In this document: positions 1 through 64,000 of the stretch, piece after piece
Layout: every line of letters begins with the position of its first letter
Numbering within the stretch: position 1 is the stretch's first letter
Assembly (NCBI RefSeq): GCF_000277125.1
Contig: NC_016946.1
Location: 3,968,001 to 4,032,000 of the forward strand
Direction of reading: 5' to 3'
DNA length: 64,000 nucleotides
Origin: Mycobacterium intracellulare ATCC 13950
GTDB lineage: Bacteria > Actinomycetota > Actinomycetes > Mycobacteriales > Mycobacteriaceae
Made by a program: the position numbers and the translations under genes
The notes under the pieces: model-generated
Seen by the model: the letters and a program-made list of their open reading frames with translations, nothing else
What the model was told of the DNA's origin: nothing
Databases searched by the model: none

Positions 1-976
1 GCTGCCACAGCCCGTGCCGCGCGCCGTAGTGGCGCACCAGCCCGGCCCGGACCACGGCGCCGTCCGGGTCGACGATCCACCGCCCGACCGGGCGCACGCC
101 GCAGTCGTCGGGGTCGGCGTCGGTGACCTGTTCGCCGCGGTCGAGGACGCTCGCCCGCCGGGTGACGCCGGGCCGCGCCAATCCCGACGACCACAGGCAG
201 GCTTCCCGAACCGAGCCGCGATAGGACGTCACCTCGATCTCTCCGTCGAAGCCCAGCCGCCGCACCTCGTCGAAATCGATTCCCGGAGCGCACTTTACGA
301 CAAAATCCCGGCCTCGATACGCGTCCAGCAACGCGGCCAGGCCGGGCTGATAGTCGTCGATGCGCAGGCGCCGCCGACCCTCGGCGCGGCGCGCCGGATC
401 GACGACGAGCACGGCATCGCGGGTCACCGGGTGCAGCGCGTCGGCGCGGCAGAGCCCCGCCGCCCCCACGTTGTGGCGGGCCATGGCCAGCCGCACGGCG
501 TCGACGTCGCTGCCCACCGTCGTGATCCCGCGGCCGCGCAGCGCGGCCAGCTCGGTGCCGATCGAACACGTCGCGTCGTGCACGACGGCGTCCGCGGCGG
601 CCTCGGCCAGCCGCCCGGCCCGGTGCACCGCCACCGGCGCGGCGGTGGCTTGCTGCAGCGCCTCGTCGGTGAACAGCCAGTCCGACACGGCGCACCCCAG
701 CCCGCTCAGTTTCTCCGCGGCGCGGCGGCGCAACAGGACCGTCTCCACCAGCACCGCCGCCCGCTCACCGAAGCGGGCGCGGGTCGCGGCGACGTCGGCG
801 ACCCGGGTGGCGTCCGTCAGCTCGAGTTCGGCGACGGCCGCCAGCGCCGCGGCGCCGGCTTGCGACCGCAGGTAGCCGACGTCGTCGGCGCTGAACCGCA
901 GCCCACCGCTCAGGAGGGTTTGACCCCGGTCACCATCACGTTGTAGAACCAGCCCTTCGGCACCACGCGCCGCCAC
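1..976 (-). CDS. Class I SAM-dependent methyltransferase, THUMP-like (Rv3037c-like), partial
   Basis: The minus-strand frame stays open to the left edge, so the C-terminus is missing. The frame reads GLRFSADDVGYLRSQAG from about position 898, then a Rossmann-type SAM-binding stretch (DATCSIGTEL, GSDVDAVRLAMARHN) and VVDPARR, the usual place of the substrate-binding loop. The order matches M. tuberculosis Rv3037c, next to the Rv3038c-like gene. The start is unsure: the only in-frame start codon before the conserved part is GTG at 976, which would give a 67-nt overlap with the methyltransferase upstream. The substrate is unknown; an RNA substrate is possible by family. Confidence 0.75.
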   Translation of the reverse strand, partial: MAARGAEGLVLQRDGDRGQTLLSGGLRFSADDVGYLRSQAGAAALAAVAELELTDATRVADVAATRARFGERAAVLVETVLLRRRAAEKLSGLGCAVSDWLFTDEALQQATAAPVAVHRAGRLAEAAADAVVHDATCSIGTELAALRGRGITTVGSDVDAVRLAMARHNVGAAGLCRADALHPVTRDAVLVVDPARRAEGRRRLRIDDYQPGLAALLDAYRGRDFVVKCAPGIDFDEVRRLGFDGEIEVTSYRGSVREACLWSSGLARPGVTRRASVLDRGEQVTDADPDDCGVRPVGRWIVDPDGAVVRAGLVRHYGARHGLWQ

Positions 977-1881
977 ACATTGGCATCCGCCCAGCTCAGG
1001 GCCTTCCAGCCGTTGAACGCGAATTTCGCCCAGCCCCAGCCCAGCCGCCCGGCCGGCACCGACGCCTCGAAGGTGCGCACCGGCCAGCCGAACATCGCGG
1101 CGGTGAACTCCTCGCTGACGGTCCGCACCTCGGTGGCGCCGGCGTTGGCGGCCATCCGCTCGAGGTCACCGGGGGTGAAGGTGTGCAGGTCGACGATGGC
1201 CTCCAGCGCCGCGGCGCGGGAGGATTCGTCGAGCTCGGCCTGCGGGCGCCGCCAGCTGCCCAGGCCCGGCAGCTTGGTGACGTTGGTGGCGATCCGCCAG
1301 GTCAGCGTGGACAGCTCGCGGGCGTAGACGTCGCCGGCGCTGGTCGGTTCGCCGGCGAAGACGAACCGCCCGCCCGGGCGCAGCACCCGGATCACCTCGC
1401 GCAGCGAAAGCTCGACATCGGGTATGTGGTGCAGCACGGCGTGCCCGACGACCAAATCGAAGGTGTTGTCCTCATACGGGATGCCCTCGGCGTCGGCCAC
1501 CCGGCCGTCGATGTCCAGGCCCAGGGACTGCCCGTTGCGGGTGGCGACCTTGACCATGCCCGGCGACAGGTCGGTCACCGACCCGCGGCGAGCGACCCCG
1601 GACTGGATCAGATTCAGCAGGAAAAACCCTGTGCCGCAGCCCAATTCGAGGGCCCGGTCGTAGGGCAACTCACGCAGCACCGAGTCGGGCACGATGGCGT
1701 CGAAACGGCCCCGCGCGTAGTCGATGCAGCGCTGGTCATAGGAGATCGACCACTTCTCGTCGTAGGTTTCGGCCTCCCAGTCGTGATAGAGCACCTGGGC
1801 CAGCTTGCTGTCGTGCCGGGCGGCCTCCACCTGCTCGGCGGTGGCGTGGGGCGTCGGAACGGCGTCGGTCGAACTCGTCAT
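910..1881 (-). CDS. Class I SAM-dependent methyltransferase (Rv3038c-like)
   Basis: A 323-residue protein with a clear methyltransferase core. Motif I is ELGCGTGFFLLNL, followed by VTDLSPGMV, an acidic loop near VADAEGIPYED and the FDLVVGHAVLHHI strand. The C-terminal part (AMFGWPVRTFEASVP) is typical of mycobacterial Rv3038c proteins. I chose the ATG at 1881 (MTSSTDAV) instead of an upstream start at 1923, because the extension runs back into the end of echA17. The stop of echA17 is 11 nt upstream, so the two are probably co-transcribed. The methyl acceptor is not known. Confidence 0.88.
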   Translation of the reverse strand: MTSSTDAVPTPHATAEQVEAARHDSKLAQVLYHDWEAETYDEKWSISYDQRCIDYARGRFDAIVPDSVLRELPYDRALELGCGTGFFLLNLIQSGVARRGSVTDLSPGMVKVATRNGQSLGLDIDGRVADAEGIPYEDNTFDLVVGHAVLHHIPDVELSLREVIRVLRPGGRFVFAGEPTSAGDVYARELSTLTWRIATNVTKLPGLGSWRRPQAELDESSRAAALEAIVDLHTFTPGDLERMAANAGATEVRTVSEEFTAAMFGWPVRTFEASVPAGRLGWGWAKFAFNGWKALSWADANVWRRVVPKGWFYNVMVTGVKPS

Positions 1882-1891
1882 GCAGGGCAGC

Positions 1892-2656
1892 CTAACGGCC
1901 GCCGGGATCCGCCCGATCGCCACCGCCCTGACCAGCGGAAAACACCTCCGCGTAGCGGCGGCGTTCGGCGGCGAGCCGCTCGGCGCGCTCCAGGTCGAAC
2001 ACGTCGTTGATCCCGGCCTTGGCGGCGGCCAGCGCGTGCCGGGGGCCGTCGAGGAAACGGCGCGCCCATCGTGCGGCGGCGTCGTAGACGTCGTCGGGCG
2101 CCACCATCTCGTCGATGAGGCCCAGCGCCAGGGCTTCCTCGGCGTCGAAGAATCGCCCGCTGAACACCAGTTCCTTGGCCTTGCTCACCCCGGCGGCCCG
2201 GGTCAGGCGGGCCATCGCGTCGCCGCCGGGCACCAGGCCGGCCAGGATTTCGGTCGCGCCGAACTTCACGTTGTCCCCGCTGATGCGCCAATCGGCGGCC
2301 AGCGCCAGCGTGAGCCCCGCGCCCAGCGCGTATCCGGTGATCGCGGCCACGGTCGGCTTGGGGATGGCCGCCACCGCGTCGATGGCCTCCTGCCGGACCC
2401 GGGCCGCGGTCTCGGCTTCGGCGCCCCGCAGCGTCCGCAGTTCGGGCATGTCGTCGCCGGCCGAGAAGATCTCGTGGCCGCCGAACAGGATCACGACGGC
2501 GACGTCGTCCCGGCGCCCCAGTTCCTCGACCGCGGCGATGACCTCCCGGTAGACCTGGCGGGTCATCGCGTTCGTCGGTGGCCGCGACAGCAGCAGCATG
2601 GCCAGGCCGGCGTCCTGCGAGCCGTCGCTGACCACGACGCTGACGAACTCGCTCAA
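1892..2656 (-). CDS. echA17: Enoyl-CoA hydratase/isomerase family protein EchA17
   Basis: A crotonase-fold protein of 254 residues, the length I recall for M. tuberculosis EchA17 (Rv3039c). It has the oxyanion-hole segments [10 protein letters not shown] and [19 protein letters not shown], and the [15 protein letters not shown] stretch around the active site. The likely role is hydration of enoyl-CoA in beta-oxidation. The start chosen is TTG at 2656, which overlaps the TGA stop of the NUDIX gene (TTGA) and gives the family length; there is no ATG near. Translational coupling to the NUDIX gene is likely. Confidence 0.88.
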
Positions 2657-3483
2657 TGCCGCCACCCCAGCCCGCCGGCTTCCCGCGCCTGGTGGTAGCG
2701 GTCGGAATCGAAGAACTCGAAAACCCAGTTGTCGCCCTGGATTTCGAGGTGCGGCTGCACCGGCACGATCTGGCGCTCCACTGCCAGCACCTCGGCGACG
2801 GTCCGCCCGGCCAGCGAGTCCAGCTGCGTCCACGTCGGCGGCAGCAAAAAGCTGCGTCCGGCCGCGAAGTCCTCGATCGCCGCCTCCGGCGTCGTCCAGC
2901 CCGCCCGGTCGGATTCGGTGTTCTCGCCGTCGGCGCGCTGCCCCTTCGGCAGGGCGCCCACGAAGAAATAGGTGTCGTAGCGCCGCGTGCGCTCGGCCTC
3001 CGGGGTGACCCAGTTGGCCCACGGCCGCAACAGGTCCGAGCGCAGCTCCAGGTTCTCCCGCCGCAGGAAATCCGCGAACGACAACGTCCCGTCGGCCAGC
3101 GCCCGGCGGGCGTCGCCGTACACCGACGCGTCGCCAACGATACTGTCCGGCGCCGAACGGCCCCGGCCCGCCGGCCCCGCGAACAGCACCCCCGATTCCT
3201 CGAACGTCTCGCGGGCCGCGGCGCAGACCAGCGCCTCGGCCAGGTCGGGTTCGATGCCGAAGCGCTGCGCCCACCACTCCGGCGGCGGTCCGGCCCAGGC
3301 GATGTCGGCGTTGCGGTCGCGGTCGTCGACGCCGCCTCCGGGGAACACCATCGTCCCGGCCGCGAACTCCATCTTGGCGTGCCGCCGCATCAGGAAGACG
3401 CCCAGTCCCGGACCCGTGTCTCGGACCAGCATCACGGTCGCCGCCGGCCTGGGGACCAGCGGGGCTTCCTCGGGTGACGTCAT
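2653..3483 (-). CDS. NUDIX hydrolase (Rv3040c-like)
   Basis: A 276-residue protein with [12 protein letters not shown] near residues 45-56 and a NUDIX box core [11 protein letters not shown] further along, giving the REx2EExG residues that bind metal. A longer-than-usual insertion separates the FPGG strand from the box, as in the mammalian NUDT19-like group, which acts on CoA or related diphosphates. That substrate is inference only. The ATG overlaps the TGA of the upstream ABC ATPase by 4 nt, and its own stop overlaps the echA17 start, so it sits in the middle of a coupled operon. Confidence 0.87.
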
Positions 3484-4346
3484 AGTTGCCTCCGGTGGGC
3501 TGCGCGGGTGCGGACTCGCCGCGCGAAGTAGCGCCCGTCGACGACGTCGAGGGCGATCGCTTGGCCGAACGCGGTGGACAGATTCTCCGCGGTCAGCACG
3601 TCGGTGAGCAATCCCGCGGCCACCACCCGACCTTCCGCGAGCAGCATGCAGTGACTGAACCCGGGCGGGATCTCCTCGACGTGGTGCGTGACCAGCACCA
3701 GGGCGGGGGCGTCGGGGTCGGCGGCCAGGTCGGCCAGCCGCGCCACCAGTTCCTCGCGGCCGCCCAGGTCCAGGCCGGCGGCGGGTTCGTCGAGCAGCAG
3801 CAGTTCGGGGTCGGTCATTAGCGCGCGGGCAATCAGCACCCGCTTGCGCTCGCCCTCCGACAGTGTGCCGTAGGTGCGGTCCGCCAGATGCTCCGCGCCC
3901 AGGCTCTCCAGCATGTCGATCGCCCGGCGGTAGTCGACGTCTTCGTAGCGCTCGCGCCAGCGGCCCAGGACCGCGTAGCCGGCCGAGACCACGAGATCGC
4001 GCACCACCTCGTCGCCGGGGACGCGCTGCGCCAACGCCGAGGAACTGAGGCCGATGCGGGAACGCAACTCCGTCACGTCGACCCGGCCCAGCCGCTCACC
4101 GAGCACGAAAGCCACGCCGGACGAGGGATGTTCGGCGGCCGCGGCGATCCGCAGCAGCGAGGTTTTGCCCGCCCCGTTGGGCCCGACGATGACCCAGCGC
4201 TCGTCGAGTTCGACCGCCCAATCCAACGGCCCGACCAGGACGTTGCCGCCGCGCTGCAGCGCCACCTCGCGCAATTCGATCAGCAGATCGGGGTCGGCTG
4301 CCTCGCTTCCGTTTTCGGGCACCCGACCATGGTGCCGTATGCCCAT
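3480..4346 (-). CDS. ABC transporter ATP-binding protein (Rv3041c-like)
   Basis: A 288-residue ATPase with Walker A GPNGAGKT (about residues 55-62), signature LSEGERKR, Walker [14 protein letters not shown] and switch His in LVTHHVEE. All catalytic motifs are intact. No permease gene is adjacent, so its partner and substrate cannot be told. It could equally be a soluble ABC protein. It is the first gene of the compact minus-strand run that continues through NUDIX and echA17; serB2 ends 18 nt upstream of its start. Confidence 0.9.
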
Positions 4347-4364
4347 CGGATCGACACAAGCAAC

Positions 4365-5624
<1,260 letters not shown>

Positions 5625-7370
5625 TCAGCTGCGAACCTGGACGTCGTCCAGCCTGGTGACGTCCTTGTCCGCGGGCCCGTGCGCCCGGCCCACATGCGCC
5701 TCGGCGCGCAGCCGTTCCACCATGTGCGGGTAGTGCAACTCGAATGCCGGCCGCTCCGAACGGATTCGGGGCAGCTCGGTGAAGTTGTGCCGCGGCGGCG
5801 GGCAGCTGGTCGCCCACTCCAGGGAGTTGCCGTAGCCCCACGGGTCGTCGACCGTGACGACCTCGCCGTAGCGCCAGCTCTTGAAGACGTTCCAGACGAA
5901 CGGGAACATCGACGCGCCCAGGATGAAGGCGCCCACGGTCGACGCGATGTTGTAGGGCTGGAAGCCGTCGCTGGGCAGGTAGTCGGCGTAGCGCCGCGGC
6001 ATGCCGAGGTCGCCCAGCCAGTGCTGCACCAGGAAGGTGGTGTGGAACCCGATGAACGTCAACCAGAAGTGCAGCTTGCCCAGCCGCTCGTCGAGCAGGC
6101 GGCCGGTCATCTTCGGGAACCAGAAGTAGATGCCCGCATACGTCGCGAACACGATGGTGCCGAACAGCACGTAGTGGAAGTGGGCGACGACGAAGTAGCT
6201 GTCGGTGACGTGGAAGTCCAGCGGCGGGCTGGCCAGCATCACGCCGGTCAGGCCACCGAGCAGGAAGGTGAGCAGGAAGCCGACCGAGAACAGCATCGGT
6301 GTCTCAAAGGTCAACTGCCCCTTCCACATTGTGCCGATCCAGTTGAAGAACTTGATCCCGGTGGGCACCGCGATCAGGTACGTCATGAACGAGAAGAACG
6401 GCAGCAGAACGGCTCCGGTGGCGAACATGTGGTGCGCCCACACAGCTACCGACAAGGCCGCGATCGACAGCGTCGCGTACACCAGCGTGGTGTAGCCGAA
6501 GACCGGCTTGCGCGAGAACACCGGGATGATCTCGGTGACGATGCCGAAGAACGGCAGCGCGATGATGTAGACCTCGGGGTGGCCGAAGAACCAGAACAGG
6601 TGCTGCCACAACAGGACTCCGCCGTTGGACGCGTCGTAGATGTGGGCGCCCAGATGGCGGTCGGCGGCCAGTCCGAACAGCGCGGCGGTCAGGATCGGGA
6701 ACGCGATCAGGATCAGGATCGAAGTCACCAGGATGTTCCAGGTGAAGATCGGCATCCGGAACATCGTCATCCCGGGCGCGCGCATGCACACCACGGTGGT
6801 GATCATGTTGACCGCCCCGAGGATGGTCCCCAGACCGGCGAGGATCAGCCCGGTGATCCACAGGTCTCCCCCGGCGCCGGGCGAGTGGACGGCGTCAGAC
6901 AGCGGTGTGTAGGCGGTCCAGCCGAAGTCGGCGGCCCCACCCGGGACGATGAAGCCGGACGCGGCGATCAGCCCGCCGAACAAGAACAGCCAGTACGAGA
7001 AGGCGTTCAGCCGCGGGAACGCCACGTCGGGCGCCCCGATCTGCAGCGGCAGCACCAGGTTGGCGAAACCGAACACCACCGGGGTGGCGTAGAGCAGCAG
7101 CATGATCGTGCCGTGCATGGTGAACAGCTGATTGAACTGCTCGTTGGACAGGAACTGCAGCCCGGGAGCGGCCAACTCGGTGCGCATCAGCAACGCCATC
7201 AGCCCGCCTATGAAGAAGAAGGCGAAGCAGGTGACGGTGTACATCACGCCGATCAGCTTGTGATCGGTGGTCGTGATCAGTTTGTAGACGAGGTTCCCTT
7301 TGGGGCCCATGCGGTCCGGGTACGGACGAACGGCCTCGAGTTCTCCCAAGGGGGGCGCTTCGGCTGTCAA
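5625..7370 (-). CDS. ctaD: Cytochrome c oxidase subunit I (aa3 type)
   Basis: Catalytic haem-copper subunit of the mycobacterial aa3 oxidase in the membrane-bound bcc-aa3 supercomplex. The roughly 580-residue protein has about 12 membrane segments and the expected conserved signatures, including LFTMHGTIM (haem a His), [15 protein letters not shown] (CuB His and the Tyr cross-link region), WAHHMF (CuB His pair) and [13 protein letters not shown] (haem a3/a His pair). The start chosen is TTG at 7370 (MTAEAPPLG), which matches the tuberculosis N-terminus and has GGAG 6 nt upstream. Another TTG lies at 7382. The C-terminus is somewhat divergent. Confidence 0.95.
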
Positions 7371-7520
7371 CAGCTTCTCCAAACATCCGGATCGGACACT
7401 GGCCCAACATCACTATTGAGTCGAATCTTAGCCGTCGATGATGGCGACGTCAGGGCTGGTCCTACAAACTGTCGTAAATGGGTCTGCGGGGCGCCGCGTC
7501 CTTCGTCGCGGCGCCGGGAG

Positions 7521-7628
7521 GGGTCGATGGTGGCGACCCGCTTCGCCCGGCTCCGCCGCGCTCGCGATCGCCACGGGTCGATGGTGGCGACCCGCTTCGC
7601 CCGGCTCCGCCGCGCTCGCGATCGCCAT
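7521..7628. repeat. Two tandem copies of a 54-bp repeat in the ctaD-fecB intergenic region
   Basis: The units at 7521-7574 and 7575-7628 are identical except for the last base (C versus T). Each begins GGGTCGATGGTGGCGACC and ends CTCGCGATCGCCA. The 54-bp period keeps the reading frame, so the repeat would encode an 18-residue repeat (VATRFARLRRARDRH core), but no gene uses it. The rest of 7383-7656 holds only the divergent promoters of ctaD and fecB. It could be a VNTR locus. Confidence 0.95.
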
Positions 7629-7656
7629 GGGGGTCGGCGATGTTAGCGTCTGACGC

Positions 7657-8775
7657 GTGTCGTTCGGCGTGATCAGACCCCCCCGGCTGGCCCCCGGGTT
7701 CGCCGTCGCCGGCGCCGTGGCGGCCGCGGTCGTGCTGGCATGCGGCGGCTGCGGATCCCACCGGCCCGCCGCCACGCCCCCGGCCCGTTCGCTGGTCACC
7801 CCCACCACGCAAATCGCGGGGGCCGGGGTGCTCGGAAACGACCGCCGGCCCGACGATTCGTGCGCCCGCGAGGCCGCCGAGGCCGACGCGGGGGCCGCGA
7901 AGCGGCGCGTCCACAACGCCGCCGGCGTCGAGCCGGACGTGGTGCAGGTGCCCGCCGACCCGCAGCGCATCGTGGTGCTCTCCGGCGATCAGCTCGACGC
8001 GTTGTGCGCGCTGGGCCTGCAATCGCGGGTGGTCGCCGCCGCGCTGCCGGACGGCTCGCCGACCCAGCCCGCGTATCTCGGTGGCGCGGTGCACGGTGTG
8101 CCCGGCGCCGGCACGCGCTCCCACCCGGACGTGAAGGCGATCGAGGCGGCCCACCCCGATCTCATCCTGGGCTCCCAGGGGTTGACGCCCACCCTGTATC
8201 CGCAGCTGGCGGCGATCGCCCCGACGGTGTTCACCGGCGCGCCGGGCGCGGGGTGGGAGGACAACCTGCGCGCCGTCGGCGCCGCCACCGCGCGCGGCAC
8301 CGAGATGGACGGGTTGCTCGGCGGGTTCGCGAAACGGGCGACCGACGTAGGCGCGCGCCACGACGCCTCCCACTTTCAGGCGTCGATCGTGCGACTGACC
8401 ACCGAGGCGATCCGGGTCTACGGCGCCAACAACTTCCCGGCCAGCGTGCTCGGCTCGGTCGGCGTCGACCGGCCGGCGACGCAGCGGTTCACCGACAAGC
8501 CCTACGTCGAGATCGGCGCCACCGACGCCGACCTCGCGAAGGATCCCGACCTGTCCATCGCCGACGCCGACGTGGTGTACCTGTCGTGCGCCACCCCGGC
8601 CGCCGCCGACCGTGCCGCCACGGTGCTCGACAGCGGCCCGTGGCGCAAGCTGTCGGCCAACCGCGACAACCGGGTCTATGTCGTCAACGACGAGATCTGG
8701 CAAACCGGCGAGGGGCTGATCGCGGCCCGCGGCATCGTCGACGACCTGCGCCTGGTGAACGCCCCCATCAACTGA
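7657..8775 (+). CDS. fecB: Periplasmic siderophore/iron-binding lipoprotein FecB
   Basis: A 372-residue substrate-binding protein of the Fe(III)-siderophore type. The N-terminus has a hydrophobic signal (about residues 14-28) and a lipobox VLAC, so the mature protein is probably lipidated and attached to the membrane. The binding-protein fold shows in PQRIVVLSGDQLDALCALGL, HPDVKAIEAAHPDLILG and DNRVYVVNDEIW. It matches Rv3044 by context (ctaD upstream on the other strand, adhC downstream). GTG at 7657 is the start. No permease or ATPase gene is adjacent, as in M. tuberculosis. Confidence 0.93.
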   Translation: MSFGVIRPPRLAPGFAVAGAVAAAVVLACGGCGSHRPAATPPARSLVTPTTQIAGAGVLGNDRRPDDSCAREAAEADAGAAKRRVHNAAGVEPDVVQVPADPQRIVVLSGDQLDALCALGLQSRVVAAALPDGSPTQPAYLGGAVHGVPGAGTRSHPDVKAIEAAHPDLILGSQGLTPTLYPQLAAIAPTVFTGAPGAGWEDNLRAVGAATARGTEMDGLLGGFAKRATDVGARHDASHFQASIVRLTTEAIRVYGANNFPASVLGSVGVDRPATQRFTDKPYVEIGATDADLAKDPDLSIADADVVYLSCATPAAADRAATVLDSGPWRKLSANRDNRVYVVNDEIWQTGEGLIAARGIVDDLRLVNAPIN

Positions 8776-8876
8776 GGCCGGGCCAGTCGAACGTGATGTT
8801 CGCCCCGATAGTTGGCGGAAGAACGTTACCCTAGCTAAAATTTTGGTCGAAGCCATCGGACCGAAGAGGAATATTC

Positions 8877-9917
8877 ATGCGCACTGTTTCGGCATACGCC
8901 GCCACGTCGGCGACCGAACCGCTGACCAAGACCACCATCGAGCGGCGCGACCCGGGCCCGCGCGACGTGGCGATCGACATCAAATTCGCCGGCATCTGCC
9001 ACTCCGACATCCACACCGCCAAGGGCGAATGGGGCACGCCGAATTACCCCGTGGTCGTGGGCCACGAGATCGCCGGCGTCGTGACCGAGGTCGGCGCCGA
9101 GGTCACCAAGTTCAAGGTGGGCGACCACGTCGGCGTGGGTTGCATGGTGAATTCCTGCGGCCGGTGCAGCAGCTGCGACGCCGGGCTCGAGCAGTACTGC
9201 AAGAACGGCGCGACCTTCACCTACAACTCGATCGATAAGGACGGCACGTCGACGCAGGGCGGGTACAGCCAGGCGGTCGTCGTCGACGAGAACTTCGTCT
9301 TGCGCATCCCCGACTCGCTGCCGCTGGACAAGGCGGCGCCGCTGCTGTGCGCGGGCATCACGCTGTTCTCGCCGCTGCGGCACTGGAAGGCCGGGCCGGG
9401 CACCCGGCTGGCGATCATCGGCCTGGGCGGCCTGGGGCACATGGGCGTCAAGCTGGGCGCGGCGATGGGCGCCGAGGTCACCGTGCTCTCGCAGTCGCTG
9501 AAGAAGATGGAAGACGGGCTGCGGTTGGGCGCCAAGCATTACTACGCCACCGCCGACCGCGAGACCTTCAAGAAGTTGCGCAGCAGCTTCGACCTGATGC
9601 TCAACACCGTCTCGGCGAACCTGAATCTCAACGACTACCTGAGCCTGCTCGACGTCGACGGCACCCTCGTCGAATTGGGCATCCCCGAGCACCCCATGGA
9701 GGTGGGCGCGTTCCCGCTGGCGCTGGCGCGCCGCAGCCTGTCCGGGTCGAACATCGGCGGGATCGCCGAGACCCAGGAAATGCTGGACTTCTGCGCCGAA
9801 CACAACGTGACGCCCGAAATCGAGGTCATCGACCCCGACTACATCAACGAGGCGTACGAGCGCGTCCTGGCCAGCGACGTCCGCTACCGCTTCGTCATCG
9901 ACATCTCGAAGCTGTAG
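8877..9917 (+). CDS. adhC: NADP-dependent alcohol dehydrogenase AdhC (cinnamyl alcohol dehydrogenase type)
   Basis: A zinc medium-chain dehydrogenase of 346 residues, the length of M. tuberculosis AdhC (Rv3045). The catalytic zinc site is [14 protein letters not shown] and GHEIAGVV. The structural zinc loop carries four Cys in the stretch [20 protein letters not shown]. The cofactor site is [15 protein letters not shown], followed by TVLSQSLKK, consistent with NADP preference. The role is reduction of aldehydes. ATG at 8877 has AAGAGGAA upstream. It converges on the DUF3349 gene with only 4 nt between the stop codons. Confidence 0.95.
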
Positions 9918-9921
9918 CGGC

Positions 9922-10314
9922 TCAGGACGCCGTGTGGGGGGCCGGCTCGGCCTTGCCGTTGGCCGCGCCGGGATTTTCGGCCGCCTCGGGCGGGTGTGTG
10001 ATGCCCGCCAGCGGCCAGCCCGCCGCGGCCAGCCGGGCGGCCACCCGCGCGATGTTCTCCGGGCCGGCGTCGTAGTGGGTCATGTCGGAGATGAAATCGG
10101 CGATCACGTCGCGGTTGATCTCCTCGCCCGGCCTGGTTTCCTCGTCTATCGCGTCGACGACTTCCTTGATCTGGTCCTCGGTCAGCGGGGTGCTGCGCAG
10201 CAGCTCCAACAGCGGTACACGGTCGGGTCCGGGAACGCCGTCGGGGTAGCCGCATTGCAGCCACTGGATCACTGAACGGAAGAAAGCGGCCGTAGAAGAT
10301 GGGGTAATCGCCAC
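9922..10314 (-). CDS. DUF3349 protein (Rv3046c-like)
   Basis: A small soluble protein of about 130 residues with the DUF3349 pattern: FFRSVIQWLQCGYPDGVPG, then DRVPLLELLRSTPLTEDQI, then a second helical part FISDMTHYDAGPENIARV. Structures of this mycobacterial family are known but the function is not. The GTG at 10314 gives a length near that of Rv3046c; starts at 10320 or 10374 are also open. The C-terminal tail is rich in Ala, Pro and Glu and looks disordered. The Rv3047c counterpart expected between this gene and nrdF2 is absent. Confidence 0.8.
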   Translation of the reverse strand: MAITPSSTAAFFRSVIQWLQCGYPDGVPGPDRVPLLELLRSTPLTEDQIKEVVDAIDEETRPGEEINRDVIADFISDMTHYDAGPENIARVAARLAAAGWPLAGITHPPEAAENPGAANGKAEPAPHTAS

Positions 10315-10415
10315 GCCCACCAGTCTCCCGGCAACCCGGCCGGCGGCGCCACCGGGCCGCCGCGGGGTCGCCACAATTCACGCGGCGTTCACACACCGCT
10401 TGGCTGAATGCCCTG

Positions 10416-11402
<987 letters not shown>

Positions 11403-11439
11403 TCACACGCCGTTTTGCCTGAGGGACGTCAGGCTCCAG

Positions 11440-11455
11440 ACACTACCCCTGGGGT
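11440..11455. promoter_or_regulatory. NrdR-like box, nrdF2 promoter, proximal
   Basis: ACACTACCCCTGGGGT matches the consensus ACACwATATATwGTGT at 11 of 16 positions. It starts exactly 32 bp from the better box at 11472, three helical turns apart, the spacing reported for paired NrdR sites. It lies 50 bp upstream of the nrdF2 start codon. Confidence 0.65.
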
Positions 11456-11471
11456 ACGACAACCGAGCGCA

Positions 11472-11487
11472 ACACAAGAAGTTGTGT
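11472..11487. promoter_or_regulatory. NrdR-like box, nrdF2 promoter, distal
   Basis: ACACAAGAAGTTGTGT has perfect 6-bp arms (ACACAA and TTGTGT) around a 4-bp centre and fits the NrdR consensus well. NrdR represses ribonucleotide reductase genes when ATP/dATP is bound. The site is 82 bp upstream of nrdF2. Confidence 0.8.
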
Positions 11488-11582
11488 TTTGCGTGTCGCG
11501 GACGCCCGCGGGCCGCCGGATTTGCCTCTTCACTCCAGTATGCGGGCGGGGCCGGCGTTTCGTGGGCACAACCGGGGACGGG

Positions 11583-11600
11583 ATGTACCATTTGGTACAT
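11583..11600. promoter_or_regulatory. Perfect palindromic operator over the start of the SRPBCC-TetR operon
   Basis: ATGTACCA, then TT, then TGGTACAT: 8-bp perfect arms in an 18-bp site. It overlaps the ATG of the SRPBCC gene (11599) and lies directly before a gene pair whose second member is a TetR repressor. Binding here would block transcription and translation start, so autorepression by that TetR is the simplest reading. Confidence 0.72.
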
Positions 11601-12045
11601 GATTACCGAAGACAGCGTCGAGATCGACGCGCCGGCGCAAGTGGTGTGGAAGGTGTTCAGCGATGTCGAGCGCTGGCCCGAGTGGACGGCCTCGGTGACG
11701 TCGCTGGCCGCGGTGGACGGGCCCGGGCTCGCGGTCGGCAAGCGGTTCGCGATCAAGCAGCCACGCATGTCGAAGCTGGTCTGGAAGATCACCGAGCTCG
11801 AGCCGGGGACGTCCTGGACCTGGGAGCAACGCGCCCCCGGCGCGCGGGCCAGCGCCCGCCATGATGTGATCGCGCAGCCCGGCGGCGGCACCCTGGTGCG
11901 CCAGCGCATCGACCAGAACGGCATGCTCGGCGCACTTGTCGGGCGGCTCATGCGATCGATGACCCGGCGATACCTCAAACTCGAGGCCCAGGGCCTCAAG
12001 GCCCGCTCCGAGCAGCTCAGCCGCGCCGATGGCGCGCACCCCTGA
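11599..12045 (+). CDS. SRPBCC (START/polyketide cyclase-like) family protein
   Basis: A 148-residue protein with the typical N-terminal SRPBCC pattern: VEIDAPAQVVWKVFSDVERWPEWTAS as positions 7-32 in outline, then GKRFAIKQPRM and a C-terminal helix LMRSMTRRYLKLEAQGLKA. These proteins bind hydrophobic ligands in a deep pocket; the ligand here is unknown. The ATG at 11599 lies inside a palindrome. The gene overlaps the downstream TetR gene by 17 nt. The pair is inserted, compared with M. tuberculosis, between nrdF2 and the monooxygenase gene. Confidence 0.85.
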   Translation: MITEDSVEIDAPAQVVWKVFSDVERWPEWTASVTSLAAVDGPGLAVGKRFAIKQPRMSKLVWKITELEPGTSWTWEQRAPGARASARHDVIAQPGGGTLVRQRIDQNGMLGALVGRLMRSMTRRYLKLEAQGLKARSEQLSRADGAHP

Positions 12046-12565
12046 CACCGAGCGGCGCCGCCAACTCCTCGATGCCCTCGTCACCGAGTTCGCCACGGGC
12101 GGCGTCGGCGATCGGTCGCTGCGCGCGGTGGCCGACGCGGTCGGCACCAGTCACCGAATGTTGTTGCACCACTTTGGGTCTCGGGAAGGACTGCTGGTAG
12201 CGATCGTCGAGGAGGTCGAGCGCCGCCAGATGGGACTGCTGGCCGAGTTGCCCGACGACCCGGTCGAGGGCTTCGCCGCCATGTGGGCCGATGTCCGCCG
12301 GCCCGAACTGCGACAGTTCGAGCGACTCTTCTTCGAGTGTTACGCCCGCGCCGCGCAGGGCGAAAAGCCTTTCGCGCGAATGGTTCCCGGCGCCGTCGAC
12401 GGCTGGCTGGGCGAGGTCAAGGAGGCCGCCGACGGCCCGGTCGACCCCGCCCTGGCGAGGCTCGGGCTGGCCGTAATCCGAGGCCTGCTACTGGATCTCG
12501 TGGCCACCGACGATGACGCCGGCGTGGACGCGGCCGCGCGCGCCTTTGCGGAACTGCTCCGCTGA
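12029..12565 (+). CDS. TetR family transcriptional regulator
   Basis: A 178-residue regulator. The N-terminal HTH is seen in RQLLDALVTEFATGG, DRSLRAVADAVGTSHRMLLHHF and GSREGLLVAIVEE. The C-terminal ligand-binding half is poorly conserved. It is translated from a start 17 nt inside the SRPBCC gene and probably controls that operon through the palindrome at 11583-11600; its ligand may be the same hydrophobic compound that the SRPBCC protein handles (inference). Confidence 0.9.
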   Translation: MARTPDTERRRQLLDALVTEFATGGVGDRSLRAVADAVGTSHRMLLHHFGSREGLLVAIVEEVERRQMGLLAELPDDPVEGFAAMWADVRRPELRQFERLFFECYARAAQGEKPFARMVPGAVDGWLGEVKEAADGPVDPALARLGLAVIRGLLLDLVATDDDAGVDAAARAFAELLR

Positions 12566-12579
12566 TTCGTACCGGTGCC

Positions 12580-13038
12580 TCAGTTGGCGGTGTGCACGAT
12601 CAGGACATCGGTCTTGACCCGGCGGGAGACCTCGGACGGCACCGATCCCAGCAGCCGCCCGGCGACGCTGTTGAGCCCGACGTTGCCCACGACCATCAGG
12701 TCGGCACGGACCTCCTCGGCGACCTGCACCAGCACGTTGATGGGCGCGCCGACGATCGACCGTTCCTCCACGTTATTGGCCCCCGCTTGGTGCGCCCGTT
12801 CCGTGGCGTCGCGAAGGATCCTGTAGTACGGGGCCTCCCCAACCGTCCGATAGTCCTGGCCGTGGTCGCTCCCCGGCGGGATGGCGTAGCGGCCGCGTTC
12901 CTTGGGGACGGGGAGATGCGCCGTCACCACGATCAATCGCGCGCCGTGGTCCGCGGCGATCGCCGCCGCGCGCTCCACCGCGAGCAGCGACGAGTCCGAG
13001 CCATCGGTGCCGACCACGACGGTCTGATAGGCGCTCAT
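12580..13038 (-). CDS. Universal stress protein, ATP-binding type (paralogue of Rv1636/TB15.3)
   Basis: A 152-residue single UspA domain. It opens with MSAYQTVVVGTDGSDSS and ends SRRVKTDVLIVHTAN, very like my memory of M. tuberculosis Rv1636, a cAMP-binding USP. The nucleotide motif G-x2-G-x9-G-S is intact in VVGNVGLNSVAGRLLGSV. ATG at 13038 was preferred to an upstream start at 13071 because it matches this family start. It converges on the TetR gene with 14 nt between. Confidence 0.9.
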   Translation of the reverse strand: MSAYQTVVVGTDGSDSSLLAVERAAAIAADHGARLIVVTAHLPVPKERGRYAIPPGSDHGQDYRTVGEAPYYRILRDATERAHQAGANNVEERSIVGAPINVLVQVAEEVRADLMVVGNVGLNSVAGRLLGSVPSEVSRRVKTDVLIVHTAN

Positions 13039-13089
13039 TTCCCTGTCACTGTAACGCCCGGCGGCGGCCAAATCTCCAAACGAATTGGC

Positions 13090-14643
13090 TCAACTTTGCA
13101 CGGCGGCCGCGTGCCTGCCCGTGCCGACCCCGAAGAACTGATACTCCGCGGGCCTGACCGAGCGCGTGGCCCGCCAGTACTCCCAGGTGTAGCCGCCCCA
13201 CAGCACGGTGTTCTTGCCGTGCTCGTCCAGATACCAGCTGCTGCAGCCGCCGCTGTTCCACACCGACGGGCCCAGCCGGCGCTGCAGCTCGTCGTTGAAC
13301 TCGTCCTGGGCGGCCCGGGTCGGGGCGAGCGCCTGCGCGCCCAGCTTGTCGCAGGTGGCGATCGCGTCGGCGACGTAACGGATTTGGGACTCGATCATGA
13401 ACACAACCGAGTTGTGTCCCAGCCCGGTGTTGGGGCCCAGCAGGAAGAACAGGTTGGGCACGTCGGCCACGGTGATCCCGCGGTGGGCGCCGATGCCCTC
13501 GCGGTTCCAGCGGTCCACCAGATCCTCGCCGTGCAGGCCCTTGATCTGGACGTAGGTGTAGGAGTCGGTGACGTGAAAGCCGGTGGCGTACACGATCACG
13601 TCGGCCTGGCGGTGCGTGCCGTCGACGGTGTCGATGCCGTCGGCGGTGATCCGGGCGATGTGGTCGGTGACCAGTTCGGTCTTCGGGTCGGCGACCGCAC
13701 CGTAATAGGTGGAGGAGTTCAGGATGCGCTTGCACCCGACGCGGTAGTTGGGAATCAGCTTGCGGCGCAACTCCCGATCCTTGACCGATCGGCGAATGTT
13801 GTACTTGCAGTACGCCTCAATGAACTTGAGCAGGTTGGGCCGCTTGGTCATGCCGAAGGCCAAAGCCTCCTGGCCCCAGTAGATGACAAGTCGCACGAGC
13901 GCGCGCAGGCCGGGCACGTTCTCCATGGCCCGGCGCACCGCCAACGGGATCTCGGGGTTCGAGCGCGGCACCACCCACGGCGGGGTGCGTTGGTAGAGCT
14001 GAAGTTCGGCGACCTGCCCGACGATCTCCGGCACGATCTGGATCGCGCTGGCGCCGGTACCGATCACCGCCACCCGCTTGCCGGTCAGGTCGACGCTGTG
14101 GTCCCACTCCGCGGAATGGAAAGCGGGACCGGCGAATTCGTCGCGACCCTCGATGTCGGGCATGGACGGGATGTGCAGCGCGCCGGCGCCCGAGATCAGG
14201 AACTGCGCGACGTATTCGCGCCCGTCGGCGGTGAACACGTGCCAGCGGTGCTCGTCGTCGTCCCAGTGGGCCCGATCCACCAGCGAGTTGAACTCGATGT
14301 AGCGGCACAGCCCGTACTTCTCTGTGACGCCCTGGAGATAGTCCCAGATCTCGGGCTGATACGAGAACGGGTTCTTCCAGTCCGGCTTGGGCTCGAACGA
14401 AAACGAATACAGGTGCGACGGGATGTCGCAGGCGCACCCGGGGTAGCTGTTGTCGCGCCAGGTGCCGCCGATGTCGTCGGCCTTTTCCAGGATGACGAAG
14501 CCCACACCCTGCTTCTGCAGCGCGATGGCCATCCCCAGGCCGGAGAACCCGGTCCCGATGATGACGGCGCGGGTGTGGACGGGTTTGGAGGCCTTGGCCG
14601 CCGGAACCGGGGCGGTCTCGGTGTGTGTCACGACGTCGGTCAC
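13090..14643 (-). CDS. Flavin-containing Baeyer-Villiger-type monooxygenase (Rv3049c-like)
   Basis: A 517-residue NADPH- and FAD-dependent monooxygenase. The FAD site is VIIGTGFSGLGMA (about 28-40), followed by EKADDIGGTWRDNSYPGCACD. The BVMO fingerprint FxGxxxHxxxW is exact in FAGPAFHSAEWDH, and the NADPH site is VAVIGTGASAIQ. It probably inserts oxygen into ketones or oxidises heteroatoms; the physiological substrate is unknown. GTG at 14643 is the start. A 7-bp-arm inverted repeat lies 81 bp upstream and may bind the neighbouring TetR. Confidence 0.93.
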   Translation of the reverse strand: MTDVVTHTETAPVPAAKASKPVHTRAVIIGTGFSGLGMAIALQKQGVGFVILEKADDIGGTWRDNSYPGCACDIPSHLYSFSFEPKPDWKNPFSYQPEIWDYLQGVTEKYGLCRYIEFNSLVDRAHWDDDEHRWHVFTADGREYVAQFLISGAGALHIPSMPDIEGRDEFAGPAFHSAEWDHSVDLTGKRVAVIGTGASAIQIVPEIVGQVAELQLYQRTPPWVVPRSNPEIPLAVRRAMENVPGLRALVRLVIYWGQEALAFGMTKRPNLLKFIEAYCKYNIRRSVKDRELRRKLIPNYRVGCKRILNSSTYYGAVADPKTELVTDHIARITADGIDTVDGTHRQADVIVYATGFHVTDSYTYVQIKGLHGEDLVDRWNREGIGAHRGITVADVPNLFFLLGPNTGLGHNSVVFMIESQIRYVADAIATCDKLGAQALAPTRAAQDEFNDELQRRLGPSVWNSGGCSSWYLDEHGKNTVLWGGYTWEYWRATRSVRPAEYQFFGVGTGRHAAAVQS

Positions 14644-14723
14644 GGTCGATCGGTCTTTCTAGTCGGGCCAGTCTCGGGTCGGCGCTCGCCGGCATCCTCG
14701 GCCGTAGCCGCCCGGCTGGCGCA

Positions 14724-14745
14724 GATACCCAGTACCCAGGGTATC
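14724..14745. promoter_or_regulatory. Inverted repeat upstream of the monooxygenase gene, candidate TetR operator
   Basis: GATACCC (14724-14730) and GGGTATC (14739-14745) are perfect 7-bp arms with an 8-bp spacer. The site lies between the monooxygenase start (14643) and the TetR stop (14799), where a regulator of the monooxygenase would be expected. Confidence 0.55.
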
Positions 14746-14798
14746 GGTTGGGACGAGTGTTGACGATCGCCAGGGCGATGTCAACGTGCCGAAGGTTC

Positions 14799-15527
14799 TC
14801 AGCCCGCGGCGCGGTTGGCCGGGACCACGCTGTGGATCGGCTCGTCAGGGTCCATGCGGATGCCGAGCGCCTCGGCGGTGCCGACGATGACCCCCATCAT
14901 GATGGTCGTGAGGTGGGCGACGAATTGCTCGCGCGGCATGCGAAGCGGGCTGTCGGGGTCGGGGCCCAGCCACCACTCGGTGGCCGAGGCGGCGCAGCCG
15001 AACGCCGCGTTCCCGGCCAGCTCGACGGCCGCGTGGTCCAGCTCCATCTCGCGCAACTCGTTGTCGAACATGTCGGCCACCGCCAGGGTGATGCCGCGTC
15101 CCTCGTTGAGGATCTGAGGGCTCGCCGCCGAGCGGCCCTGAATGAAGACCCGCAGCACGTTGGGGTGCTTGTCGACCAGGTTGACGTACTCCTCGACGGC
15201 GCGCCGGATCACCTCGCGGGACGAGTCCGTTTTCAGGTCGATGGACGGGAAGATCGCCGCCCACAACATGTCGCGCAGCCGCTCCCCGATCGCCTGGAAC
15301 AGGTCGGACTTGTCGTGAAAATGCCGGTAGATCTTCGGTTTGGCGGTGCCCGCCTCCTCGGCGATCTCCCGCACGGAGAGCTCGGGTCCCAGGCGGTCGA
15401 TGGCGCGGAACGCCGCGTCGACGATCTCGCCGCGCACCTTCTTGCGGTGCTCGCGCCAGCGTTCGCTGCGCGCGTCGACCTTGGCCCCCGGCTTGGCGGC
15501 CGGGTGGGGCCTGGGAGGTCGAGGCAT
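14799..15527 (-). CDS. TetR family regulator (Rv3050c-like)
   Basis: A 242-residue regulator with a Pro/Arg-rich N-terminal tail (MPRPPRPHPAAKPGAK) before the HTH: VRGEIVDAAFRAIDRLG, SVREIAEEAGTAKPKIYRHF, HDKSDLFQAIGE. ATG at 15527 has GAGGTGGTGAG just upstream and gives nearly the Rv3050c length; an upstream start at 15596 is less likely. It is oriented toward the monooxygenase gene and is the likely regulator of it. A weak inverted repeat, CTGGGC-N6-GCCCAG at 15569-15586, lies 42 bp upstream and could be its own operator. Confidence 0.9.
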   Translation of the reverse strand: MPRPPRPHPAAKPGAKVDARSERWREHRKKVRGEIVDAAFRAIDRLGPELSVREIAEEAGTAKPKIYRHFHDKSDLFQAIGERLRDMLWAAIFPSIDLKTDSSREVIRRAVEEYVNLVDKHPNVLRVFIQGRSAASPQILNEGRGITLAVADMFDNELREMELDHAAVELAGNAAFGCAASATEWWLGPDPDSPLRMPREQFVAHLTTIMMGVIVGTAEALGIRMDPDEPIHSVVPANRAAG

Positions 15528-15601
15528 TCTCACCACCTCACGCACTTTACCCCGTCGTCGCTTCTGACCTGGGCAGACTGGCCCAGACGAAGACACCGCG
15601 G

Positions 15602-15790
15602 TTAACGGTGCCGCTGGGCGTACTCGCCCGGGCTGCAGCCGAGCATCGACCGGAACTCGTTGGTGAAATGCGCCTGGTCATACCAGCCGAGCCGGACGGC
15701 CAGGTCGGCGAAGTCGACGCGTCGATCGCTCTCGATCGCCAACGCAGCTTGCTGCAGGCGGTAACGGCGCCGACAACCTGTAAAGCACTC
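15602..15790 (-). pseudogene. AraC family regulator, C-terminal remnant
   Basis: The last ~55 codons read RYRLQQAALAIESDRR, VDFADLAVRLGWYDQAHF and TNEFRSMLGCSPGEYAQRH, the second helix-turn-helix and end of an AraC/XylS protein. The frame continues upstream only into nrdE, which ends at 15811, so no ligand domain or first HTH is present. This is a decayed fragment, likely without function. The left end at about 15790 is approximate. M. tuberculosis has nothing here as far as I recall. Confidence 0.75.
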
Positions 15791-15810
15791 CCGGAGAGTG
15801 AATCGGTGTC

Positions 15811-17976
15811 CTACAGCATGCAGGACACGCAGCCCTCGACCTCGGTGCCCTCCAATGCCAGTTGGCGAAGACGGATGTAGTACAGCGTCTTGATTCCCTT
15901 GCGCCAGGCGTAGATCTGCGCCTTGTTCACGTCGCGGGTGGTGGCCGTGTCCTTGAAGAACAGCGTCAGCGACAGCCCTTGATCCACGTGCTGGGTGGCC
16001 GCGGCGTAGGTGTCGATGATCTTCTCGTAGCCGATCTCGTAGGCGTCCTGGTAGTACTCCAGGTTGTCGTTGGTCAGATACGGCGCCGGGTAGTAGACGC
16101 GGCCGATCTTGCCTTCCTTGCGGATCTCGATCTTGCTCGCCACCGGGTGGATCGAGCTGGTCGAGTGGTTGATGTAGCTGATCGACCCCGTCGGCGGGAC
16201 GGCCTGCAGGTTCTGATTGTAGATGCCGTGCTCCTGCACCGACTCCTTCAGCCGCCGCCAATCGTCTTGCGTCGGAATGCGAATGCCCGCCTCGGCGAAG
16301 ATCTCGCGGACCCGCGGGGTGGCCGGCTCCCACACCTGCTCGGTGTACTTGTCGAAGAACTCACCCGAGGCGTATTTCGACCTCTCGAAGCCACCGAACT
16401 TGCTTCCCCGTTCGATCGCAATGCGATTCGACGCGCGCAGCGCGTGGTAGAGCACGGTGTAGAAGTAGATGTTGGTGAAGTCGACGCCCTCTTCGGAGCC
16501 GTAGTGGATGCGCTCGCGGGCCAAATAGCCGTGCAGGTTCATCTGTCCGAGCCCGATCGCGTGGGACTCGTTGTTGCCCTGCTCGATTGAGGGCACCGAG
16601 GTGATGTGCGTCTGATCGCTCACCGCCGTCAGCGCGCGGATCGCCACCTCGATGGTCTGGGCGAAGTCGGGCGAGTCCATCGTCTTGGCGATGTTCAGCG
16701 ACCCCAGGTTGCACGAAATGTCCTTGCCCACTTTGGCATACGACAGGTCATCGTTGAACACCGACGGCGTGGAGACCTGCAGGATCTCCGAGCACAGGTT
16801 CGAGTGGGTGATCTTGCCGTCGATCGGGTTGGCCCGGTTCACCGTGTCCTCGAACATGATGTAGGGGTAGCCGGATTCGAACTGCAGCTCGGCCAGCGTC
16901 TGGAAGAACTCGCGCGCCTTGATCTTGGTCTTGCGAATGCGGGCGTCGTCGACCATCTCGTAGTACTTCTCGGTGACCGAGATGTCGGCGAACGGCAGGC
17001 CGTACACCCGCTCGACGTCATAGGGCGAGAACAGGTACATGTCCTCGTTCTTCTTGGCCAGCTCGAAGGTGATGTCGGGAATCACCACGCCCAGGCTCAG
17101 CGTCTTGATGCGGATCTTCTCGTCGGCGTTCTCGCGCTTGGTGTCCAGGAATCGGTAGATGTCGGGGTGGTGCGCGTGCAGGTACACCGCGCCCGCGCCC
17201 TGGCGCGCCCCGAGCTGGTTGGCGTAGGAGAACGAGTCCTCGAGCAGCTTCATGATCGGGATGACGCCCGAGGACTGGTTCTCGATGTTCTTGATCGGGG
17301 CGCCGTGCTCGCGGATGTTGCTCAGCAGCAACGCAACTCCCCCGCCGCGCTTGGACAGCTGCAGCGCGGAGTTGATCGATCGCCCGATGGACTCCATGTT
17401 GTCTTCGATGCGCAGCAGAAAGCAGCTCACCGGCTCGCCGCGCTGCTTTTTGCCCGAGTTCAAAAACGTCGGGGTGGCCGGCTGGAACCGTCCGTCGATG
17501 ATCTCGTCGACGAGCTTCTCGGCGAGGATGGTGTCACCGGAGGCCAGCGTCAGCGCCACCATGACGACGCGGTCCTCGAAGCGCTCCAGGTAGCGCTTCC
17601 CGTCGAACGTCTTCAGCGTGTAGGAGGTGTAGTACTTGAACGCGCCCAGGAACGTCGGGAACCGGAACTTCTTGGCGTAGGCCCGATCCAGCAGCGTCTT
17701 GACGAAGTTGCGGCTGTACTGGTCGAGAACCTCGCGCTCGTAATAGTTCTCCTTGATCAGGTAGTCGAGCTTCTCGTCCTGATTGTGGAAGAACACCGTG
17801 TTCTGGTTGACGTGCTGCAGGAAGTACTGATGCGCGGCCTCGCGGTCCTTGTCGAACTGAATCTTGCCGTCCGCGTCGTACAGATTCAGCATCGCGTTGA
17901 GCGCGTGGTAATCCGTCTCCCCCGGCAACGCGTGGGCTCCGGTGGTTACAGGCTCTGCAGCGACGGTTGTTGACAC
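15811..17976 (-). CDS. nrdE: Class Ib ribonucleotide reductase alpha subunit NrdE
   Basis: The catalytic subunit that reduces ribonucleoside diphosphates (721 residues; M. tuberculosis NrdE is about 725). Visible are [20 protein letters not shown], the active-site loop [10 protein letters not shown] with its Cys, the [18 protein letters not shown] stretch, and the C-terminal redox pair CVSCML reduced by NrdH. I chose GTG at 17976 ([10 protein letters not shown]), with AAGGAA upstream; it overlaps the end of nrdI by 31 nt. A longer open frame to 18075 lies wholly inside nrdI. Expressed with nrdH and nrdI. Confidence 0.97.
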
Positions 17977-18398
17977 GTCTGTTCCTTCCAGAAATCGGCT
18001 AAGCCCGCGCGGACGGCATCCACGTCGTCCTGGGTTCCCATGAGTTCGAAGCGATAGAGGTACGGGACGCCGCACTTGCGTGAGATCACGTCACCCGCGT
18101 AGGCGAATTCGGCGCCGAAGTTGTTGTTGCCCGCGGCGATGACGCCGCGGATCAACGAACGGTTGTGCTCATTGTTCAAAAAGGCGATGACCTGTTTGGG
18201 GACATAGCCGCCGGCGTTGAGGTCAGGAGTGGCCCGCCCGCCGCCGTAGGTGGGCAGCACCAGGACGTACGGCTGGTCCACCTCGATACGGCCGTGCAGC
18301 GGTATCCGCGTGGCGGGAATTCCCAGCTTCTCCACGAAGCGGTGGGTGTTCTCCGACACGGAGGAGAAATAGACCAGGTTGCGCCCCGTGGTGTCCAT
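17946..18398 (-). CDS. nrdI: Flavodoxin-like NrdI
   Basis: A 150-residue FMN protein that supplies oxidant for the manganese cofactor of NrdF. It shows the flavodoxin start [20 protein letters not shown], the loop [10 protein letters not shown], and the [16 protein letters not shown] segment near the flavin. The length equals M. tuberculosis NrdI. It is the middle gene of nrdH-nrdI-nrdE, with 31 nt between nrdH and nrdI. Confidence 0.96.
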
Positions 18399-18429
18399 GG
18401 TGCGGCAACTCCTTACCTAACGTCTTTCC

Positions 18430-18669
18430 TTACGCGCTGAGTTCCACCGCGGCGAGCGCCTTGATGCGATCGGGCCGGAAACCCGACCAGTGGTCGTTGC
18501 CGGCCACCACGACGGGAGCCTGCAGATAGCCCAGCGCCATCACGTAATCACGCGCCTCGGAGTCCAGCGTGATGTCGACCGTGTCGTAGACGATGCCCTG
18601 CTTGTCCAGCGCCTTGTAGGTGGCGCTGCACTGCACGCATGCCGGCTTGGTGTACACGGTGATGCTCAT
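18430..18669 (-). CDS. nrdH: Glutaredoxin-like electron donor NrdH
   Basis: A 79-residue redoxin that passes electrons to NrdE. The active site is CVQC (residues 11-14, in KPACVQCSATYKALD), followed by the conserved tail WSGFRPDRIKAL typical of NrdH, which takes electrons from thioredoxin reductase. ATG at 18669 has AAAGGAG 8 nt upstream. First gene of the nrdHIE operon; two NrdR-like boxes lie about 215-260 bp upstream. Confidence 0.97.
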   Translation of the reverse strand: MSITVYTKPACVQCSATYKALDKQGIVYDTVDITLDSEARDYVMALGYLQAPVVVAGNDHWSGFRPDRIKALAAVELSA

Positions 18670-18883
18670 AGAATGCCGCTCCTTTGCGGAAGAGGGGGAC
18701 CCAATGGACTGGCAACTACTTTTGGACTGCGTCTTTGCTAGGTTCAGCGATCCGGCAGGCGCCCAGATTCCCGTCCTGCGGCGACCAGTGCCGAAGACCT
18801 GTCTTCGACCACTTCGCGCCGATTTCGGGGGGTTCACCGAGCCTGGCTGGCTTGGCGATCCTGGGATCCGCCGGTGCATCGAA

Positions 18884-18899
18884 ACACTACACCTAGTGG
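18884..18899. promoter_or_regulatory. NrdR-like box 1, nrdHIE promoter
   Basis: ACACTACACCTAGTGG fits ACACwATATATwGTGT at 12 of 16 positions and has the inverted symmetry of an NrdR box. Its partner starts 32 bp away at 18916. Confidence 0.75.
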
Positions 18900-18915
18900 C
18901 TGACAAGATGTCGAG

Positions 18916-18931
18916 ATACAAGATGTTCTGA
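18916..18931. promoter_or_regulatory. NrdR-like box 2, nrdHIE promoter
   Basis: ATACAAGATGTTCTGA fits the consensus at 11 of 16 positions. It would be weak alone, but it sits exactly 32 bp from box 1, the same spacing as the pair before nrdF2. Confidence 0.6.
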
Positions 18932-19107
18932 ATAACATTTCTGAAATTCCCTGGTCGTAAGGCCTGTGTCGAACAAATTCGGGAACCCGCCCCGGCGTGT
19001 CGCAGATCACACGCCGAGGCCATGGCGCCTCCGGGTATCGGTATAGCAGCGGCCACCGACAACCCCGGTTTCGAACCGCTGGCCGCGACGGGCCCAGCGA
19101 CAGCTAG

Positions 19108-19137
19108 CAAAGCCGCCAGACGGTGCTGGCGGCTTTG
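19108..19137. terminator. Hairpin, probable terminator of the FMN reductase gene
   Basis: CAAAGCCGCCA (19108-19118) and TGGCGGCTTTG (19127-19137) form a perfect 11-bp stem with an 8-nt loop. It is 60 bp past the stop of the minus-strand FMN reductase gene; on that strand a stem ending in GGCTTTG is followed by CTAGC, with no long U run. Confidence 0.7.
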
Positions 19138-19197
19138 GCTATTCGTCGGCGGCAACCCCGCTGGTCACCTCCCGGACGGCTTGTCGACTTCCGCCAA

Positions 19198-19752
19198 TCA
19201 GCCGGCTTCGGCGGCGAGCTTGCCCACCACGTCGCGCACGTTCGCCGACAGCTCGGCATGCTCGGCGGGCGGCCTGCCTTCCAGCGTCTTGAACGGCACG
19301 GACAGTTTGATCGAATCGACGACCCGCGCACCGGCGATGCCGAAGGACTTGCGGGTCTCGTCGTGCGCCCACACCCCGCCGTACTGGCCGAAGGAGCCCC
19401 CGATGACGGCCAGCGGCTTGCCCTTCAGCGCGCCGTCGCCAAACGGGCGCGACAGCCAGTCGATCGCGTTCTTGACCACCGCCGGGATGCTGCCGTTGTA
19501 CTCGGGTGTGACCACCAGGGCGGCGTCGGCGTCGGCCGCCGCGGCGCGCAGCGCGGCCACCGGGGCCAGTGGCGGCGCGTCGGCGTTCATCGCGTCGTCG
19601 ATCTCCTCGTTGTAGAACGGCAGGTCGGCGAGCCCCTCGAAGAGCGTGACGCTGACGCCGTCGGAGGCGACCGCCGCCGCCAATTCGGCGATCTGGCGGT
19701 TGATCGACGCCGCGCGCAGGCTTCCCACTAACGCCAAAATTTTGATTGCCAC
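19198..19752 (-). CDS. NADPH-dependent FMN reductase (Rv3054c-like)
   Basis: A 184-residue flavodoxin-fold reductase. It starts IKILALVGSLRAASINRQIAE, the phosphate loop for FMN, and has VVTPEYNGSIPAVVKNAIDW, the family signature, and VIGGSFGQYGG. Such enzymes reduce quinones, chromate or azo dyes with NADPH. Length equals Rv3054c. Start GTG at 19752. It is divergent from the TetR gene at 19844; a CGGAC-N4-GTCCG site lies between them. Confidence 0.92.
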   Translation of the reverse strand: MAIKILALVGSLRAASINRQIAELAAAVASDGVSVTLFEGLADLPFYNEEIDDAMNADAPPLAPVAALRAAAADADAALVVTPEYNGSIPAVVKNAIDWLSRPFGDGALKGKPLAVIGGSFGQYGGVWAHDETRKSFGIAGARVVDSIKLSVPFKTLEGRPPAEHAELSANVRDVVGKLAAEAG

Positions 19753-19800
19753 TCTCGCAGTTCCCTTCGGTCGTTGGTATACATCCTCGCACGACCTAAA

Positions 19801-19814
19801 CGGACTGTGGTCCG
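19801..19814. promoter_or_regulatory. Candidate TetR operator between FMN reductase and TetR genes
   Basis: CGGACTGTGGTCCG has 5-bp perfect arms and is flanked by AAA on the left and ATTT on the right. It lies in the 91-bp divergent promoter region, 30 bp before the TetR start, which fits autoregulation and control of the reductase. Confidence 0.55.
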
Positions 19815-19843
19815 ATTTATTCCTCCGGCGTTAAAGTGCAGGG

Positions 19844-20458
19844 GTGAGCGGCGTCGAACGGTCGGGCGAGTTGCCGATGTGCGTGCCGCAGCTGCCGGCG
19901 CAGGAGCGGGGCGACGCCCTGCGCAACCGCGCGCTGTTGCTGGATGCGGCGCGTCGCCTGGTCGCCGAGCGCGGGGCCGACGCCGTCACCATGGACGACG
20001 TCGCCGCGGCCGCCGGCGTCGGCAAGGGCACCCTGTTCCGCCGGTTCGGCAGCCGGGCCGGCCTGATGATGGTGCTGCTCGACGAGGACGAACGCGCCAG
20101 CCAGGAGGCGTTTCTGTTCGGTCCCCCGCCGCTGGGGCCCGACGCCCCGCCGTTGGATCGGCTGGTGGCCTTCGGCCGGGAACGGATGCGCTTCGCCCAC
20201 ACCCATCACGCGCTGCTGTCGGCGGCCAACCGCGACCCGCGGACCCGCTACGGGCCGCCGGCCGCCGTCCTGCGCAGGCACGTGCGCGTGTTGCTGGCCT
20301 CGGCGGAGACGTCCGGCGACCTCGTGGTCCAGGCCGACGCCCTGCTCGCCCTCCTCGACACCGACTACGTGGAGCATCAGCTGAACGACGGCGGTCACAC
20401 CCTGCAGACGTTGGGCGACGCGTGGGAAAGCTTGGCGCGCAAGCTTTGTGGGAGGTGA
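19844..20458 (+). CDS. TetR family regulator (Rv3055-like)
   Basis: A 204-residue regulator. HTH: RALLLDAARRLVAERGADAV, TMDDVAAAAGVGKGTLFRRF, GSRAGLMMVLLDEDE. The C-terminal part (GRERMRFAHTHHALLSAANRDP) is of the type found next to oxidoreductases. GTG at 19844. It runs into dinP: GGAGG near its stop is the ribosome site for dinP, so the two are likely co-expressed. Confidence 0.9.
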   Translation: MSGVERSGELPMCVPQLPAQERGDALRNRALLLDAARRLVAERGADAVTMDDVAAAAGVGKGTLFRRFGSRAGLMMVLLDEDERASQEAFLFGPPPLGPDAPPLDRLVAFGRERMRFAHTHHALLSAANRDPRTRYGPPAAVLRRHVRVLLASAETSGDLVVQADALLALLDTDYVEHQLNDGGHTLQTLGDAWESLARKLCGR

Positions 20459-20466
20459 ACGTCGGC

Positions 20467-21510
20467 ATGTCCGCGGCGGCACGCGACTGGGTCCTGCACG
20501 TGGACCTCGACCAATTCCTGGCATCGGTCGAGTTGCGCCGTCGCCCCGAATTGGCCGGGCTGCCCGTCATCGTCGGCGGCAGCGGTGATCCCAGCGAACC
20601 GCGCAAGGTCGTCACCTGCGCCTCGTATGAGGCCCGGGAATTCGGTGTGCGGGCGGGCATGCCACTGCGCGCGGCGGCCCGCCGCTGCCCGGATGCGACC
20701 TTCCTCCCCTCCGACCCGGCCGCCTACGACGCGGCCTCCGGTGAAGTGATGGGCCTGCTGCGGGATCTGGGACATCCGGTGGAGGTGTGGGGATGGGACG
20801 AGGCCTACGTCGCCGTCCACGCCGAGGACCCCGGCGAGGTGGCACAACAGATCCGCAGCGTCATCTCCACCGAAACCGGACTGTCCTGCTCGGTCGGCAT
20901 CAGCGACAACAAGCAGCGCGCCAAGGTCGCCACCGGATTCGCCAAGCCCGACGGCGTTTTCGTGCTCACCGATGCGAATTGGATGGCGCTGATGGCCGAC
21001 CGTCCGGTCGACGCGCTGTGGGGCGTGGGACCCAAGACGGCGAAAAAGCTTGCGGATCTTGAGATTACGACGGTGTGGCAACTGGCCGGCAGCGACGCCG
21101 AGTTGTTGACGGCCACGTTCGGGGCGCGCACCGGGCTGTGGCTCCTGCTGTTGGCCAAGGGTGGGGGTGACAGCCACGTCAGCGCCGAGCCGTGGGTGCC
21201 GCGCTCGCGCAGCCACGTCGTCACCTTTCCCCGCGACCTCACCGATCGCGCCGAGATGAACGCGGCCGTAACGGGTTTGGCCGAACAAGCGCTGGACGAC
21301 GTGCTGGCCGAAGCGCGGGTGGTGACGCGGGTGGCGGTTACCGTGCGAACCTCAACCTTCTACACCCGCACCAAGATTCGCAAACTCGACGCGCCCACCA
21401 CCGATCGCGACACGATCGTCGCCGCCGCCTTGCGCGTCCTGGATTTATTCTCCCTCGACCGGCCGGTCCGCCTGCTCGGGGTGCGGCTGGAGTTGCTCAT
21501 GCCGGACTAG
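20467..21510 (+). CDS. dinP: Y-family DNA polymerase IV (DinP/DinB2)
   Basis: A translesion polymerase of 347 residues, orthologous in place to Rv3056. Catalytic acids are Asp13 in HVDLDQF and Asp111-Glu112 in WGWDEAYV. SCSVGISDNKQRAKVATG, the helix-hairpin-helix WGVGPKTAKKLADL and a little-finger domain ending at 21510 are all present. The residue after DLDQF is Leu18, where most polymerases have a bulky sugar gate; the M. smegmatis orthologue with Leu there uses ribonucleotides. No clear clamp-binding motif is visible at the C-terminus. ATG at 20467 lies 9 nt after GGAGGTG. Confidence 0.94.
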   Translation: MSAAARDWVLHVDLDQFLASVELRRRPELAGLPVIVGGSGDPSEPRKVVTCASYEAREFGVRAGMPLRAAARRCPDATFLPSDPAAYDAASGEVMGLLRDLGHPVEVWGWDEAYVAVHAEDPGEVAQQIRSVISTETGLSCSVGISDNKQRAKVATGFAKPDGVFVLTDANWMALMADRPVDALWGVGPKTAKKLADLEITTVWQLAGSDAELLTATFGARTGLWLLLLAKGGGDSHVSAEPWVPRSRSHVVTFPRDLTDRAEMNAAVTGLAEQALDDVLAEARVVTRVAVTVRTSTFYTRTKIRKLDAPTTDRDTIVAAALRVLDLFSLDRPVRLLGVRLELLMPD

Positions 21511-22386
21511 CGGCGCCGGGTTGGGCGGGCCGGGCCGCAGCGCGCGGGTGAAGATCACGTTCACCTGGCGCATGGCGACGCTATAGGGCCACCACGCAAG
21601 CCTTTTGAACGCGTAGAGCGCCCGGATGTCGGCCGAGGTGTAGATCAGGTATCGGTTCTTGGTGATCCCGGCCAGGATCTTCTCGGCGGCCTTCTCCGGC
21701 GACACGGCGTGGCCGGCGAATCGCCGTATCCAGCGGGCGACGTTGGGATCCTCGCGGTCCACACCGGCGATCTCCACGGTCCCCACCAGCGGGGTGTTCA
21801 CCGCGCCGGGCACCACCAGCGACACCCCGATGCGGTGGCGGGCCAAATCGAAACGCAGCACCTCCGAGACGCCACGCAATCCGTACTTGCTGGCGCTGTA
21901 GGCGGCGTGCCAGGGCAGGGCGACCAACCCGGCCGCCGAGGAAACGTTGACCAGATGGCCGCCCCGCTTGGCCGCCACCATCGGCGGCACGAACGTCTCG
22001 ATGACGTGGATCGGGCCCATCAGGTTGATGGCGACCATCTTGCTCCACTGCTCGTGGGTCAGCCGGTCGACGGTGCCCCAGGCCGATACGCCGGCGATGT
22101 TGAGCACCACGTCCATGGCCGGATGCGCGGCGTGAATGTCGGCGGCGAACGCGGCCACCTGGTCGTAGTCGGCGATATCCAGCGCCCGATGCTCCCGGAC
22201 CTGCGCGCCCAGGGCGCGCGCGTCGGCCACCGTCAGTGCCAGGCCGTCGGAGTCGCGGTCGGTCAGATAGAGCTCGGCCCCCTGGGCGGCGAGCCGCAAT
22301 GCCGTCGCGCGGCCGATGCCGCTGGCCGCGCCGGTGACAAAGCACCGCTTTCCCGCGAAATACCGCCCGGACGCCTTGTTCGCCAT
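21445..22386 (-). CDS. Short-chain dehydrogenase/reductase (Rv3057c-like)
   Basis: A 313-residue classical SDR. NAD(P) motif VTGAASGIGRATALRL (TGxxxGxG), NNAG-like NIAGVSAWG, catalytic Ser in NVSSAAG and YSASK (Tyr, Lys). The C-terminal region IRALYAFKRLAWWPYSVAMRQVN resembles lipid-modifying SDRs, so a membrane-associated lipid substrate is possible. The last ~22 codons lie inside the 3' end of dinP on the opposite strand (66-nt overlap). ATG at 22386; an open frame up to 22488 is not used, judging from family length. Confidence 0.88.
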   Translation of the reverse strand: MANKASGRYFAGKRCFVTGAASGIGRATALRLAAQGAELYLTDRDSDGLALTVADARALGAQVREHRALDIADYDQVAAFAADIHAAHPAMDVVLNIAGVSAWGTVDRLTHEQWSKMVAINLMGPIHVIETFVPPMVAAKRGGHLVNVSSAAGLVALPWHAAYSASKYGLRGVSEVLRFDLARHRIGVSLVVPGAVNTPLVGTVEIAGVDREDPNVARWIRRFAGHAVSPEKAAEKILAGITKNRYLIYTSADIRALYAFKRLAWWPYSVAMRQVNVIFTRALRPGPPNPAPLVRHEQLQPHPEQADRPVEGE

Positions 22387-22423
22387 GGCGGTGACGATAC
22401 CGCCGGTATCACCCAGACCGGCG

Positions 22424-23059
22424 CTAGGGACGGCCGGACCACAGGGCGTGCAGCCACAACTGCTCGAGCACGCGCACCCGTCGGTCACGATCGCTGTCGG
22501 ATCCGGTCAGAACCGGGTCGCCGGTCAACACCAGCGCGGTGGTACCCGTCAGGGTGCGGATCAGCGTCGGAAGATCGTCGCTGATCGGCCTGGCGGTCCC
22601 GGCCTTCATCTCGGCCTCGACGATGGCGACGATCTGCGCCAGCACCACCTCGAACTGCTGGTCGAGCAGGTCGCGGATCTCCACGTCGGTGTGGCGGGCC
22701 TCGTTGCAGGCGGTCACCACCGGATCGTTGTGCTCGTAGACGGCGGCGGCGCTGCCGACCATCCGCTTGGCGAACTCCTCGGGTGACTCGCCCGCCTGGC
22801 GTGGCGCGAAGTACTGGGTGAGTTCCTCGAGCTCTTCGGTGGCCTCCGCCATCAGCTGTGCCAGCACGGCGTATTTGGAGTCGAAATAGAAGTAGAAGCC
22901 CGAACGGGCGACCCCGGCGCGCAGGCTGATGGTGCTGACGGACAACTCGGCGAACGGTTTTTCCTGCAGCAGTTCGCGCACGGCCTCCACGATCGCCTGG
23001 CGTTGCTTGTCGCCACGCCGACGCGCGCCCGGCTCCGGATTGGCGGGGTGGCTGCTCAC
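22424..23059 (-). CDS. TetR family regulator (Rv3058c-like), likely repressor of cyp136
   Basis: A 211-residue regulator of the EthR-like group: KQRQAIVEAVRELLQEKPFA, SVSTISLRAGVARSGFYFYF, DSKYAVLAQLMAEATEE. GTG at 23059 has AGGTCAGGGA upstream; TTG at 23086 is also possible. It is divergent from cyp136, and a near-perfect palindrome sits in the gap (23092-23113). The ligand may be a cyp136 substrate or product (inference). Confidence 0.9.
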   Translation of the reverse strand: MSSHPANPEPGARRRGDKQRQAIVEAVRELLQEKPFAELSVSTISLRAGVARSGFYFYFDSKYAVLAQLMAEATEELEELTQYFAPRQAGESPEEFAKRMVGSAAAVYEHNDPVVTACNEARHTDVEIRDLLDQQFEVVLAQIVAIVEAEMKAGTARPISDDLPTLIRTLTGTTALVLTGDPVLTGSDSDRDRRVRVLEQLWLHALWSGRP

Positions 23060-23091
23060 TCCCTGACCTTGCACCACGCCGCGCAAAAAGC

Positions 23092-23113
23092 AAACTTGAC
23101 AGCCGTCAAGTTT
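23092..23113. promoter_or_regulatory. Palindromic operator between TetR and cyp136
   Basis: AAACTTGAC (23092-23100) and GTCAAGTTT (23105-23113) are perfect 9-bp arms around AGCC. It lies 33 bp before the TetR start and 60 bp before the cyp136 start, so one repressor could shut both promoters. Confidence 0.8.
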
Positions 23114-23172
23114 TTCAGCGAAGGTAATAATCAGTGACCGCTGTCACCCCGAGGGCACGCAAAGGAGCGTCT

Positions 23173-24651
23173 ATGACCGCCACCATCAGCACTCCGCACT
23201 ACCTGCTGGATCAGGCGCGGCGCCGATTCACCCCGACGCTGAACACCATCCCCGGCATGGGGGCGATCGAGAAGCGTCTGCTCGCCCACGAGTGGGACAC
23301 GAAAGTCCTGGCGGAACCGCCCGCCGGCAGCGACCTGAAGCCCGTGATGGGCGACGCCGGGCTCCCGATCCTCGGCCACATCATCGAATTGTTTCGCGGC
23401 GGCCCGGACTACGCGTTGTACCTCTACCGGAACAAGGGCCCGCTGATCTACCTGGATTCGCCAATCATGCCGGCGGTCACGGCGCTGGGGCCCGACGCCA
23501 CCCAGGCCGTGTTCTCCAACCGCAACAAGGACTTCTCGCAGAAGGGCTGGCACCCGGTGATCGGGCCGTTCTTCAACCGCGGGCTGATGATGCTGGACTT
23601 CGACGAGCACATGTACCACCGGCGCATCATGCAGGAGGCGTTCACCCGCAGCCGCCTGACCGGCTACGTCGAGCACATCGACCGCGTGGCGACCGACATC
23701 GTCGCCGGCTGGCCGACCAACGACGCCCGATTCCTGTTCCACCCGGCGATGAAGGAACTCACCCTCGACATCGCGTCCTTGGTGTTCATGGGGCACGAGC
23801 CAGGGTCCGACCACGACCTCGTCACCAAGGTCAACCAGGCGTTCACCACCACGACCCGCGCCGGTGGGGCGATCATCCGGCAGCCGGTTCCGCCGTTCAA
23901 GTGGTGGCGTGGCCTGCGCGCCCGCCAGCTGCTCGAGGACTACTTCAACGAGCGGGTCAAGGAGCGCCGCAACGCCACGGGCAACGACATGCTCACGGTG
24001 CTGTGCCACACCGAGGACGACGACGGCAACAGCTTCACCGACGAAGACATCGTCAACCACATGATCTTCTTGATGATGGCCGCCCACGACACCTCCACGT
24101 CGACGACCACCACGATGGTCTACAACATGGCCGCCAACCCGGAATGGCAGGAGCGGGCGCGCGAGGAGTCGGCCAGGCTCGGCGACGGGCCGCTCGACAT
24201 CGAGTCGCTGGAGAAGCTGGAAACGCTCGAACTGATCATGAACGAATCGCTGCGTATGGTGACGCCGTTGCCGTTCAACATGCGGATGGCGGTGCGCGAC
24301 ACCGAGCTGCTGGGCCATTACATCCCGGCCGGCACCAACATCACCATCTGGCCCGGCATGAACCACCGACTGCCCGAATTGTGGACGGAGCCAGACAAAT
24401 TCGACCCCGAGCGGTTCGCCGAACCGCGCTCGGAGCACAAGAATCACCGCTACGCCTTCGCACCCTTCGGCGGCGGCGCGCACAAGTGCATCGGCATGGT
24501 GTTCGGTCAGCTGGAGGTCAAGACCGTGGTGCACCGGCTGCTGCGCCGCTACCGCATCGAGTTGGCCCGGCCGGGCTATCAGCCGCGCTGGGATTACGGC
24601 GGCATGCCGATTCCGATGGACGGCATGCCGATCGTGCTGCGCCCGCTCTGA
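23173..24651 (+). CDS. cyp136: Cytochrome P450 CYP136
   Basis: A 492-residue P450, the length of M. tuberculosis CYP136A1 (Rv3059). I-helix motif AAHDTSTS (Asp306-Thr307), ExxR as ESLR (Glu358), and haem motif FGGGAHKCIG with Cys439. The first Gly of the usual I-helix motif is Ala here. The substrate is unknown; sequence character resembles sterol/terpenoid P450s. ATG at 23173 has AAAGGAG 6 nt upstream, so a frame start at 23134 is rejected. Likely repressed by the divergent TetR. Confidence 0.95.
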   Translation: MTATISTPHYLLDQARRRFTPTLNTIPGMGAIEKRLLAHEWDTKVLAEPPAGSDLKPVMGDAGLPILGHIIELFRGGPDYALYLYRNKGPLIYLDSPIMPAVTALGPDATQAVFSNRNKDFSQKGWHPVIGPFFNRGLMMLDFDEHMYHRRIMQEAFTRSRLTGYVEHIDRVATDIVAGWPTNDARFLFHPAMKELTLDIASLVFMGHEPGSDHDLVTKVNQAFTTTTRAGGAIIRQPVPPFKWWRGLRARQLLEDYFNERVKERRNATGNDMLTVLCHTEDDDGNSFTDEDIVNHMIFLMMAAHDTSTSTTTTMVYNMAANPEWQERAREESARLGDGPLDIESLEKLETLELIMNESLRMVTPLPFNMRMAVRDTELLGHYIPAGTNITIWPGMNHRLPELWTEPDKFDPERFAEPRSEHKNHRYAFAPFGGGAHKCIGMVFGQLEVKTVVHRLLRRYRIELARPGYQPRWDYGGMPIPMDGMPIVLRPL

Positions 24652-24697
24652 ACTTCCGCGACGGCGTGTCACCGTCACCGCCGGCGCGGTAGAGACC

Positions 24698-24741
24698 GAG
24701 TTTCATTTGCGCTACCACCGGCGCTAGCGCAAATGAAACTC
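24698..24741. terminator. 17-bp perfect stem-loop, bidirectional terminator or mobile repeat
   Basis: The arm GAGTTTCATTTGCGCTA at 24698-24714 is exactly inverted at 24725-24741, with a 10-nt loop. It lies between the convergent cyp136 and LeuA-domain genes, so it can terminate both. It lacks a long U tract. The stem is AT-richer than the surroundings. Confidence 0.75.
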
Positions 24742-24770
24742 CCCTAGTTGGTTGCGCGAGGTGCGCGGCA

Positions 24771-25265
24771 TCAGTCGACCGCGAGCAACCGGTTGGCGCA
24801 CGCGATGACCGCGCGCAGCGCCGACTGCGTCGGATCGTCCCAGAGGCCCATCGCCCACTCGGCGCGGGCACCGTCGCTGCCGCGGATGAAAGTGGCTGTG
24901 CCGGTGGGCGACTGCATCTGATGAAAGTTCACGATTTCGACGGTGATCCCGCGCTGATGCAGCATCGCGGTTAGGGCCGCGATCGGGCCGCTGGCGGCCA
25001 CGGTCGCGGTGCCGATGCGGTCGCCCAGGGCGATCACGGCCTGGAAGTTGCGGGCCTGCGGGCCGGGTCGCACCGCGCCCATGCACTCCCATTGGCCTAG
25101 CCGCAGCGGTCCCGTGCTGCGCCCGTAGGTCGCGAGGAAGGTCTCCCAGGACATGGCGTCGGCCTGCTCCCGCAGCCCGCGGGGCAACGAGACGCCGAAA
25201 CGATCGCCGAACCACGCGGTGGCGGGGTCGAGAGGTTGGAGCGGGTTGCGCTCGGGAAAAGTCAT
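24771..25265 (-). CDS. Stand-alone LeuA-type allosteric (dimerisation) domain protein
   Basis: A 164-residue protein without a catalytic TIM barrel. The N-terminal ~70 residues contain WETFLATYGRSTGPLRLGQWE. The rest resembles the C-terminal leucine-binding domain of 2-isopropylmalate synthase: VIALGDRIGTATVAASGPIA, ALTAMLHQRGITVEIVNFHQ, then ATFIRGSDGARAEWAMGLWD and LRAVIACANRLL. It may sense a branched-chain amino acid or modify LeuA by mixed assembly (inference). The gene is preceded by a leader peptide and hairpin that look like an attenuator. ATG at 25265. Confidence 0.75.
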   Translation of the reverse strand: MTFPERNPLQPLDPATAWFGDRFGVSLPRGLREQADAMSWETFLATYGRSTGPLRLGQWECMGAVRPGPQARNFQAVIALGDRIGTATVAASGPIAALTAMLHQRGITVEIVNFHQMQSPTGTATFIRGSDGARAEWAMGLWDDPTQSALRAVIACANRLLAVD

Positions 25266-25304
25266 GGTGCCGGTCTTCTCTGGTCAGCTGGTGCGACCGA
25301 CGGC

Positions 25305-25368
25305 AGTAGCTTCCGACCCACAGCGGGGGGTCGGTCAGAATCAGACCCCGCTGCGGGTGCTAGCTACT
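25305..25368 (-). promoter_or_regulatory. Attenuator-like stem-loop before the LeuA-domain gene
   Basis: On the minus strand an outer pair AGTAGCT/AGCTACT (25362-25368 with 25305-25311) encloses an inner 8-bp pair CAGCGGGG/CCCCGCTG (25346-25353 with 25321-25328). The 5' side lies inside the leader-peptide frame and includes its stop codon, the layout of ribosome-mediated attenuation. The 3' end is 40 nt before the LeuA-domain start. Folding was judged by eye. Confidence 0.55.
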
Positions 25369-25403
25369 ACGAAACGCGCGAGAAGACGCATGAGCGTTGA
25401 CAT
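25341..25403 (-). CDS. Leader peptide, candidate branched-chain amino acid attenuator
   Basis: A 20-residue frame, MSTLMRLLARFVVASTRSGV, starting at ATG 25403 with AAGGGGG 4-8 nt upstream. It has three Leu and three Val codons, and it ends within the stem-loop at 25305-25368. Similar leader peptides precede ilvB and leuA genes of other actinobacteria. Its position before a gene for a leucine-sensor-like domain supports a role in attenuation. Translation is not proved. Confidence 0.55.
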   Translation of the reverse strand: MSTLMRLLARFVVASTRSGV

Positions 25404-25566
25404 TAGCCCCCTTCGCTCCGCGCCTTCAACTCCCATACGACCGTACAAAAAAATATAGGAAATAATACGAATAGTTTGGTTTGGCCGGGGTTGACAGGGG
25501 GTAAGAAGCCGGGTAACAGTCAATTAGACGGCTGTTGAACTATCCCCTCATCTGAAAGGCACGATC
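25404..25566. promoter_or_regulatory. AT-rich divergent promoter region
   Basis: The segment about 25435-25480 is far richer in A and T than the rest of the window (a run of seven A, ATATAGGAAATAATACG). It separates the minus-strand leader/LeuA-domain gene from the plus-strand lipoprotein gene. TTGACA at 25491-25496 with TAACAG at 25514-25519 is a plausible plus-strand promoter (17-bp spacing). Confidence 0.45.
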
Positions 25567-25707
25567 ATGAAGTCAACGCCCACTCGGAACACCCTCAAAG
25601 CTGTCGCCGCGGCCGTCGGGCTGGCCGCAGCTTTGCTTGGACTGACGGGATGCGCGCCGACCACCAGCACGACTGGCTGCGATGGAGTCGTTGGCTGCTT
25701 GCTCTAA
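25567..25707 (+). CDS. Very small lipoprotein 1
   Basis: A 46-residue frame. Residues 1-28 form a lipoprotein signal: basic start (KSTPTRNTLK), hydrophobic AVAAAVGLAAALLGL, then lipobox LTGC with Cys29. The mature part would be only 18 residues, CAPTTSTTGCDGVVGCLL, with three Cys. The 21-bp start region (25549-25569) matches that of the second lipoprotein gene with two mismatches. The frame is too short for usual gene calling. Function unknown. Confidence 0.6.
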   Translation: MKSTPTRNTLKAVAAAVGLAAALLGLTGCAPTTSTTGCDGVVGCLL

Positions 25708-25978
25708 AGGGTCACGATGGGTAGCCCGCTGGGGAGGACCGAGCGGACGTTGTCCTCAGCGGGGACAACCTATGACGCTTGATCGATCGCAGCCGGCACC
25801 CGACGCCGTCATCATCTAACGATGTCGCACGAGCGCCGCCTCGGTCGAAACATGTTTCCAATGCCATTGCGCAGCGGGCGATTCAGCCTGCTCGTGACAT
25901 ATCCAGCCACTTCTCACTTAACACTGGTGAGACGTAACAGGTGTCCATAAGTCCTTAACGCATCTGAAAGGGACGATT
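25708..25978. other. Intergenic region between the two small lipoprotein genes
   Basis: The 271-bp gap has no convincing frame. It holds a perfect 12-bp palindrome GAAACATGTTTC at 25847-25858 and a TCTCAC/GTGAGA pair (6-bp arms) around 25912-25932, before the second lipoprotein gene. Both could be binding sites or structure in the leader. Confidence 0.4.
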
Positions 25979-26179
25979 ATGACCTCATTGAAGACGAAAG
26001 CCTTTAAAACTGCCGCGGCGGCCACGGGGCTTGCCGCGGTATTGCTGCTGCCCACGGGATGCACGATGACCCCGGCCGACGCACCCGCCAGCGGCGGCAC
26101 CCTTGGTGGCACCGTCGGCGGTGTGGTGGGTGGCGTGATCGGCGACGTCGGCGGAATTGTAGGCGGGTTGCTCCCCTAG
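25979..26179 (+). CDS. Very small Gly-rich lipoprotein 2
   Basis: A 66-residue lipoprotein: basic start MTSLKTKAFK, hydrophobic TAAAATGLAAVLLL, lipobox PTGC with Cys28. The mature peptide is a low-complexity repeat of Gly and Val (GGTVGGVVGGVIGDVGG and so on). Its ribosome site CATCTGAAAGGGACGATT is nearly identical to that of lipoprotein 1. A strong terminator follows. The signal peptides of the two are alike, so a duplication with divergent mature part is likely. Function unknown. Confidence 0.75.
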   Translation: MTSLKTKAFKTAAAATGLAAVLLLPTGCTMTPADAPASGGTLGGTVGGVVGGVIGDVGGIVGGLLP

Positions 26180-26188
26180 CCGTTCACC

Positions 26189-26229
26189 ACAAACGACCCG
26201 CCGGATCCCCTTGCCGGCGGGTCGTTTGT
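26189..26229. terminator. Strong bidirectional terminator hairpin
   Basis: ACAAACGACCCGCCGG at 26189-26204 pairs perfectly with CCGGCGGGTCGTTTGT at 26214-26229 (16-bp stem, 9-nt loop). It ends 10 bp after the lipoprotein stop and touches the stop codon of the minus-strand anti-sigma gene, serving both. Confidence 0.88.
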
Positions 26230-27257
26230 TACCCAGCCGGCTCGGGTGCGGGCTCAAACCGCAGGTACGCCTGAATTGTCGTTCCCGTCCTGGCGGTATG
26301 CGTGCGCACCAAGTCCGAAATGGCGTTGACCAAGTACAGGCCGCGGCTGGCGGGGCCGCACGGACCCGGGTCGAGGCGGCCCACCAGCGGATCGTCGAGC
26401 TGTCCGGTGTCGCGGGCCTCGCACACCAGATATCCGTCGTCTTTCCAGAAGGCCAACCGGCAGGCGCCCCCGGTGTACATCAGGCTATTGGTGGCCAACT
26501 CGGTGGCGACCAACTGCAGATCCTCGATGCACTCCTGGGAAAGCCCCATCCACCCCGCATAGTCGACGGCGAACGAGCGGGCGGGCCGAAGATCCGCGGA
26601 CTTCCTCACCATGTAGGTGACGGCGCCGGGATTCGCGGCCAACGGCTGGTTGCAACGCTGCAGCACTTCGTTCGGCGCGTAGTCCGGGCTGCGGTGCAGC
26701 GCACCGCTTTTCCACAACAACGGGTGCGTCGCTCGGGCATCCATCAGGACTTCGTCGCCGATCGCGCTCGCGTCGTAGAGGCACAGGCTTGTCGCCGGGT
26801 ATGCGTCCATCGCCGTGTTGACCAGTGCTTCGTGCTCGATGCAGGCGACGAACTCCTCCTCGGTCCGGCCCGGCCACGCGAGCTGGCTGACGATCCGCAC
26901 CCGCCGATCCGGGTGCTCGTCGATGAACGCGCCCTCCATCGCCATGAACCGGCTCGGGTTCCGGGCGGCCTCGGTGACGTCGGTCATGTACACGTCGGCG
27001 GGCAACGCCTCGCCGTCGTACAACTCGCCCCGCAGCAGGGCCAGGGTCTCGGGAGGCACGGCGAGCAGCACCGCCTCGCCTGACGCCAAACCGTCGCCGA
27101 CGAAGCGGCCCACCAAGTCCAAAAACTCCTGCTGAGAGTGATAAATCAGTGCGGAGTGGACGAAACCGTATTGTCTGGTTTCGGTATCCGCCGCCACTTC
27201 AGCGCTCTCGCTTTCGATCACTTGCGCCAACCCCCTGCTGGATCGGCTGTCGCCCAT
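26229..27257 (-). CDS. MEDS-domain and HATPase anti-sigma-type regulatory protein (RsbA-like)
   Basis: A 342-residue two-domain protein. Residues about 30-190 are a MEDS/DcmR-type sensory domain (HSALIYHSQQEFLDLVGRFV, EGAFIDEHPDRRVRIVSQLAW). Residues about 230-335 are a GHKL ATPase of the RsbW type: LQLVATELATNSLMYTGG, where Glu-x3-Asn binds Mg-ATP, then CEARDTGQLDDPL and PASRGLYLVNAISD. Such proteins bind sigma or anti-anti-sigma factors in the general stress response; no sigma gene is adjacent. ATG at 27257. The gene ends in a terminator. Confidence 0.85.
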   Translation of the reverse strand: MGDSRSSRGLAQVIESESAEVAADTETRQYGFVHSALIYHSQQEFLDLVGRFVGDGLASGEAVLLAVPPETLALLRGELYDGEALPADVYMTDVTEAARNPSRFMAMEGAFIDEHPDRRVRIVSQLAWPGRTEEEFVACIEHEALVNTAMDAYPATSLCLYDASAIGDEVLMDARATHPLLWKSGALHRSPDYAPNEVLQRCNQPLAANPGAVTYMVRKSADLRPARSFAVDYAGWMGLSQECIEDLQLVATELATNSLMYTGGACRLAFWKDDGYLVCEARDTGQLDDPLVGRLDPGPCGPASRGLYLVNAISDLVRTHTARTGTTIQAYLRFEPAPEPAG

Positions 27258-27349
27258 CCCCCCTTCCAGTACCCAAGACGGGCCTTCGCTATGCCGCGCA
27301 ACAGATCACATTTGCGCGCACACGCGCGGGGCGACATCCGGTGGCGCGA

Positions 27350-28807
27350 TCACAGCCACCAGGAGGCGGCGGCATCGAGGTGACGCCGGAGGCGATAGCA
27401 GGCGACGCTCTCGTCGGCGGCCTCCACCGCCTCGACAATGCGCAAGTGAGCGTGGTGCACGGCCAGCACGTCCGACCAGGTGGGCAGCGCCTGCCCGGTG
27501 CTCGACCAATGCCGGCGGAACAACTCGACGATGATCCGGAGGAACAGGTCGAGCAGCGCGTTGCCGGCCAGCTGCGCCAACCCGACGTGGAAATTGAATT
27601 CCTCCGCGATCGCCCGCCGAACGTCGTCGGACGTCGGCTGCGCGGCGTCCGGCAGCCGTGACCGATGCGCGGCGAGGAATGCCGCCACCCCGGGCTCGTC
27701 GAGCCGCTTGGCGACCTTGGCGACGTTGTCGATCTCGATGGCGTCGCGGACGCACCGTAGGTCTTCGCGGCTCGGGTCGCGGTACTGCAGGTACAAAGCG
27801 ATCGTGTCGATGCTGGCCTGGGCCGCGGGTTCGGCGATGACGAGTCCGCCCCCGGGTCCGCGGCGCATGTGGGCGATCGAGTGGTATTCGAGCAGGCGCA
27901 CCGCCTCGCGGAACACCGCGCGGCTCACCCGGTAGCGCTCCAGCAGGGCCGCCTCGGTGCCGAAGACCGACCCGACGTGCCAGCCGCTGGCGGCGATGTC
28001 GTCGCCGATGGTGACGGCCAGCATCTCGGCCAGCTTGCCGCGGGGCACCTCGGAATCGAGACGCCGCCGCCGCCTGCGCCCGCGGACCCTCTCGCCGGGA
28101 TGGTGCCGTTGCAGCCAGCCCGTCACCGCCTCGACGTGTCGCTCGGACAGCGACTTGGCGCGCGCGGAATCACCGGCCGTGACCGCGGCGACGATCTTGG
28201 AGTGGTGGGCGTGCAGGTGTTCGACGGCCTCGATGGCCTCGGTCGCCGAGTCCGTTCGCGACGCCAGCGCGTAGCGCGTGGTGAGCCGCATCAGGACGTC
28301 GATAAACAGTTGCAGCACGGGATTTTTCGATTGCTCGGCCAGCGCGATGTGGAACTCGTCGCGCGGCGCCGGCAAGCCCGGCTTCCACTTTTCCTCGGCG
28401 TCTAACACGGCCCGCAGCCGGGCGATGCCGGCTTCGTCGATGCGCTCGGCGGCGAGCGAGGCCGCCAACGGCTCGAGCACCAGACGCGCGTTGAGCAGAT
28501 CGCCCAGCGTCGTGCCCAGATATTCGAGATAGATGACGACGGCGCGGGTGGCGGGCCCGGCGTCGGGCTCACAGATGTACAGCCCGCCGTTGGGGCCGCG
28601 CCGCATCCTTGCGACCTGGTGGTGCTCGACCAGGCGAACGGCCTCGCGCAGCACCGATCGGCTCACGCCGAAGCGTTGTTGCAGGGCGAGTTCGGATCCC
28701 AGCGATTCGCCGACGGCCCAGCCGCGGCGGACGATGTCCGCCTCGATGTCGCGGGCGAGGATCGACGCCAGTTTGTCGGCCTGACCGGCCTTCAGGTCCT
28801 CACTCAT
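27350..28807 (-). CDS. Tandem-duplicated GntR/FadR family regulator (Rv3060c-like)
   Basis: A 485-residue protein made of two complete GntR-FCD units. Unit 1 (about 1-240): ELALQQRFGVSRSVLREAVR, then FCD helices DEFHIALAEQSKNPVL. Unit 2 (about 255-485): EAALLERYRVSRAVFREAVR, then FNFHVGLAQLAGNAL. An Arg-rich linker (RGRRRRRR) joins them. A monomer could thus act like the usual dimer. M. tuberculosis Rv3060c has about the same length, so the fusion is conserved. It is likely to control nearby acyl-CoA genes. Confidence 0.92.
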   Translation of the reverse strand: MSEDLKAGQADKLASILARDIEADIVRRGWAVGESLGSELALQQRFGVSRSVLREAVRLVEHHQVARMRRGPNGGLYICEPDAGPATRAVVIYLEYLGTTLGDLLNARLVLEPLAASLAAERIDEAGIARLRAVLDAEEKWKPGLPAPRDEFHIALAEQSKNPVLQLFIDVLMRLTTRYALASRTDSATEAIEAVEHLHAHHSKIVAAVTAGDSARAKSLSERHVEAVTGWLQRHHPGERVRGRRRRRRLDSEVPRGKLAEMLAVTIGDDIAASGWHVGSVFGTEAALLERYRVSRAVFREAVRLLEYHSIAHMRRGPGGGLVIAEPAAQASIDTIALYLQYRDPSREDLRCVRDAIEIDNVAKVAKRLDEPGVAAFLAAHRSRLPDAAQPTSDDVRRAIAEEFNFHVGLAQLAGNALLDLFLRIIVELFRRHWSSTGQALPTWSDVLAVHHAHLRIVEAVEAADESVACYRLRRHLDAAASWWL

Positions 28808-28825
28808 TTGAGCTCAATCACACGC

Positions 28826-30019
28826 TCAACAGGTGAGCAGCATGCACCCCGCGACGGGCCCACCGCCGACGGAAACGACGCCGACCTCCGGGCGGCGGGC
28901 GACCTGCCGCTCCCCCGCGTCGCCGCGCAGTTGCAGGCACCCCTCGTGCAACGCCCAGTAGCCGTGCATGCGCCCCGCCGAGAGTTGGCCGCCGTAGGTG
29001 TTCAGCGGCAGCATGCCGTCGCGGGCGATCCGCGCGCCGCCTTCGACGAAGGGCCCGGCCTCGCCGTCCCCACACACACCGAGGGCTTCCAGCCACGCCA
29101 GCGTGAGATAGGTGAATCCGTCGTACAACTGGGCGACGTCCAGATCGGCGGGCCGCAGCTGCGTCCGCGACCACATCTGCGCCGTGGCGTCCGACATCGC
29201 CATCTTCGGGTAGTCGTCGCGGTGAAACCAGCCACCGGCGCCGTCGGATCCGCCGATCGCCTCCACCCGCACCGCGCGGTGCGGACAGTCGGCGCCGTAC
29301 TCCGCGTGGGACACCACCACCGCGATCGAGCCGTCGATCGGGACGTCGCAGTCCAGCAGTCCCAGCGGGGTGGAGACCGGCCGCGCCCCCAGGTAGTCGG
29401 CCATCGTCATCGGATCCCGGTACACCGCACGGGGATTCAGCGCGGCGTTGCGCCTGCCGTTGAGCGCTATCCACCCCAGCTGCTCTTTGGTGGTCCCGTA
29501 CAGCTCCATGTGGCGACGACAGTTCAGCGCCAGCCAGTTGGCGGCCGAATAGGCCTGCGCCGCAACCAGATCGTTGACGTCGTCCATCGCCCCGACGGCG
29601 GGCTTCGGCTCGCCCTCGGGTGTCTCGAACATCCGCGCCAAGGGAGGGGCGGGAGCGTTCTCTTCCTGCTTGACCGGGACGGTGCCGCCGAGCATCTGGA
29701 TCGTCCGGTACACCACCACGTGCCGGGCTCGGCGTTCGGCGACCGCGCGGCAGGCCGACATCACCGGCGACAGCAGGCCGCCGGTGCCGAACCCGGATCC
29801 GCAGTCCGCGGCGTCGATGCGCAGTTGCGCGTTGACGTCTTCGGCGGGTGTGTCGCCGAGCGTGGCGATCCCGTCGATGTCGGTCGCGGCCAATCCGGCG
29901 TCCTCGATGGCCCCGCGCACCGCCTCCATCGTCAGCTCCAGGCCCGGAATGCCGGTGCGACGGCCGATCCGCGAGATCCCGATGCCGGACAAGATCGCGT
30001 CTTTTTCGAAATGCGTCAT
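28826..30019 (-). CDS. Thiolase-like protein (SCP-x/lipid-transfer type)
   Basis: A 397-residue thiolase-superfamily protein of the kind that works with a DUF35 partner in steroid side-chain degradation (aldolase complexes such as Ltp2). The usual N-terminal Cys of thiolase is not in a clear motif (DAADCGSGFGTGGL). The C-terminal VVSVGGGPVAGCMLLTC replaces the normal CGGGG region. Retro-aldol rather than thiolytic activity is likely (inference). ATG at 30019; a GTG lies 6 nt upstream. The divergent DUF35 gene supports the pairing. Confidence 0.85.
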   Translation of the reverse strand: MTHFEKDAILSGIGISRIGRRTGIPGLELTMEAVRGAIEDAGLAATDIDGIATLGDTPAEDVNAQLRIDAADCGSGFGTGGLLSPVMSACRAVAERRARHVVVYRTIQMLGGTVPVKQEENAPAPPLARMFETPEGEPKPAVGAMDDVNDLVAAQAYSAANWLALNCRRHMELYGTTKEQLGWIALNGRRNAALNPRAVYRDPMTMADYLGARPVSTPLGLLDCDVPIDGSIAVVVSHAEYGADCPHRAVRVEAIGGSDGAGGWFHRDDYPKMAMSDATAQMWSRTQLRPADLDVAQLYDGFTYLTLAWLEALGVCGDGEAGPFVEGGARIARDGMLPLNTYGGQLSAGRMHGYWALHEGCLQLRGDAGERQVARRPEVGVVSVGGGPVAGCMLLTC

Positions 30020-30063
30020 GTACACCGCCCGTCAGACCACACCGTCGCCGCGTCGAATCAATT

Positions 30064-30072
30064 GAGTGTACT
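30064..30072. promoter_or_regulatory. GAGTGTACT motif before the DUF35 gene
   Basis: The 9-mer GAGTGTACT here recurs 22-30 bp into the fadE22 upstream region at 32695-32703, with similar flanks. Both sites stand before acyl-CoA metabolism genes. It may be a shared operator or promoter element. Confidence 0.35.
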
Positions 30073-30081
30073 GTATTCGTC

Positions 30082-30417
30082 GTGTCAGACGGGGCGCTGC
30101 TCATCGAGTACTGCGACGGCTGCGCGCGCTGGGTGCATCCGGCGAGCGGCGAATGCCGCGAGTGCGGGGGCCCGCTGGTGGCGCGCGAGGTGTCGGGGCG
30201 CGGCACGGTGTTCACCTACACGGTCAACCACCACCCGTACAACCCGGAGATCCCCACCCCCTACGTCATCGCCATCGTCGAACTGGCCGAGCAGCGTGGC
30301 CTGCGGGTGGCGGCCAATATCGTTGACTGCGAACCCGATTCGGTGACCTGCGGGATGCCGGTCACGCTCCGCCCGGAGCGGGGCGCCGCCGGTGCGCCGC
30401 AGTTCGCGCCGGCGTGA
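30082..30417 (+). CDS. DUF35 / Zn-ribbon OB-fold protein, partner of the thiolase-like protein
   Basis: A 111-residue protein. A rubredoxin-like zinc ribbon has CDGC and CREC (residues about 11-32), followed by an OB-fold (GRGTVFTYTVNHHPYNP, PYVIAIVELAEQ). DUF35 proteins form complexes with thiolase-like aldolases or acyl-CoA hydratases. It is divergent from the thiolase-like gene, 62 bp between starts. GTG at 30082. It ends 9 nt from the fadE22 stop (convergent). Confidence 0.88.
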   Translation: MSDGALLIEYCDGCARWVHPASGECRECGGPLVAREVSGRGTVFTYTVNHHPYNPEIPTPYVIAIVELAEQRGLRVAANIVDCEPDSVTCGMPVTLRPERGAAGAPQFAPA

Positions 30418-30426
30418 GCCGCGGAA

Positions 30427-32604
30427 TCAGTTGATCAGCGGGTCGCGCGGCATGCCGAGGATTCGCTCGGCGATCTGATTGCGGGTCACCTCGGAGGTGC
30501 CGCCGGCGATCGCCATGCCGCGCGCTCCCATCATCAGCCGGCCGGCCAGGGCGCCGGCGCCGTCGAGCAGCGCGACCTCGGGACCCAGCAGCGCCGCCAT
30601 GATCGCGGCGCCTTCCACCATGTGCTCGGCCAGCTTCAGCTTGGTCACGTTGCCCTCGGGGCCCGGGCCCGCGCCTTCGACGCTGCGCGCGGCGCGCCGC
30701 AGGTTCAGCAGGCGCAGTGCGGTCTCCCCGGCCAGATAGTTCCCGACCCGAACGTGCCCGCCCGCCAACCGATCCGGGCGTTCCTGGGTCAGCTGCACCA
30801 GTTGCGAGGCCAGGCCCTCGTAGAACGACCCGCTGCCCCCGATGCTGACCCGCTCGTTGCCCAGCGTGGCGCGGGCGACCGTCCAGCCGGAGTTGGGCTC
30901 CCCGACGACGTCCTCGTCGGGCACGAACAGGTCGTTGAAGAAGACCTCGTTGAAGTCCGAGCCGCCGGTGATCTGCCGCAGGGGCCGCACCTCGACCTCG
31001 GGCGCTTTCATGTCGACGATCACCGTGGTGATGCCGGCGTGCTTGGGGGCGTCGGGGTCGGTGCGCACGGTGGCCAGCCCACGCGCGCAGTAGTGCGCCC
31101 CGCTGGTCCACACCTTCTGGCCGTTGATCTTCCAGCCACCGTCGACGCGGGTGGCCCGCGTCTTGATGGACGCGGCGTCCGAGCCGGCGTCGGGTTCGGA
31201 GAACAGCTGGCACCAGATCTCGTCCTTGCGCAGCGCCTTCTCCACGAATCGTTCGATCTGCCAAGGCGTTCCGTGCTGGATGAGGGTCAGGATCACCCAC
31301 CCGGTGATCCCGTAGTCGGGCCGCTTGATACCGGCCGCGCGGAACTCCTCCTCGATGACCAGCTGCTCGACGGCGTCGGCGGCGCGTCCCCACGGCTTGG
31401 GCCAGTGGGGCATCACGTAGCCGGTCTCGATCAGCTTGTCGCGCTGGGCGTCCTTGTCCAGTGCGGCGATCTCGGCGACGTCGGCGCGGACGCCGGCGCG
31501 GAGTTCTTCGGCCTCGGGCGGCAGGTCGAGGCTGTTTTCGCGGACGGCGCCGGCGGCGGTGCGCTCGAAGACGTCGGCCGCCGGGGCGTCACCACCGAAC
31601 AGCGCCGTGGTCACCACGGCACGCCGCAGATGCAGGTGCGCGTCGTGTTCCCAGGTGAAGCCGATGCCGCCGTGCACCTGGATGTTGAGTTCGGCGTTGC
31701 GGACGTAGGCCGGGAACGCCAGCGCCGCGGCCGTCGCGGCGATCAGGCGGAATTGCGCCTCGTCCTCCGAGGCGTCCTCGCCCGCCGCGCGGGCGGCGTC
31801 CCAGACGGCGGCGATCCCGGACTCCGCGCCCACCAGCATGTTCGCGCAGTGATGCTTGACCGCTTGGAAGGTGGCGATGGTGCGCCCGAATTGCTGGCGC
31901 ACCTTGGCGTAGTCGACGGCCGCCTCGACGCAGTCCGACGCCCCTCCGACCGCCTCGGCGGCCAGCAGAGTGCGGGCCCGGGCCAGCGCCGACTGCCGCG
32001 CCCCCGCCAGGATGTCGTCGTCGGACACCCGCACGTCCTGCAGGCGCACCCGGCCGGATCGCCGTGTCGGATCGAAGTTTTCCGGCACCTCGACCGAAAC
32101 GCCGGCGCGGTCGCGCTCGAGCACGAGCACGTCGTCGCCGGCGGCGATCAGCAGCAGCTCGGCAAGGCCGGCGCCCAACACGATTCCGGCCTCGCCGTTC
32201 GCGACGCCGTTGGCGACCTGCACCTGGCCGTCCAATCCGACGCCCGCGGTGACCGTTCCGTCGATCAGGCCGGGCAGCACCCGCGACTTCTGTTCGGCCG
32301 CACCGTCTTTGGCGATCACCGCCGACGCGATCACCGTCGGCACGAAGGGCCCCGGCGCCACCGCGCGGCCGAGCTCTTCGATCACCACCACCAGTTCGGG
32401 CAGCCCGAAGCCGGAGCCGCCGTACTCTTCGTCGACGTGCAGGCCGAGCCAGCCCAACTCGACCAGGTTCTGCCAGAATCCGGGCCGGGGCTCGTCGGTG
32501 GCATCGAGCAGCGATCGCGCCGCCCAGCGCGCCTTTTGCGCGGTCAGGAACCCGCGAGCCACCTCGGCGAGTTCACGATGGTCGTCGGTTAATGCGATTC
32601 CCAT
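30427..32604 (-). CDS. fadE22: Fused double acyl-CoA dehydrogenase FadE22
   Basis: A 725-residue protein made of two acyl-CoA dehydrogenase units, as in M. tuberculosis FadE22 (Rv3061c). The first unit (1-360) has AGVGLDGQV, QQFGRTIATFQAVKHHCANM and HGGIGFTWEHDAHLHLRR. The second (about 380-725) has CQLFSEPDAGSDAASI, KINGQKVWTSGAHY and ARGMAIAGGTSEVTRNQIAERILG. The first half aligns with the FadE beta type lacking parts of the FAD signature, so the two halves may form a heterodimer-like active site, as in mycobacterial alpha2beta2 FadEs. Confidence 0.93.
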   Translation of the reverse strand: MGIALTDDHRELAEVARGFLTAQKARWAARSLLDATDEPRPGFWQNLVELGWLGLHVDEEYGGSGFGLPELVVVIEELGRAVAPGPFVPTVIASAVIAKDGAAEQKSRVLPGLIDGTVTAGVGLDGQVQVANGVANGEAGIVLGAGLAELLLIAAGDDVLVLERDRAGVSVEVPENFDPTRRSGRVRLQDVRVSDDDILAGARQSALARARTLLAAEAVGGASDCVEAAVDYAKVRQQFGRTIATFQAVKHHCANMLVGAESGIAAVWDAARAAGEDASEDEAQFRLIAATAAALAFPAYVRNAELNIQVHGGIGFTWEHDAHLHLRRAVVTTALFGGDAPAADVFERTAAGAVRENSLDLPPEAEELRAGVRADVAEIAALDKDAQRDKLIETGYVMPHWPKPWGRAADAVEQLVIEEEFRAAGIKRPDYGITGWVILTLIQHGTPWQIERFVEKALRKDEIWCQLFSEPDAGSDAASIKTRATRVDGGWKINGQKVWTSGAHYCARGLATVRTDPDAPKHAGITTVIVDMKAPEVEVRPLRQITGGSDFNEVFFNDLFVPDEDVVGEPNSGWTVARATLGNERVSIGGSGSFYEGLASQLVQLTQERPDRLAGGHVRVGNYLAGETALRLLNLRRAARSVEGAGPGPEGNVTKLKLAEHMVEGAAIMAALLGPEVALLDGAGALAGRLMMGARGMAIAGGTSEVTRNQIAERILGMPRDPLIN

Positions 32605-32658
32605 GAGGGGCCCTCCTCGCGCGCCGCATGCCAGCCGGGTGTGATTGCTGGGTGCCTG

Positions 32659-32683
32659 CCCCGCTTCGAGGGGAAGCGGGGCG
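32659..32683. terminator. Hairpin upstream of fadE22
   Basis: GCCCCGCTTC and GAAGCGGGGC form a perfect 10-bp stem with a 5-nt loop. It is 50 bp past the stop of the minus-strand SDR gene (32733) and before fadE22, so it probably ends the SDR transcript. Confidence 0.7.
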
Positions 32684-32694
32684 GCTGGCTAAAG

Positions 32695-32703
32695 AGTGTA
32701 CTT
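32695..32703. promoter_or_regulatory. GAGTGTACT motif before fadE22
   Basis: Second copy of the 9-mer described at 30064. It lies about 90 bp upstream of the fadE22 start, on the far side of the hairpin. Confidence 0.35.
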
Positions 32704-32732
32704 AATGCGGGGAGGGCCCCAACGGGCGGCGC

Positions 32733-33500
32733 CTACTTGGGGGCGAACCGCTGCCCGGCGTCCAGGCGCAGGCATTGGCCGTTGAGCATCGGGTTGTCCA
32801 CGATGGCGGCCACCAGCTTGGCGTACTCCTCGGGACGGCCCAGCCGCTTGGGGAAGGCCGCGTCTTTGGTCAGCGCCGCCGCGAATTCGTCGGGAATGCC
32901 CTGGGTGAGGCCCGTCGCGAAGAGGCTCGGGGCGATCCCCAGCACCCTGATGCCCACCGAGCCCAGGTCACGCGCCATGGTCAGGCACATACCGGCGATG
33001 CCCGCCTTGGCGGCGGTGTAGGCGACCTGCCCGATCTGGCCCTCGAAGGCCGCGATCGACGCGGTGTTGATGATGACGCCGCGCTCGCCGGTGTCGGGGT
33101 CTTCGGGCTCGTTCTTCGCCATGTGCGCGGCGGCGAGCCGGCTGATGTTGAAGGTGGCGATGAGATTGAGGTCGATCACCGACTGGAAGGATTCGAGGTC
33201 GTGCGGCCCGGACTTGGTCAGGGTCCGCTTGGCGATCCCGCCACCGGCGGTGGTGATCACGACGTGCAGCCCGCCGAGCTTGTCGACCGCGGCCTGCAGT
33301 GTCTCCTCGGTGCCGGTGAAGTCGGTGACGTCGACGGGATAGAAGGTACCGCCGATGCCTTCGGCCACCGTCTTACCGTCGGAGCCTTCGCGGTCGAGCA
33401 CCGCGACGTCCGCGCCGCGATCGTGCAGCAGCTCGGCGCTGGCGCGACCCATCCCCGAGGCGCCGCCGATGACGACGACCTTCTTTCCTTTGATCTCCAT
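32733..33500 (-). CDS. SDR, 3-hydroxyacyl-CoA dehydrogenase type 2
   Basis: A 255-residue SDR. NAD motif VVIGGASGMGRASAELL, catalytic NTASIAAFEGQIGQVAYTAAK (Ser, Tyr, Lys) and QCLRLDAGQRF end. The insertion EPEDPDTGERGVIINTAS is typical of the HSD17B10 / Rv1144-like group, which oxidises 3-hydroxyacyl-CoA or steroids. ATG at 33500 has GGGAGG upstream. It is divergent from ligB, with a TAACGTTA-type palindrome between. Confidence 0.9.
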   Translation of the reverse strand: MEIKGKKVVVIGGASGMGRASAELLHDRGADVAVLDREGSDGKTVAEGIGGTFYPVDVTDFTGTEETLQAAVDKLGGLHVVITTAGGGIAKRTLTKSGPHDLESFQSVIDLNLIATFNISRLAAAHMAKNEPEDPDTGERGVIINTASIAAFEGQIGQVAYTAAKAGIAGMCLTMARDLGSVGIRVLGIAPSLFATGLTQGIPDEFAAALTKDAAFPKRLGRPEEYAKLVAAIVDNPMLNGQCLRLDAGQRFAPK

Positions 33501-33541
33501 CCGGACCTCCCATTTGTTGCTTGTCAGAATCGAAGCAATCT

Positions 33542-33551
33542 GTAACGTTAC
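33542..33551. promoter_or_regulatory. Small palindrome in the SDR-ligB divergent region
   Basis: GTAACGTTAC is a perfect 10-bp palindrome 42 bp before the SDR start. It may be a TetR-type operator, but the arms are short. Confidence 0.35.
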
Positions 33552-33612
33552 GTAGGCACGCTAGCGTGTCCGCTCCGGACGCTTGTCACCGAGCCATGCC
33601 AAGCTGGCAACC

Positions 33613-35142
33613 GTGCTCCTCCTCGACGTGGCAAAGGCGTCCACCGACGTCGGAAGCACGTCGTCACGGCTGAGAAAAGTCGCCCACATCGCCGACCTAC
33701 TGGCGCGGGCCGCACCCGATCCCGCCCTCGTCATGATCGTCGTGTCCTGGCTGTCCGGCGAGTTGCGCCAGCGCCAGATCGGGGTCGGCTGGGCGGCGTT
33801 GCGCTCGCGCCCGCCGCCGGCCTCCCACGCCACGCTGACCGTGGGCGCCGTCGACGCCACCTTCTCCGAGATCGGCGCCGTGTCCGGCAAAGGCGCACAG
33901 GCGCGCCGCGCCGCGCTCCTTGCCACCCTGTTCGCCGCCGCGACCGAAGCCGAGCAGACGTTCCTGCTGCGACTGCTCGGCGGCGAACTGCGCCAGGGCG
34001 CGCTGGCCGGAATCATGGCCGACGCGGTGGCCAAGGCCGCCGGGAGCCCGGCGGCCGCGGTGCAGCGGGCCGCGATGCTGGGCGGGGACCTGCCCGCGGT
34101 CGCGGCGGCGGCCCTGTCCGGCGAACCCGCCGCCCTGCAGGCCTTCACCCTGCGCGTCGGCCGCCCGGTCGGCCCGATGCTGGCGCAGACGGCGCCCAGT
34201 GTGGCCGACGCGATCGAACGCCACGGCGGGCGGGCGATTTTCGAGGCCAAGCTCGACGGGGCGCGAGTGCAGATCCACCGCTCCGGCGACCAGGTCACCG
34301 TCTACACCCGAAGCCTCGACGATGTCACCGCCCGGGTGCCCGAGGTGGTGGAGGCGACGCTGGCGCTGCCGGTGAACGACCTGATCGCCGACGGCGAGGC
34401 GATCGCGCTGCGGCCCGACAACCGGCCGCAGCGCTTCCAGGTCACCGCCTCCAGGTTCGGCCGCTCGGTCGATGTCGCCGCGGCCGTTGCTGCGCAACCA
34501 CTTTCGGTGTTCTTCTTCGACATCCTGCACCGCGACGGCGTCGACCTGCTCGACGCGCCGACCACCGACCGGCTGGCGGCCCTGGACGCGTTGGTGCCGT
34601 CCGCGCAGCGGGTCGATCGGCTGCTCACCTCCGACCCCGTGGAGGCCGGCGCCTTCCTGGACGCGACGCTGGCCGCCGGCCACGAGGGTGTGATGGCCAA
34701 GGCGCCGGACGCGCAGTATCAGGCCGGCCGCCGCGGGGCGGGCTGGCTGAAGGTCAAGCCGGTGCACACCCTGGACCTGGTGGTGCTGGCCGTGGAATGG
34801 GGGTCGGGGCGCCGCCGCGGCAAGCTTTCCAACATCCATCTGGGCGCCCGCGACCCGGACAGCGGCGAATTCGTCATGGTGGGAAAGACTTTCAAGGGCA
34901 TGACCGACGCCATGCTGGACTGGCAGACCGCCCGGTTCACCGACCTGGCGATCGGCGGGACGGACGGCTACGTCGTGCACGTAAGACCCGAGCAGGTGGT
35001 CGAGGTGGCCCTGGACGGCGTGCAGAAATCGTCGCGCTACCCCGGCGGGCTGGCGCTGCGGTTCGCCCGCGTGGTGCGGTATCGCGACGACAAGGGCCCC
35101 GCCGAGGCCGACACCATCGACGCCGTGCGCGCGCTGTACTAG
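33613..35142 (+). CDS. ligB: ATP-dependent DNA ligase LigB
   Basis: A 509-residue ligase, orthologue of Rv3062. The nucleotidyl-transfer Lys lies in [14 protein letters not shown] (KxDGxR). Further motifs are [36 protein letters not shown] and [15 protein letters not shown]. An N-terminal DNA-binding domain precedes the catalytic core. GTG at 33613 matches the tuberculosis N-terminus (LLLDVAKAS); an in-frame ATG at 33583 would add 10 residues. It is not essential in M. tuberculosis as far as known. Confidence 0.95.
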
Positions 35143-35224
35143 GCGAGGCCTTTCTTACAGGCGACCGGACGCGCCGAACGAAAAGGTTGTGCCCAAGCCC
35201 GAGGCGCGGTCCTAAACTTGCGCG

Positions 35225-36751
35225 ATGAGAGTCGGCATCGACTTTGGCACCACCCACACCGTCGTCGCGGCCGTCGATCGAGGCAACTATCCCGTCGTCT
35301 CCTTCGACGGCGTAGACGCGTGGCCGTCGATCATCGCCGCCAATGCCGCCGGCGAGTTGCGCTTCGGCGCCGACGCCGCGACCGTCCGGCACGATCCGGG
35401 GTGGTCGGTGCTGCGCTCGTTCAAGCGGCTGCTCAACGACGCCGGCCCGCAGACCCAGGTCAACCTGGCCGGGCGTGACTACCGCCTGGCCGATCTGCTC
35501 ACCGGATTCCTGGCGCAGCTCAAAACCGACCTGCAGCGTCACTCCAACGCCGACCTGGCCTCCGACGAACCGATCGAAGCCGCGATCAGCGTGCCGGCCA
35601 ACGCCTCGAGCGCCCAGCGCCTCCTCACGCTGGATGCCTATGTGGCCGCGGGCTTCCGCGTCGTCGCCCTGCTCAACGAGCCATCGGCGGCCAGCCTGGA
35701 ATACGCCCACCGGTACCGCTCCACCATCACCGCCAAACGCGAACACGTGCTCATCTACGACCTGGGCGGCGGCACGTTCGACGCCTCACTGCTGAAGATG
35801 ACCGGGCACGCGAACGAGGTCGTCGTCAGCGAGGGCATCCAGCGGCTGGGCGGTGACGACTTCGACGAGGCGATCGTCGAGCTGGTGCTGGCCGGCGCCG
35901 GCCGGCCCGTCGTCGACGCCGCCACGCGCGACCTGCTCGCCGAGGAATGCGCCACCCGCAAGGAGGCGGTCGGGCCGCAGACGCGACGCTTCCTGGTGGA
36001 CCTCTCCCCCGTCGATCGTCTCCCGTTCTCCTGCCCCATCGACGACGTCTACGCGGTGTGTGCGCCGCTGGTCGACCGCACGATGGAGCTGCTCGACCGG
36101 GTCCTGCGCGACCCGGCGCGCGGCCACAAGGACGTGGACCTCTCGGAGGTGGCGGGCATCTACGTCGTCGGGGGCGCGGGCGGTTTCCCGCTGGTGTCCC
36201 GGATGCTGCGCAGCACCTTCGGCGACAAGCGGGTCAAGCGCTCGCCGCACCCCTTCGCCGCCACGGCCATCGGCCTTGCCGTCTTCCTCGACAAGGAATC
36301 GGGTTTCGCGCTGTCCGAACGCTTTTCGAGAAACTTCGGCGTCTTCCGGGAGGCGGAGGCCGGCGCCGGGGTCGTGTTCGACCCGATCGTGTGCAAGGAC
36401 GTCTCGCTTCCCGACGACGGCCGATCCCCGCTGGTGGTGAAGCGCAGATATCGGGCGGCGCACAACATCGGGCACTTCCGGTTCGTGGAGTGCAGCCGCC
36501 TGGTCAACGGGCGGCCGGACGGCGACGTCACGCCGTACGACCCGGTGCTGTTTCCGTTCGACCCTGCCCTGCGCGACCGGGACGACCTCGGGCGTCAGCC
36601 GGTCGGCCGCTGGGCGGAGGGGCGGGACGGCCCCGATGTCGAGGAGCGTTACGTCATCGCGCCCAGCGGGGCGGTGGAAGTGACCCTGACGACGCACCCG
36701 GCCGGGTTCGAGCGCACCTTCCGCCTGGAGCGGTGCGGGTCGGCGAGTTGA
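35225..36751 (+). CDS. Hsp70-family ATPase without substrate-binding domain
   Basis: A 508-residue protein. Residues 1-350 are an actin-like ATPase: VGIDFGTTHTVVA (phosphate 1), YDLGGGTFDASLL (phosphate 2), VVGGAGGFPLVSRML (adenosine). The C-terminal 150 residues do not look like the DnaK peptide-binding domain; they have KRRYRAAHNIGHFRFVECS and AVEVTLTTHPAGFERTFRL, probably a beta-rich domain. Its stop overlaps the ATG of the nitroreductase gene by 1 nt (TGATG), so they are co-translated. Role unknown. Confidence 0.87.
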   Translation: MRVGIDFGTTHTVVAAVDRGNYPVVSFDGVDAWPSIIAANAAGELRFGADAATVRHDPGWSVLRSFKRLLNDAGPQTQVNLAGRDYRLADLLTGFLAQLKTDLQRHSNADLASDEPIEAAISVPANASSAQRLLTLDAYVAAGFRVVALLNEPSAASLEYAHRYRSTITAKREHVLIYDLGGGTFDASLLKMTGHANEVVVSEGIQRLGGDDFDEAIVELVLAGAGRPVVDAATRDLLAEECATRKEAVGPQTRRFLVDLSPVDRLPFSCPIDDVYAVCAPLVDRTMELLDRVLRDPARGHKDVDLSEVAGIYVVGGAGGFPLVSRMLRSTFGDKRVKRSPHPFAATAIGLAVFLDKESGFALSERFSRNFGVFREAEAGAGVVFDPIVCKDVSLPDDGRSPLVVKRRYRAAHNIGHFRFVECSRLVNGRPDGDVTPYDPVLFPFDPALRDRDDLGRQPVGRWAEGRDGPDVEERYVIAPSGAVEVTLTTHPAGFERTFRLERCGSAS

Positions 36752-37428
36752 TGAGCCGCCCCGGCATGCAGCTCTACGACGTGATGCGAACAGCGTTCGC
36801 CGCAAGGGAATTCACCGACGATCCGCTGCCCGACGAGGTGCTGGGGCGCATCTTCGACAACGCTCGCTTCGCGCCCAGCGGCGGCAACCGGCAGGGCGCC
36901 CACGTCACCGTGGTGCGCGACGCGGCGGTGCGGCGCAGGCTGGCCGAACTCGGGATGCCCGCTGCACGCCGGTACTTCGCGCAGCTGCAGGCGGGTGAAA
37001 ACCCCTGGAATTCGATCCATCCCAGCGCGGTGCCGCAGAAGGCCATCGAGGAGACGGAGATCCCCGACACGTTCGTCGCGCCGATCGCGAAAGCGCCTGT
37101 GGTTCTGGTGGTTTCGGTGGATCTGACCGTCGTCGCCGCCCTCGATCAACATCTGGACCGCGTCGGCATCGCCGGCGGGGCGTCGGTCTATCCGCTGATT
37201 TGGAACATCCTGCTCGCCGCGCGCAGCGAGGGCTACGGCGGCACCATCACGACGATGGCCATCGCCGCCGAAGGGGACGTCCGCGGGCTGCTGGGCATCC
37301 CCGATCGGCACGCGGTCGCCGCGGTGGTGCCGCTCGGCAAACCGGTGCGGCAGCTGAGCAAACTGCGCCGCCGGCCGGTCTCGGAGTTCATCACCCGGGA
37401 TCGGTTCGACGGCCCGCCGTTCGGCTGA
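36751..37428 (+). CDS. Nitroreductase family protein
   Basis: A 225-residue FMN enzyme. TAFAAREFTDDPLPDEVLGR and NARFAPSGGNRQGAH are the FMN-binding start; the end IPDRHAVAAVVPLGKP is the usual nitroreductase C-terminal strand. It probably reduces nitro or quinone groups with NAD(P)H. Its ATG overlaps the stop of the Hsp70-like gene; the link between the two functions is not clear. It converges on an LLM-class gene with 4 nt between stops. Confidence 0.87.
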   Translation: MSRPGMQLYDVMRTAFAAREFTDDPLPDEVLGRIFDNARFAPSGGNRQGAHVTVVRDAAVRRRLAELGMPAARRYFAQLQAGENPWNSIHPSAVPQKAIEETEIPDTFVAPIAKAPVVLVVSVDLTVVAALDQHLDRVGIAGGASVYPLIWNILLAARSEGYGGTITTMAIAAEGDVRGLLGIPDRHAVAAVVPLGKPVRQLSKLRRRPVSEFITRDRFDGPPFG

Positions 37429-37431
37429 GGT

Positions 37432-38397
37432 TCAGCGGGTTTCGCCGCGCAACTGGGGCAACACGGCTTGGCGCCACGCCGCGAAGAAACCGTCCATGTC
37501 GGGACCGATCTGCTGCACGTAGATCTCGTCGATGTCGGCGTCGATGTACTGGCGCACCTGCGCGATGTGCTTCTCGGGGTCCGAGCCGCAGGCGACGCTC
37601 TCGGCGACGGTCTCGGGTGGCACCAGCGACATCAGTGCGGCGAAATCCTTGGGCCGCGGCAGGATCTGGGAGGTCTGGCCGGGCAACCCCTCATTGGCCC
37701 ACAACCGATGCGCCGTCTTGAGCGCGGCGTCGGCGTCTCGATCCCAGCAGACCTTGGTTCCCGCCTGTACCGGTTTGTCGCCGCCGCCGGCCTCGCGGAA
37801 TTGCTTGACCAGATCGCCGTCGGGCATGGCGATGCTGTACCCGTCGCCGATGCGGGCGGCCAGCTCCACGGCCTGGGGACCGAACGCGGACACGTAGATC
37901 GGCGCCGGCTGCTCCGGCCGCGTGTAGACCCGCGCTTCCTGCACCTCGTAATGCTTTCCGTGGTGGCTCACCTCGCCACCCTGGTGCAGCTTGCGGATGA
38001 CCTCGACCGCCTCCTCCAGCATTTCGAGGCGCACACCGGCGGACGGCCATGGGTCGCCCAGAATGTGCTCGTTGAGGGCCTCGCCGCTGCCCACGCCCAG
38101 CACGAAGCGCCCGTCGAGTTGCACCGCCGCTGTCGCCGACGCCTGCGCGATGACCGCCGGATGGATCCGGATGGTCGGGCAGGTCACCGCGGTGCTGACG
38201 GGCAGCGACGTCGCCTCCGAGAGGGCACCGATCACTCCCCACACGAACGGGCTTTGGCCCTGCTCGTCGTTCCAGGGGTGGTAGTGGTCGGAGATCCACA
38301 GCGCGTCGAAGCCGGCGTCCTCGGCGCGCTTGGCCTGGTCGATGAGCTCCTTGGGGCCGAATTGCTCGCAGGTGAGAAAGTATCCGATCTTGGTCAT
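37432..38397 (-). CDS. F420-dependent LLM-class oxidoreductase (G6PDH-like family)
   Basis: A 321-residue luciferase-like TIM barrel: KIGYFLTCEQFGPKELIDQA, WISDHYHPWNDEQGQSPFVW, VTCPTIRIHPAVIAQASAT and FVLGVGSGEALNEHILG. The last stretch is the F420-phosphate region. It is the F420-dependent glucose-6-phosphate dehydrogenase relative found in several mycobacterial copies; the true substrate is unknown. ATG at 38397. Its upstream region holds the VNTR. Confidence 0.9.
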   Translation of the reverse strand: MTKIGYFLTCEQFGPKELIDQAKRAEDAGFDALWISDHYHPWNDEQGQSPFVWGVIGALSEATSLPVSTAVTCPTIRIHPAVIAQASATAAVQLDGRFVLGVGSGEALNEHILGDPWPSAGVRLEMLEEAVEVIRKLHQGGEVSHHGKHYEVQEARVYTRPEQPAPIYVSAFGPQAVELAARIGDGYSIAMPDGDLVKQFREAGGGDKPVQAGTKVCWDRDADAALKTAHRLWANEGLPGQTSQILPRPKDFAALMSLVPPETVAESVACGSDPEKHIAQVRQYIDADIDEIYVQQIGPDMDGFFAAWRQAVLPQLRGETR

Positions 38398-38542
38398 GGC
38401 GCCCGGCTACCCGCTCAGCGCCCGGATATGCGCGGCCGATGGGGGTGGCGCGAACGGGGCTGCGGCGCAGCGTGTTTGCGCCCCAACCGCGCGGCACGCA
38501 ACATCGGCCCCATTGGTCGCGTCCCGGAAGGGCAGTGGCGAA

Positions 38543-38663
38543 TGCCCACCTCCCAGCGACAACGGCACCGCGCCGGGCCCCCCGCACGACGGCACCGCGC
38601 CGGGCCCCCCGCACGACGGCACCGCGCCGGGCCCCGCACGACGTTGTCGCTAGGAGGCGGGCA
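38543..38663. repeat. Inverted repeat (22 bp, two mismatches) enclosing a VNTR
   Basis: The arm at 38543-38564 starts TGCCCACCTCCC and ends AGCGACAACG. The right arm at 38642-38663 is its inverse with two mismatches. The 77 bp between are the tandem repeats. On one strand this would fold into a large hairpin, or it may be the relic of a small mobile element. Confidence 0.8.
38562..38640. repeat. 27-bp tandem repeat, 2.9 copies (VNTR)
   Basis: Units at 38562-38588 and 38589-38615 are identical (ACGGCACCGCGCCGGGCC core, then CCCCGCACG); the third at 38616-38640 lacks two C. The number of copies probably varies between strains. Confidence 0.93.
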
Positions 38664-38886
38664 AACAGCTTGCGCCCCCGCCGGGGGCCGGTGTGGCAGA
38701 TGTGACTGGGGCACCCTCAGCGGCCCACCGGCGCCACAGGCGGCGCTAGCCCCCGCACGCACCGCCCGCACAGCCCCGCGTCCCGCGAGAATCGCTTCGC
38801 CAATTCGGAGAAGGTGGTTCTCCGCGGCCGAGAGACGATTTACGATCGCTGGTGACCTGAGCCGACCACGACGATCGGAGTCCGCC

Positions 38887-40107
38887 ATAGACGCCTGGAT
38901 TCTCGACGCGGTACGCACGCCGCGCGGGCGAGGCCGCCCCGACGGCGGACTGCACGCGGTGCACCCGCAGGCCTTGCTCGCGCGCTGCCTCACCGCACTG
39001 GCCGAGCGGACCGACTTCGATCCGGTCGACGTCGATGACGTGATCGCCGGCAACGGCATCCTCAGCGGGGACCACGGCGACGACATCGCCCGAATGTCCG
39101 TGCTGTTGGCGGGGTGGCCGGAGACCGTGCCGGGGATGACGTTGAGCCGGTTCTGCGGCTCGGGCCAGCAGGCCGTCACCGTTGCGGCGGCGGGCATCGC
39201 CGCCGGCAGTGAGGATTTGGTGATCGCCGGCGGTGTCGAGTCGATGTCGCGGTGGGGGGTGACGGCCGGGGTCCCGACGATCGACGGCAACAATCCCGAT
39301 CTTCGCGCAGTGTACCCGACTGTGCCACAAGGCATTTCGGCCGATCTGATCGCGACCCTGGAGGGATTCGGCCGCGAGGTCGTCGACGCCTACGCTGCGC
39401 AGAGCCAGAGCCGCGCCGCCGTGGCCATCGAGGAGCGGCGCTTCGATCGTTCCCTGGTCGACGTGGCCGCACCCGCCGGCCGCGTGGAACACGACGAGCA
39501 TCCGCGCCCGGGCACCACCACTGAGACGCTGTCACGCCTCAAACCGGCCTTCGAGGCGATGGGGGCCGCGCGCGCCGACGGCGAGCAACGCACGTTCGAC
39601 GAAATTTGCCTCGAGCGCTATCCCGGCGTCGACCGCATCGATCACGTGCACCACGCGGGCAATTCGTCCGGCGTGGTCGACGGCGCCGCCGCCGTACTGC
39701 TCGCCTCCTCCAACTGGATGCACACCCACCGCGTGACCCCGCGGGCGCAGATCCGGGCGACCGCGGCCATCGGCAGCGAACCGATCATCATGCTCACCGC
39801 GCCCGGCCCCGCGGCGCAGCGGTGCCTGGAACGCGCCGGCATGACGGTGGCCGACATCGATCTGTGGGAGATCAACGAGGCCTTCGCCGCGGTCCCGCTC
39901 AAGACGATGCGCGATCTGGACATCGATCCCGACGTGGTCAATGTCAACGGCGGCGCGATCGCCCTCGGGCACCCGATCGGCGCCACCGGCGCCATGCTGA
40001 TCGGCACCGTTCTCGACGAACTCGAACGTCGTGACCTGACAACGGGACTGGTGACCATGTGCACGGGCGGCGGGATGGGCACGGCGACGATCATCGAGCG
40101 GGTGTGA
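38887..40107 (+). CDS. Acetyl-CoA acetyltransferase (thiolase), apparent ATA start
   Basis: A 406-residue thiolase. Nucleophile Cys in [16 protein letters not shown]; catalytic His in [15 protein letters not shown]; second Cys in [11 protein letters not shown]. First of four overlapping beta-oxidation genes. The protein begins [13 protein letters not shown], and the codon before it is ATA at 38887-38889, with GGAG 6 nt upstream, where relatives would have ATG. No ATG, GTG or TTG occurs close by in frame. Either ATA is used poorly as a start or this strain has a start-codon mutation. Confidence 0.85.
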
Positions 40108-40886
40108 GAGTGCCGACCACGCTGGAGCTCGACCGGCCCGGTGACGGTGTCGCCGTCCTGCGTCTGAATCGCCCGCAGCGCCTCAACGCCATCAACGAGA
40201 CGATGCAAACCGAATTGCGCGGCCTGCTCGGCGATTTGGCCGTCGACGCCACGGTGCGCGCCGTGGTGCTGACCGGCGCCGGACGCGGGTTTTGCGCGGG
40301 CATCGACGTGCGCGACTTCGGGCCGTCGATGCTCGAAGCCAGCGCGCCGGCGCTGGAGCGGATGCGCTTCCAGGAGAGGATGGCCGCCCTCGCCGAAGCG
40401 GTGCGGGCCCTGCCGCAGCCCGTCATCGCCGCCGTCAACGGCCCCTGTGTCGGCGCGGGCCTCGCGCTGTGCCTGGCCGCGGATATCCGAATCTGCTCGG
40501 CCGCCGCCACTTTCGGCAACGCCGCCATCCAGCTGGGGCTCTCCGGCGCCGAGATGGGCATGAGCTATCACCTGCCGCGCATCGTCGGCACCAGCGTGGC
40601 CGCCGATTGGATGCTCACCGGCCGCACGGTGTCGGCGACCGAAGCCGATCGGCGCGGGCTGGTCAGCGAAGTCGTCGCGGCGGATGGGTTGGCCGGCCGC
40701 GCGGTGGAGTTGGCCAGGTTGATCGCGGGCCATGCCCCGCTCGGAGCGCAACTGACCAAGCGCGCCCTGCAGGTCAACACCGACGCCGCGAGCTTCGAGT
40801 CGGCGCTGGAACTGGAGAACCGCAACCAGGTGATCACGCACGCGACGGACGAGGCGGCCGAACGCCGCAAGAAGTGGTCTTCATGA
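40104..40886 (+). CDS. Enoyl-CoA hydratase/isomerase family protein
   Basis: A 260-residue crotonase: RLNRPQRLNAINETM, GFCAGIDVRDF, NGPCVGAGLALCLAADIRI and LGLSGAEMGMSYHLPRIVG with the second-position catalytic Glu. GTG at 40104 overlaps the thiolase stop (GTGTGA); another GTG follows at 40110. The overlaps on both sides show a coupled operon. Confidence 0.9.
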   Translation: MRVPTTLELDRPGDGVAVLRLNRPQRLNAINETMQTELRGLLGDLAVDATVRAVVLTGAGRGFCAGIDVRDFGPSMLEASAPALERMRFQERMAALAEAVRALPQPVIAAVNGPCVGAGLALCLAADIRICSAAATFGNAAIQLGLSGAEMGMSYHLPRIVGTSVAADWMLTGRTVSATEADRRGLVSEVVAADGLAGRAVELARLIAGHAPLGAQLTKRALQVNTDAASFESALELENRNQVITHATDEAAERRKKWSS

Positions 40887-42028
40887 CCGGACCCCTGCGC
40901 GACGTCCGCATCGTCATGATGGGCGGGCTGGGGCCCGCACCGTTTTGCGGAATGTTGTTGGGCGACTTGGGCGCCGACATCGTCCGCATCGACGCCGTAG
41001 CGGGGGTCGACGGGCCCTTGCCGATCGACTACACGGTCCGGCGCGGCCAGCGCTCGCTGGCCGCCGACGTGAAAGACCCCCGTGGGCGGGACCTGGTGCA
41101 CCGGCTGGCCGCCGGCGCCGACGCCTTCGTCGACGTGTACCGCCCGGGGGTGGCCGAACGGCTGGGCATCGGGCCGGACGCGCTGACCGAGCGCAACCCG
41201 CGCCTGGTCTACGCCCGCATGACCGGGTACGGGCAGGACGGGCCGCTGGCCGGTCACGCCGGTCACGACATCAACTACCTGGCCCTCACGGGCGCGTTGC
41301 ACGCCATCGGCACCGCCGAATCACCGGTGCCGCCGCTGAATCTGATCGGCGACTACGGCGGCGGCGGAATGCTTTTGGCGGTCGGCCTGCTCAGCGCGAT
41401 CCTCGAGGCGCGCGAGTCCGGGGTGGGTCAGGTGCTCGACGTCGCGATGGTCGACGGCGTGGCGACGCTGTTGGCGCCCTACTTCGGGATGCTGCCGGCC
41501 GGCACCTGGCGCGACGAACGCGAAGCCAATCTGCTCGACGGCGGCGCGCACTTCTACGGCGTCTACGCCACGGCCGACGGTGGTCACGTCGCCGTCGGCG
41601 CCATGGAGTCGAAGTTCTACGCCGAACTGTGTGATCGCCTCGGTGTCACCGTGCCCCAGGACGACGACGCCCCGGCCGCGTGGGCCGCGCACCGCGCCGC
41701 CCTGGCCGCCCGTTTCGCCGAGAAGCCCCGCGATGAATGGGAGCGCATCCTCGACACGCCGGGATGCTGTGCCACACCGGTGCTTTCGCTGACCGAGGCG
41801 CCGCGACATCCGCACCACGTCGCGCGGCAGACGTTCGTCGAACTCGACGGCATCACCCAGCCCGCGCCGGCGCCGCGCTTCTCCCGCACGCGACCGGCTA
41901 CGCCGTCGGCCCCCGCGCTGCCGGGCGACCACACGCAAGCGCTGCTGCGCGAGGCGGGATTGGACGCGCAAACCATCGCCGAACTCGTCGACTCCGGCGT
42001 GGTGGCACAGAGCAAGAGGAGACGTTGA
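40883..42028 (+). CDS. CaiB/BaiF family CoA-transferase or alpha-methylacyl-CoA racemase
   Basis: A 381-residue class III protein: MMGGLGPAPFCGMLLGDLGADIVRID, longer than the start usual in CoA transferases but with the same pattern; YRPGVAERLGIG; RMTGYGQDGPLAGHAGHDINYLA holds the catalytic Asp in HDINY. YGGGGMLLAVGLLSA follows. Racemases of this group convert (R)- to (S)-2-methylacyl-CoA during sterol or branched-chain breakdown, and that fits the neighbours. ATG overlaps the upstream stop (ATGA). Confidence 0.88.
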   Translation: MTGPLRDVRIVMMGGLGPAPFCGMLLGDLGADIVRIDAVAGVDGPLPIDYTVRRGQRSLAADVKDPRGRDLVHRLAAGADAFVDVYRPGVAERLGIGPDALTERNPRLVYARMTGYGQDGPLAGHAGHDINYLALTGALHAIGTAESPVPPLNLIGDYGGGGMLLAVGLLSAILEARESGVGQVLDVAMVDGVATLLAPYFGMLPAGTWRDEREANLLDGGAHFYGVYATADGGHVAVGAMESKFYAELCDRLGVTVPQDDDAPAAWAAHRAALAARFAEKPRDEWERILDTPGCCATPVLSLTEAPRHPHHVARQTFVELDGITQPAPAPRFSRTRPATPSAPALPGDHTQALLREAGLDAQTIAELVDSGVVAQSKRRR

Positions 42029-43324
42029 ATGTCGTGGGACTTTTCCACCGACCCGGAATGGGCCGAGCAACTGGAATGGGTCGAAGGCTTCGTCCGCGAG
42101 GAATGTGAGCCGATCGACCTGATCGTCAAGGAGTCTCACGACCTGGGCGATCCGGTGCGCCAGGCGCTGATCCCGCCGCTGCAGGAGATCGTCAAGGAGC
42201 GCGGGCTGTGGGCCACGCACCTCGGCCCGCACCTGGGCGGCCCGGGCTACGGGCAGGTGAAGCTGGCGTTGCTCAACGAGATTCTCGGTCGCTCGGAGTG
42301 CGCTCCGATCGTCTTCGGCTCACAGGCGCCCGACTCCGGCAACAGCGAGATCCTGGCGCACTACGGCACACCCGAGCTCAAGGCGCGCTACCTCGAGCCG
42401 CTGCTGGACAACCGCATCATCTCCTGCTTCTCGATGACCGAGCCGCAGGGCGGCGCCGACCCGAAGGTGTTTCGCACCACCGCGGTGCAAGACGGCGGCC
42501 ACTGGGTCATCAACGGCGAGAAGTGGTTCTCGTCGTTCGCCTCCATGGCGTCCTTCATCATCGTGATGGCGATGACCGACCCCGAGGCGCCGCCGTACGA
42601 GCGCTACTCGATGTTCGTCGTTCCCGGCGACACCCCCGGCATCAACGTGCTGCGCGACGTGGGACTGGGCTACCAGCCCACAGGCGGCGGGCGAGAGGGC
42701 TATGTCCGCTACGAAAACGTCCGCGTGCCGGCCGATCATATGCTGGGCCCGCGCGGCGGGGCGTTCGTCGTCGCGCAGACCCGGCTGGGAGGTGGGCGCA
42801 TTCACCACGCGATGCGCACGGTGGGGCTGGTCCGCCGGATCTTCGACATGATCTGCGAGCGGGCGGCATCGCGCTACACCCAGGGCGAGGTCCTGGCCAA
42901 CAAACAACTCGTGCAGCAGATGGTCGCCGACTCATGGATGGAGATCGAGGCCTTCCGGCTGCTGACCCTGCAAACCGCTTGGAAGATCGACCAATTCAAC
43001 GACTACCACGCCGTGCGGGCCGACATCTCGGCGGTCAAGGCGATGATGCAGAAGGTGCTGCACGACGTCTCCTCGCGGGCGCTTCAGCTGCACGGGTCGC
43101 TGGGCACCACCCACGAGATGCCCTTCGTGCAGTACCTGGTGGAGTCGTTCGTGCTCGGGCTGGCCGACGGCCCGACCGAGGTGCACAAGGTGACGCTGGC
43201 GCGGCTGTTGCTGAAAGACCGTGAGCCCGCACCCGACCTGTTCCCCTCCGAGCATTTGCTGCGGCTGCGCGCGGCGGCGGAGGAAAAGTTCGCCGACAAG
43301 CTGGCGGGCATCCCCCGCGGCTAA
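42029..43324 (+). CDS. Acyl-CoA dehydrogenase
   Basis: A 431-residue FAD enzyme: CFSMTEPQGGADPKVFRTTA, VINGEKWFSSFASMASFII, LGGGRIHHAMRTVG, LQLHGSLGTTHEMPFVQYLV. It resembles the ACAD10/11-like group that acts on longer or hydroxylated acyl-CoAs. It follows the CoA-transferase gene directly, with GAGGAG upstream of its ATG. Last gene of the operon; converges on the MspA-family gene, overlapping its stop by 4 nt. Confidence 0.92.
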   Translation: MSWDFSTDPEWAEQLEWVEGFVREECEPIDLIVKESHDLGDPVRQALIPPLQEIVKERGLWATHLGPHLGGPGYGQVKLALLNEILGRSECAPIVFGSQAPDSGNSEILAHYGTPELKARYLEPLLDNRIISCFSMTEPQGGADPKVFRTTAVQDGGHWVINGEKWFSSFASMASFIIVMAMTDPEAPPYERYSMFVVPGDTPGINVLRDVGLGYQPTGGGREGYVRYENVRVPADHMLGPRGGAFVVAQTRLGGGRIHHAMRTVGLVRRIFDMICERAASRYTQGEVLANKQLVQQMVADSWMEIEAFRLLTLQTAWKIDQFNDYHAVRADISAVKAMMQKVLHDVSSRALQLHGSLGTTHEMPFVQYLVESFVLGLADGPTEVHKVTLARLLLKDREPAPDLFPSEHLLRLRAAAEEKFADKLAGIPRG

Positions 43325-44025
43325 ACCGCTTTCGTGACGCCCACGTAGGACAGCACCACGTCGGAGAGGTCGGTCTGGCGGGTCAGCACCGCATAGGAGC
43401 GGATGAACGACTGACCCACGCAGCCGTCGATCTTGACGTGGAAGTTGCTGATCATCACCCAGGGATTCGCGCCCTTGAACTGCTTCTTGATCACCGGCAC
43501 CACGATCACCAGGCCCGGCTTGAGTCCCACGCTCATCACGCCGTTGATGGGGGCCGACACGAACGGCAGCAGGGGCGGCAGCGTGCCGGTGGCGTCGAAC
43601 GTCGGGCTGACGCCGGGGATGATCCCGGCGCCGCCCTCCATGATCACACCGTTGGAGGTGCTCATGTCGATCCCACAGCCGATCTGGTAGCCGACTTCCA
43701 GGACGCCGTGGGCCTCTTCGGGTCCGCGGAGCGAGCCGACGAAGATGCCGCTGGACATGTATTCGCGCGACGAGATCGCGGTGGTCAGCGGCGCTACCGG
43801 AACCTGCATCTCGTCCTTGGCGCCCAATCCCAGCGTCCAGCCGTCGGGGGTGTTCAGGATCGCGGGGGGATTCGAGGGCACCGCCGCGCCGGCCGGTGGC
43901 GCCGCATCGGGCGGGGCGGGACCGAGCTGGGGTTCGGAGTCGGCCGAGGGCGCCGCGATCACCGACATCGCGAGGCACACGGCGATAGCCATGGCACGAC
44001 GGACGACGATGGCTACCGGCCTCAC
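43321..44025 (-). CDS. MspA-family porin-like protein
   Basis: A 234-residue secreted protein. Signal peptide: RRAMAIAVCLAMSVIAAPSADS. A Pro-rich linker (GPAPPDAAPPAGAAVPSNPP) is followed by the MspA-type domain: LNTPDGWTLGLGAKDEMQV, SSGIFVGSLRG, VGYQIGCGIDMSTSN, and an end with NFHVKIDGCVGQSFIRSYA. MspA forms outer-membrane pores in fast growers; slow growers carry divergent relatives. Two Cys (in CGID and DGCV) may pair. GTG at 44025. Confidence 0.86.
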   Translation of the reverse strand: MRPVAIVVRRAMAIAVCLAMSVIAAPSADSEPQLGPAPPDAAPPAGAAVPSNPPAILNTPDGWTLGLGAKDEMQVPVAPLTTAISSREYMSSGIFVGSLRGPEEAHGVLEVGYQIGCGIDMSTSNGVIMEGGAGIIPGVSPTFDATGTLPPLLPFVSAPINGVMSVGLKPGLVIVVPVIKKQFKGANPWVMISNFHVKIDGCVGQSFIRSYAVLTRQTDLSDVVLSYVGVTKAV

Positions 44026-44177
44026 GGGCGAAACCGTACGCAGGGTCGCATTTGGTGCGCGAAATTTGCTGGCCGGCAATCCACATTTGTTGTTCGTTCG
44101 TGACTGTTATGCAATGTAGAATCGGCAGTAGCGTTTCGACAATCTCCAGTATCCGGCGGATCACGGAGAGGGTGGCG

Positions 44178-44429
44178 ATGATTTCTCGCAGGTGCGCTTG
44201 CCTACTGGTCGCGGGTTCGACGGTCCTCGCGGCGCTGACCGGTGGCACCGGGATGGCCCTTGCGAATCCGGACGCCGGCCAGCAGCCCGACATCCCGGCG
44301 ATCGACGAATGGCCGATACAGTTCCCGACCACGATGACGAATCCGATCGACGATGATGAAAACGAACTGTCGACCACCGGCGGCGGTGTCGGAATGGTTT
44401 GTCAAAATCTCGGGGCCCACTGCGGCTGA
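44178..44429 (+). CDS. Small secreted protein
   Basis: An 83-residue protein with a Sec signal (RRCACLLVAGSTVLAALTGG, cleavage near ALANPDAG). The mature ~55 residues are acidic (PIDDDENE) and end CQNLGAHCG, where two Cys could form a disulphide. ATG at 44178 has GAGAGG upstream. It is divergent from the MspA-family gene. The family is not one I recognise. Confidence 0.72.
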   Translation: MISRRCACLLVAGSTVLAALTGGTGMALANPDAGQQPDIPAIDEWPIQFPTTMTNPIDDDENELSTTGGGVGMVCQNLGAHCG

Positions 44430-44435
44430 GTACCG

Positions 44436-45395
44436 TCAGTCCAGCATCGACAGGGCGCGCCCCAGCAGCCGCGGCAGACTGGCTGCCATCGCTTCCAATT
44501 CGGCCCTCGGCGACCGCCTTCGGCGGTTGTGCTTGACGATCAGCGACCACGTCGCCACCGATTTGTAGCACGCCAACGCCGTGAACCAGCCCAAATCGGT
44601 TGCTTCGCAACCCAACTCGCACCGATAGAGCTCGGCGAGTTCGGCGGTCGGCGGTGCCATCGCGTCCGGCGCCGGAACCCTACGGTAGGTGTCCGGGTCG
44701 CAGTTGATCAGGAACCAGCCCACATCGATGCGCGGATCGCCGATCGACCAGATCTCCCAATCGATCACCGCGTTGATCCGCGCCCCGGAGGCGAGCAGGT
44801 TGCCCAGCCGAAAGTCACCGTGCACCACGCCCGGCGCCATCGCGCTTGGCGCGCAGGCCAATAGGGTGTCGCGGACGTTCGGCCAGCCGGGCGCCAGCGC
44901 CGGATCGACGGTGTTCAGCGTGTCGGACCAGCGGTGGACTTCGGCGACCGGGTCGACGACGGGTTCATCGCCCAGCCCGAGCTCCGTCGGCGAAAGCCGG
45001 TGCAGCGCGGCCATGGCCCGGCACGCGTTCCGGTACCGGTCGGTCATGTCCGCAACGGGCGCGCATCCGTCGAAGAGCGGTTCGACACAGTCGCCGTCGA
45101 CCCGGGACATGACATACAGCGGCGGTGTGTCCGGGGGACGTCCCGGGTCCTCCCGCAGCACATCGGGAACCGGAACACTGGTCGCGGCAAGGGCTTTGAG
45201 GATACGTGCCTGGCGCAGCACGTCGCGATGAGCGACCGGTTCGACGCCCGGTGGAGCGACCTTGATCACCACACGCCGGCCACCCAGGTCACCCCCGAAG
45301 GTCAGGCTGGAGGCGCCCCCGGACAGTGGAGCGACGTCCGTGACCCCCGCATCGGCGAGGCGCGCGCGCAGTTCGCCCAGGTCGAGCTCAGCCAT
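44436..45395 (-). CDS. Phosphotransferase (APH/ACAD10-like kinase)
   Basis: A 319-residue kinase-fold protein: PLSGGASSLTF (phosphate loop), VVIKVAPPG (Lys), VVHGDFRLGNLL (catalytic Asp, Asn) and AVIDWEIWSIGDP (metal Asp). The type is common beside acyl-CoA dehydrogenases, where it phosphorylates hydroxyacyl-CoA, rather than a drug-resistance enzyme. ATG at 45395 overlaps the stop of the SDR gene (TGATG), so the pair is co-translated. Confidence 0.87.
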   Translation of the reverse strand: MAELDLGELRARLADAGVTDVAPLSGGASSLTFGGDLGGRRVVIKVAPPGVEPVAHRDVLRQARILKALAATSVPVPDVLREDPGRPPDTPPLYVMSRVDGDCVEPLFDGCAPVADMTDRYRNACRAMAALHRLSPTELGLGDEPVVDPVAEVHRWSDTLNTVDPALAPGWPNVRDTLLACAPSAMAPGVVHGDFRLGNLLASGARINAVIDWEIWSIGDPRIDVGWFLINCDPDTYRRVPAPDAMAPPTAELAELYRCELGCEATDLGWFTALACYKSVATWSLIVKHNRRRRSPRAELEAMAASLPRLLGRALSMLD

Positions 45396-46192
45396 CAGCC
45401 CGCCGGTGCGGTCCAGCCGACCTCGGCGAGGAACGGCTGGGTGTGGGCGATGCGCCCGGTCAACGACTTTGGATCGCCCGTGCACAACCGGAACGCGGTT
45501 TCGGTGATCAGGGCGATGTCTTCGGTGTCGGTCTTGGCCAGGTCGAGGGCGCCGGCGCCGGGCGTGGCGACGGGGTTGGACGGTGCGGCGGCGTTCACGG
45601 CGATGCCGTCGTCGTACAGTTCTGCCGCAAGGCTTTTCGTCAACCGATTGAGGGCGGCCTTGGCCGTCCCGTAGATGCCGAAGCCCGCGGTCCGGTCGAA
45701 CTCGGAGAACGGCGGGCCGGGCGGCAGGTCGCCGCCCACCGACGTGAGGTTCAGGATCCAGCCGCGCCCGCGCTCGCGCATCGCGGGGATCGCCAGCTGG
45801 CACAGGTGCAGCGGGCCGAGGACGTGCATCTCCATCATCAGCCGGGCGCGCCGCTCGGGGAACCCGTCCAGGGGCCGCAGGAAGGTGACGGCGGCGTTGT
45901 TCACCAGGATGTCCGGTGCGCCGACGGCGCCGGTCACCTCGGCGAAGAGCCGTTCGCGGTCTTCGGCTTGGGACAGATCCGCTTGGACCGCAATGGCTTT
46001 CCCGCCGGCGGCGACGATCTCGTCGCGCGTCTGGCTCAGCGAGCCCTGGTATTTGGGGTCGGGCTCCATCGTGCGGGCGGTCAGCGCCACGGTGGCTCCG
46101 CTCTCGGCCAGGCGCGCGGCAATCGCCTTGCCCAGGCCCCGGCTGCTCCCGGTCACGAGAGCCACCATCCCGTCGCACTGCTGCACGCTCAT
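45395..46192 (-). CDS. Short-chain dehydrogenase/reductase
   Basis: A 265-residue SDR: VALVTGSSRGLGKAIAARL (TGxxxGxG), VNNAAVTFLRPL, LTSVGGDLPPGPPFSE (Ser), GIYGTAKAALNRL (Tyr, Lys). An unusual long insert follows TART (MEPDPKYQGSLSQTRD). Co-translated with the phosphotransferase. Substrate unknown; perhaps a 3-hydroxyacyl derivative, given the partner. Confidence 0.88.
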   Translation of the reverse strand: MSVQQCDGMVALVTGSSRGLGKAIAARLAESGATVALTARTMEPDPKYQGSLSQTRDEIVAAGGKAIAVQADLSQAEDRERLFAEVTGAVGAPDILVNNAAVTFLRPLDGFPERRARLMMEMHVLGPLHLCQLAIPAMRERGRGWILNLTSVGGDLPPGPPFSEFDRTAGFGIYGTAKAALNRLTKSLAAELYDDGIAVNAAAPSNPVATPGAGALDLAKTDTEDIALITETAFRLCTGDPKSLTGRIAHTQPFLAEVGWTAPAG

Positions 46193-46253
46193 TGGTCGTC
46201 CTCCTCCGGAACCGCCGTCATCGGAAATGGCTTCTCCGCATCAGAGAATGCCA

Positions 46254-46694
46254 TTATCGCCGGTTGAGGGGAAGCCTCCTGCCGCGCGCCGCGTCGAGCG
46301 AGTAGGGGCCGCCGCCGATGAAGACCAGCAGGAAGAACGCGAAGCAGAAGAGGATGGACAGCGCGCCGCCGTTGCCCCCGGGCGGGTCGGCGACGGGCCA
46401 GAGGGCCATGGGCTGATGCATCCAGAAGTAGGCGACCGCCATCTCGCCCGACGCGATGAATGCGGCGGTGCGCGTGAACAACCCGGCGGCGACGAGCAGG
46501 CCGGCGACGATCTCGATCAGGCCGGCATACCAGCCGGGCCAGGATCCGAACTCGACGACAACGGGCGAGCGGACGGGCCAATCGAACAGGCTCCTCGACC
46601 CGTACGCGGCGAAGAGCAGGCCGTAGACGAGGCGAAACGCGGACAACGCGGCCGGGGCGTGGCGGGCCAGGCGGCGGTCGAGACCCTTCGTCAC
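46254..46694 (-). CDS. DoxX family membrane protein
   Basis: About 146 residues, four membrane helices: AFRLVYGLLFAAYG, GLIEIVAGLLVAAGLF, AAFIASGEMAVAYFW, LSILFCFAFFLLVFIGG. The DoxX pattern, seen also in MpmA and SodA-linked membrane complexes of mycobacteria. GTG at 46694 overlaps the hydrolase stop by 3 nt; GTG at 46703 is an alternative. Confidence 0.82.
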   Translation of the reverse strand: MTKGLDRRLARHAPAALSAFRLVYGLLFAAYGSRSLFDWPVRSPVVVEFGSWPGWYAGLIEIVAGLLVAAGLFTRTAAFIASGEMAVAYFWMHQPMALWPVADPPGGNGGALSILFCFAFFLLVFIGGGPYSLDAARGRRLPLNRR

Positions 46695-47614
46695 GATCCA
46701 CACGTTACGGTCGCGGTCCAGTCCAGCAGTCGCCGCCACAGCCGGTGCCGGCTCGACGCCATGTTGTGGCAGTGCGCGCTGTCGGCCAACACCACCGTGG
46801 TGATGTCGGGGCAACTCCGGTACAGCGCCGCCTCGGCGCGGGGATCCGGTGAGACGTCGACGGCGCCGAAACCGACCAGCACCGGGACGTCGATGCGCGC
46901 CGCATGGTCGGCCACGATGCCGGGGATCATCGCCGTGCCGAACACCCGCGGCACCACCGACTTGGCGGTGACGGAGTCGGCGGCGACGACGGCCGCGGGA
47001 ACGTCGGCGAGGTGAAACCAGCTCTGCAGATGCTCGCGCGGGCCCTCGAAATACGGCTGCGGCAAGGCCGAAAGGATTTCCTGGGCGAGCTCGGCGCGCC
47101 CCTGCGGGGATCCGGCGCGAGCGATGAGCGCCGCATCGAGGTTCAGCGGCGCGACGTGCCGATTGGTGCACCCGAGGAGCGCCATGCCGGAGTAACTGGG
47201 GAACAGCGCTTGCTGGGTGAGGGCAAGGTAGCCGCCCAGCGAATGCGCCACGGCCACCGGCGGCGCATGGACGCCGATGGTGTCCGGCAGAGCCGCCACG
47301 GCGCAGGCCAGCGTGGCGGCGATGTCGGCGAAGTCGAAGTCGCGGGCCGGTTGCGAGCTTTCGCCGGTGCCCAACGGATCGATCGTCACGACCGCGTAGC
47401 CGTCGCCGGTGGCGAATTCGGCGAAGCTGTACCCGTCGTGGCCGGGAATCTCGAGGTCCCAGTACTCGCGGCTGTAGGTGCCGCCCGGCAGGCAGACGAG
47501 GATGGCGGCCGCGCCGTCGCCCGCGCGCGCCGGGTAATAGGTCGCCGCCAGCGATGCCCGCTCGCCGATCGCGCCGCTGACGTCGAGGCTCAACACGTGA
47601 GCGGGAAACGCCAT
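46691..47614 (-). CDS. Alpha/beta hydrolase
   Basis: A 307-residue hydrolase. Nucleophile elbow VAVAHSLGGYLAL (A-H-S-L-G), CLPGGTYSREYW as oxyanion strand, VLVGFGAVDVSPDP near the acid, ADSAHCHNMA with the His. ATG at 47614 has AAAGGAG 9 nt upstream, so a longer frame to 47701 is not used. It overlaps the DoxX gene. Divergent from mmr with 85 bp between. Confidence 0.86.
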   Translation of the reverse strand: MAFPAHVLSLDVSGAIGERASLAATYYPARAGDGAAAILVCLPGGTYSREYWDLEIPGHDGYSFAEFATGDGYAVVTIDPLGTGESSQPARDFDFADIAATLACAVAALPDTIGVHAPPVAVAHSLGGYLALTQQALFPSYSGMALLGCTNRHVAPLNLDAALIARAGSPQGRAELAQEILSALPQPYFEGPREHLQSWFHLADVPAAVVAADSVTAKSVVPRVFGTAMIPGIVADHAARIDVPVLVGFGAVDVSPDPRAEAALYRSCPDITTVVLADSAHCHNMASSRHRLWRRLLDWTATVTCGS

Positions 47615-47699
47615 CGCACGCAACTCCTTTCCGAACGGACGCCGCGCCAGGGTGATCAGTGTGTCAGGTTCGCCGTACCCGCGGCTAGCGTTGTCGGGC

Positions 47700-48026
47700 A
47701 TGTTGACCTACCTGTACCTGCTCGGCGCGATCTTCGCGGAAGTGGTGGCGACCAGCCTGCTCAAGAGCACCGAAGGTTTCTCTCGACTCTGGCCGACCGT
47801 GGTTTGCCTGGTCGGTTACGCCATCTCGTTCGCGTTGCTGGCGGTCTCGATTTCGCGCGGCATGCAGACCGATGTCGCCTACGCGTTGTGGTCGGCCATC
47901 GGCACGGCCCTCATCGTGTTGATCGCCGTGCTGTTCCTGGGCTCGTCGATATCGTTGACCAAGGTCGTCGGCGTCGGCCTGATCATCGCGGGTGTCGTCA
48001 CGCTCAATTTGAGTGGCGCCCACTGA
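47700..48026 (+). CDS. mmr: Small multidrug resistance efflux protein Mmr
   Basis: A 108-residue SMR transporter with four helices. It begins TYLYLLGAIFAEVVATSLLK with the essential membrane Glu (Glu14) for proton/drug exchange, then GMQTDVAYALWSAIGTA and VGVGLIIAGVVTLNLSGAH. I recall M. tuberculosis Mmr (Rv3065) as almost the same. It exports quaternary ammonium compounds and dyes. Its tuberculosis neighbour, the TetR Rv3066, is not found here. Confidence 0.94.
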   Translation: MLTYLYLLGAIFAEVVATSLLKSTEGFSRLWPTVVCLVGYAISFALLAVSISRGMQTDVAYALWSAIGTALIVLIAVLFLGSSISLTKVVGVGLIIAGVVTLNLSGAH

Positions 48027-48070
48027 GGGCAGCAGCCAGGATCGACGCAACGACTCGTGGCAGGAGAAAA

Positions 48071-48730
48071 GTGACCTTTCGATTCCGTGGCCTCGCCCTC
48101 GTTGCGTTGACCATGGCGCTGGCATTGCTGCTCGCTCCGCGCGGCTCGGCCGACGCCTACACCGACGAGCTGGTGGCCCAGTTCAACGCCGAGACGCATG
48201 TGGTGACCGACCCCGGGGCCAGGCCGCCGCTGCGCAATGTCGGCGAACTGAATCGGCAGATCCTCGCCGGTCCGTGGACGTGGAGCTCCCAGCCACCGGT
48301 CTGGGTGGCGGCGGTGGCGCCCGGCAACAGCGGTGTGACCACGGCGGATGCCATCCACGGCGCGATGTCGGCGCGGGAGCCGAAGTTCAGCGGCGTCATC
48401 GTCGTCATCGACTCGCAGGGCTACCACGTCCGTGCCTACAAGGTGCCCAAAGTCATTGCGGACCGCGTCGATGAATTGATGAATCAGTCGGCCACCGAGC
48501 ACGGACCCGACCCGTACGCGACCACGAGTGCGTTCGTCAGCAGGCTGGCCGCCCTCGACGTCCCCGCCAACGCGCCGGTGGCCACCTCTGCGGTCGCCCA
48601 CGAGAAGCACGACGACTGGGCCTGGCTGAAGGTGACGCTGGTCATTTCCGGCATCGCCCTGGGGATGGGCGCGCTGCTCTGGATCGTCGTGCGCCGAAAT
48701 CACAAGCACCGCAAGCCAATCGACAAGTGA
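48071..48730 (+). CDS. Secreted or membrane-anchored protein of unknown function
   Basis: A 219-residue protein: signal RGLALVALTMALALLLAPRGSADA, a ~150-residue extracytoplasmic domain (PPVWVAAVAPGNSGVTTADA, SGVIVVIDSQGYHVRAYKVP), then a membrane helix VTLVISGIALGMGALLWIVV and a basic tail RRNHKHRKPIDK. The domain has some likeness to TPM-type proteins, but I do not recognise it for sure. GTG at 48071 has AGGAGAAAA upstream. It is followed by two more small membrane protein genes. Confidence 0.8.
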   Translation: MTFRFRGLALVALTMALALLLAPRGSADAYTDELVAQFNAETHVVTDPGARPPLRNVGELNRQILAGPWTWSSQPPVWVAAVAPGNSGVTTADAIHGAMSAREPKFSGVIVVIDSQGYHVRAYKVPKVIADRVDELMNQSATEHGPDPYATTSAFVSRLAALDVPANAPVATSAVAHEKHDDWAWLKVTLVISGIALGMGALLWIVVRRNHKHRKPIDK

Positions 48731-48740
48731 GGTCTTCCCG

Positions 48741-48926
48741 ATGAGTACGAACAAGATCAATCGCGGCATCCTGCTCGCCATGGTGCTGATCGGAACGATC
48801 GCCTACGGCTTGCTGTACAGCCACGCGTCGACGGTGTTCAAGCTGCTCGTTCCGCTCGCCCTGCTGTTCCTGCTGGGGATGGTCATCCGCGATGTGCTCA
48901 AGGACCGGGACTCCGGAAAGCCCTGA
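48741..48926 (+). CDS. Small two-helix membrane protein
   Basis: 61 residues: GILLAMVLIGTIAYGLLY and FKLLVPLALLFLLGMVIRD, each a membrane span, and a charged tail DVLKDRDSGKP. ATG at 48741, 10 nt past the upstream stop. Likely in one operon with its neighbours. Function unknown. Confidence 0.72.
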   Translation: MSTNKINRGILLAMVLIGTIAYGLLYSHASTVFKLLVPLALLFLLGMVIRDVLKDRDSGKP

Positions 48927-49003
48927 CGTCGCGCCGCGACGATTGGGGTAGCGTTCTCCGGAAAGTTTTCGCCTCGTGCGTCGGCGGAGAGCAGGGACTG
49001 AGA

Positions 49004-49429
49004 ATGAGTGCGAGTCTGTATGGCCTTCTGACCGCGATCAGCCTCGCGCTGGCAGTGCTATTGGCGGCCGTCGCCGGCTTTTATGTCAATCGCCTGGAGC
49101 GCCGGCCGACCCTGCCGATCAGCGAGGAAATCGGCAGCGCTAAAGCGGTTTTGCACAAGGTGCGCAAGCGCGAACCGATGTCGCAGGACGAGGTGGACTA
49201 CGCCAGGCAGGTCGTCGCCGATCGTCGGTCGGTGATGGCCCTGTGCATCCCCGGCGCCCTGTTCATGTTGAGCTGTTTTTTCGTCTTCGGCAGCCTGTAC
49301 CACCTGCATGGAGCGACGCCTTCCGAGCGGACGTTCCTCGGCGTGATCCCCATGCTGACCTCGACGAACCTGGCCGTTCAGCTGCGCCGCAGCGCGAGTC
49401 TGAAGCGCCGGCTGCAGAAACTGCCTTGA
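49004..49429 (+). CDS. Membrane protein of unknown function
   Basis: 141 residues with an N-terminal membrane helix (LLTAISLALAVLLAAVAGFYV), a charged cytosolic segment (SAKAVLHKVRKREPMSQDEVDYAR), two further helices (ALCIPGALFMLSCFFVFGSLY; LGVIPMLTSTNLAVQL) and a basic end. The pattern is found near mmpS-mmpL in several mycobacteria. ATG at 49004. Confidence 0.75.
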   Translation: MSASLYGLLTAISLALAVLLAAVAGFYVNRLERRPTLPISEEIGSAKAVLHKVRKREPMSQDEVDYARQVVADRRSVMALCIPGALFMLSCFFVFGSLYHLHGATPSERTFLGVIPMLTSTNLAVQLRRSASLKRRLQKLP

Positions 49430-49531
49430 CTCTGTCCGTTGAGTACATGACCGTCTACTATCCGTATGGGCTCCGAGGCCGGGGTCGCGGCAGGACACGA
49501 TGTGCAAAACGGATTCTTCAGAGGTGATCGA

Positions 49532-49975
49532 GTGGGCCCTCGTTCAGTCGGGCGGACTGTCCTGGCGCGAATCTGGATGCCGTTGGTCGCCGTCGTCGCG
49601 GTCGGTGTGGGCCTGCTGTGCATGTACAAGGTGCACCAGTTCTCCGAGCCGGAGCCGGTCATCACCGTCAACGGTCCGCAGGCCCCCGAGCAGTTCAACC
49701 CCAAACGGATCACCTATGAGGTGTTCGGCTCCCCCGGGCAGGGCGGCAAGCTCGTCTACATCGACATCGAGGGCCACCCGCATCAGGTTGATTTCACGAC
49801 CCTGCCGTGGACCCACACGGAGACCACCACACTCACGGTGGCGTCCGGCAGCATTTCGGTGCACGTTCATGGCGGCCAGGTCGGCTGCCGGATGCTGGTC
49901 AATGGCGTAGTCCGCGACGAACAGTCGGATGACCATCAGGACGCCGACGTCCAGTGCAGGGTGAAATCGGCATGA
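49532..49975 (+). CDS. MmpS family membrane protein
   Basis: A 147-residue accessory protein of the MmpL transporters: helix WMPLVAVVAVGVGLLCMYKVHQF, then a beta domain, ITYEVFGSPGQGGKLVYIDIEG, TTTLTVASGSISVHVHGGQ, GCRMLVNGVVRDEQSDD. GTG at 49532 has AGAGGTG 6 nt upstream. Its stop overlaps the mmpL start (ATGA). Which of the MmpS subgroups it belongs to cannot be told by eye. Confidence 0.9.
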   Translation: MGPRSVGRTVLARIWMPLVAVVAVGVGLLCMYKVHQFSEPEPVITVNGPQAPEQFNPKRITYEVFGSPGQGGKLVYIDIEGHPHQVDFTTLPWTHTETTTLTVASGSISVHVHGGQVGCRMLVNGVVRDEQSDDHQDADVQCRVKSA

Positions 49976-52800
49976 GCGAGCATCGCTCCGATGAGGCCGG
50001 GGTCAAGCGCCCGTTCATCCCCAGGATGGTCCGCGCTTTCGCGATACCGATCATCTTCTTCTGGGGCCTGCTCGCGGTCACGACGAATACCTTTATGCCC
50101 CAAGTGGAACGGGTCGCAGAGGAACTCGCCGGGCCCATGGTCCCGCACTACGCCCCCTCCCAGCGGGCGCTGTTGCACATCGGCGAAAAGTTTCAGGAAT
50201 CGAACTCGACCAACCTGACCATGGTGGTCTTCGAGGCGAACCGGCAACTGGGAGACCAGGATCACCGGTACTACGACGACCTGATGCGCCGCCTCCAAAA
50301 CGACACCAAACAGGTGCAATACGTGATGGATTTGTGGGGCAAGCCTTTCACGGCGGCGGGGGCGCAAAGCGTCGACGGCAAGTGCACCTACGTGCTGCTG
50401 CGTCTCGCCGGCGATATCGGCCAGATTCAGGCGAACCAGTCGGTGGACGCCGTCCGCGACATCATCAAGAAGGACACCCCGCCACCCGGGCTCAAGGTCT
50501 ATGTCAGCGGCGCGGCCCCGCTGGCCTCCGACACCCTCGCCATCGCCAACGCCAGCCTGAACAACGTCACCATCGTCACGATCATCCTCATCGTCGTGAT
50601 GCTGCTGCTCGTGTACCGCACGCCCTCAACCCTGTTGGTGCCCTTGCTCGGCGTCCTCATCGAGATGCTCGTCGCCAAGGGCGTCGTCTCGACCCTGGGG
50701 CACTACGGGTACATCGAACTCTCGTCGTTCGCGGTGAACATCGTCATCGCGCTGACCCTGGGCGCGGGCACGGATTACGGCATATTCCTGATGGGCCGAT
50801 ACCACGAGGCGCGGCAGGCCGGCGAAAGCCGGGAGGACAGTTTCTACATCGCCTACAAGGGCGTGGCACCCATCATCATCGGCTCCGGCCTGACGATCGC
50901 CGGCGCGTGCTACTGCTTGACGTTTGCGCGCCTGAACTACTTCCACACCATGGGGCCGGCCGTCGCGATCACGATGCTGTTCACCATCGCCGCGGCGATG
51001 ACGCTGGGCCCGGCGGTGTTGACCGTCGGCAGCCTGTTCGGGATGTTCGACCCGAGAACCAGCACCAAGGGACTGTTGTACCGGCGCATCGGGGCGAGCG
51101 TGGTGCGCTGGCCGGTGCCGATCCTGGCGGCCAGCTCCGCGGTCGTCATGATCGGGGCGATCTTCGTCCCCACCTACCGGCAGAACTACGACGACCGGCA
51201 GTACCAGCCGGCCGGAGCGCCCGCCAACCTGGGTTTCCAGGCGGCGGATCGGCACTTCCCCAAGAGCAAGCTGTTCTCCGAGATGCTGATGGTCGAAACC
51301 GACCACGACATGCGCAATTCGGCCGACTTCATCTCGCTGGACCGGGTCGCCAAGGCCCTGATCCGGTTGCACGGCGTGGCGATGGTGCAGGGCATGACCA
51401 GGCCCCTGGGCCGGGCGCTCGAGCACGCCAGCATCCCGTACCTGTTCACCACGCAGGGCAGCGGCAACGGCCAACAACTCCCGTTCAACAGGGAGCAGAA
51501 CTCCAACACCGACGCGCAGGCCGAGATCCAGGCGCACTCCGTCGCGGTGTTGCGAAAGGAGATCGGCTTTTTCCAAAAGGTGTCCGACGAATTGCACCAG
51601 ACGGTGCTCACCGTGGAGGACCTGCAACGGGTCAGCGAAGAGATGAACGAGGAAGTCTCGAATCTCGACGACTTCTTCCGCCCGATCAAGAGCTACTTCT
51701 ATTGGGAGAAGCACTGTTTCGACATCCCCATCTGCTGGGCGTTCCGATCCTTGTGGGACACCATCGACCACATCGACCACCTGGCCGAGGACATCAACCA
51801 CGCCAGAATCTCCCTCACGGAGGTGGACAAGGCGTTCCCGCAGATCATCGCCCAACTGAAAGCCACCGCCGACGACACCGAGGCGCTGCAGTTGAAGTTG
51901 GTCAACAGTTACGGGTCGGCGGATCTACAGTCCATCCAGACCGACCAGACGTTCGACGACCTGATCAACGTGGGCAACGACTTCGACAGGTCCCGCAGCG
52001 ACGACTACTTCTACATCCCGCACGAGGGTTTCGACAACGAGGACGTCAAGACGGGCATGAAGTTGATGATGTCGCCCGACGGCAAGGCGGCCCGCTTCAT
52101 CGTCACCCACGAGGGCGACGCGATGGGACCCGAAGGGGTGGAGCACGTCGAACAGTTCCCCGACGCGATCAAGACGATCCTCAAGGAGACCTCCCTTGCC
52201 GGCGCCCGGGTCTACATCGGCGGTTCGGGGTCCAACGACAAGGACATCAAGCAATACGCGATGTCGGACCTGCTGATCGCGGCGATCGCGGCGTTTGTGC
52301 TGATTTTCTTGATCATGATGTTCATCACACGAAGTCTGGTGGCGGCGTTGGTGATTCCCGGAACGGTGGCCTTCTCCTACGCCGGCGCGTTCGGCCTGTC
52401 CATACTTTTCTGGCAGCACCTCGTGGGCCTGCATTTGCACTGGCTGGTCCTGCCGTTGACGTTCATCATCCTGGTGGCCGTCGGGTCGGACTACAACCTG
52501 CTGCTGATCAACAGGGTCAAAGAGGAGTTGCACGGCGGCATCCACACCGGTCTCATCCGCGCGCTCGGCAGCACCGGGGGCGTGGTCACATCCGCGGGCC
52601 TGGTGTTCGCGTTCACCATGCTGGCCATGCTCACCAGCGATCTGCGGACCATCGGTCAGGTGGGCTCCACCGTGTGCATCGGCCTGCTGCTCGACACCCT
52701 GATCGTGCGTTCGTTCGTCGTGCCGTGCATCCTGCGCATCCTCGGGCCGTGGTTCTGGTGGCCGACGCTGGTGCGTTCCCGCCCGCTGCCCCAGCGCTGA
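49972..52800 (+). CDS. MmpL family RND transporter
   Basis: A 942-residue inner-membrane exporter with two RND halves of about six helices. The proton-relay Asp-Tyr pairs are intact in LGAGTDYGIFLMGRYHEA and AVGSDYNLLLINRVKEE. The long periplasmic second loop has a coiled segment (LHQTVLTVEDLQRVSEEMNEE) with Cys-containing HCFDIPICWAF, as in MmpL4/5. With the MmpS partner it probably exports a lipid or siderophore. No lipid synthesis genes are adjacent, so the cargo is open. Confidence 0.94.
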   Translation: MSEHRSDEAGVKRPFIPRMVRAFAIPIIFFWGLLAVTTNTFMPQVERVAEELAGPMVPHYAPSQRALLHIGEKFQESNSTNLTMVVFEANRQLGDQDHRYYDDLMRRLQNDTKQVQYVMDLWGKPFTAAGAQSVDGKCTYVLLRLAGDIGQIQANQSVDAVRDIIKKDTPPPGLKVYVSGAAPLASDTLAIANASLNNVTIVTIILIVVMLLLVYRTPSTLLVPLLGVLIEMLVAKGVVSTLGHYGYIELSSFAVNIVIALTLGAGTDYGIFLMGRYHEARQAGESREDSFYIAYKGVAPIIIGSGLTIAGACYCLTFARLNYFHTMGPAVAITMLFTIAAAMTLGPAVLTVGSLFGMFDPRTSTKGLLYRRIGASVVRWPVPILAASSAVVMIGAIFVPTYRQNYDDRQYQPAGAPANLGFQAADRHFPKSKLFSEMLMVETDHDMRNSADFISLDRVAKALIRLHGVAMVQGMTRPLGRALEHASIPYLFTTQGSGNGQQLPFNREQNSNTDAQAEIQAHSVAVLRKEIGFFQKVSDELHQTVLTVEDLQRVSEEMNEEVSNLDDFFRPIKSYFYWEKHCFDIPICWAFRSLWDTIDHIDHLAEDINHARISLTEVDKAFPQIIAQLKATADDTEALQLKLVNSYGSADLQSIQTDQTFDDLINVGNDFDRSRSDDYFYIPHEGFDNEDVKTGMKLMMSPDGKAARFIVTHEGDAMGPEGVEHVEQFPDAIKTILKETSLAGARVYIGGSGSNDKDIKQYAMSDLLIAAIAAFVLIFLIMMFITRSLVAALVIPGTVAFSYAGAFGLSILFWQHLVGLHLHWLVLPLTFIILVAVGSDYNLLLINRVKEELHGGIHTGLIRALGSTGGVVTSAGLVFAFTMLAMLTSDLRTIGQVGSTVCIGLLLDTLIVRSFVVPCILRILGPWFWWPTLVRSRPLPQR

Positions 52801-52844
52801 TCCCGCAATCCCACCGCCACCCCGACACGGAAGGCCCAAATCGC

Positions 52845-53672
52845 ATGAGCGCCAACGACACTCCCCTGGCCGGTCGAGTCGCCTTCGTCACCGGCGCCGC
52901 GCGTGGGCAGGGCCGCTCCCATTGCGTCCGGTTGGCGCGGGCCGGCGCCGACATCGTCGCCATCGACGCGTGCGCCCCGGTGGCGGCGCACAACGGCTAT
53001 CCGGCCTCGACACGCGAGGACCTTGCCGAGACGACGCGCCTGGTGGAAAGCGAAGGCCGCAAGATGCTGGCCGACCAAGTCGATGTCCGGGACGCCGCGG
53101 GGCAACAGCGGGTGGTCGACGACGCGATCACCCAATTCGGCCGCCTCGACATCGTCGTCGCCAACGCCGGCGTGCTGAACTGGGGCCGACTCTGGGAGAT
53201 CTCGGCGCAGCAATGGCAGGACGTCCTTGACGTCAACCTGACCGGTGTGTGGAACACCATCAAAGCCACTGTGCCCGCGATGATTCAGGCCGGCAATGGG
53301 GGCTCGATCATCACCATCAGCTCGGCCGCGGGCGTGAAGGCCGTACCGGGGTGTGGCCACTACTGCGCCAGCAAGTTCGGTGTGGTCGGCATGACCAACT
53401 CCCTGGCGGTCGAGCTCGGCGAGTACGGCATCCGGGTGAACTCGGTGCACCCGTATGGCACCGACACCCCGATGGGCAACGACCCCTCGATGTGGCAGCT
53501 CTTCGCCGACCACGAGACCTACATTCACAGCTTCTCCCCCGGCGCGCTGCCCACCGATTCACTCGCCGACCCGGACCTGGTCTCCGACATCGTGCTGTGG
53601 CTCGCCGGCGACGCGTCCTCGCTCGTCACCGCCGCGCAGATCCCCGCCGACAAGGGTTACCTGAAAATCTGA
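52845..53672 (+). CDS. Mycofactocin-coupled SDR
   Basis: A 275-residue SDR of the group with non-exchangeable NAD and mycofactocin as acceptor. Signs are VAFVTGAARGQGRSHCVRLA, the insertion AIDACAPVAAHNGYPASTRE-DLAET after the second strand, VVANAGVLNW, ISSAAGVKAVPGCGHYCASK and HPYGTDTPM. The insert shields the cofactor. It oxidises an alcohol; the substrate may belong to the neighbouring Rieske cluster or to mmpL-linked lipid (inference). ATG at 52845. Confidence 0.88.
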   Translation: MSANDTPLAGRVAFVTGAARGQGRSHCVRLARAGADIVAIDACAPVAAHNGYPASTREDLAETTRLVESEGRKMLADQVDVRDAAGQQRVVDDAITQFGRLDIVVANAGVLNWGRLWEISAQQWQDVLDVNLTGVWNTIKATVPAMIQAGNGGSIITISSAAGVKAVPGCGHYCASKFGVVGMTNSLAVELGEYGIRVNSVHPYGTDTPMGNDPSMWQLFADHETYIHSFSPGALPTDSLADPDLVSDIVLWLAGDASSLVTAAQIPADKGYLKI

Positions 53673-53674
53673 TC

Positions 53675-54229
53675 TCAGTGGTGCGCCTCGTCTTGGACGC
53701 CGAAAGTGTTGACGGCCAAGGCCAGCAGCAGGTAGCCACCGATGGTGAAGATCAGATCCATGCATTGCTGCTCGGTGAACAAGCGGCACAGGTCATCCCA
53801 GGTCGTCTCGGCGACCGTGCTGTCGGCCGTGAGATCGTCGACGGCGGCGATCACGGCCTGGTCGGTCTCATCGGCGCAGCGGCCGGTCCGAATGTCGTCG
53901 ATCTCGGATTCGGACAGCCCCGCTCGCGCGGCGATGGGGAGGTGGTGCGACCACAGATAGCCGCACTTGCTCCGGTGCACCACGCGAAGCAGCGCGACTT
54001 CTCGCACCCGCGGCGACAGCGTCGATCGGGTCAGCAGGTACGCGTTGAACGGCAGGTAGGCCGCGGTCAGGTCGGGATGGCGGACCAGGGTGGACAAAAC
54101 ATTGCCCGCGCCAACGGGATTCGCCCGCTCGGTGGGGATCAGGGATGCCAGCGATTCCCGGGCGCGCTCGTCCCATTCCCCGGCGGGCAGCGGTGTCAGG
54201 CGCAGCGGGTGATGACCGTCCGTGGTCAT
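53675..54229 (-). CDS. Carboxymuconolactone decarboxylase / AhpD-like protein
   Basis: A 184-residue helical protein: AYLLTRSTLSPRVREVALLR, VVHRSKCGYLWSHHLPIAARAG, FTIGGYLLLALAVNTFG. The Cys-x2-x-x-His motif of AhpD is reduced to KCGYLWSHH, with one Cys, so a peroxidase role is doubtful; a lyase or hydratase role is possible. ATG overlaps the TauD stop (ATGA). Last gene of the reductase-led minus-strand cluster. Confidence 0.85.
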   Translation of the reverse strand: MTTDGHHPLRLTPLPAGEWDERARESLASLIPTERANPVGAGNVLSTLVRHPDLTAAYLPFNAYLLTRSTLSPRVREVALLRVVHRSKCGYLWSHHLPIAARAGLSESEIDDIRTGRCADETDQAVIAAVDDLTADSTVAETTWDDLCRLFTEQQCMDLIFTIGGYLLLALAVNTFGVQDEAHH

Positions 54230-55068
54230 TCGATCGGCTCGTCGCCGAGCACGGTGGTGCGCAGCATTTCGCGTTGGGAGTCCGGGTCGTACGGGGCCGC
54301 ACGGTGCAGCACCCCGCGGTTGTCCCAGATGACGGTGTCCCCGACCGACCAGCTGTGGCTGTAGACCTTCTCGGGCGTCGTCGCGCGCGCCAGGAGCTCG
54401 TCCAAAAGGGCGCGGCCCTCGTCGAGCTCCATGCCGACGACGTAGTCCGCGGAGGCGCCCAGCACGAGTGATTTGCGGCCGCTGCGGTGCGTCCACACCA
54501 GGGGATGCTCATGCGTGCGCCGAGATCGCCAGCGCTGCACCTGTTCCGGGGAGGGATCGGGATACACGCGGCGCTGGGACGCTTCCAGCGAGTGCACCAC
54601 GCGCAACGTGCCGAACCGCTGCTTCTCCTCATCGGTCAGGTCGTCGTAGGCGGCGTAGCTGTTGGCGAACTCGGTTTCCCCGCCCCATTCGGCCACCCGC
54701 ACCGCCGAGAGCACCGTGGCCTTCTGGGGGCATTCGTCGCCCAGCGGCGTGCAGCCATCGATGTGCCAGTCGAACGTGGCCTTCAGGTAGGCGGCCGAGG
54801 CGTTCTTGGACTTGTCCAGCGTGATCGGGTAGATCCCGGCCACCGGGTGATGGCCGTCCGAGGAGTGATCGACCTCGCCGAGGAGGCGGCAGAAGCCGAC
54901 CTGGGCCACAGGATCGAGGTGCAGGCCGCGGAAGACCAGAACGCCGTTGTCTTCCAACGCATCCAACACCGCCGCGCCGACCGAGTCGTCGGCCAGCTCG
55001 GTGGGCCCCAGGCCCGCGACCTCGGCGCCGACGGACTCGGTGAGTTTGGTGATGGTGAGCAGACCCAT
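54226..55068 (-). CDS. TauD/TfdA family Fe(II)/2-oxoglutarate dioxygenase
   Basis: A 280-residue dioxygenase. Iron ligands are His and Asp in FDWHIDGCTP and His in WDNRGVLHRA; Arg for 2-oxoglutarate in REMLRTTVLGD. Members cut sulfonates, ethers or hydroxylate aliphatic acids. It may act on a product of the Rieske enzymes. 27 nt downstream of the small Rieske-linked gene; ribosome site GGAAAGGAGC before ATG at 55068. Confidence 0.9.
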   Translation of the reverse strand: MGLLTITKLTESVGAEVAGLGPTELADDSVGAAVLDALEDNGVLVFRGLHLDPVAQVGFCRLLGEVDHSSDGHHPVAGIYPITLDKSKNASAAYLKATFDWHIDGCTPLGDECPQKATVLSAVRVAEWGGETEFANSYAAYDDLTDEEKQRFGTLRVVHSLEASQRRVYPDPSPEQVQRWRSRRTHEHPLVWTHRSGRKSLVLGASADYVVGMELDEGRALLDELLARATTPEKVYSHSWSVGDTVIWDNRGVLHRAAPYDPDSQREMLRTTVLGDEPIE

Positions 55069-55095
55069 GGTCGCTCCTTTCCGGAGAGGGATGAA

Positions 55096-55434
55096 TCAGG
55101 GCACCGGCCAGCCGGTCCGGGTCATGACCGCGTCGGCGGCGTCGACCGGGGCCGGTTGATGCATGATCTCCACCGCCATGGCGACCATGACCAGCGAATA
55201 GATCATGTGCAACAGGTTGAGCGCATCGTCGGGCAGGTTGTCGAGCGGAAACTTGTCGCAGTAGTCGATGGCCTCTTCGAGGCGCGGAAAAAACGCGTTG
55301 TAGAAGTCGAGTAGCTGCGGCATCGACGCGCCGACCCGGGCGTTCCAGCGCTCGGTTTCGGTTGCCAGGCACCAGGTTTGGGCGTAGTCCTCCAGCTCGG
55401 CGAATGCGCTGGGCAACATGGGATGCATGGTCAC
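55096..55434 (-). CDS. Small helical protein B, partner of Rieske oxygenase B
   Basis: A 112-residue protein of no family known to me. A paralogue (60336-60671) stands in the same place after the other Rieske gene. Shared features: MLPxxFAxLE near the start, WCLATETER, RxxxSM, FYNAFFPRLEEAIDYCDKF, then LDNLPDDALNLLHMIYSLVM. It is acidic and mostly helical. It is not the NTF2-like beta subunit of ring-hydroxylating oxygenases. GTG at 55434 overlaps the Rieske stop (GTGA), like the paralogue. Confidence 0.82.
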   Translation of the reverse strand: MTMHPMLPSAFAELEDYAQTWCLATETERWNARVGASMPQLLDFYNAFFPRLEEAIDYCDKFPLDNLPDDALNLLHMIYSLVMVAMAVEIMHQPAPVDAADAVMTRTGWPVP

Positions 55435-56693
55435 ACCCCCACCGGATCCTGTTCGCGGCGATAGGCTTCGACCCAATCGACGACGACCTTGTGCAGGTGG
55501 CGTACCAAGATCTCTTGGTCGTTGAGGGGAAAGTCGTCGACGATGCCGTATTCCAGCGCCGCCTGGGTCCCGCCGAGCATTCCGGCGTCTTGTAGCGCAA
55601 ACTCTTTGAGCACCACCGCGGCGACCTCGTGCTCGATGCGCTCGCGCACGGTGCTCGCCGGGTGGAAGTAGGTGTACGCCTCGAACCGGTGCGTGTTGTG
55701 CGAGGTGGGCCAGTACCGGTACAGCAGATACCATCCGCCGTAGATCAAAATCTCGATGTTCGGGAAGATCTGGAAATTGCTGATCCCCCAGGGCTCGATC
55801 CCACCAGGGTTGAGCCCGGCCGGCAGCTCGCCGATGTCCGGGGTCTGCCACGGCCCCACCAGCCCGCTGCGGGTGGCGCGCTCGATCGGGTACATGTATT
55901 CCGGCGGCAACAGCCAGCGGCGCCGCCCGGCGGTGGAGACCAGCCGGTGCGGGCCGTCGAGTTGGAAGTGCCCGCAGGTGAATCCGGCGTTGGGGTCGCG
56001 CACCTCCGCCGGCACCTGCTGCGAGTGCAGCGACGGCACGTGGTAGTACTCCTGGAAGGCGTCGGCGAAGATCTTCCAGTTGCTGTTGTTGTGGGCCACC
56101 CAGTCGTAGCGTTCGGTCAGCTTCCCGAACGGATAGTCGTCCAGCCCGGTGATCATCGGGCCGAGGAACTCGCGCAGGCTCTGACGCGGCTCGGTGTCGA
56201 AGTTGATGAAGACGAAGCCGTTCCACACGTCGCAGTGCACCGGACGCAGCCCATACTTCGCGGGATCGAGGTCGAAGAACTCCGATTCCTGCTGCACGAA
56301 CTTCAGCGCGCCCTGCAGGTCGTAGCGCCAGCCGTGGTACTTGCAGGTGAACTGCCGGCAGGTGCCGCGGGTCTCCTCGCCGGGATAGTCGTTCCACACC
56401 AACTTGTTTCCGCGATGCCGGCACACGTTGTAGAAGGCGCGGATTCGCTCGTCTTTGCCCTTGACCACGATCACCGACGCCCCGACGACTTCGATCTCTT
56501 TGGTCAGGTAGCTGCCGACGCGGGGCAATTCCTCCACCCGGGCGACGTTGAGCCACGCCCGCTTGAAGATCGCCTCCCGCTCGAGTTCGTAGAACTCGCG
56601 GGACGTCGAATCCCTGAAAGAGACGGGGCCCGTGCCCAATTCGGGGTAGTGCTCGGTCCAGGAGCCTTCCGGCGGCCGGCCTGATCTCGTCAT
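55431..56693 (-). CDS. Rieske non-haem iron oxygenase alpha subunit B
   Basis: A 420-residue oxygenase. The [2Fe-2S] ligands are Cys91-x-His93 (CRHRGN) and Cys117-x2-His120 (CKYHGW), with a longer spacing than usual (23 residues instead of about 15-17). The catalytic iron site is in NWKIFADAFQEYYHVPSLH (His-x4-His). It has the 2-His and acid bridge Glu in QEYYH. The protein is about 60% like oxygenase A by eye. It needs electrons from the adjacent ferredoxin reductase gene product. ATG at 56693, 13 nt after the SDR stop. Confidence 0.93.
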   Translation of the reverse strand: MTRSGRPPEGSWTEHYPELGTGPVSFRDSTSREFYELEREAIFKRAWLNVARVEELPRVGSYLTKEIEVVGASVIVVKGKDERIRAFYNVCRHRGNKLVWNDYPGEETRGTCRQFTCKYHGWRYDLQGALKFVQQESEFFDLDPAKYGLRPVHCDVWNGFVFINFDTEPRQSLREFLGPMITGLDDYPFGKLTERYDWVAHNNSNWKIFADAFQEYYHVPSLHSQQVPAEVRDPNAGFTCGHFQLDGPHRLVSTAGRRRWLLPPEYMYPIERATRSGLVGPWQTPDIGELPAGLNPGGIEPWGISNFQIFPNIEILIYGGWYLLYRYWPTSHNTHRFEAYTYFHPASTVRERIEHEVAAVVLKEFALQDAGMLGGTQAALEYGIVDDFPLNDQEILVRHLHKVVVDWVEAYRREQDPVGV

Positions 56694-56706
56694 CGCATCC
56701 TCACTA

Positions 56707-57474
56707 TCACATCACCGATCCGCCATTGACGCCCAAGACCTGACCGGTGATGTACCTCGCTTCTTCCGAACACAAAAAGCCCACCGCGGCCGCGATGTCG
56801 GCCCCGGTGCCCAGGTAGCCCACCGGGATATTGCTGGCGATCTGCTCGTTGGAGGGCAGGTACCCGGCGGCCTGGCCCTGGTGCTGCATCGGGGTCTCGA
56901 TGCCCGAGGGCGGGATGTTGTTGACGGTGATCCCGTTCGCCGCGTATTCGCGGGCCAGCGACTTGGTCAACGTGATCACCGCGCCTTTGGACGCCGCGTA
57001 GTGGGCGGCGAACGGGGATCCGCGCTGGGCGCTCGACGACGAGATCATCACGATTCTCCCCCAGTTCGCCTCCACCATGTCCGGGAGCGCGACCTGGCAG
57101 CAATGAAACGTGCCGGTCAGGTTGACATCGATGATCCGCGACCACGATTCGGCGGTGATGTCCAAGAAGGGCGAAAACCCGAACATCCCGGCGCTGGTCA
57201 CCAGGACCGTCACCGGTCCCAGTTCGCTGCGCACCTTCGCGAACGCCTGCTCGACGGCGGACCGATCGGTGACGTCGGCGCCCACCGCTAGCGCGGTCGC
57301 ACCTTCGGCGCGCAGGCCGTCGGTGACGCGTTGCGCCGCATGCTCGTTGACATCGAGGACGGCCACCTTGAGGCCGCGCCGGCCCAATTCGTGACACGTC
57401 GCCTCACCCATGCCTGAGGCGCCGCCGGTCACCACCGCCACCCTGGTCATCGCATCCGCCGCCCTATCGCTCAT
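56707..57474 (-). CDS. Short-chain dehydrogenase/reductase
   Basis: A 255-residue SDR: VAVVTGGASGMGEATCHEL, TSAGMFGFSPF, MISSSSAQRGSPFAAHYAASK (Ser, Tyr, Lys), ITGQVLGVNGGSVM. The type oxidises diols or hydroxyacyl substrates; in this cluster it may act on the dihydrodiol or alcohol made by a Rieske enzyme. ATG at 57474 overlaps the reductase stop (ATGA), which places it in the operon. Confidence 0.9.
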   Translation of the reverse strand: MSDRAADAMTRVAVVTGGASGMGEATCHELGRRGLKVAVLDVNEHAAQRVTDGLRAEGATALAVGADVTDRSAVEQAFAKVRSELGPVTVLVTSAGMFGFSPFLDITAESWSRIIDVNLTGTFHCCQVALPDMVEANWGRIVMISSSSAQRGSPFAAHYAASKGAVITLTKSLAREYAANGITVNNIPPSGIETPMQHQGQAAGYLPSNEQIASNIPVGYLGTGADIAAAVGFLCSEEARYITGQVLGVNGGSVM

Positions 57475-58565
57475 TCGTAGACCACCCGCACCGTGGGACT
57501 GGTCGGCACGGCCTGACACGTCAGCACCCAGCCGTCGTCGACCTCATCCTGGTCGAGCGCATCGTTGTTGATCATCCGGGCGCTACCCTGCGTCAGGCGC
57601 CCCATACACGTTCCACACGAACCGATTTCACACGAGGACGGCGCCCGCAGCCCCGCCATGCGGGCTGTCTGCAACAGCGTGTTGCCCGCGTAGTACGGCG
57701 CGGTGGTCGTCGATCCGTCCAGCACGATGGTGACCTCGTCGGTGACCGCGTCGGTCTCCGGCGGCGCCGCCGCGGCCACGTCGGCCACGTCGAAATGCTC
57801 GATGTGCAGGCGGCCGGTGGGCACGCCCGCCGCGCCCAGGGCGGTTCGCACCGTATCCATGAACTCGTTCGGCCCGCAGACGTAGAAGTCGGCGCCGTCG
57901 GTGTTCTCGACGAACGCGGCGATGTCCGCCTGGGTGGCGAAGCCGCGTTGGTCGTCGAGATGGTGGTGCAGGACGAAACGGTCCGCGTGGCGCTTTTCCA
58001 GCGTTTTGAGGGCCTCGTCGAAGATCACCGCGTCCCGGTTTCGGTTGGCGTAGAACAACCGCGCGCCGCGCGTGCCGGACACCAGCGCGGTGCGCAACAG
58101 CGAAAACACCGGCGTGATGCCGCTTCCGCCGGCGAACGCGACCAGGTTCCGGCCGGTGTCGTTCAAGACGAAGCGTCCCTGCGGTGGAAGGGCGTAGAGC
58201 AGGTCGCCGGGTGCGGCGGTGTCGTTGAGCCAGTTGGACACCGCGCCGCCGCGGTCGCGTTTGACCGTGATGCGCAGGTCTTCACCGACCGCGGGGGATG
58301 ACGACATCGAGTAGGAGCGCCGGTACTCGCGCCCGTCGACGCGGACCAGCAGCGTCAGGAATTGCCCGGCTTGGTAGCCGAACCGTGCCGCGCTGCCCCG
58401 GGGAACATCGAGAACGATCGACACGGCGTCGCGGGTTTCGGGTATCACGTGCTTGACCCGAAGCGGCACAAAGCCTTCCGGGGCATCGGCCATGTCGACA
58501 GCGCCCGCTGCGCCGCCGGTCTCGGTCGCCGGACCGGCGTTGGCTGTGCTGTGGTGATCGCCCAT
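57471..58565 (-). CDS. Ferredoxin reductase with FAD, NAD(P) and plant-type [2Fe-2S] domains
   Basis: A 364-residue electron-transfer protein in the order of KshB/phenol hydroxylase reductases. FAD: EYRRSYSMSSSP (RxYS). NAD: FAGGSGITPVFSLLR and FYVCGPNEFMD. The C-terminal ferredoxin has CEIGSCGTC and a distal Cys in VLTCQAVP, the four cluster ligands. It can supply both Rieske oxygenases. First gene of the cluster; the shared 16-bp motif lies 9 nt before its ATG, with ACGGAG between. Confidence 0.94.
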   Translation of the reverse strand: MGDHHSTANAGPATETGGAAGAVDMADAPEGFVPLRVKHVIPETRDAVSIVLDVPRGSAARFGYQAGQFLTLLVRVDGREYRRSYSMSSSPAVGEDLRITVKRDRGGAVSNWLNDTAAPGDLLYALPPQGRFVLNDTGRNLVAFAGGSGITPVFSLLRTALVSGTRGARLFYANRNRDAVIFDEALKTLEKRHADRFVLHHHLDDQRGFATQADIAAFVENTDGADFYVCGPNEFMDTVRTALGAAGVPTGRLHIEHFDVADVAAAAPPETDAVTDEVTIVLDGSTTTAPYYAGNTLLQTARMAGLRAPSSCEIGSCGTCMGRLTQGSARMINNDALDQDEVDDGWVLTCQAVPTSPTVRVVYE

Positions 58566-58574
58566 CTCCGTCAG

Positions 58575-58590
58575 AGTATCAACTACTTGC
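58575..58590. promoter_or_regulatory. Shared 16-bp element before the ferredoxin reductase gene
   Basis: On the minus strand GCAAGTAGTTGATACT ends 9 nt before the reductase ATG. The same 16 bases in the same orientation stand before the aldehyde dehydrogenase gene (62068-62083). GACCAATA / CACCAATA also precedes both, directly in one and 20 bp further off in the other. It may be a MarR operator, or a common promoter with GATACT as -10. Confidence 0.7.
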
Positions 58591-58621
58591 GATTAGTCTC
58601 AAGTACTAGATATTGGTCACG

Positions 58622-59074
58622 TCATCCGTCGACGTGATCGTCGAACAGCTCATGGCCGGTGCCCTTTTCGACCACGCGGCCCAGCAATTCGCGCAGGGTC
58701 CGCTGCTCTTCCTCGGTCAGCACGCCGAACACCTCCTGGTGTGCGGCGATCGCGTCACTGACCACCGTTTCGGCGACTTTGCGGCCCTCGCCGGTCAGGT
58801 AGGCCCGCAGGATGCGCGCGTGCTGGGGGTCCTGCTTCCTTTCCACCAGGGCGCGGCGTTCCAACGCGGTGAGCGCGAGCTGGACGCCTTGCGGGCTGAT
58901 CAGCAGCCGCCGCGCCAATTCGGCGCCGGACAACCCGGGTTCGTTGGCCAATTGGCGCAGCACACCGATCTGGGCGGTGCTCACGCCGTGTTCGCGCATC
59001 GCCTCGTTGATGGTGGTCAGGGAGTAATAGAAGGCCTGCTTGAGCAGCCACAGGATGTTGTCGGTGAGTTCCAT
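58622..59074 (-). CDS. MarR family regulator
   Basis: A 150-residue winged-helix regulator: STAQIGVLRQLANEPGLSGA, ELARRLLISPQGVQLALTAL (recognition helix), ERRALVERKQDPQHARILRAYLT (wing). It is the last gene of the oxygenase A operon; GGAGG is 6 nt before its ATG. MarR proteins often bind phenolic ligands, which fits ring-hydroxylating neighbours. The probable target is the shared 16-bp element. Confidence 0.9.
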   Translation of the reverse strand: MELTDNILWLLKQAFYYSLTTINEAMREHGVSTAQIGVLRQLANEPGLSGAELARRLLISPQGVQLALTALERRALVERKQDPQHARILRAYLTGEGRKVAETVVSDAIAAHQEVFGVLTEEEQRTLRELLGRVVEKGTGHELFDDHVDG

Positions 59075-59085
59075 ACCTGCCTCCG

Positions 59086-60339
59086 TCAGGCCGCGGGGCT
59101 TTTGTAGATCTGTCCGTTCTTCATGACAAAACGGACTTCGAGCGTCTTGGCGATGTCGTCGAACGGGTCTCCCGGCACAGCGATGATGTCCGCGAGATAG
59201 CCGGGCGCCAGCCTGCCCAACTCGTCGTCGGCGTCGATCAGCTCGGCGGCCACCACCGTGGCCGCCCGGATTGCCTGCGCGGGAGTCATGCCCCGCTGCA
59301 CCAGCGCACCCAGTTCTTTGGCGTTTTGGCCGTGCGGGATGGCCGGCGCGTCGGTGCCGCACGCAATCCGGACGCCCGCGTCGATCGCCTTGGGCAGCAT
59401 GGCCTTTGCGCGCGGAAACACCTCCAGCGCCTTCTTGCGCAGCTCCGGCGCGATGCGGTCGATGGCCATGGCCTCCGTCAGATACGTTGTCGAGACCAGG
59501 AAGGTGCCGTGGTCGACCATCATCTGGATCGTTTCGTCACTGGCCAAAAAGCCGTGTTCGATGCAGTCGATGCCCGCGCGGATGCAGGCCTGGACCGCGG
59601 TGTCCCCGACGGCGTGCGCGGCCACGCGGACTCCGGCCCGGTGGGCTTCGTCGGCGATCGCGGCGAACTCGGCGTCGGAGTACTGCTGCGCGCCGGGCGC
59701 GGTGCTGTGCGACATCACCCCGCCCGAGGCCGACACCTTGATCAGCTTGGCGCCGTGCCGGATTTGGTAACGCACGCAGGCGATCACGTCGGGTACGCCG
59801 TTGGCGATGCCCTCGGCCACCGATAGCGGCATGACCCCGGGCGCCAACCGCTGAAAGACCGTCGGGTCCAGGTGCCCGCCGTACGGGGTGACGGCATGGC
59901 CGGCGGGATAGATGCGCGGCCCGACGTGCCACCCCTGGTCGATTGCGCGCTGCAGCGCCACGTCGAGCAGATACCCGCCGGTCTTGACCATCAGCCCGAG
60001 ATTGCGCACCGTGGTGAACCCGGCCTCCAGGGTGGTGCGCGCGTTGACCGCCCCGCGCAACGTGCGATAGGCGGGGTCGTCCTGCACGCCATGCATGGGC
60101 GACGGCAGGCCCTCCGGCCCGCCGGGTCCGCCGATGAGCAGGTTGAGCTCCATGTCCATCAGGCCCGGCAGTAACGTCACGTCGCCGAGCTCGACGATGG
60201 TGGCCGAATCCGGCAGCGGCCCTTCGGGATTGATCGCGGAGATGCGTTCGCCGTCGACCACGATCACCGCCGGAGCGTGGATCCGGCCCGTGACGACGTC
60301 GGCCCACCGCGCCGCCCGCAGGACGGTCGACTCGGTCAT
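59086..60339 (-). CDS. Amidohydrolase-superfamily protein lacking the HxH metal motif
   Basis: A 417-residue protein with the imidazolonepropionase/Sgx9260-like fold. The place of the usual PGLIDxHxH is PGLMDMELNL, so the two His are Glu64 and Asn66. The other ligand positions are intact: Lys202 (LIKVSASGGV), His243 (AAHAVGD), His263 (IEHGFL), Asp331 (CGTDAP). It may use one metal in a shifted site. ATG overlaps the stop of the small gene A (ATGA). Reaction unknown. Confidence 0.87.
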   Translation of the reverse strand: MTESTVLRAARWADVVTGRIHAPAVIVVDGERISAINPEGPLPDSATIVELGDVTLLPGLMDMELNLLIGGPGGPEGLPSPMHGVQDDPAYRTLRGAVNARTTLEAGFTTVRNLGLMVKTGGYLLDVALQRAIDQGWHVGPRIYPAGHAVTPYGGHLDPTVFQRLAPGVMPLSVAEGIANGVPDVIACVRYQIRHGAKLIKVSASGGVMSHSTAPGAQQYSDAEFAAIADEAHRAGVRVAAHAVGDTAVQACIRAGIDCIEHGFLASDETIQMMVDHGTFLVSTTYLTEAMAIDRIAPELRKKALEVFPRAKAMLPKAIDAGVRIACGTDAPAIPHGQNAKELGALVQRGMTPAQAIRAATVVAAELIDADDELGRLAPGYLADIIAVPGDPFDDIAKTLEVRFVMKNGQIYKSPAA

Positions 60340-60671
60340 GGAACCGGCTCGGACACGCAGTCCAGGGTCGAAGCACCCGAGTCGGGGACGCGGGGTTGCT
60401 TCCAGCACTCCACCGGGAACGACACCATGATCATGGAGTAGAGCAGGTGCATCAGATTCAGAACGTCGTCCGGCAGGTCGTCGAGAGAGAACTTGTCGCA
60501 GAACGACAATGCCTCCTCGGCCCGCGGGGTGATCGCGTCGTAGAAGGCCTTCATTTCGACCATGGAACTGGCCAGCCTCTTGGCGTAACGTTCGGGTTCG
60601 CTCGCCAGGCACCAGTCGGCGAACGGTTCGAGGTCGGCGAACTCGGCGGGCAGCATCGGCATCTCGTTCAC
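60336..60671 (-). CDS. Small helical protein A, partner of Rieske oxygenase A
   Basis: A 111-residue paralogue of the protein at 55096-55434. It reads MPMLPAEFADLEPFADWCLA, ERYAKRLASSM, PRAEEALSFCDKFSLDDLPD and DVLNLMHLLYSMIM. GTG at 60671 overlaps the Rieske stop (GTGA), and its stop overlaps the amidohydrolase start. The conserved CDKFxLDxLPDD may be the functional core. Family not recognised. Confidence 0.82.
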   Translation of the reverse strand: MNEMPMLPAEFADLEPFADWCLASEPERYAKRLASSMVEMKAFYDAITPRAEEALSFCDKFSLDDLPDDVLNLMHLLYSMIMVSFPVECWKQPRVPDSGASTLDCVSEPVP

Positions 60672-61936
60672 ACCCCCGCGCTCGTCGTCCGGCGATAGTC
60701 ATCGATCCAGGCGGCGGTCTCCTTGTGGAGGTGACGGATCAGGACCTCCTGGTCGCACAGCAAGAACTCGTCGATCACCTGGGATTCGAGCATCGTCTGG
60801 GTCGCCTCCAGCGTGTTGGCGTCCTGCAGCCCGTATTCCTTGAACGACACCGCCGCCAGTTCCTGAGCGACGCGCTCACGCGGGGTGCGCGGCGCCGGGA
60901 AGTACAGCGTGCCCTCGAAGAGGTGACTGTTATACGACGTCGGCCAGTAGTGGTAGGTCAGATACCAGCCCTGGCCCCAGAACAGGATGACGAAGTTGGG
61001 GAACAGCTGGAACGAATCCAGCCCCCACGGATCACATTTCGCCGGGTTGAGCCCCTCGGGCATCGGGCCCAGATCGGGCTTGTCCCATGGGCCGAACAGC
61101 CCGCTCTGGCAGATGTCCTCCATCGGCTTGCGCATCTCGTCGGCCATTTCCCAGGCGCGCACCCCCGAGGTGCTGACCAGCCGGTGCGGCCCGTCCAGCC
61201 GGTAGTGCGGGGCCTCAAAACCCGCCTCGGCGGCCGCCTTCGAGTACGCGGTCGGTGACTGGTTCGCGTGCAACACGGGCGCGTGATAGAACTCCTGGAA
61301 CGCGTCCATGTAGAGCTTCCAGTTCGCCTTGACCTCGGAGCGATAGCACCAGCGCGAGACCATCTTGTCGAAGGGATAACCTTCCAGCCCGGTGATCATG
61401 GGTCCGAGGAACTCTCGCAGCGACTGCTCGGGCTTCTTGGCGAAGTTGACGAAGACGAACCCTTCCCACACGTCGCAGTGCACCGGCACCAGCCCGTAGC
61501 GGCCCTTGTCGAGGTCGAAGAACTCCTCCTCCTGCTGCACGAAGGTGAGGTTGCCGTCCAGGTCGTAGCGCCAGCCGTGGTACTTGCAGGTGAACTGCCG
61601 GCACACCCCGGCCGTTTCTTCCTGCGGCATGTCGTTCCACACCAGCTTGTTGCCGCGATGCCGGCACACGTTGTGATAAGCCTTGATGTCGCCAGACGTG
61701 GTGCGCACCAAGATGATTGAGGTATTGACAACCTTCAGCTCGCGGGTGAGGTAACTGCCTTTGCGCGGAAGCTGTTCAACGCGACCGACATTGAGCCAGG
61801 CACGCTTGAAGATGGCGTCACGTTCCAACTCATAGACCTCGGGGCTGATCGAGTCCCGGTAGGACACCGGCTCGGTGCCCAATTCCGGGTAATGCTGGGT
61901 CCAGCTCCCCTCCGGCGGTTTAGGAAATCGAGCCAT
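60668..61936 (-). CDS. Rieske non-haem iron oxygenase alpha subunit A
   Basis: A 422-residue oxygenase. Cluster ligands Cys91, His93, Cys117, His120, with the same 23-residue spacing as oxygenase B. Iron ligands His218 and His223 in DAFQEFYHAPVLH; the acid before His is Glu215 instead of the usual Asp. Substrate-pocket parts differ from B (SPTAYSKAAAEAGFE insert; GQGWYLTYHYWPTS), so the two probably have different substrates. First gene of its operon; ATG at 61936 with AAGGAGCGATC upstream. Confidence 0.93.
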   Translation of the reverse strand: MARFPKPPEGSWTQHYPELGTEPVSYRDSISPEVYELERDAIFKRAWLNVGRVEQLPRKGSYLTRELKVVNTSIILVRTTSGDIKAYHNVCRHRGNKLVWNDMPQEETAGVCRQFTCKYHGWRYDLDGNLTFVQQEEEFFDLDKGRYGLVPVHCDVWEGFVFVNFAKKPEQSLREFLGPMITGLEGYPFDKMVSRWCYRSEVKANWKLYMDAFQEFYHAPVLHANQSPTAYSKAAAEAGFEAPHYRLDGPHRLVSTSGVRAWEMADEMRKPMEDICQSGLFGPWDKPDLGPMPEGLNPAKCDPWGLDSFQLFPNFVILFWGQGWYLTYHYWPTSYNSHLFEGTLYFPAPRTPRERVAQELAAVSFKEYGLQDANTLEATQTMLESQVIDEFLLCDQEVLIRHLHKETAAWIDDYRRTTSAGV

Positions 61937-62100
61937 GATCGCTCCTTAGCAGTCCAATCTCAGCGAAACTGCAGCAATGCCTGCGCGAAAACAACCACCC
62001 GCGCACCGGTTTCACCGATCCCTGAGGGCTCCGTCACGGCCGACGGTATATCCTCGTGTCACCAATAGCAAGTAGTTGATACTGGCCCCGGGAGGCGCGG
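61937..62100. promoter_or_regulatory. Divergent promoter region, Rieske A / aldehyde dehydrogenase
   Basis: A 164-bp gap with the 16-bp element near its right end. On the left only the ribosome site of oxygenase A is clear. The element seems too far (130 bp) from the oxygenase A start to control it alone, though binding of MarR could affect both. Confidence 0.5.
62068..62083. promoter_or_regulatory. Shared 16-bp element before the aldehyde dehydrogenase gene
   Basis: GCAAGTAGTTGATACT on the plus strand, 17 nt before the ATG at 62101 with GGGAGGCG between. Identical to the sequence before the ferredoxin reductase (58575-58590, minus strand) and preceded by CACCAATA. Confidence 0.7.
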
Positions 62101-63546
62101 ATGGACCATCACCCCGCAGTGCAGATCGCCGGAAGCGATGGGGCGCGGCCGCAGGCCGGCGTCTTGCACGTCATCTCTCCGCACACCGAGGAACCGATCG
62201 CCGAGGTCAATGCGGCGGGATCCGACGACGTCGACGCGGCGGTGGCGGCGGCGCGCGCGGCCTTCGGGCCCTGGGGCCGCAGCGAGCCGGCGGAACGGGT
62301 CGCCGCGATCCGGCGCCTGGCCGACATCTACGACGGACGCCGCGCGGAGATGGCCACCACGATCACGGCCGAGATCGGCGCCCCGATCAGCTTCGCCCAG
62401 CGGGCCCAGGTCGGCCTGCCGGCATTCATGATGCGCGCGTTCTGCGACCTGGCCGAACGGCACCCGTGGCAGGAGACCAGGCCCGGGTTCTTCGGAAGCG
62501 ACGTGCACGTCCGCAAGGAACCCGTCGGCGTCGTCGCGGCGATCGTGCCCTGGAACATGCCCCAGTTCCTCATCGTCACCAAACTGGTGCCCGCGCTGTT
62601 GGCCGGCTGCGCCGTCGTGCTCAAACCCGCCCCCGAAAGCCCGTTGGACGCGCTGCTTTTAGGCGAGATGATCGCCGAAGCCGGCCTGCCGCCGGGCGTG
62701 GTCAGCATCCTGCCGGGCGACGGTGCGCTGGGCGCCTACCTCGTCGCCCACCCGGGCGTCGACAAAGTGTCGTTCACCGGCTCCACCGCGGCGGGGCGGG
62801 CGGTGGCCGCATCGTGTGCGGTCAACCTCACCAAAGTCAGCCTGGAACTCGGCGGCAAGTCCGCCGCCCTGGTTCTCGACGACGCATCGCCGGACAAGGT
62901 GGCCGCCGGGGTGCGATCCGCGAGCCTGTCCAACAGCGGCCAGATCTGCAATGCGCTCACCCGGGTCCTGGTGCCGCAGGGGCGCCACGACGAGTACGTC
63001 GACGCGCTCGCCGCCGAGATGGCCGGCCTTCGCGTCGGCGATCCCAACGATCCCGACACCCAGCTCGGTCCGTTGGTGTCCCGGCGCCAGCAGCAACGCG
63101 TTCGCGACTACATCGAGATCGGCCAGAACGAGGGGGCGCGCGTCGTCATCGGCGGCACCGACATGCCCGACGGACTCGACCGCGGCTGGTATGTCCGGCC
63201 CACCCTGTTCGCGGCGGCCGACAATTCGATGCGCATCGCCCGGGAGGAGATCTTTGGGCCCGTCATCACCGTCATCCCCTACCGCGATGACGAGGAGGCG
63301 CTGGCGATCGCCAACGATTCCGATTACGGCCTGGCCGGCTCGGTGTGGAGCGACGACAGCGACCGTGCGCTGGCGATGGCCACCCGCATCCACACCGGGA
63401 CCGTCGGCGTCAACCAGGGCTACACGATGGATCCGTTCGCGCCCTTCGGGGGCGTCAAGGCCAGCGGCTACGGCCGCGAACTCGGGCCCGAAGGCCTCGA
63501 CGGTTACCTGGAAACGAAGTCGATCGCCATCGCCGCGGAATCCTAG
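62101..63546 (+). CDS. NAD-dependent aldehyde dehydrogenase
   Basis: A 481-residue enzyme: VVAAIVPWNMPQFLIVTK, KPAPESPLDA, VSFTGSTAAGRAVA, catalytic Glu in VSLELGGKSA, catalytic Cys in NSGQICNALTRVL, EIFGPVITVIPY. All key residues are intact. Probably oxidises an aldehyde from the pathway encoded on the other strand. ATG at 62101. Confidence 0.94.
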   Translation: MDHHPAVQIAGSDGARPQAGVLHVISPHTEEPIAEVNAAGSDDVDAAVAAARAAFGPWGRSEPAERVAAIRRLADIYDGRRAEMATTITAEIGAPISFAQRAQVGLPAFMMRAFCDLAERHPWQETRPGFFGSDVHVRKEPVGVVAAIVPWNMPQFLIVTKLVPALLAGCAVVLKPAPESPLDALLLGEMIAEAGLPPGVVSILPGDGALGAYLVAHPGVDKVSFTGSTAAGRAVAASCAVNLTKVSLELGGKSAALVLDDASPDKVAAGVRSASLSNSGQICNALTRVLVPQGRHDEYVDALAAEMAGLRVGDPNDPDTQLGPLVSRRQQQRVRDYIEIGQNEGARVVIGGTDMPDGLDRGWYVRPTLFAAADNSMRIAREEIFGPVITVIPYRDDEEALAIANDSDYGLAGSVWSDDSDRALAMATRIHTGTVGVNQGYTMDPFAPFGGVKASGYGRELGPEGLDGYLETKSIAIAAES

Positions 63547-63589
63547 ATCCGTTGGCGCCCTTGGCGTTTGGCACGAATCTACGGCATCG

Positions 63590-63823
63590 TCATGCCGCTT
63601 TGGCGTATCTGCGAACCACGTCGTCCTCGCCGAACGTGCTGGTGCGCTGTTGGCCGTTGTCGTCGCGGCTGAAGAATGTCCATTGCCGCGGACCGCTCTG
63701 CGGACCACTGATCATCTTGACGGTCAGGCGCAGTTCCGTGGGGCGGCGCGTGCCGATGACGTCGCCGACCCGGATCTGCGACGGGTGAATCTCGGGTGCG
63801 TCGCACCAATTCTGTGTGGACAT
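63590..63823 (-). CDS. Small conserved-looking protein of unknown function
   Basis: A 77-residue protein: STQNWCDAPEIHPSQIRVGD, VIGTRRPTELRLTVKMISG, RQWTFFSRDDNGQQRTSTF, DDVVRRYAKAA. Predicted as a small beta-barrel, soluble. ATG at 63823 has GGGAGGA 9 nt upstream; the open frame to 63994 is not used because the sequence before it has no protein character. The family is not known to me. Confidence 0.72.
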   Translation of the reverse strand: MSTQNWCDAPEIHPSQIRVGDVIGTRRPTELRLTVKMISGPQSGPRQWTFFSRDDNGQQRTSTFGEDDVVRRYAKAA

Positions 63824-64000
63824 GACGTCCATCCTCCCTTGTTCCCAACAGCCTATCCGTAGTTCGGCGTTTCTCGCGGACGGATCAGCTTGCCGCGCCG
63901 TCAGCCTGACCCGGACAAGCGGCGCGCCCTCCGGGGAGACGCGCCTGAGGTCAGTAGCATGTCCTCGGCACCTCATACGTCCCGAGATGACCAAAACAGG

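Follow-up and report, generated by a model that had tools for sequence, protein, structure and literature searches.

The window, a 64,000-nucleotide stretch of DNA from Mycobacterium intracellulare ATCC 13950, contains a gene cluster with two Rieske oxygenase alpha subunits, each followed by the gene for a small protein of 111 or 112 residues. The analysis suggests that the enzymes are of a known kind, and that the small protein, as a working part of these Rieske oxygenases, represents a new family of accessory proteins. Our best explanation of the cluster is a single MarR regulon for two oxidations with a shared reductase, in which the small protein is an accessory subunit of each oxygenase; we give it about an even chance of being right. 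We also propose, tentatively and at somewhat less than an even chance, that the small protein is an undescribed type of Rieske oxygenase subunit (not a ferredoxin, reductase or NTF2-like beta subunit) that is indispensable to a whole Rieske branch in two phyla.

Research and engineering treat Rieske oxygenases as systems of alpha subunit, beta subunit, ferredoxin and reductase. If a branch of them needs a further helical partner, an alpha subunit expressed alone would be inactive, and this, if true, could be the reason that relatives bearing only the label 'aromatic ring-hydroxylating dioxygenase subunit alpha' have remained uncharacterised.

Gene content of the cluster

The genes recognised in an earlier, sequence-only reading of this DNA are all present: two Rieske alphas, each leading through a GTGA overlap into one of two paralogous small genes, together with genes for a reductase, SDR, TauD, CMD-like protein, amidohydrolase, MarR and divergent ALDH. 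The features are as follows.

62101..63546, plus strand: ALDH, aldehyde dehydrogenase, divergent (PF00171)
62063..62081, minus strand: operator-like site A (TATCAACTACTTGCTATTG), between ALDH and ROa1; conserved upstream of ROa1 in L121, L122 and L123
60668..61936, minus strand: ROa1, Rieske oxygenase alpha subunit of module 1, 422 aa, with bridging Glu (PF00355, PF00848)
60336..60671, minus strand: small1, 111-aa partner of ROa1, GTGA overlap; no Pfam or NCBIfam family
59086..60339, minus strand: AH, amidohydrolase-superfamily protein, ATGA overlap with small1; DMELN replaces the usual DxHxH (PF01979)
58622..59074, minus strand: MarR-family regulator (PF12802/PF01047); ATG start, with a TTG start possible at 59107
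58597-58615: degenerate operator-like copy, 3 mismatches
58577..58595, plus strand: operator-like site B, 1 mismatch, between MarR and reductase; a similar site precedes the reductase in L121 and L122
57471..58565, minus strand: PaaE/GbcB-type reductase, FAD and C-terminal [2Fe-2S] (PF00970, PF00175, PF00111)
56707..57474, minus strand: SDR, short-chain dehydrogenase, ATGA overlap with the reductase (PF13561)
55431..56693, minus strand: ROa2, Rieske oxygenase alpha subunit of module 2, 420 aa (PF00355, PF00848)
55096..55434, minus strand: small2, 112-aa partner of ROa2, GTGA overlap; AlphaFold model with mean pLDDT 85.7
54226..55068, minus strand: TauD-family 2-oxoglutarate dioxygenase (PF02668)
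53675..54229, minus strand: CMD-like protein, 184 aa, ATGA overlap with TauD (PF02627)

ROa1 and ROa2 are 61% identical, and small1 and small2 48%; small2 has an alternative ATG start two codons further in. There is only one copy of the reductase in the cluster. A Pfam search of the ten proteins encoded on the minus strand gave no beta-subunit family, no ring-cleavage dioxygenase and no CoA ligase, in agreement with the earlier reading, and no beta-subunit gene lies beside either alpha. The arrangement of two Rieske-small modules with MarR and reductase is kept in other genomes (loci L121 and L122). At L123 the cluster is kept without the reductase, which was counted against the best explanation, and at L124 it is rearranged and lacks MarR.

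The oxygenases and their small partners

The alphas contain the Rieske motif CxH...CxxH (CRHRG...CKYH at 91-120) and the catalytic domain PF00848. A His pair and a later Asp are invariant in the alignments, and are assigned by homology as the ligands of a 2-His-1-carboxylate iron site. As in the Group V quaternary-ammonium oxygenases (CntA/GbcA), a bridging Glu stands in place of Asp, here in 106 of 107 partnered alphas. It is not specific, since it is also found in four of the eight other Rieske proteins of the same genome that have a readable motif. By fold, the closest match is CntA, which is an alpha3 enzyme and has the bridging Glu in common with the cluster alphas. The nearest NCBIfam family is GbcA (NF058607), at 128.5 and 116.1 bits against a cut-off of 670, which is not reached. 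Identity to the CntA/CntB and GbcA/GbcB systems is only about 23%, and the cluster alphas differ from CntA in lacking its Cys206/Cys209 pair: no Cys occurs in the listed motifs of partnered alphas, whereas some Group V members have a Cys-x-x-Cys pair beside the iron. The missing pair was counted against the best explanation. We know of no small partner of CntA. The Rieske and catalytic domains are also shared with the IadDE, HcaEF, NagGH and BphA dioxygenases.

Two protein searches gave 1265 and 1581 relatives of the small protein, whose family comprises well over a thousand protein clusters and is found in both Actinomycetota and Pseudomonadota. It is not special to the pathway of this cluster. 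No curated family describes it: 61 members gave no match to Pfam, and a single match to NCBIfam (one member, E 0.005) that was taken as chance. The AlphaFold model of small2 is a four-helix structure, with a C-terminal tail that is disordered when the protein is modelled alone, and a PDB fold search found nothing above a common arrangement. Strongly conserved positions include W21, R29, R33 and E89, and no Cys or His is among them.

The absence of a beta subunit had previously been given among the reasons why the cluster does not match known aromatic or steroid pathways. However, the nearest structural relative is an alpha3 enzyme, so the absence is expected and no anomaly. A reading in which the small protein replaces the missing beta subunit would suit a window cluster without an NTF2-like gene, but CntA-like enzymes need no beta and the small protein model is helical. 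SnoaL-type families moreover adjoin some relatives of the module, and the small gene stands beside SnoaL/NTF2-like genes at loci L112, L115, L116 and L118 and in module 3 (L127), so that it is not a simple beta replacement; we regard this reading as highly improbable. A degenerate beta subunit was rejected as the main reading on the same grounds of helical model and co-occurrence.

Among 61 genomes of the window's family, the Rieske and small genes are paired in 29 of 29 cases in both directions, and this one-to-one recurrence means that the pair is not due to chance. Pairing is also seen in 12 of 13 plasmid records. Downstream of the pair there is an amidohydrolase in 17 of the 29 modules and a TauD in 10; the window cluster consists of one module of each type. 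As for small proteins without a Rieske partner, whose occurrence would speak against the earlier reading, one true orphan (L119) was found among 111 small genes. No Rieske of such kind was found on the plasmid record of L119, in a search without a positive control. Conversely, the plasmid Rieske proteins L177, L178 and L179 have no small gene within 3 kb on either side; they are 30-32% identical to ROa2, similar to some partnered alphas, and two of the three have the same Glu. These three and the orphan were counted against the accessory-subunit explanation.

One-to-one pairing and a helical fold without a clear PDB match would equally be expected of a dedicated assembly factor, which loads iron or the Rieske cluster, or folds the cognate alpha, and then leaves; the conserved W21, R29, R33 and E89 would fit a binding surface. 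The lack of strongly conserved Cys or His argues against this, as does the fact that, to our knowledge, oxygenases of the CntA kind need no dedicated chaperone, and we consider an assembly factor possible but unlikely. On the preferred explanation, each module would be a CntA-like, alpha-only oxygenase, in which the Rieske cluster of one subunit feeds the iron of the next through the Glu, and the four-helix protein would be a dedicated accessory subunit of its own oxygenase, perhaps binding alpha by its C-terminal tail.

Single chains that hold both alpha and small protein were also found (22 matches). Of 16 examined, 12 have out-of-frame stretches, while P0251, P0254, P0256 and P0259 are in-frame throughout, with P0251 and P0254 starting late. 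A single indel at the overlap would yield such chains, which are therefore not used as proof of interaction; gene fusion was rejected as such proof, 12 of the 16 being visibly frameshifted. A predicted model of one single-chain relative came without inter-domain error. In another family (that of G204), a small-protein profile that detects 7 of 7 known carriers found none in 121 genomes, the first-look candidates being only partly scored. A monooxygenase search in the same family gave 19 of 121 genomes, and is not used as evidence.

Regulation and electron supply

The operator pattern was built from the ROa1-upstream sites themselves, which were found by species comparison. Across the genome, the site A pattern has one further occurrence at one mismatch, which is site B, in front of the reductase. 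A third site, at genomic position 4965969, has 2 mismatches and lies close to a gene that weakly matches EXPERA; it was rejected as a regulon member and appears to be chance. A repeat search of the gap between ALDH and ROa1 gave no inverted repeat, Rfam gave no match, and promoter and terminator scans gave counts close to those from shuffles. MarR would leave the two operators once the substrate or an intermediate binds. The proposed two-site regulon permits an inducer screen, which could reveal the substrate.

The reductase scores 248.7 bits against PaaE (TIGR02160), with a similar domain order but short of the cut-off of 420.8, and is also below the cut-off for NF058606. This single PaaE/GbcB-type reductase would supply both modules.

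Amidohydrolase, substrate and related clusters

AH matches PF01979, but lacks the HxH metal motif on strand 1; 86 of 89 AH relatives have DME[VLI]N there, and three are unreadable by the pattern. The nearest PDB chains are Cc2672 and 8ihq, which we take to be ADH3. The alignment with 8ihq spans nearly the full length of AH; in it, 8ihq retains HVH at the place where AH has ExN. Among amidohydrolase-related tests, NF051886 (Xaa-Pro dipeptidase) gave 362.8 bits, not reaching its cut-off of 500. E. coli NagA is similar in lacking HxH, with QxN instead of ExN (PMC6016474). AH is probably a mononuclear enzyme of this fold without the HxH ligands. Amidohydrolases of this kind are a second testable oddity linked to Rieske-small modules.

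We hypothesise that the substrate is first hydroxylated by module 1, perhaps at a position adjacent to nitrogen so that a C-N bond is cleaved or an amide formed, and that the product would then pass to the amidohydrolase-fold enzyme. Module 2 would oxidise again, its product going to the TauD-type dioxygenase, and the SDR and ALDH would oxidise the released alcohols and aldehydes. Two successive hydroxylations of a hydrophobic compound with a shared reductase had been suggested before. The two modules with one reductase and one MarR stand, but the hydrophobic substrate is not borne out: the neighbours of relatives give weak hints, and these favour nitrogen-containing compounds no less. The nitrogen hint rests on distant relatives, and four of eight annotated plasmid loci are without such neighbours. 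Module 3 of this genome is surrounded by genes for acyl-CoA dehydrogenase, hydratase, thiolase and P450, for which an alicyclic or isoprenoid acid fits better than a nitrogen compound.

These beta-oxidation genes and P450 are in line with an operon of an ordinary kind for the degradation of aromatics, steroids or terpenoids, in which the small protein plays a minor part of its own such as ligand binding, as are the three more distant Rieske proteins without a nearby small gene and the MarR, whose best match is HpaR-type, weak and below cut-off. An independent role would however not account for the lasting link of the small gene with Rieske across two phyla, with 1 of 111 without, and ring-cleavage and CoA-ligase genes are absent from the cluster. 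We think an ordinary operon distinctly unlikely.

Among the open-access papers searched, none dealt with this cluster or with its small protein, and no matching pathway was found, in line with the earlier reading. Two indole/skatole clusters can be compared with it, as distant relatives and both by description: that of Acinetobacter piscicola p38 (PMC11434297) and the Rhodococcus ska cluster (PMC13101512). The excerpts of these two sources do not mention the small protein. The Acinetobacter pYH12138-1 locus L112 contains genes for a Rieske protein, the small protein, SnoaL, styrene/indole monooxygenase, flavin reductase, SDR, ferredoxin and reductase. Its Rieske, monooxygenase, flavin reductase and ferredoxin genes are spaced as genes 1684, 1687, 1688 and 1690 of p38 in the excerpted account, a likeness of gene spacing.

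The cluster and its operator-like sites

The cluster lies in a genome consisting of a single contig of 5,402,402 bases. On the minus strand, the order of transcription is ROa1 (the first Rieske oxygenase alpha subunit), small1 (its partner, of about 110 residues), AH (an amidohydrolase-superfamily protein), MarR, reductase, SDR, ROa2 (the second alpha subunit), small2 (a paralogue of small1), TauD and CMD-like, with ALDH divergent from these genes. The alpha and small genes overlap by GTGA at both junctions (ROa1/small1 and ROa2/small2), and four-base overlaps are likewise found at small1/AH, reductase/SDR and TauD/CMD. Gene positions and junctions thus bear out the sequence-only reading as to the gene set and the GTGA overlaps. 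Converging on the cluster, at 49954-53672, are another SDR and what we read from its frame as an MmpL-like transporter; both were left outside it.

Comparison between species identified a conserved block upstream of ROa1, from which the search pattern TATCAACTACTTGNNATTG was derived. It is found at two intergenic positions:

62063-62081, minus strand, first site, between ALDH and ROa1: 0 mismatches, by construction
58577-58595, plus strand, second site, between MarR and reductase, upstream of the latter: 1 mismatch

Elsewhere in the genome the pattern occurs in one place, with 2 mismatches. Allowing up to 3 mismatches, the window holds 3 sites, against 0.01 in shuffles. Among the loci opened for comparison, L121 and L122 keep the gene order and both sites, the first having 1 mismatch in L121. 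L123 keeps the order and the first site, and lacks both the reductase and the second site. In L124 the genes are rearranged, and MarR and both sites are absent. No operator-like site was found in L138, which is a short stretch. We infer that MarR binds these sites. ALDH adjoins ROa1 in L122 and L123 and not in L121, and a CMD-like gene next to TauD was not found in L121-L123.

A small protein family paired with Rieske oxygenases

We read the small protein as belonging to a new family of accessory proteins linked to one set of Rieske oxygenases, within an otherwise recognisable oxidative regulon. The window's genome has 26 Rieske-domain matches and four small genes, each of which directly follows one of these matches. 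Across 61 genomes of the same family (31 genera, Rhodococcus included), 29 genes match the small profile and 29 match the alpha profile (E<=1e-60). Both sets come from the same 10 genomes, and they are adjacent one-to-one in 29/29 cases. A thin sample across the phylum has the small protein in 7 of 296 genomes.

A wider count gave 111 small genes in L010-L120, many of them near-copies, 80 of the loci being the best matches, of at least 544, to a mycobacterial first sequence; the duplicates L019, L024 and L029 were dropped, so that the window's small2 is uncounted. An intact alpha adjoins 107 of the 111, with the small gene behind it in 105 and before it in 2. Two others are at contig starts next to an alpha fragment, and one is next to a frameshifted alpha. 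The last, in Cupriavidus necator C39, has no Rieske gene within 9 kb, and none was found on its 1.19-Mb record in a search confined to that record and run without a positive control. This orphan (L119:8980-9336) is on a plasmid, and the next reading frame has no Pfam match. In Rhodococcus sp. 105337, two tandem pairs (L110:8740-14430) have identical alpha proteins.

On plasmids, a Rieske gene is adjacent in 12 of the 13 records that carry the small protein, the hosts of the pair being Sphingomonas, Novosphingobium, Acinetobacter, Cupriavidus, Rhodococcus, Burkholderia, Sphingobium, Paroceanicella, Variovorax and Azospirillum. For the reverse check, another six Rieske genes, sharing 29-33% identity with ROa2, were taken from plasmid records with no small match in tblastn. 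Three (L175, L176, L180) have a divergent small gene directly behind (E 1e-27 to 1e-29 in this search set of limited size), so tblastn had missed some partners. The others (L177, L178, L179) have none in 3 kb on either side, and unpartnered relatives therefore exist at this level of identity. In L176 (2974-4566, a Sphingomonas sp. NBWT7 plasmid) the Rieske gene is annotated as two pieces.

Distances between alpha proteins and between small proteins correlate (r 0.94 for 40 pairs, 0.88 for the 29 actinobacterial pairs), matched by 0 of 1000 permutations, although linkage alone would give the same correlation. In a tree that also includes 21 further Rieske proteins from the window's genome, the 40 partnered ones lie on one side of a weakly supported branch (80/36), so that a single origin is possible. 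The relatives of ROa1 and ROa2 form one group (100/99), and the two pairs therefore probably arose through duplication.

Neither small1 nor small2 matches Pfam or NCBIfam. Among 61 diverse members, none matched Pfam and one matched NCBIfam (E 0.005). Nothing convincing emerged from a PDB sequence search, where the strongest match was a designed protein at E 0.015 (0.13 with the profile). As queries, small2 matched 1265 of 1267 candidates and a relative from genome G023, near Streptomyces proteins, 1581 of 1581; the two lists may overlap, and the best 120 of each were inspected. P8, W21, R29, R33, L74 and E89 are invariant across the 61 members, F11 is kept in 60 and the tail residue P110 in 56. 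Among the matches listed, UniRef labels several small proteins (P0006, P0055, P0168 and others) 'Xaa-Pro dipeptidase' and P0041 an M13 metallopeptidase, labels probably carried over from a neighbouring gene.

AlphaFold predicts a four-helix bundle (mean pLDDT 85.7, pTM 0.74) whose tail is disordered, residues 100-106 scoring below 50, and no fold stands out in a PDB fold search. P0259, a clean single-chain relative, was modelled from an alignment that combined 23 alphas and 40 small proteins with four single-chain rows (mean pLDDT 82.5, pTM 0.80), and there the tail that is disordered in the lone small protein becomes a strand at 536-540. Because the model came without inter-domain error, it gives only a hint that the small protein touches alpha.

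Module types and possible substrates

In the 61 family genomes the gene directly after the pair is an amidohydrolase in 17 of 29 cases, TauD in 10 and neither in 2; the window combines an amidohydrolase module with a TauD module. Of the amidohydrolase matches, 17 of 19 adjoin a pair, the remaining two being more distant and carrying HVH, while only 10 of 25 TauD matches do so. Amidohydrolase-fold proteins with ExN for HxH, such as AH (59086-60339, minus strand) and its relatives, adjoin Rieske-small pairs in the 61 genomes searched. At the usual DxHxH place, DME[VLI]N is found in 86 of 89 relatives (loci from L031 on; 3 unreadable by the pattern), and in the 17 pair-linked proteins the pattern is readable in 13, all DMExN. 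These proteins are possibly mononuclear, or not hydrolases. HxH is likewise absent from E. coli NagA, which has a single metal and a QxN motif according to PMC6016474, so hydrolysis by AH may still occur.

Ten plasmid loci were opened first, eight of them annotated, and four of the eight contain hints of nitrogen compounds. Near the pair are formamidase, SnoaL, indole/styrene monooxygenase, SDR and ferredoxin on Acinetobacter pYH12138-1 (L112); formamidase in Novosphingobium; 2,5-dihydroxypyridine dioxygenase and an isochorismatase family member in Variovorax WDL1; and xanthine dehydrogenase family and asparaginase genes in Paroceanicella. PMC11434297 reports that in A. piscicola p38 the Rieske alpha gene1684 responds to both indole and skatole as inducers, whereas for gene1687 (monooxygenase) and gene1690 (ferredoxin) the inducer given is skatole. 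The p38 genes 1684-1687-1688-1690 are spaced as in L112, by a comparison of gene intervals, not of sequence. These neighbourhoods hint weakly at a nitrogen-containing substrate. Against this, the Rhodococcus plasmid has cupin, AMP-binding and fumarylacetoacetate-hydrolase genes beside the pair, which we read as gentisate-type, and the Sphingomonas plasmid has CoA-transferase and SDR genes. Also against it, module 3, the third module of the window's genome (L127, G000:C1:757602-760398), adjoins beta-oxidation genes and a P450, its neighbours being CMD-like, SnoaL_4, acyl-CoA dehydrogenase, Amidohydro_2, hydratase, thiolase, TetR and P450. The neighbourhoods in L114 and L117 hold nothing telling for the substrate. 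Of the 80 best-match loci (out of at least 544), 77 have a CMD-like gene ahead of the Rieske gene.
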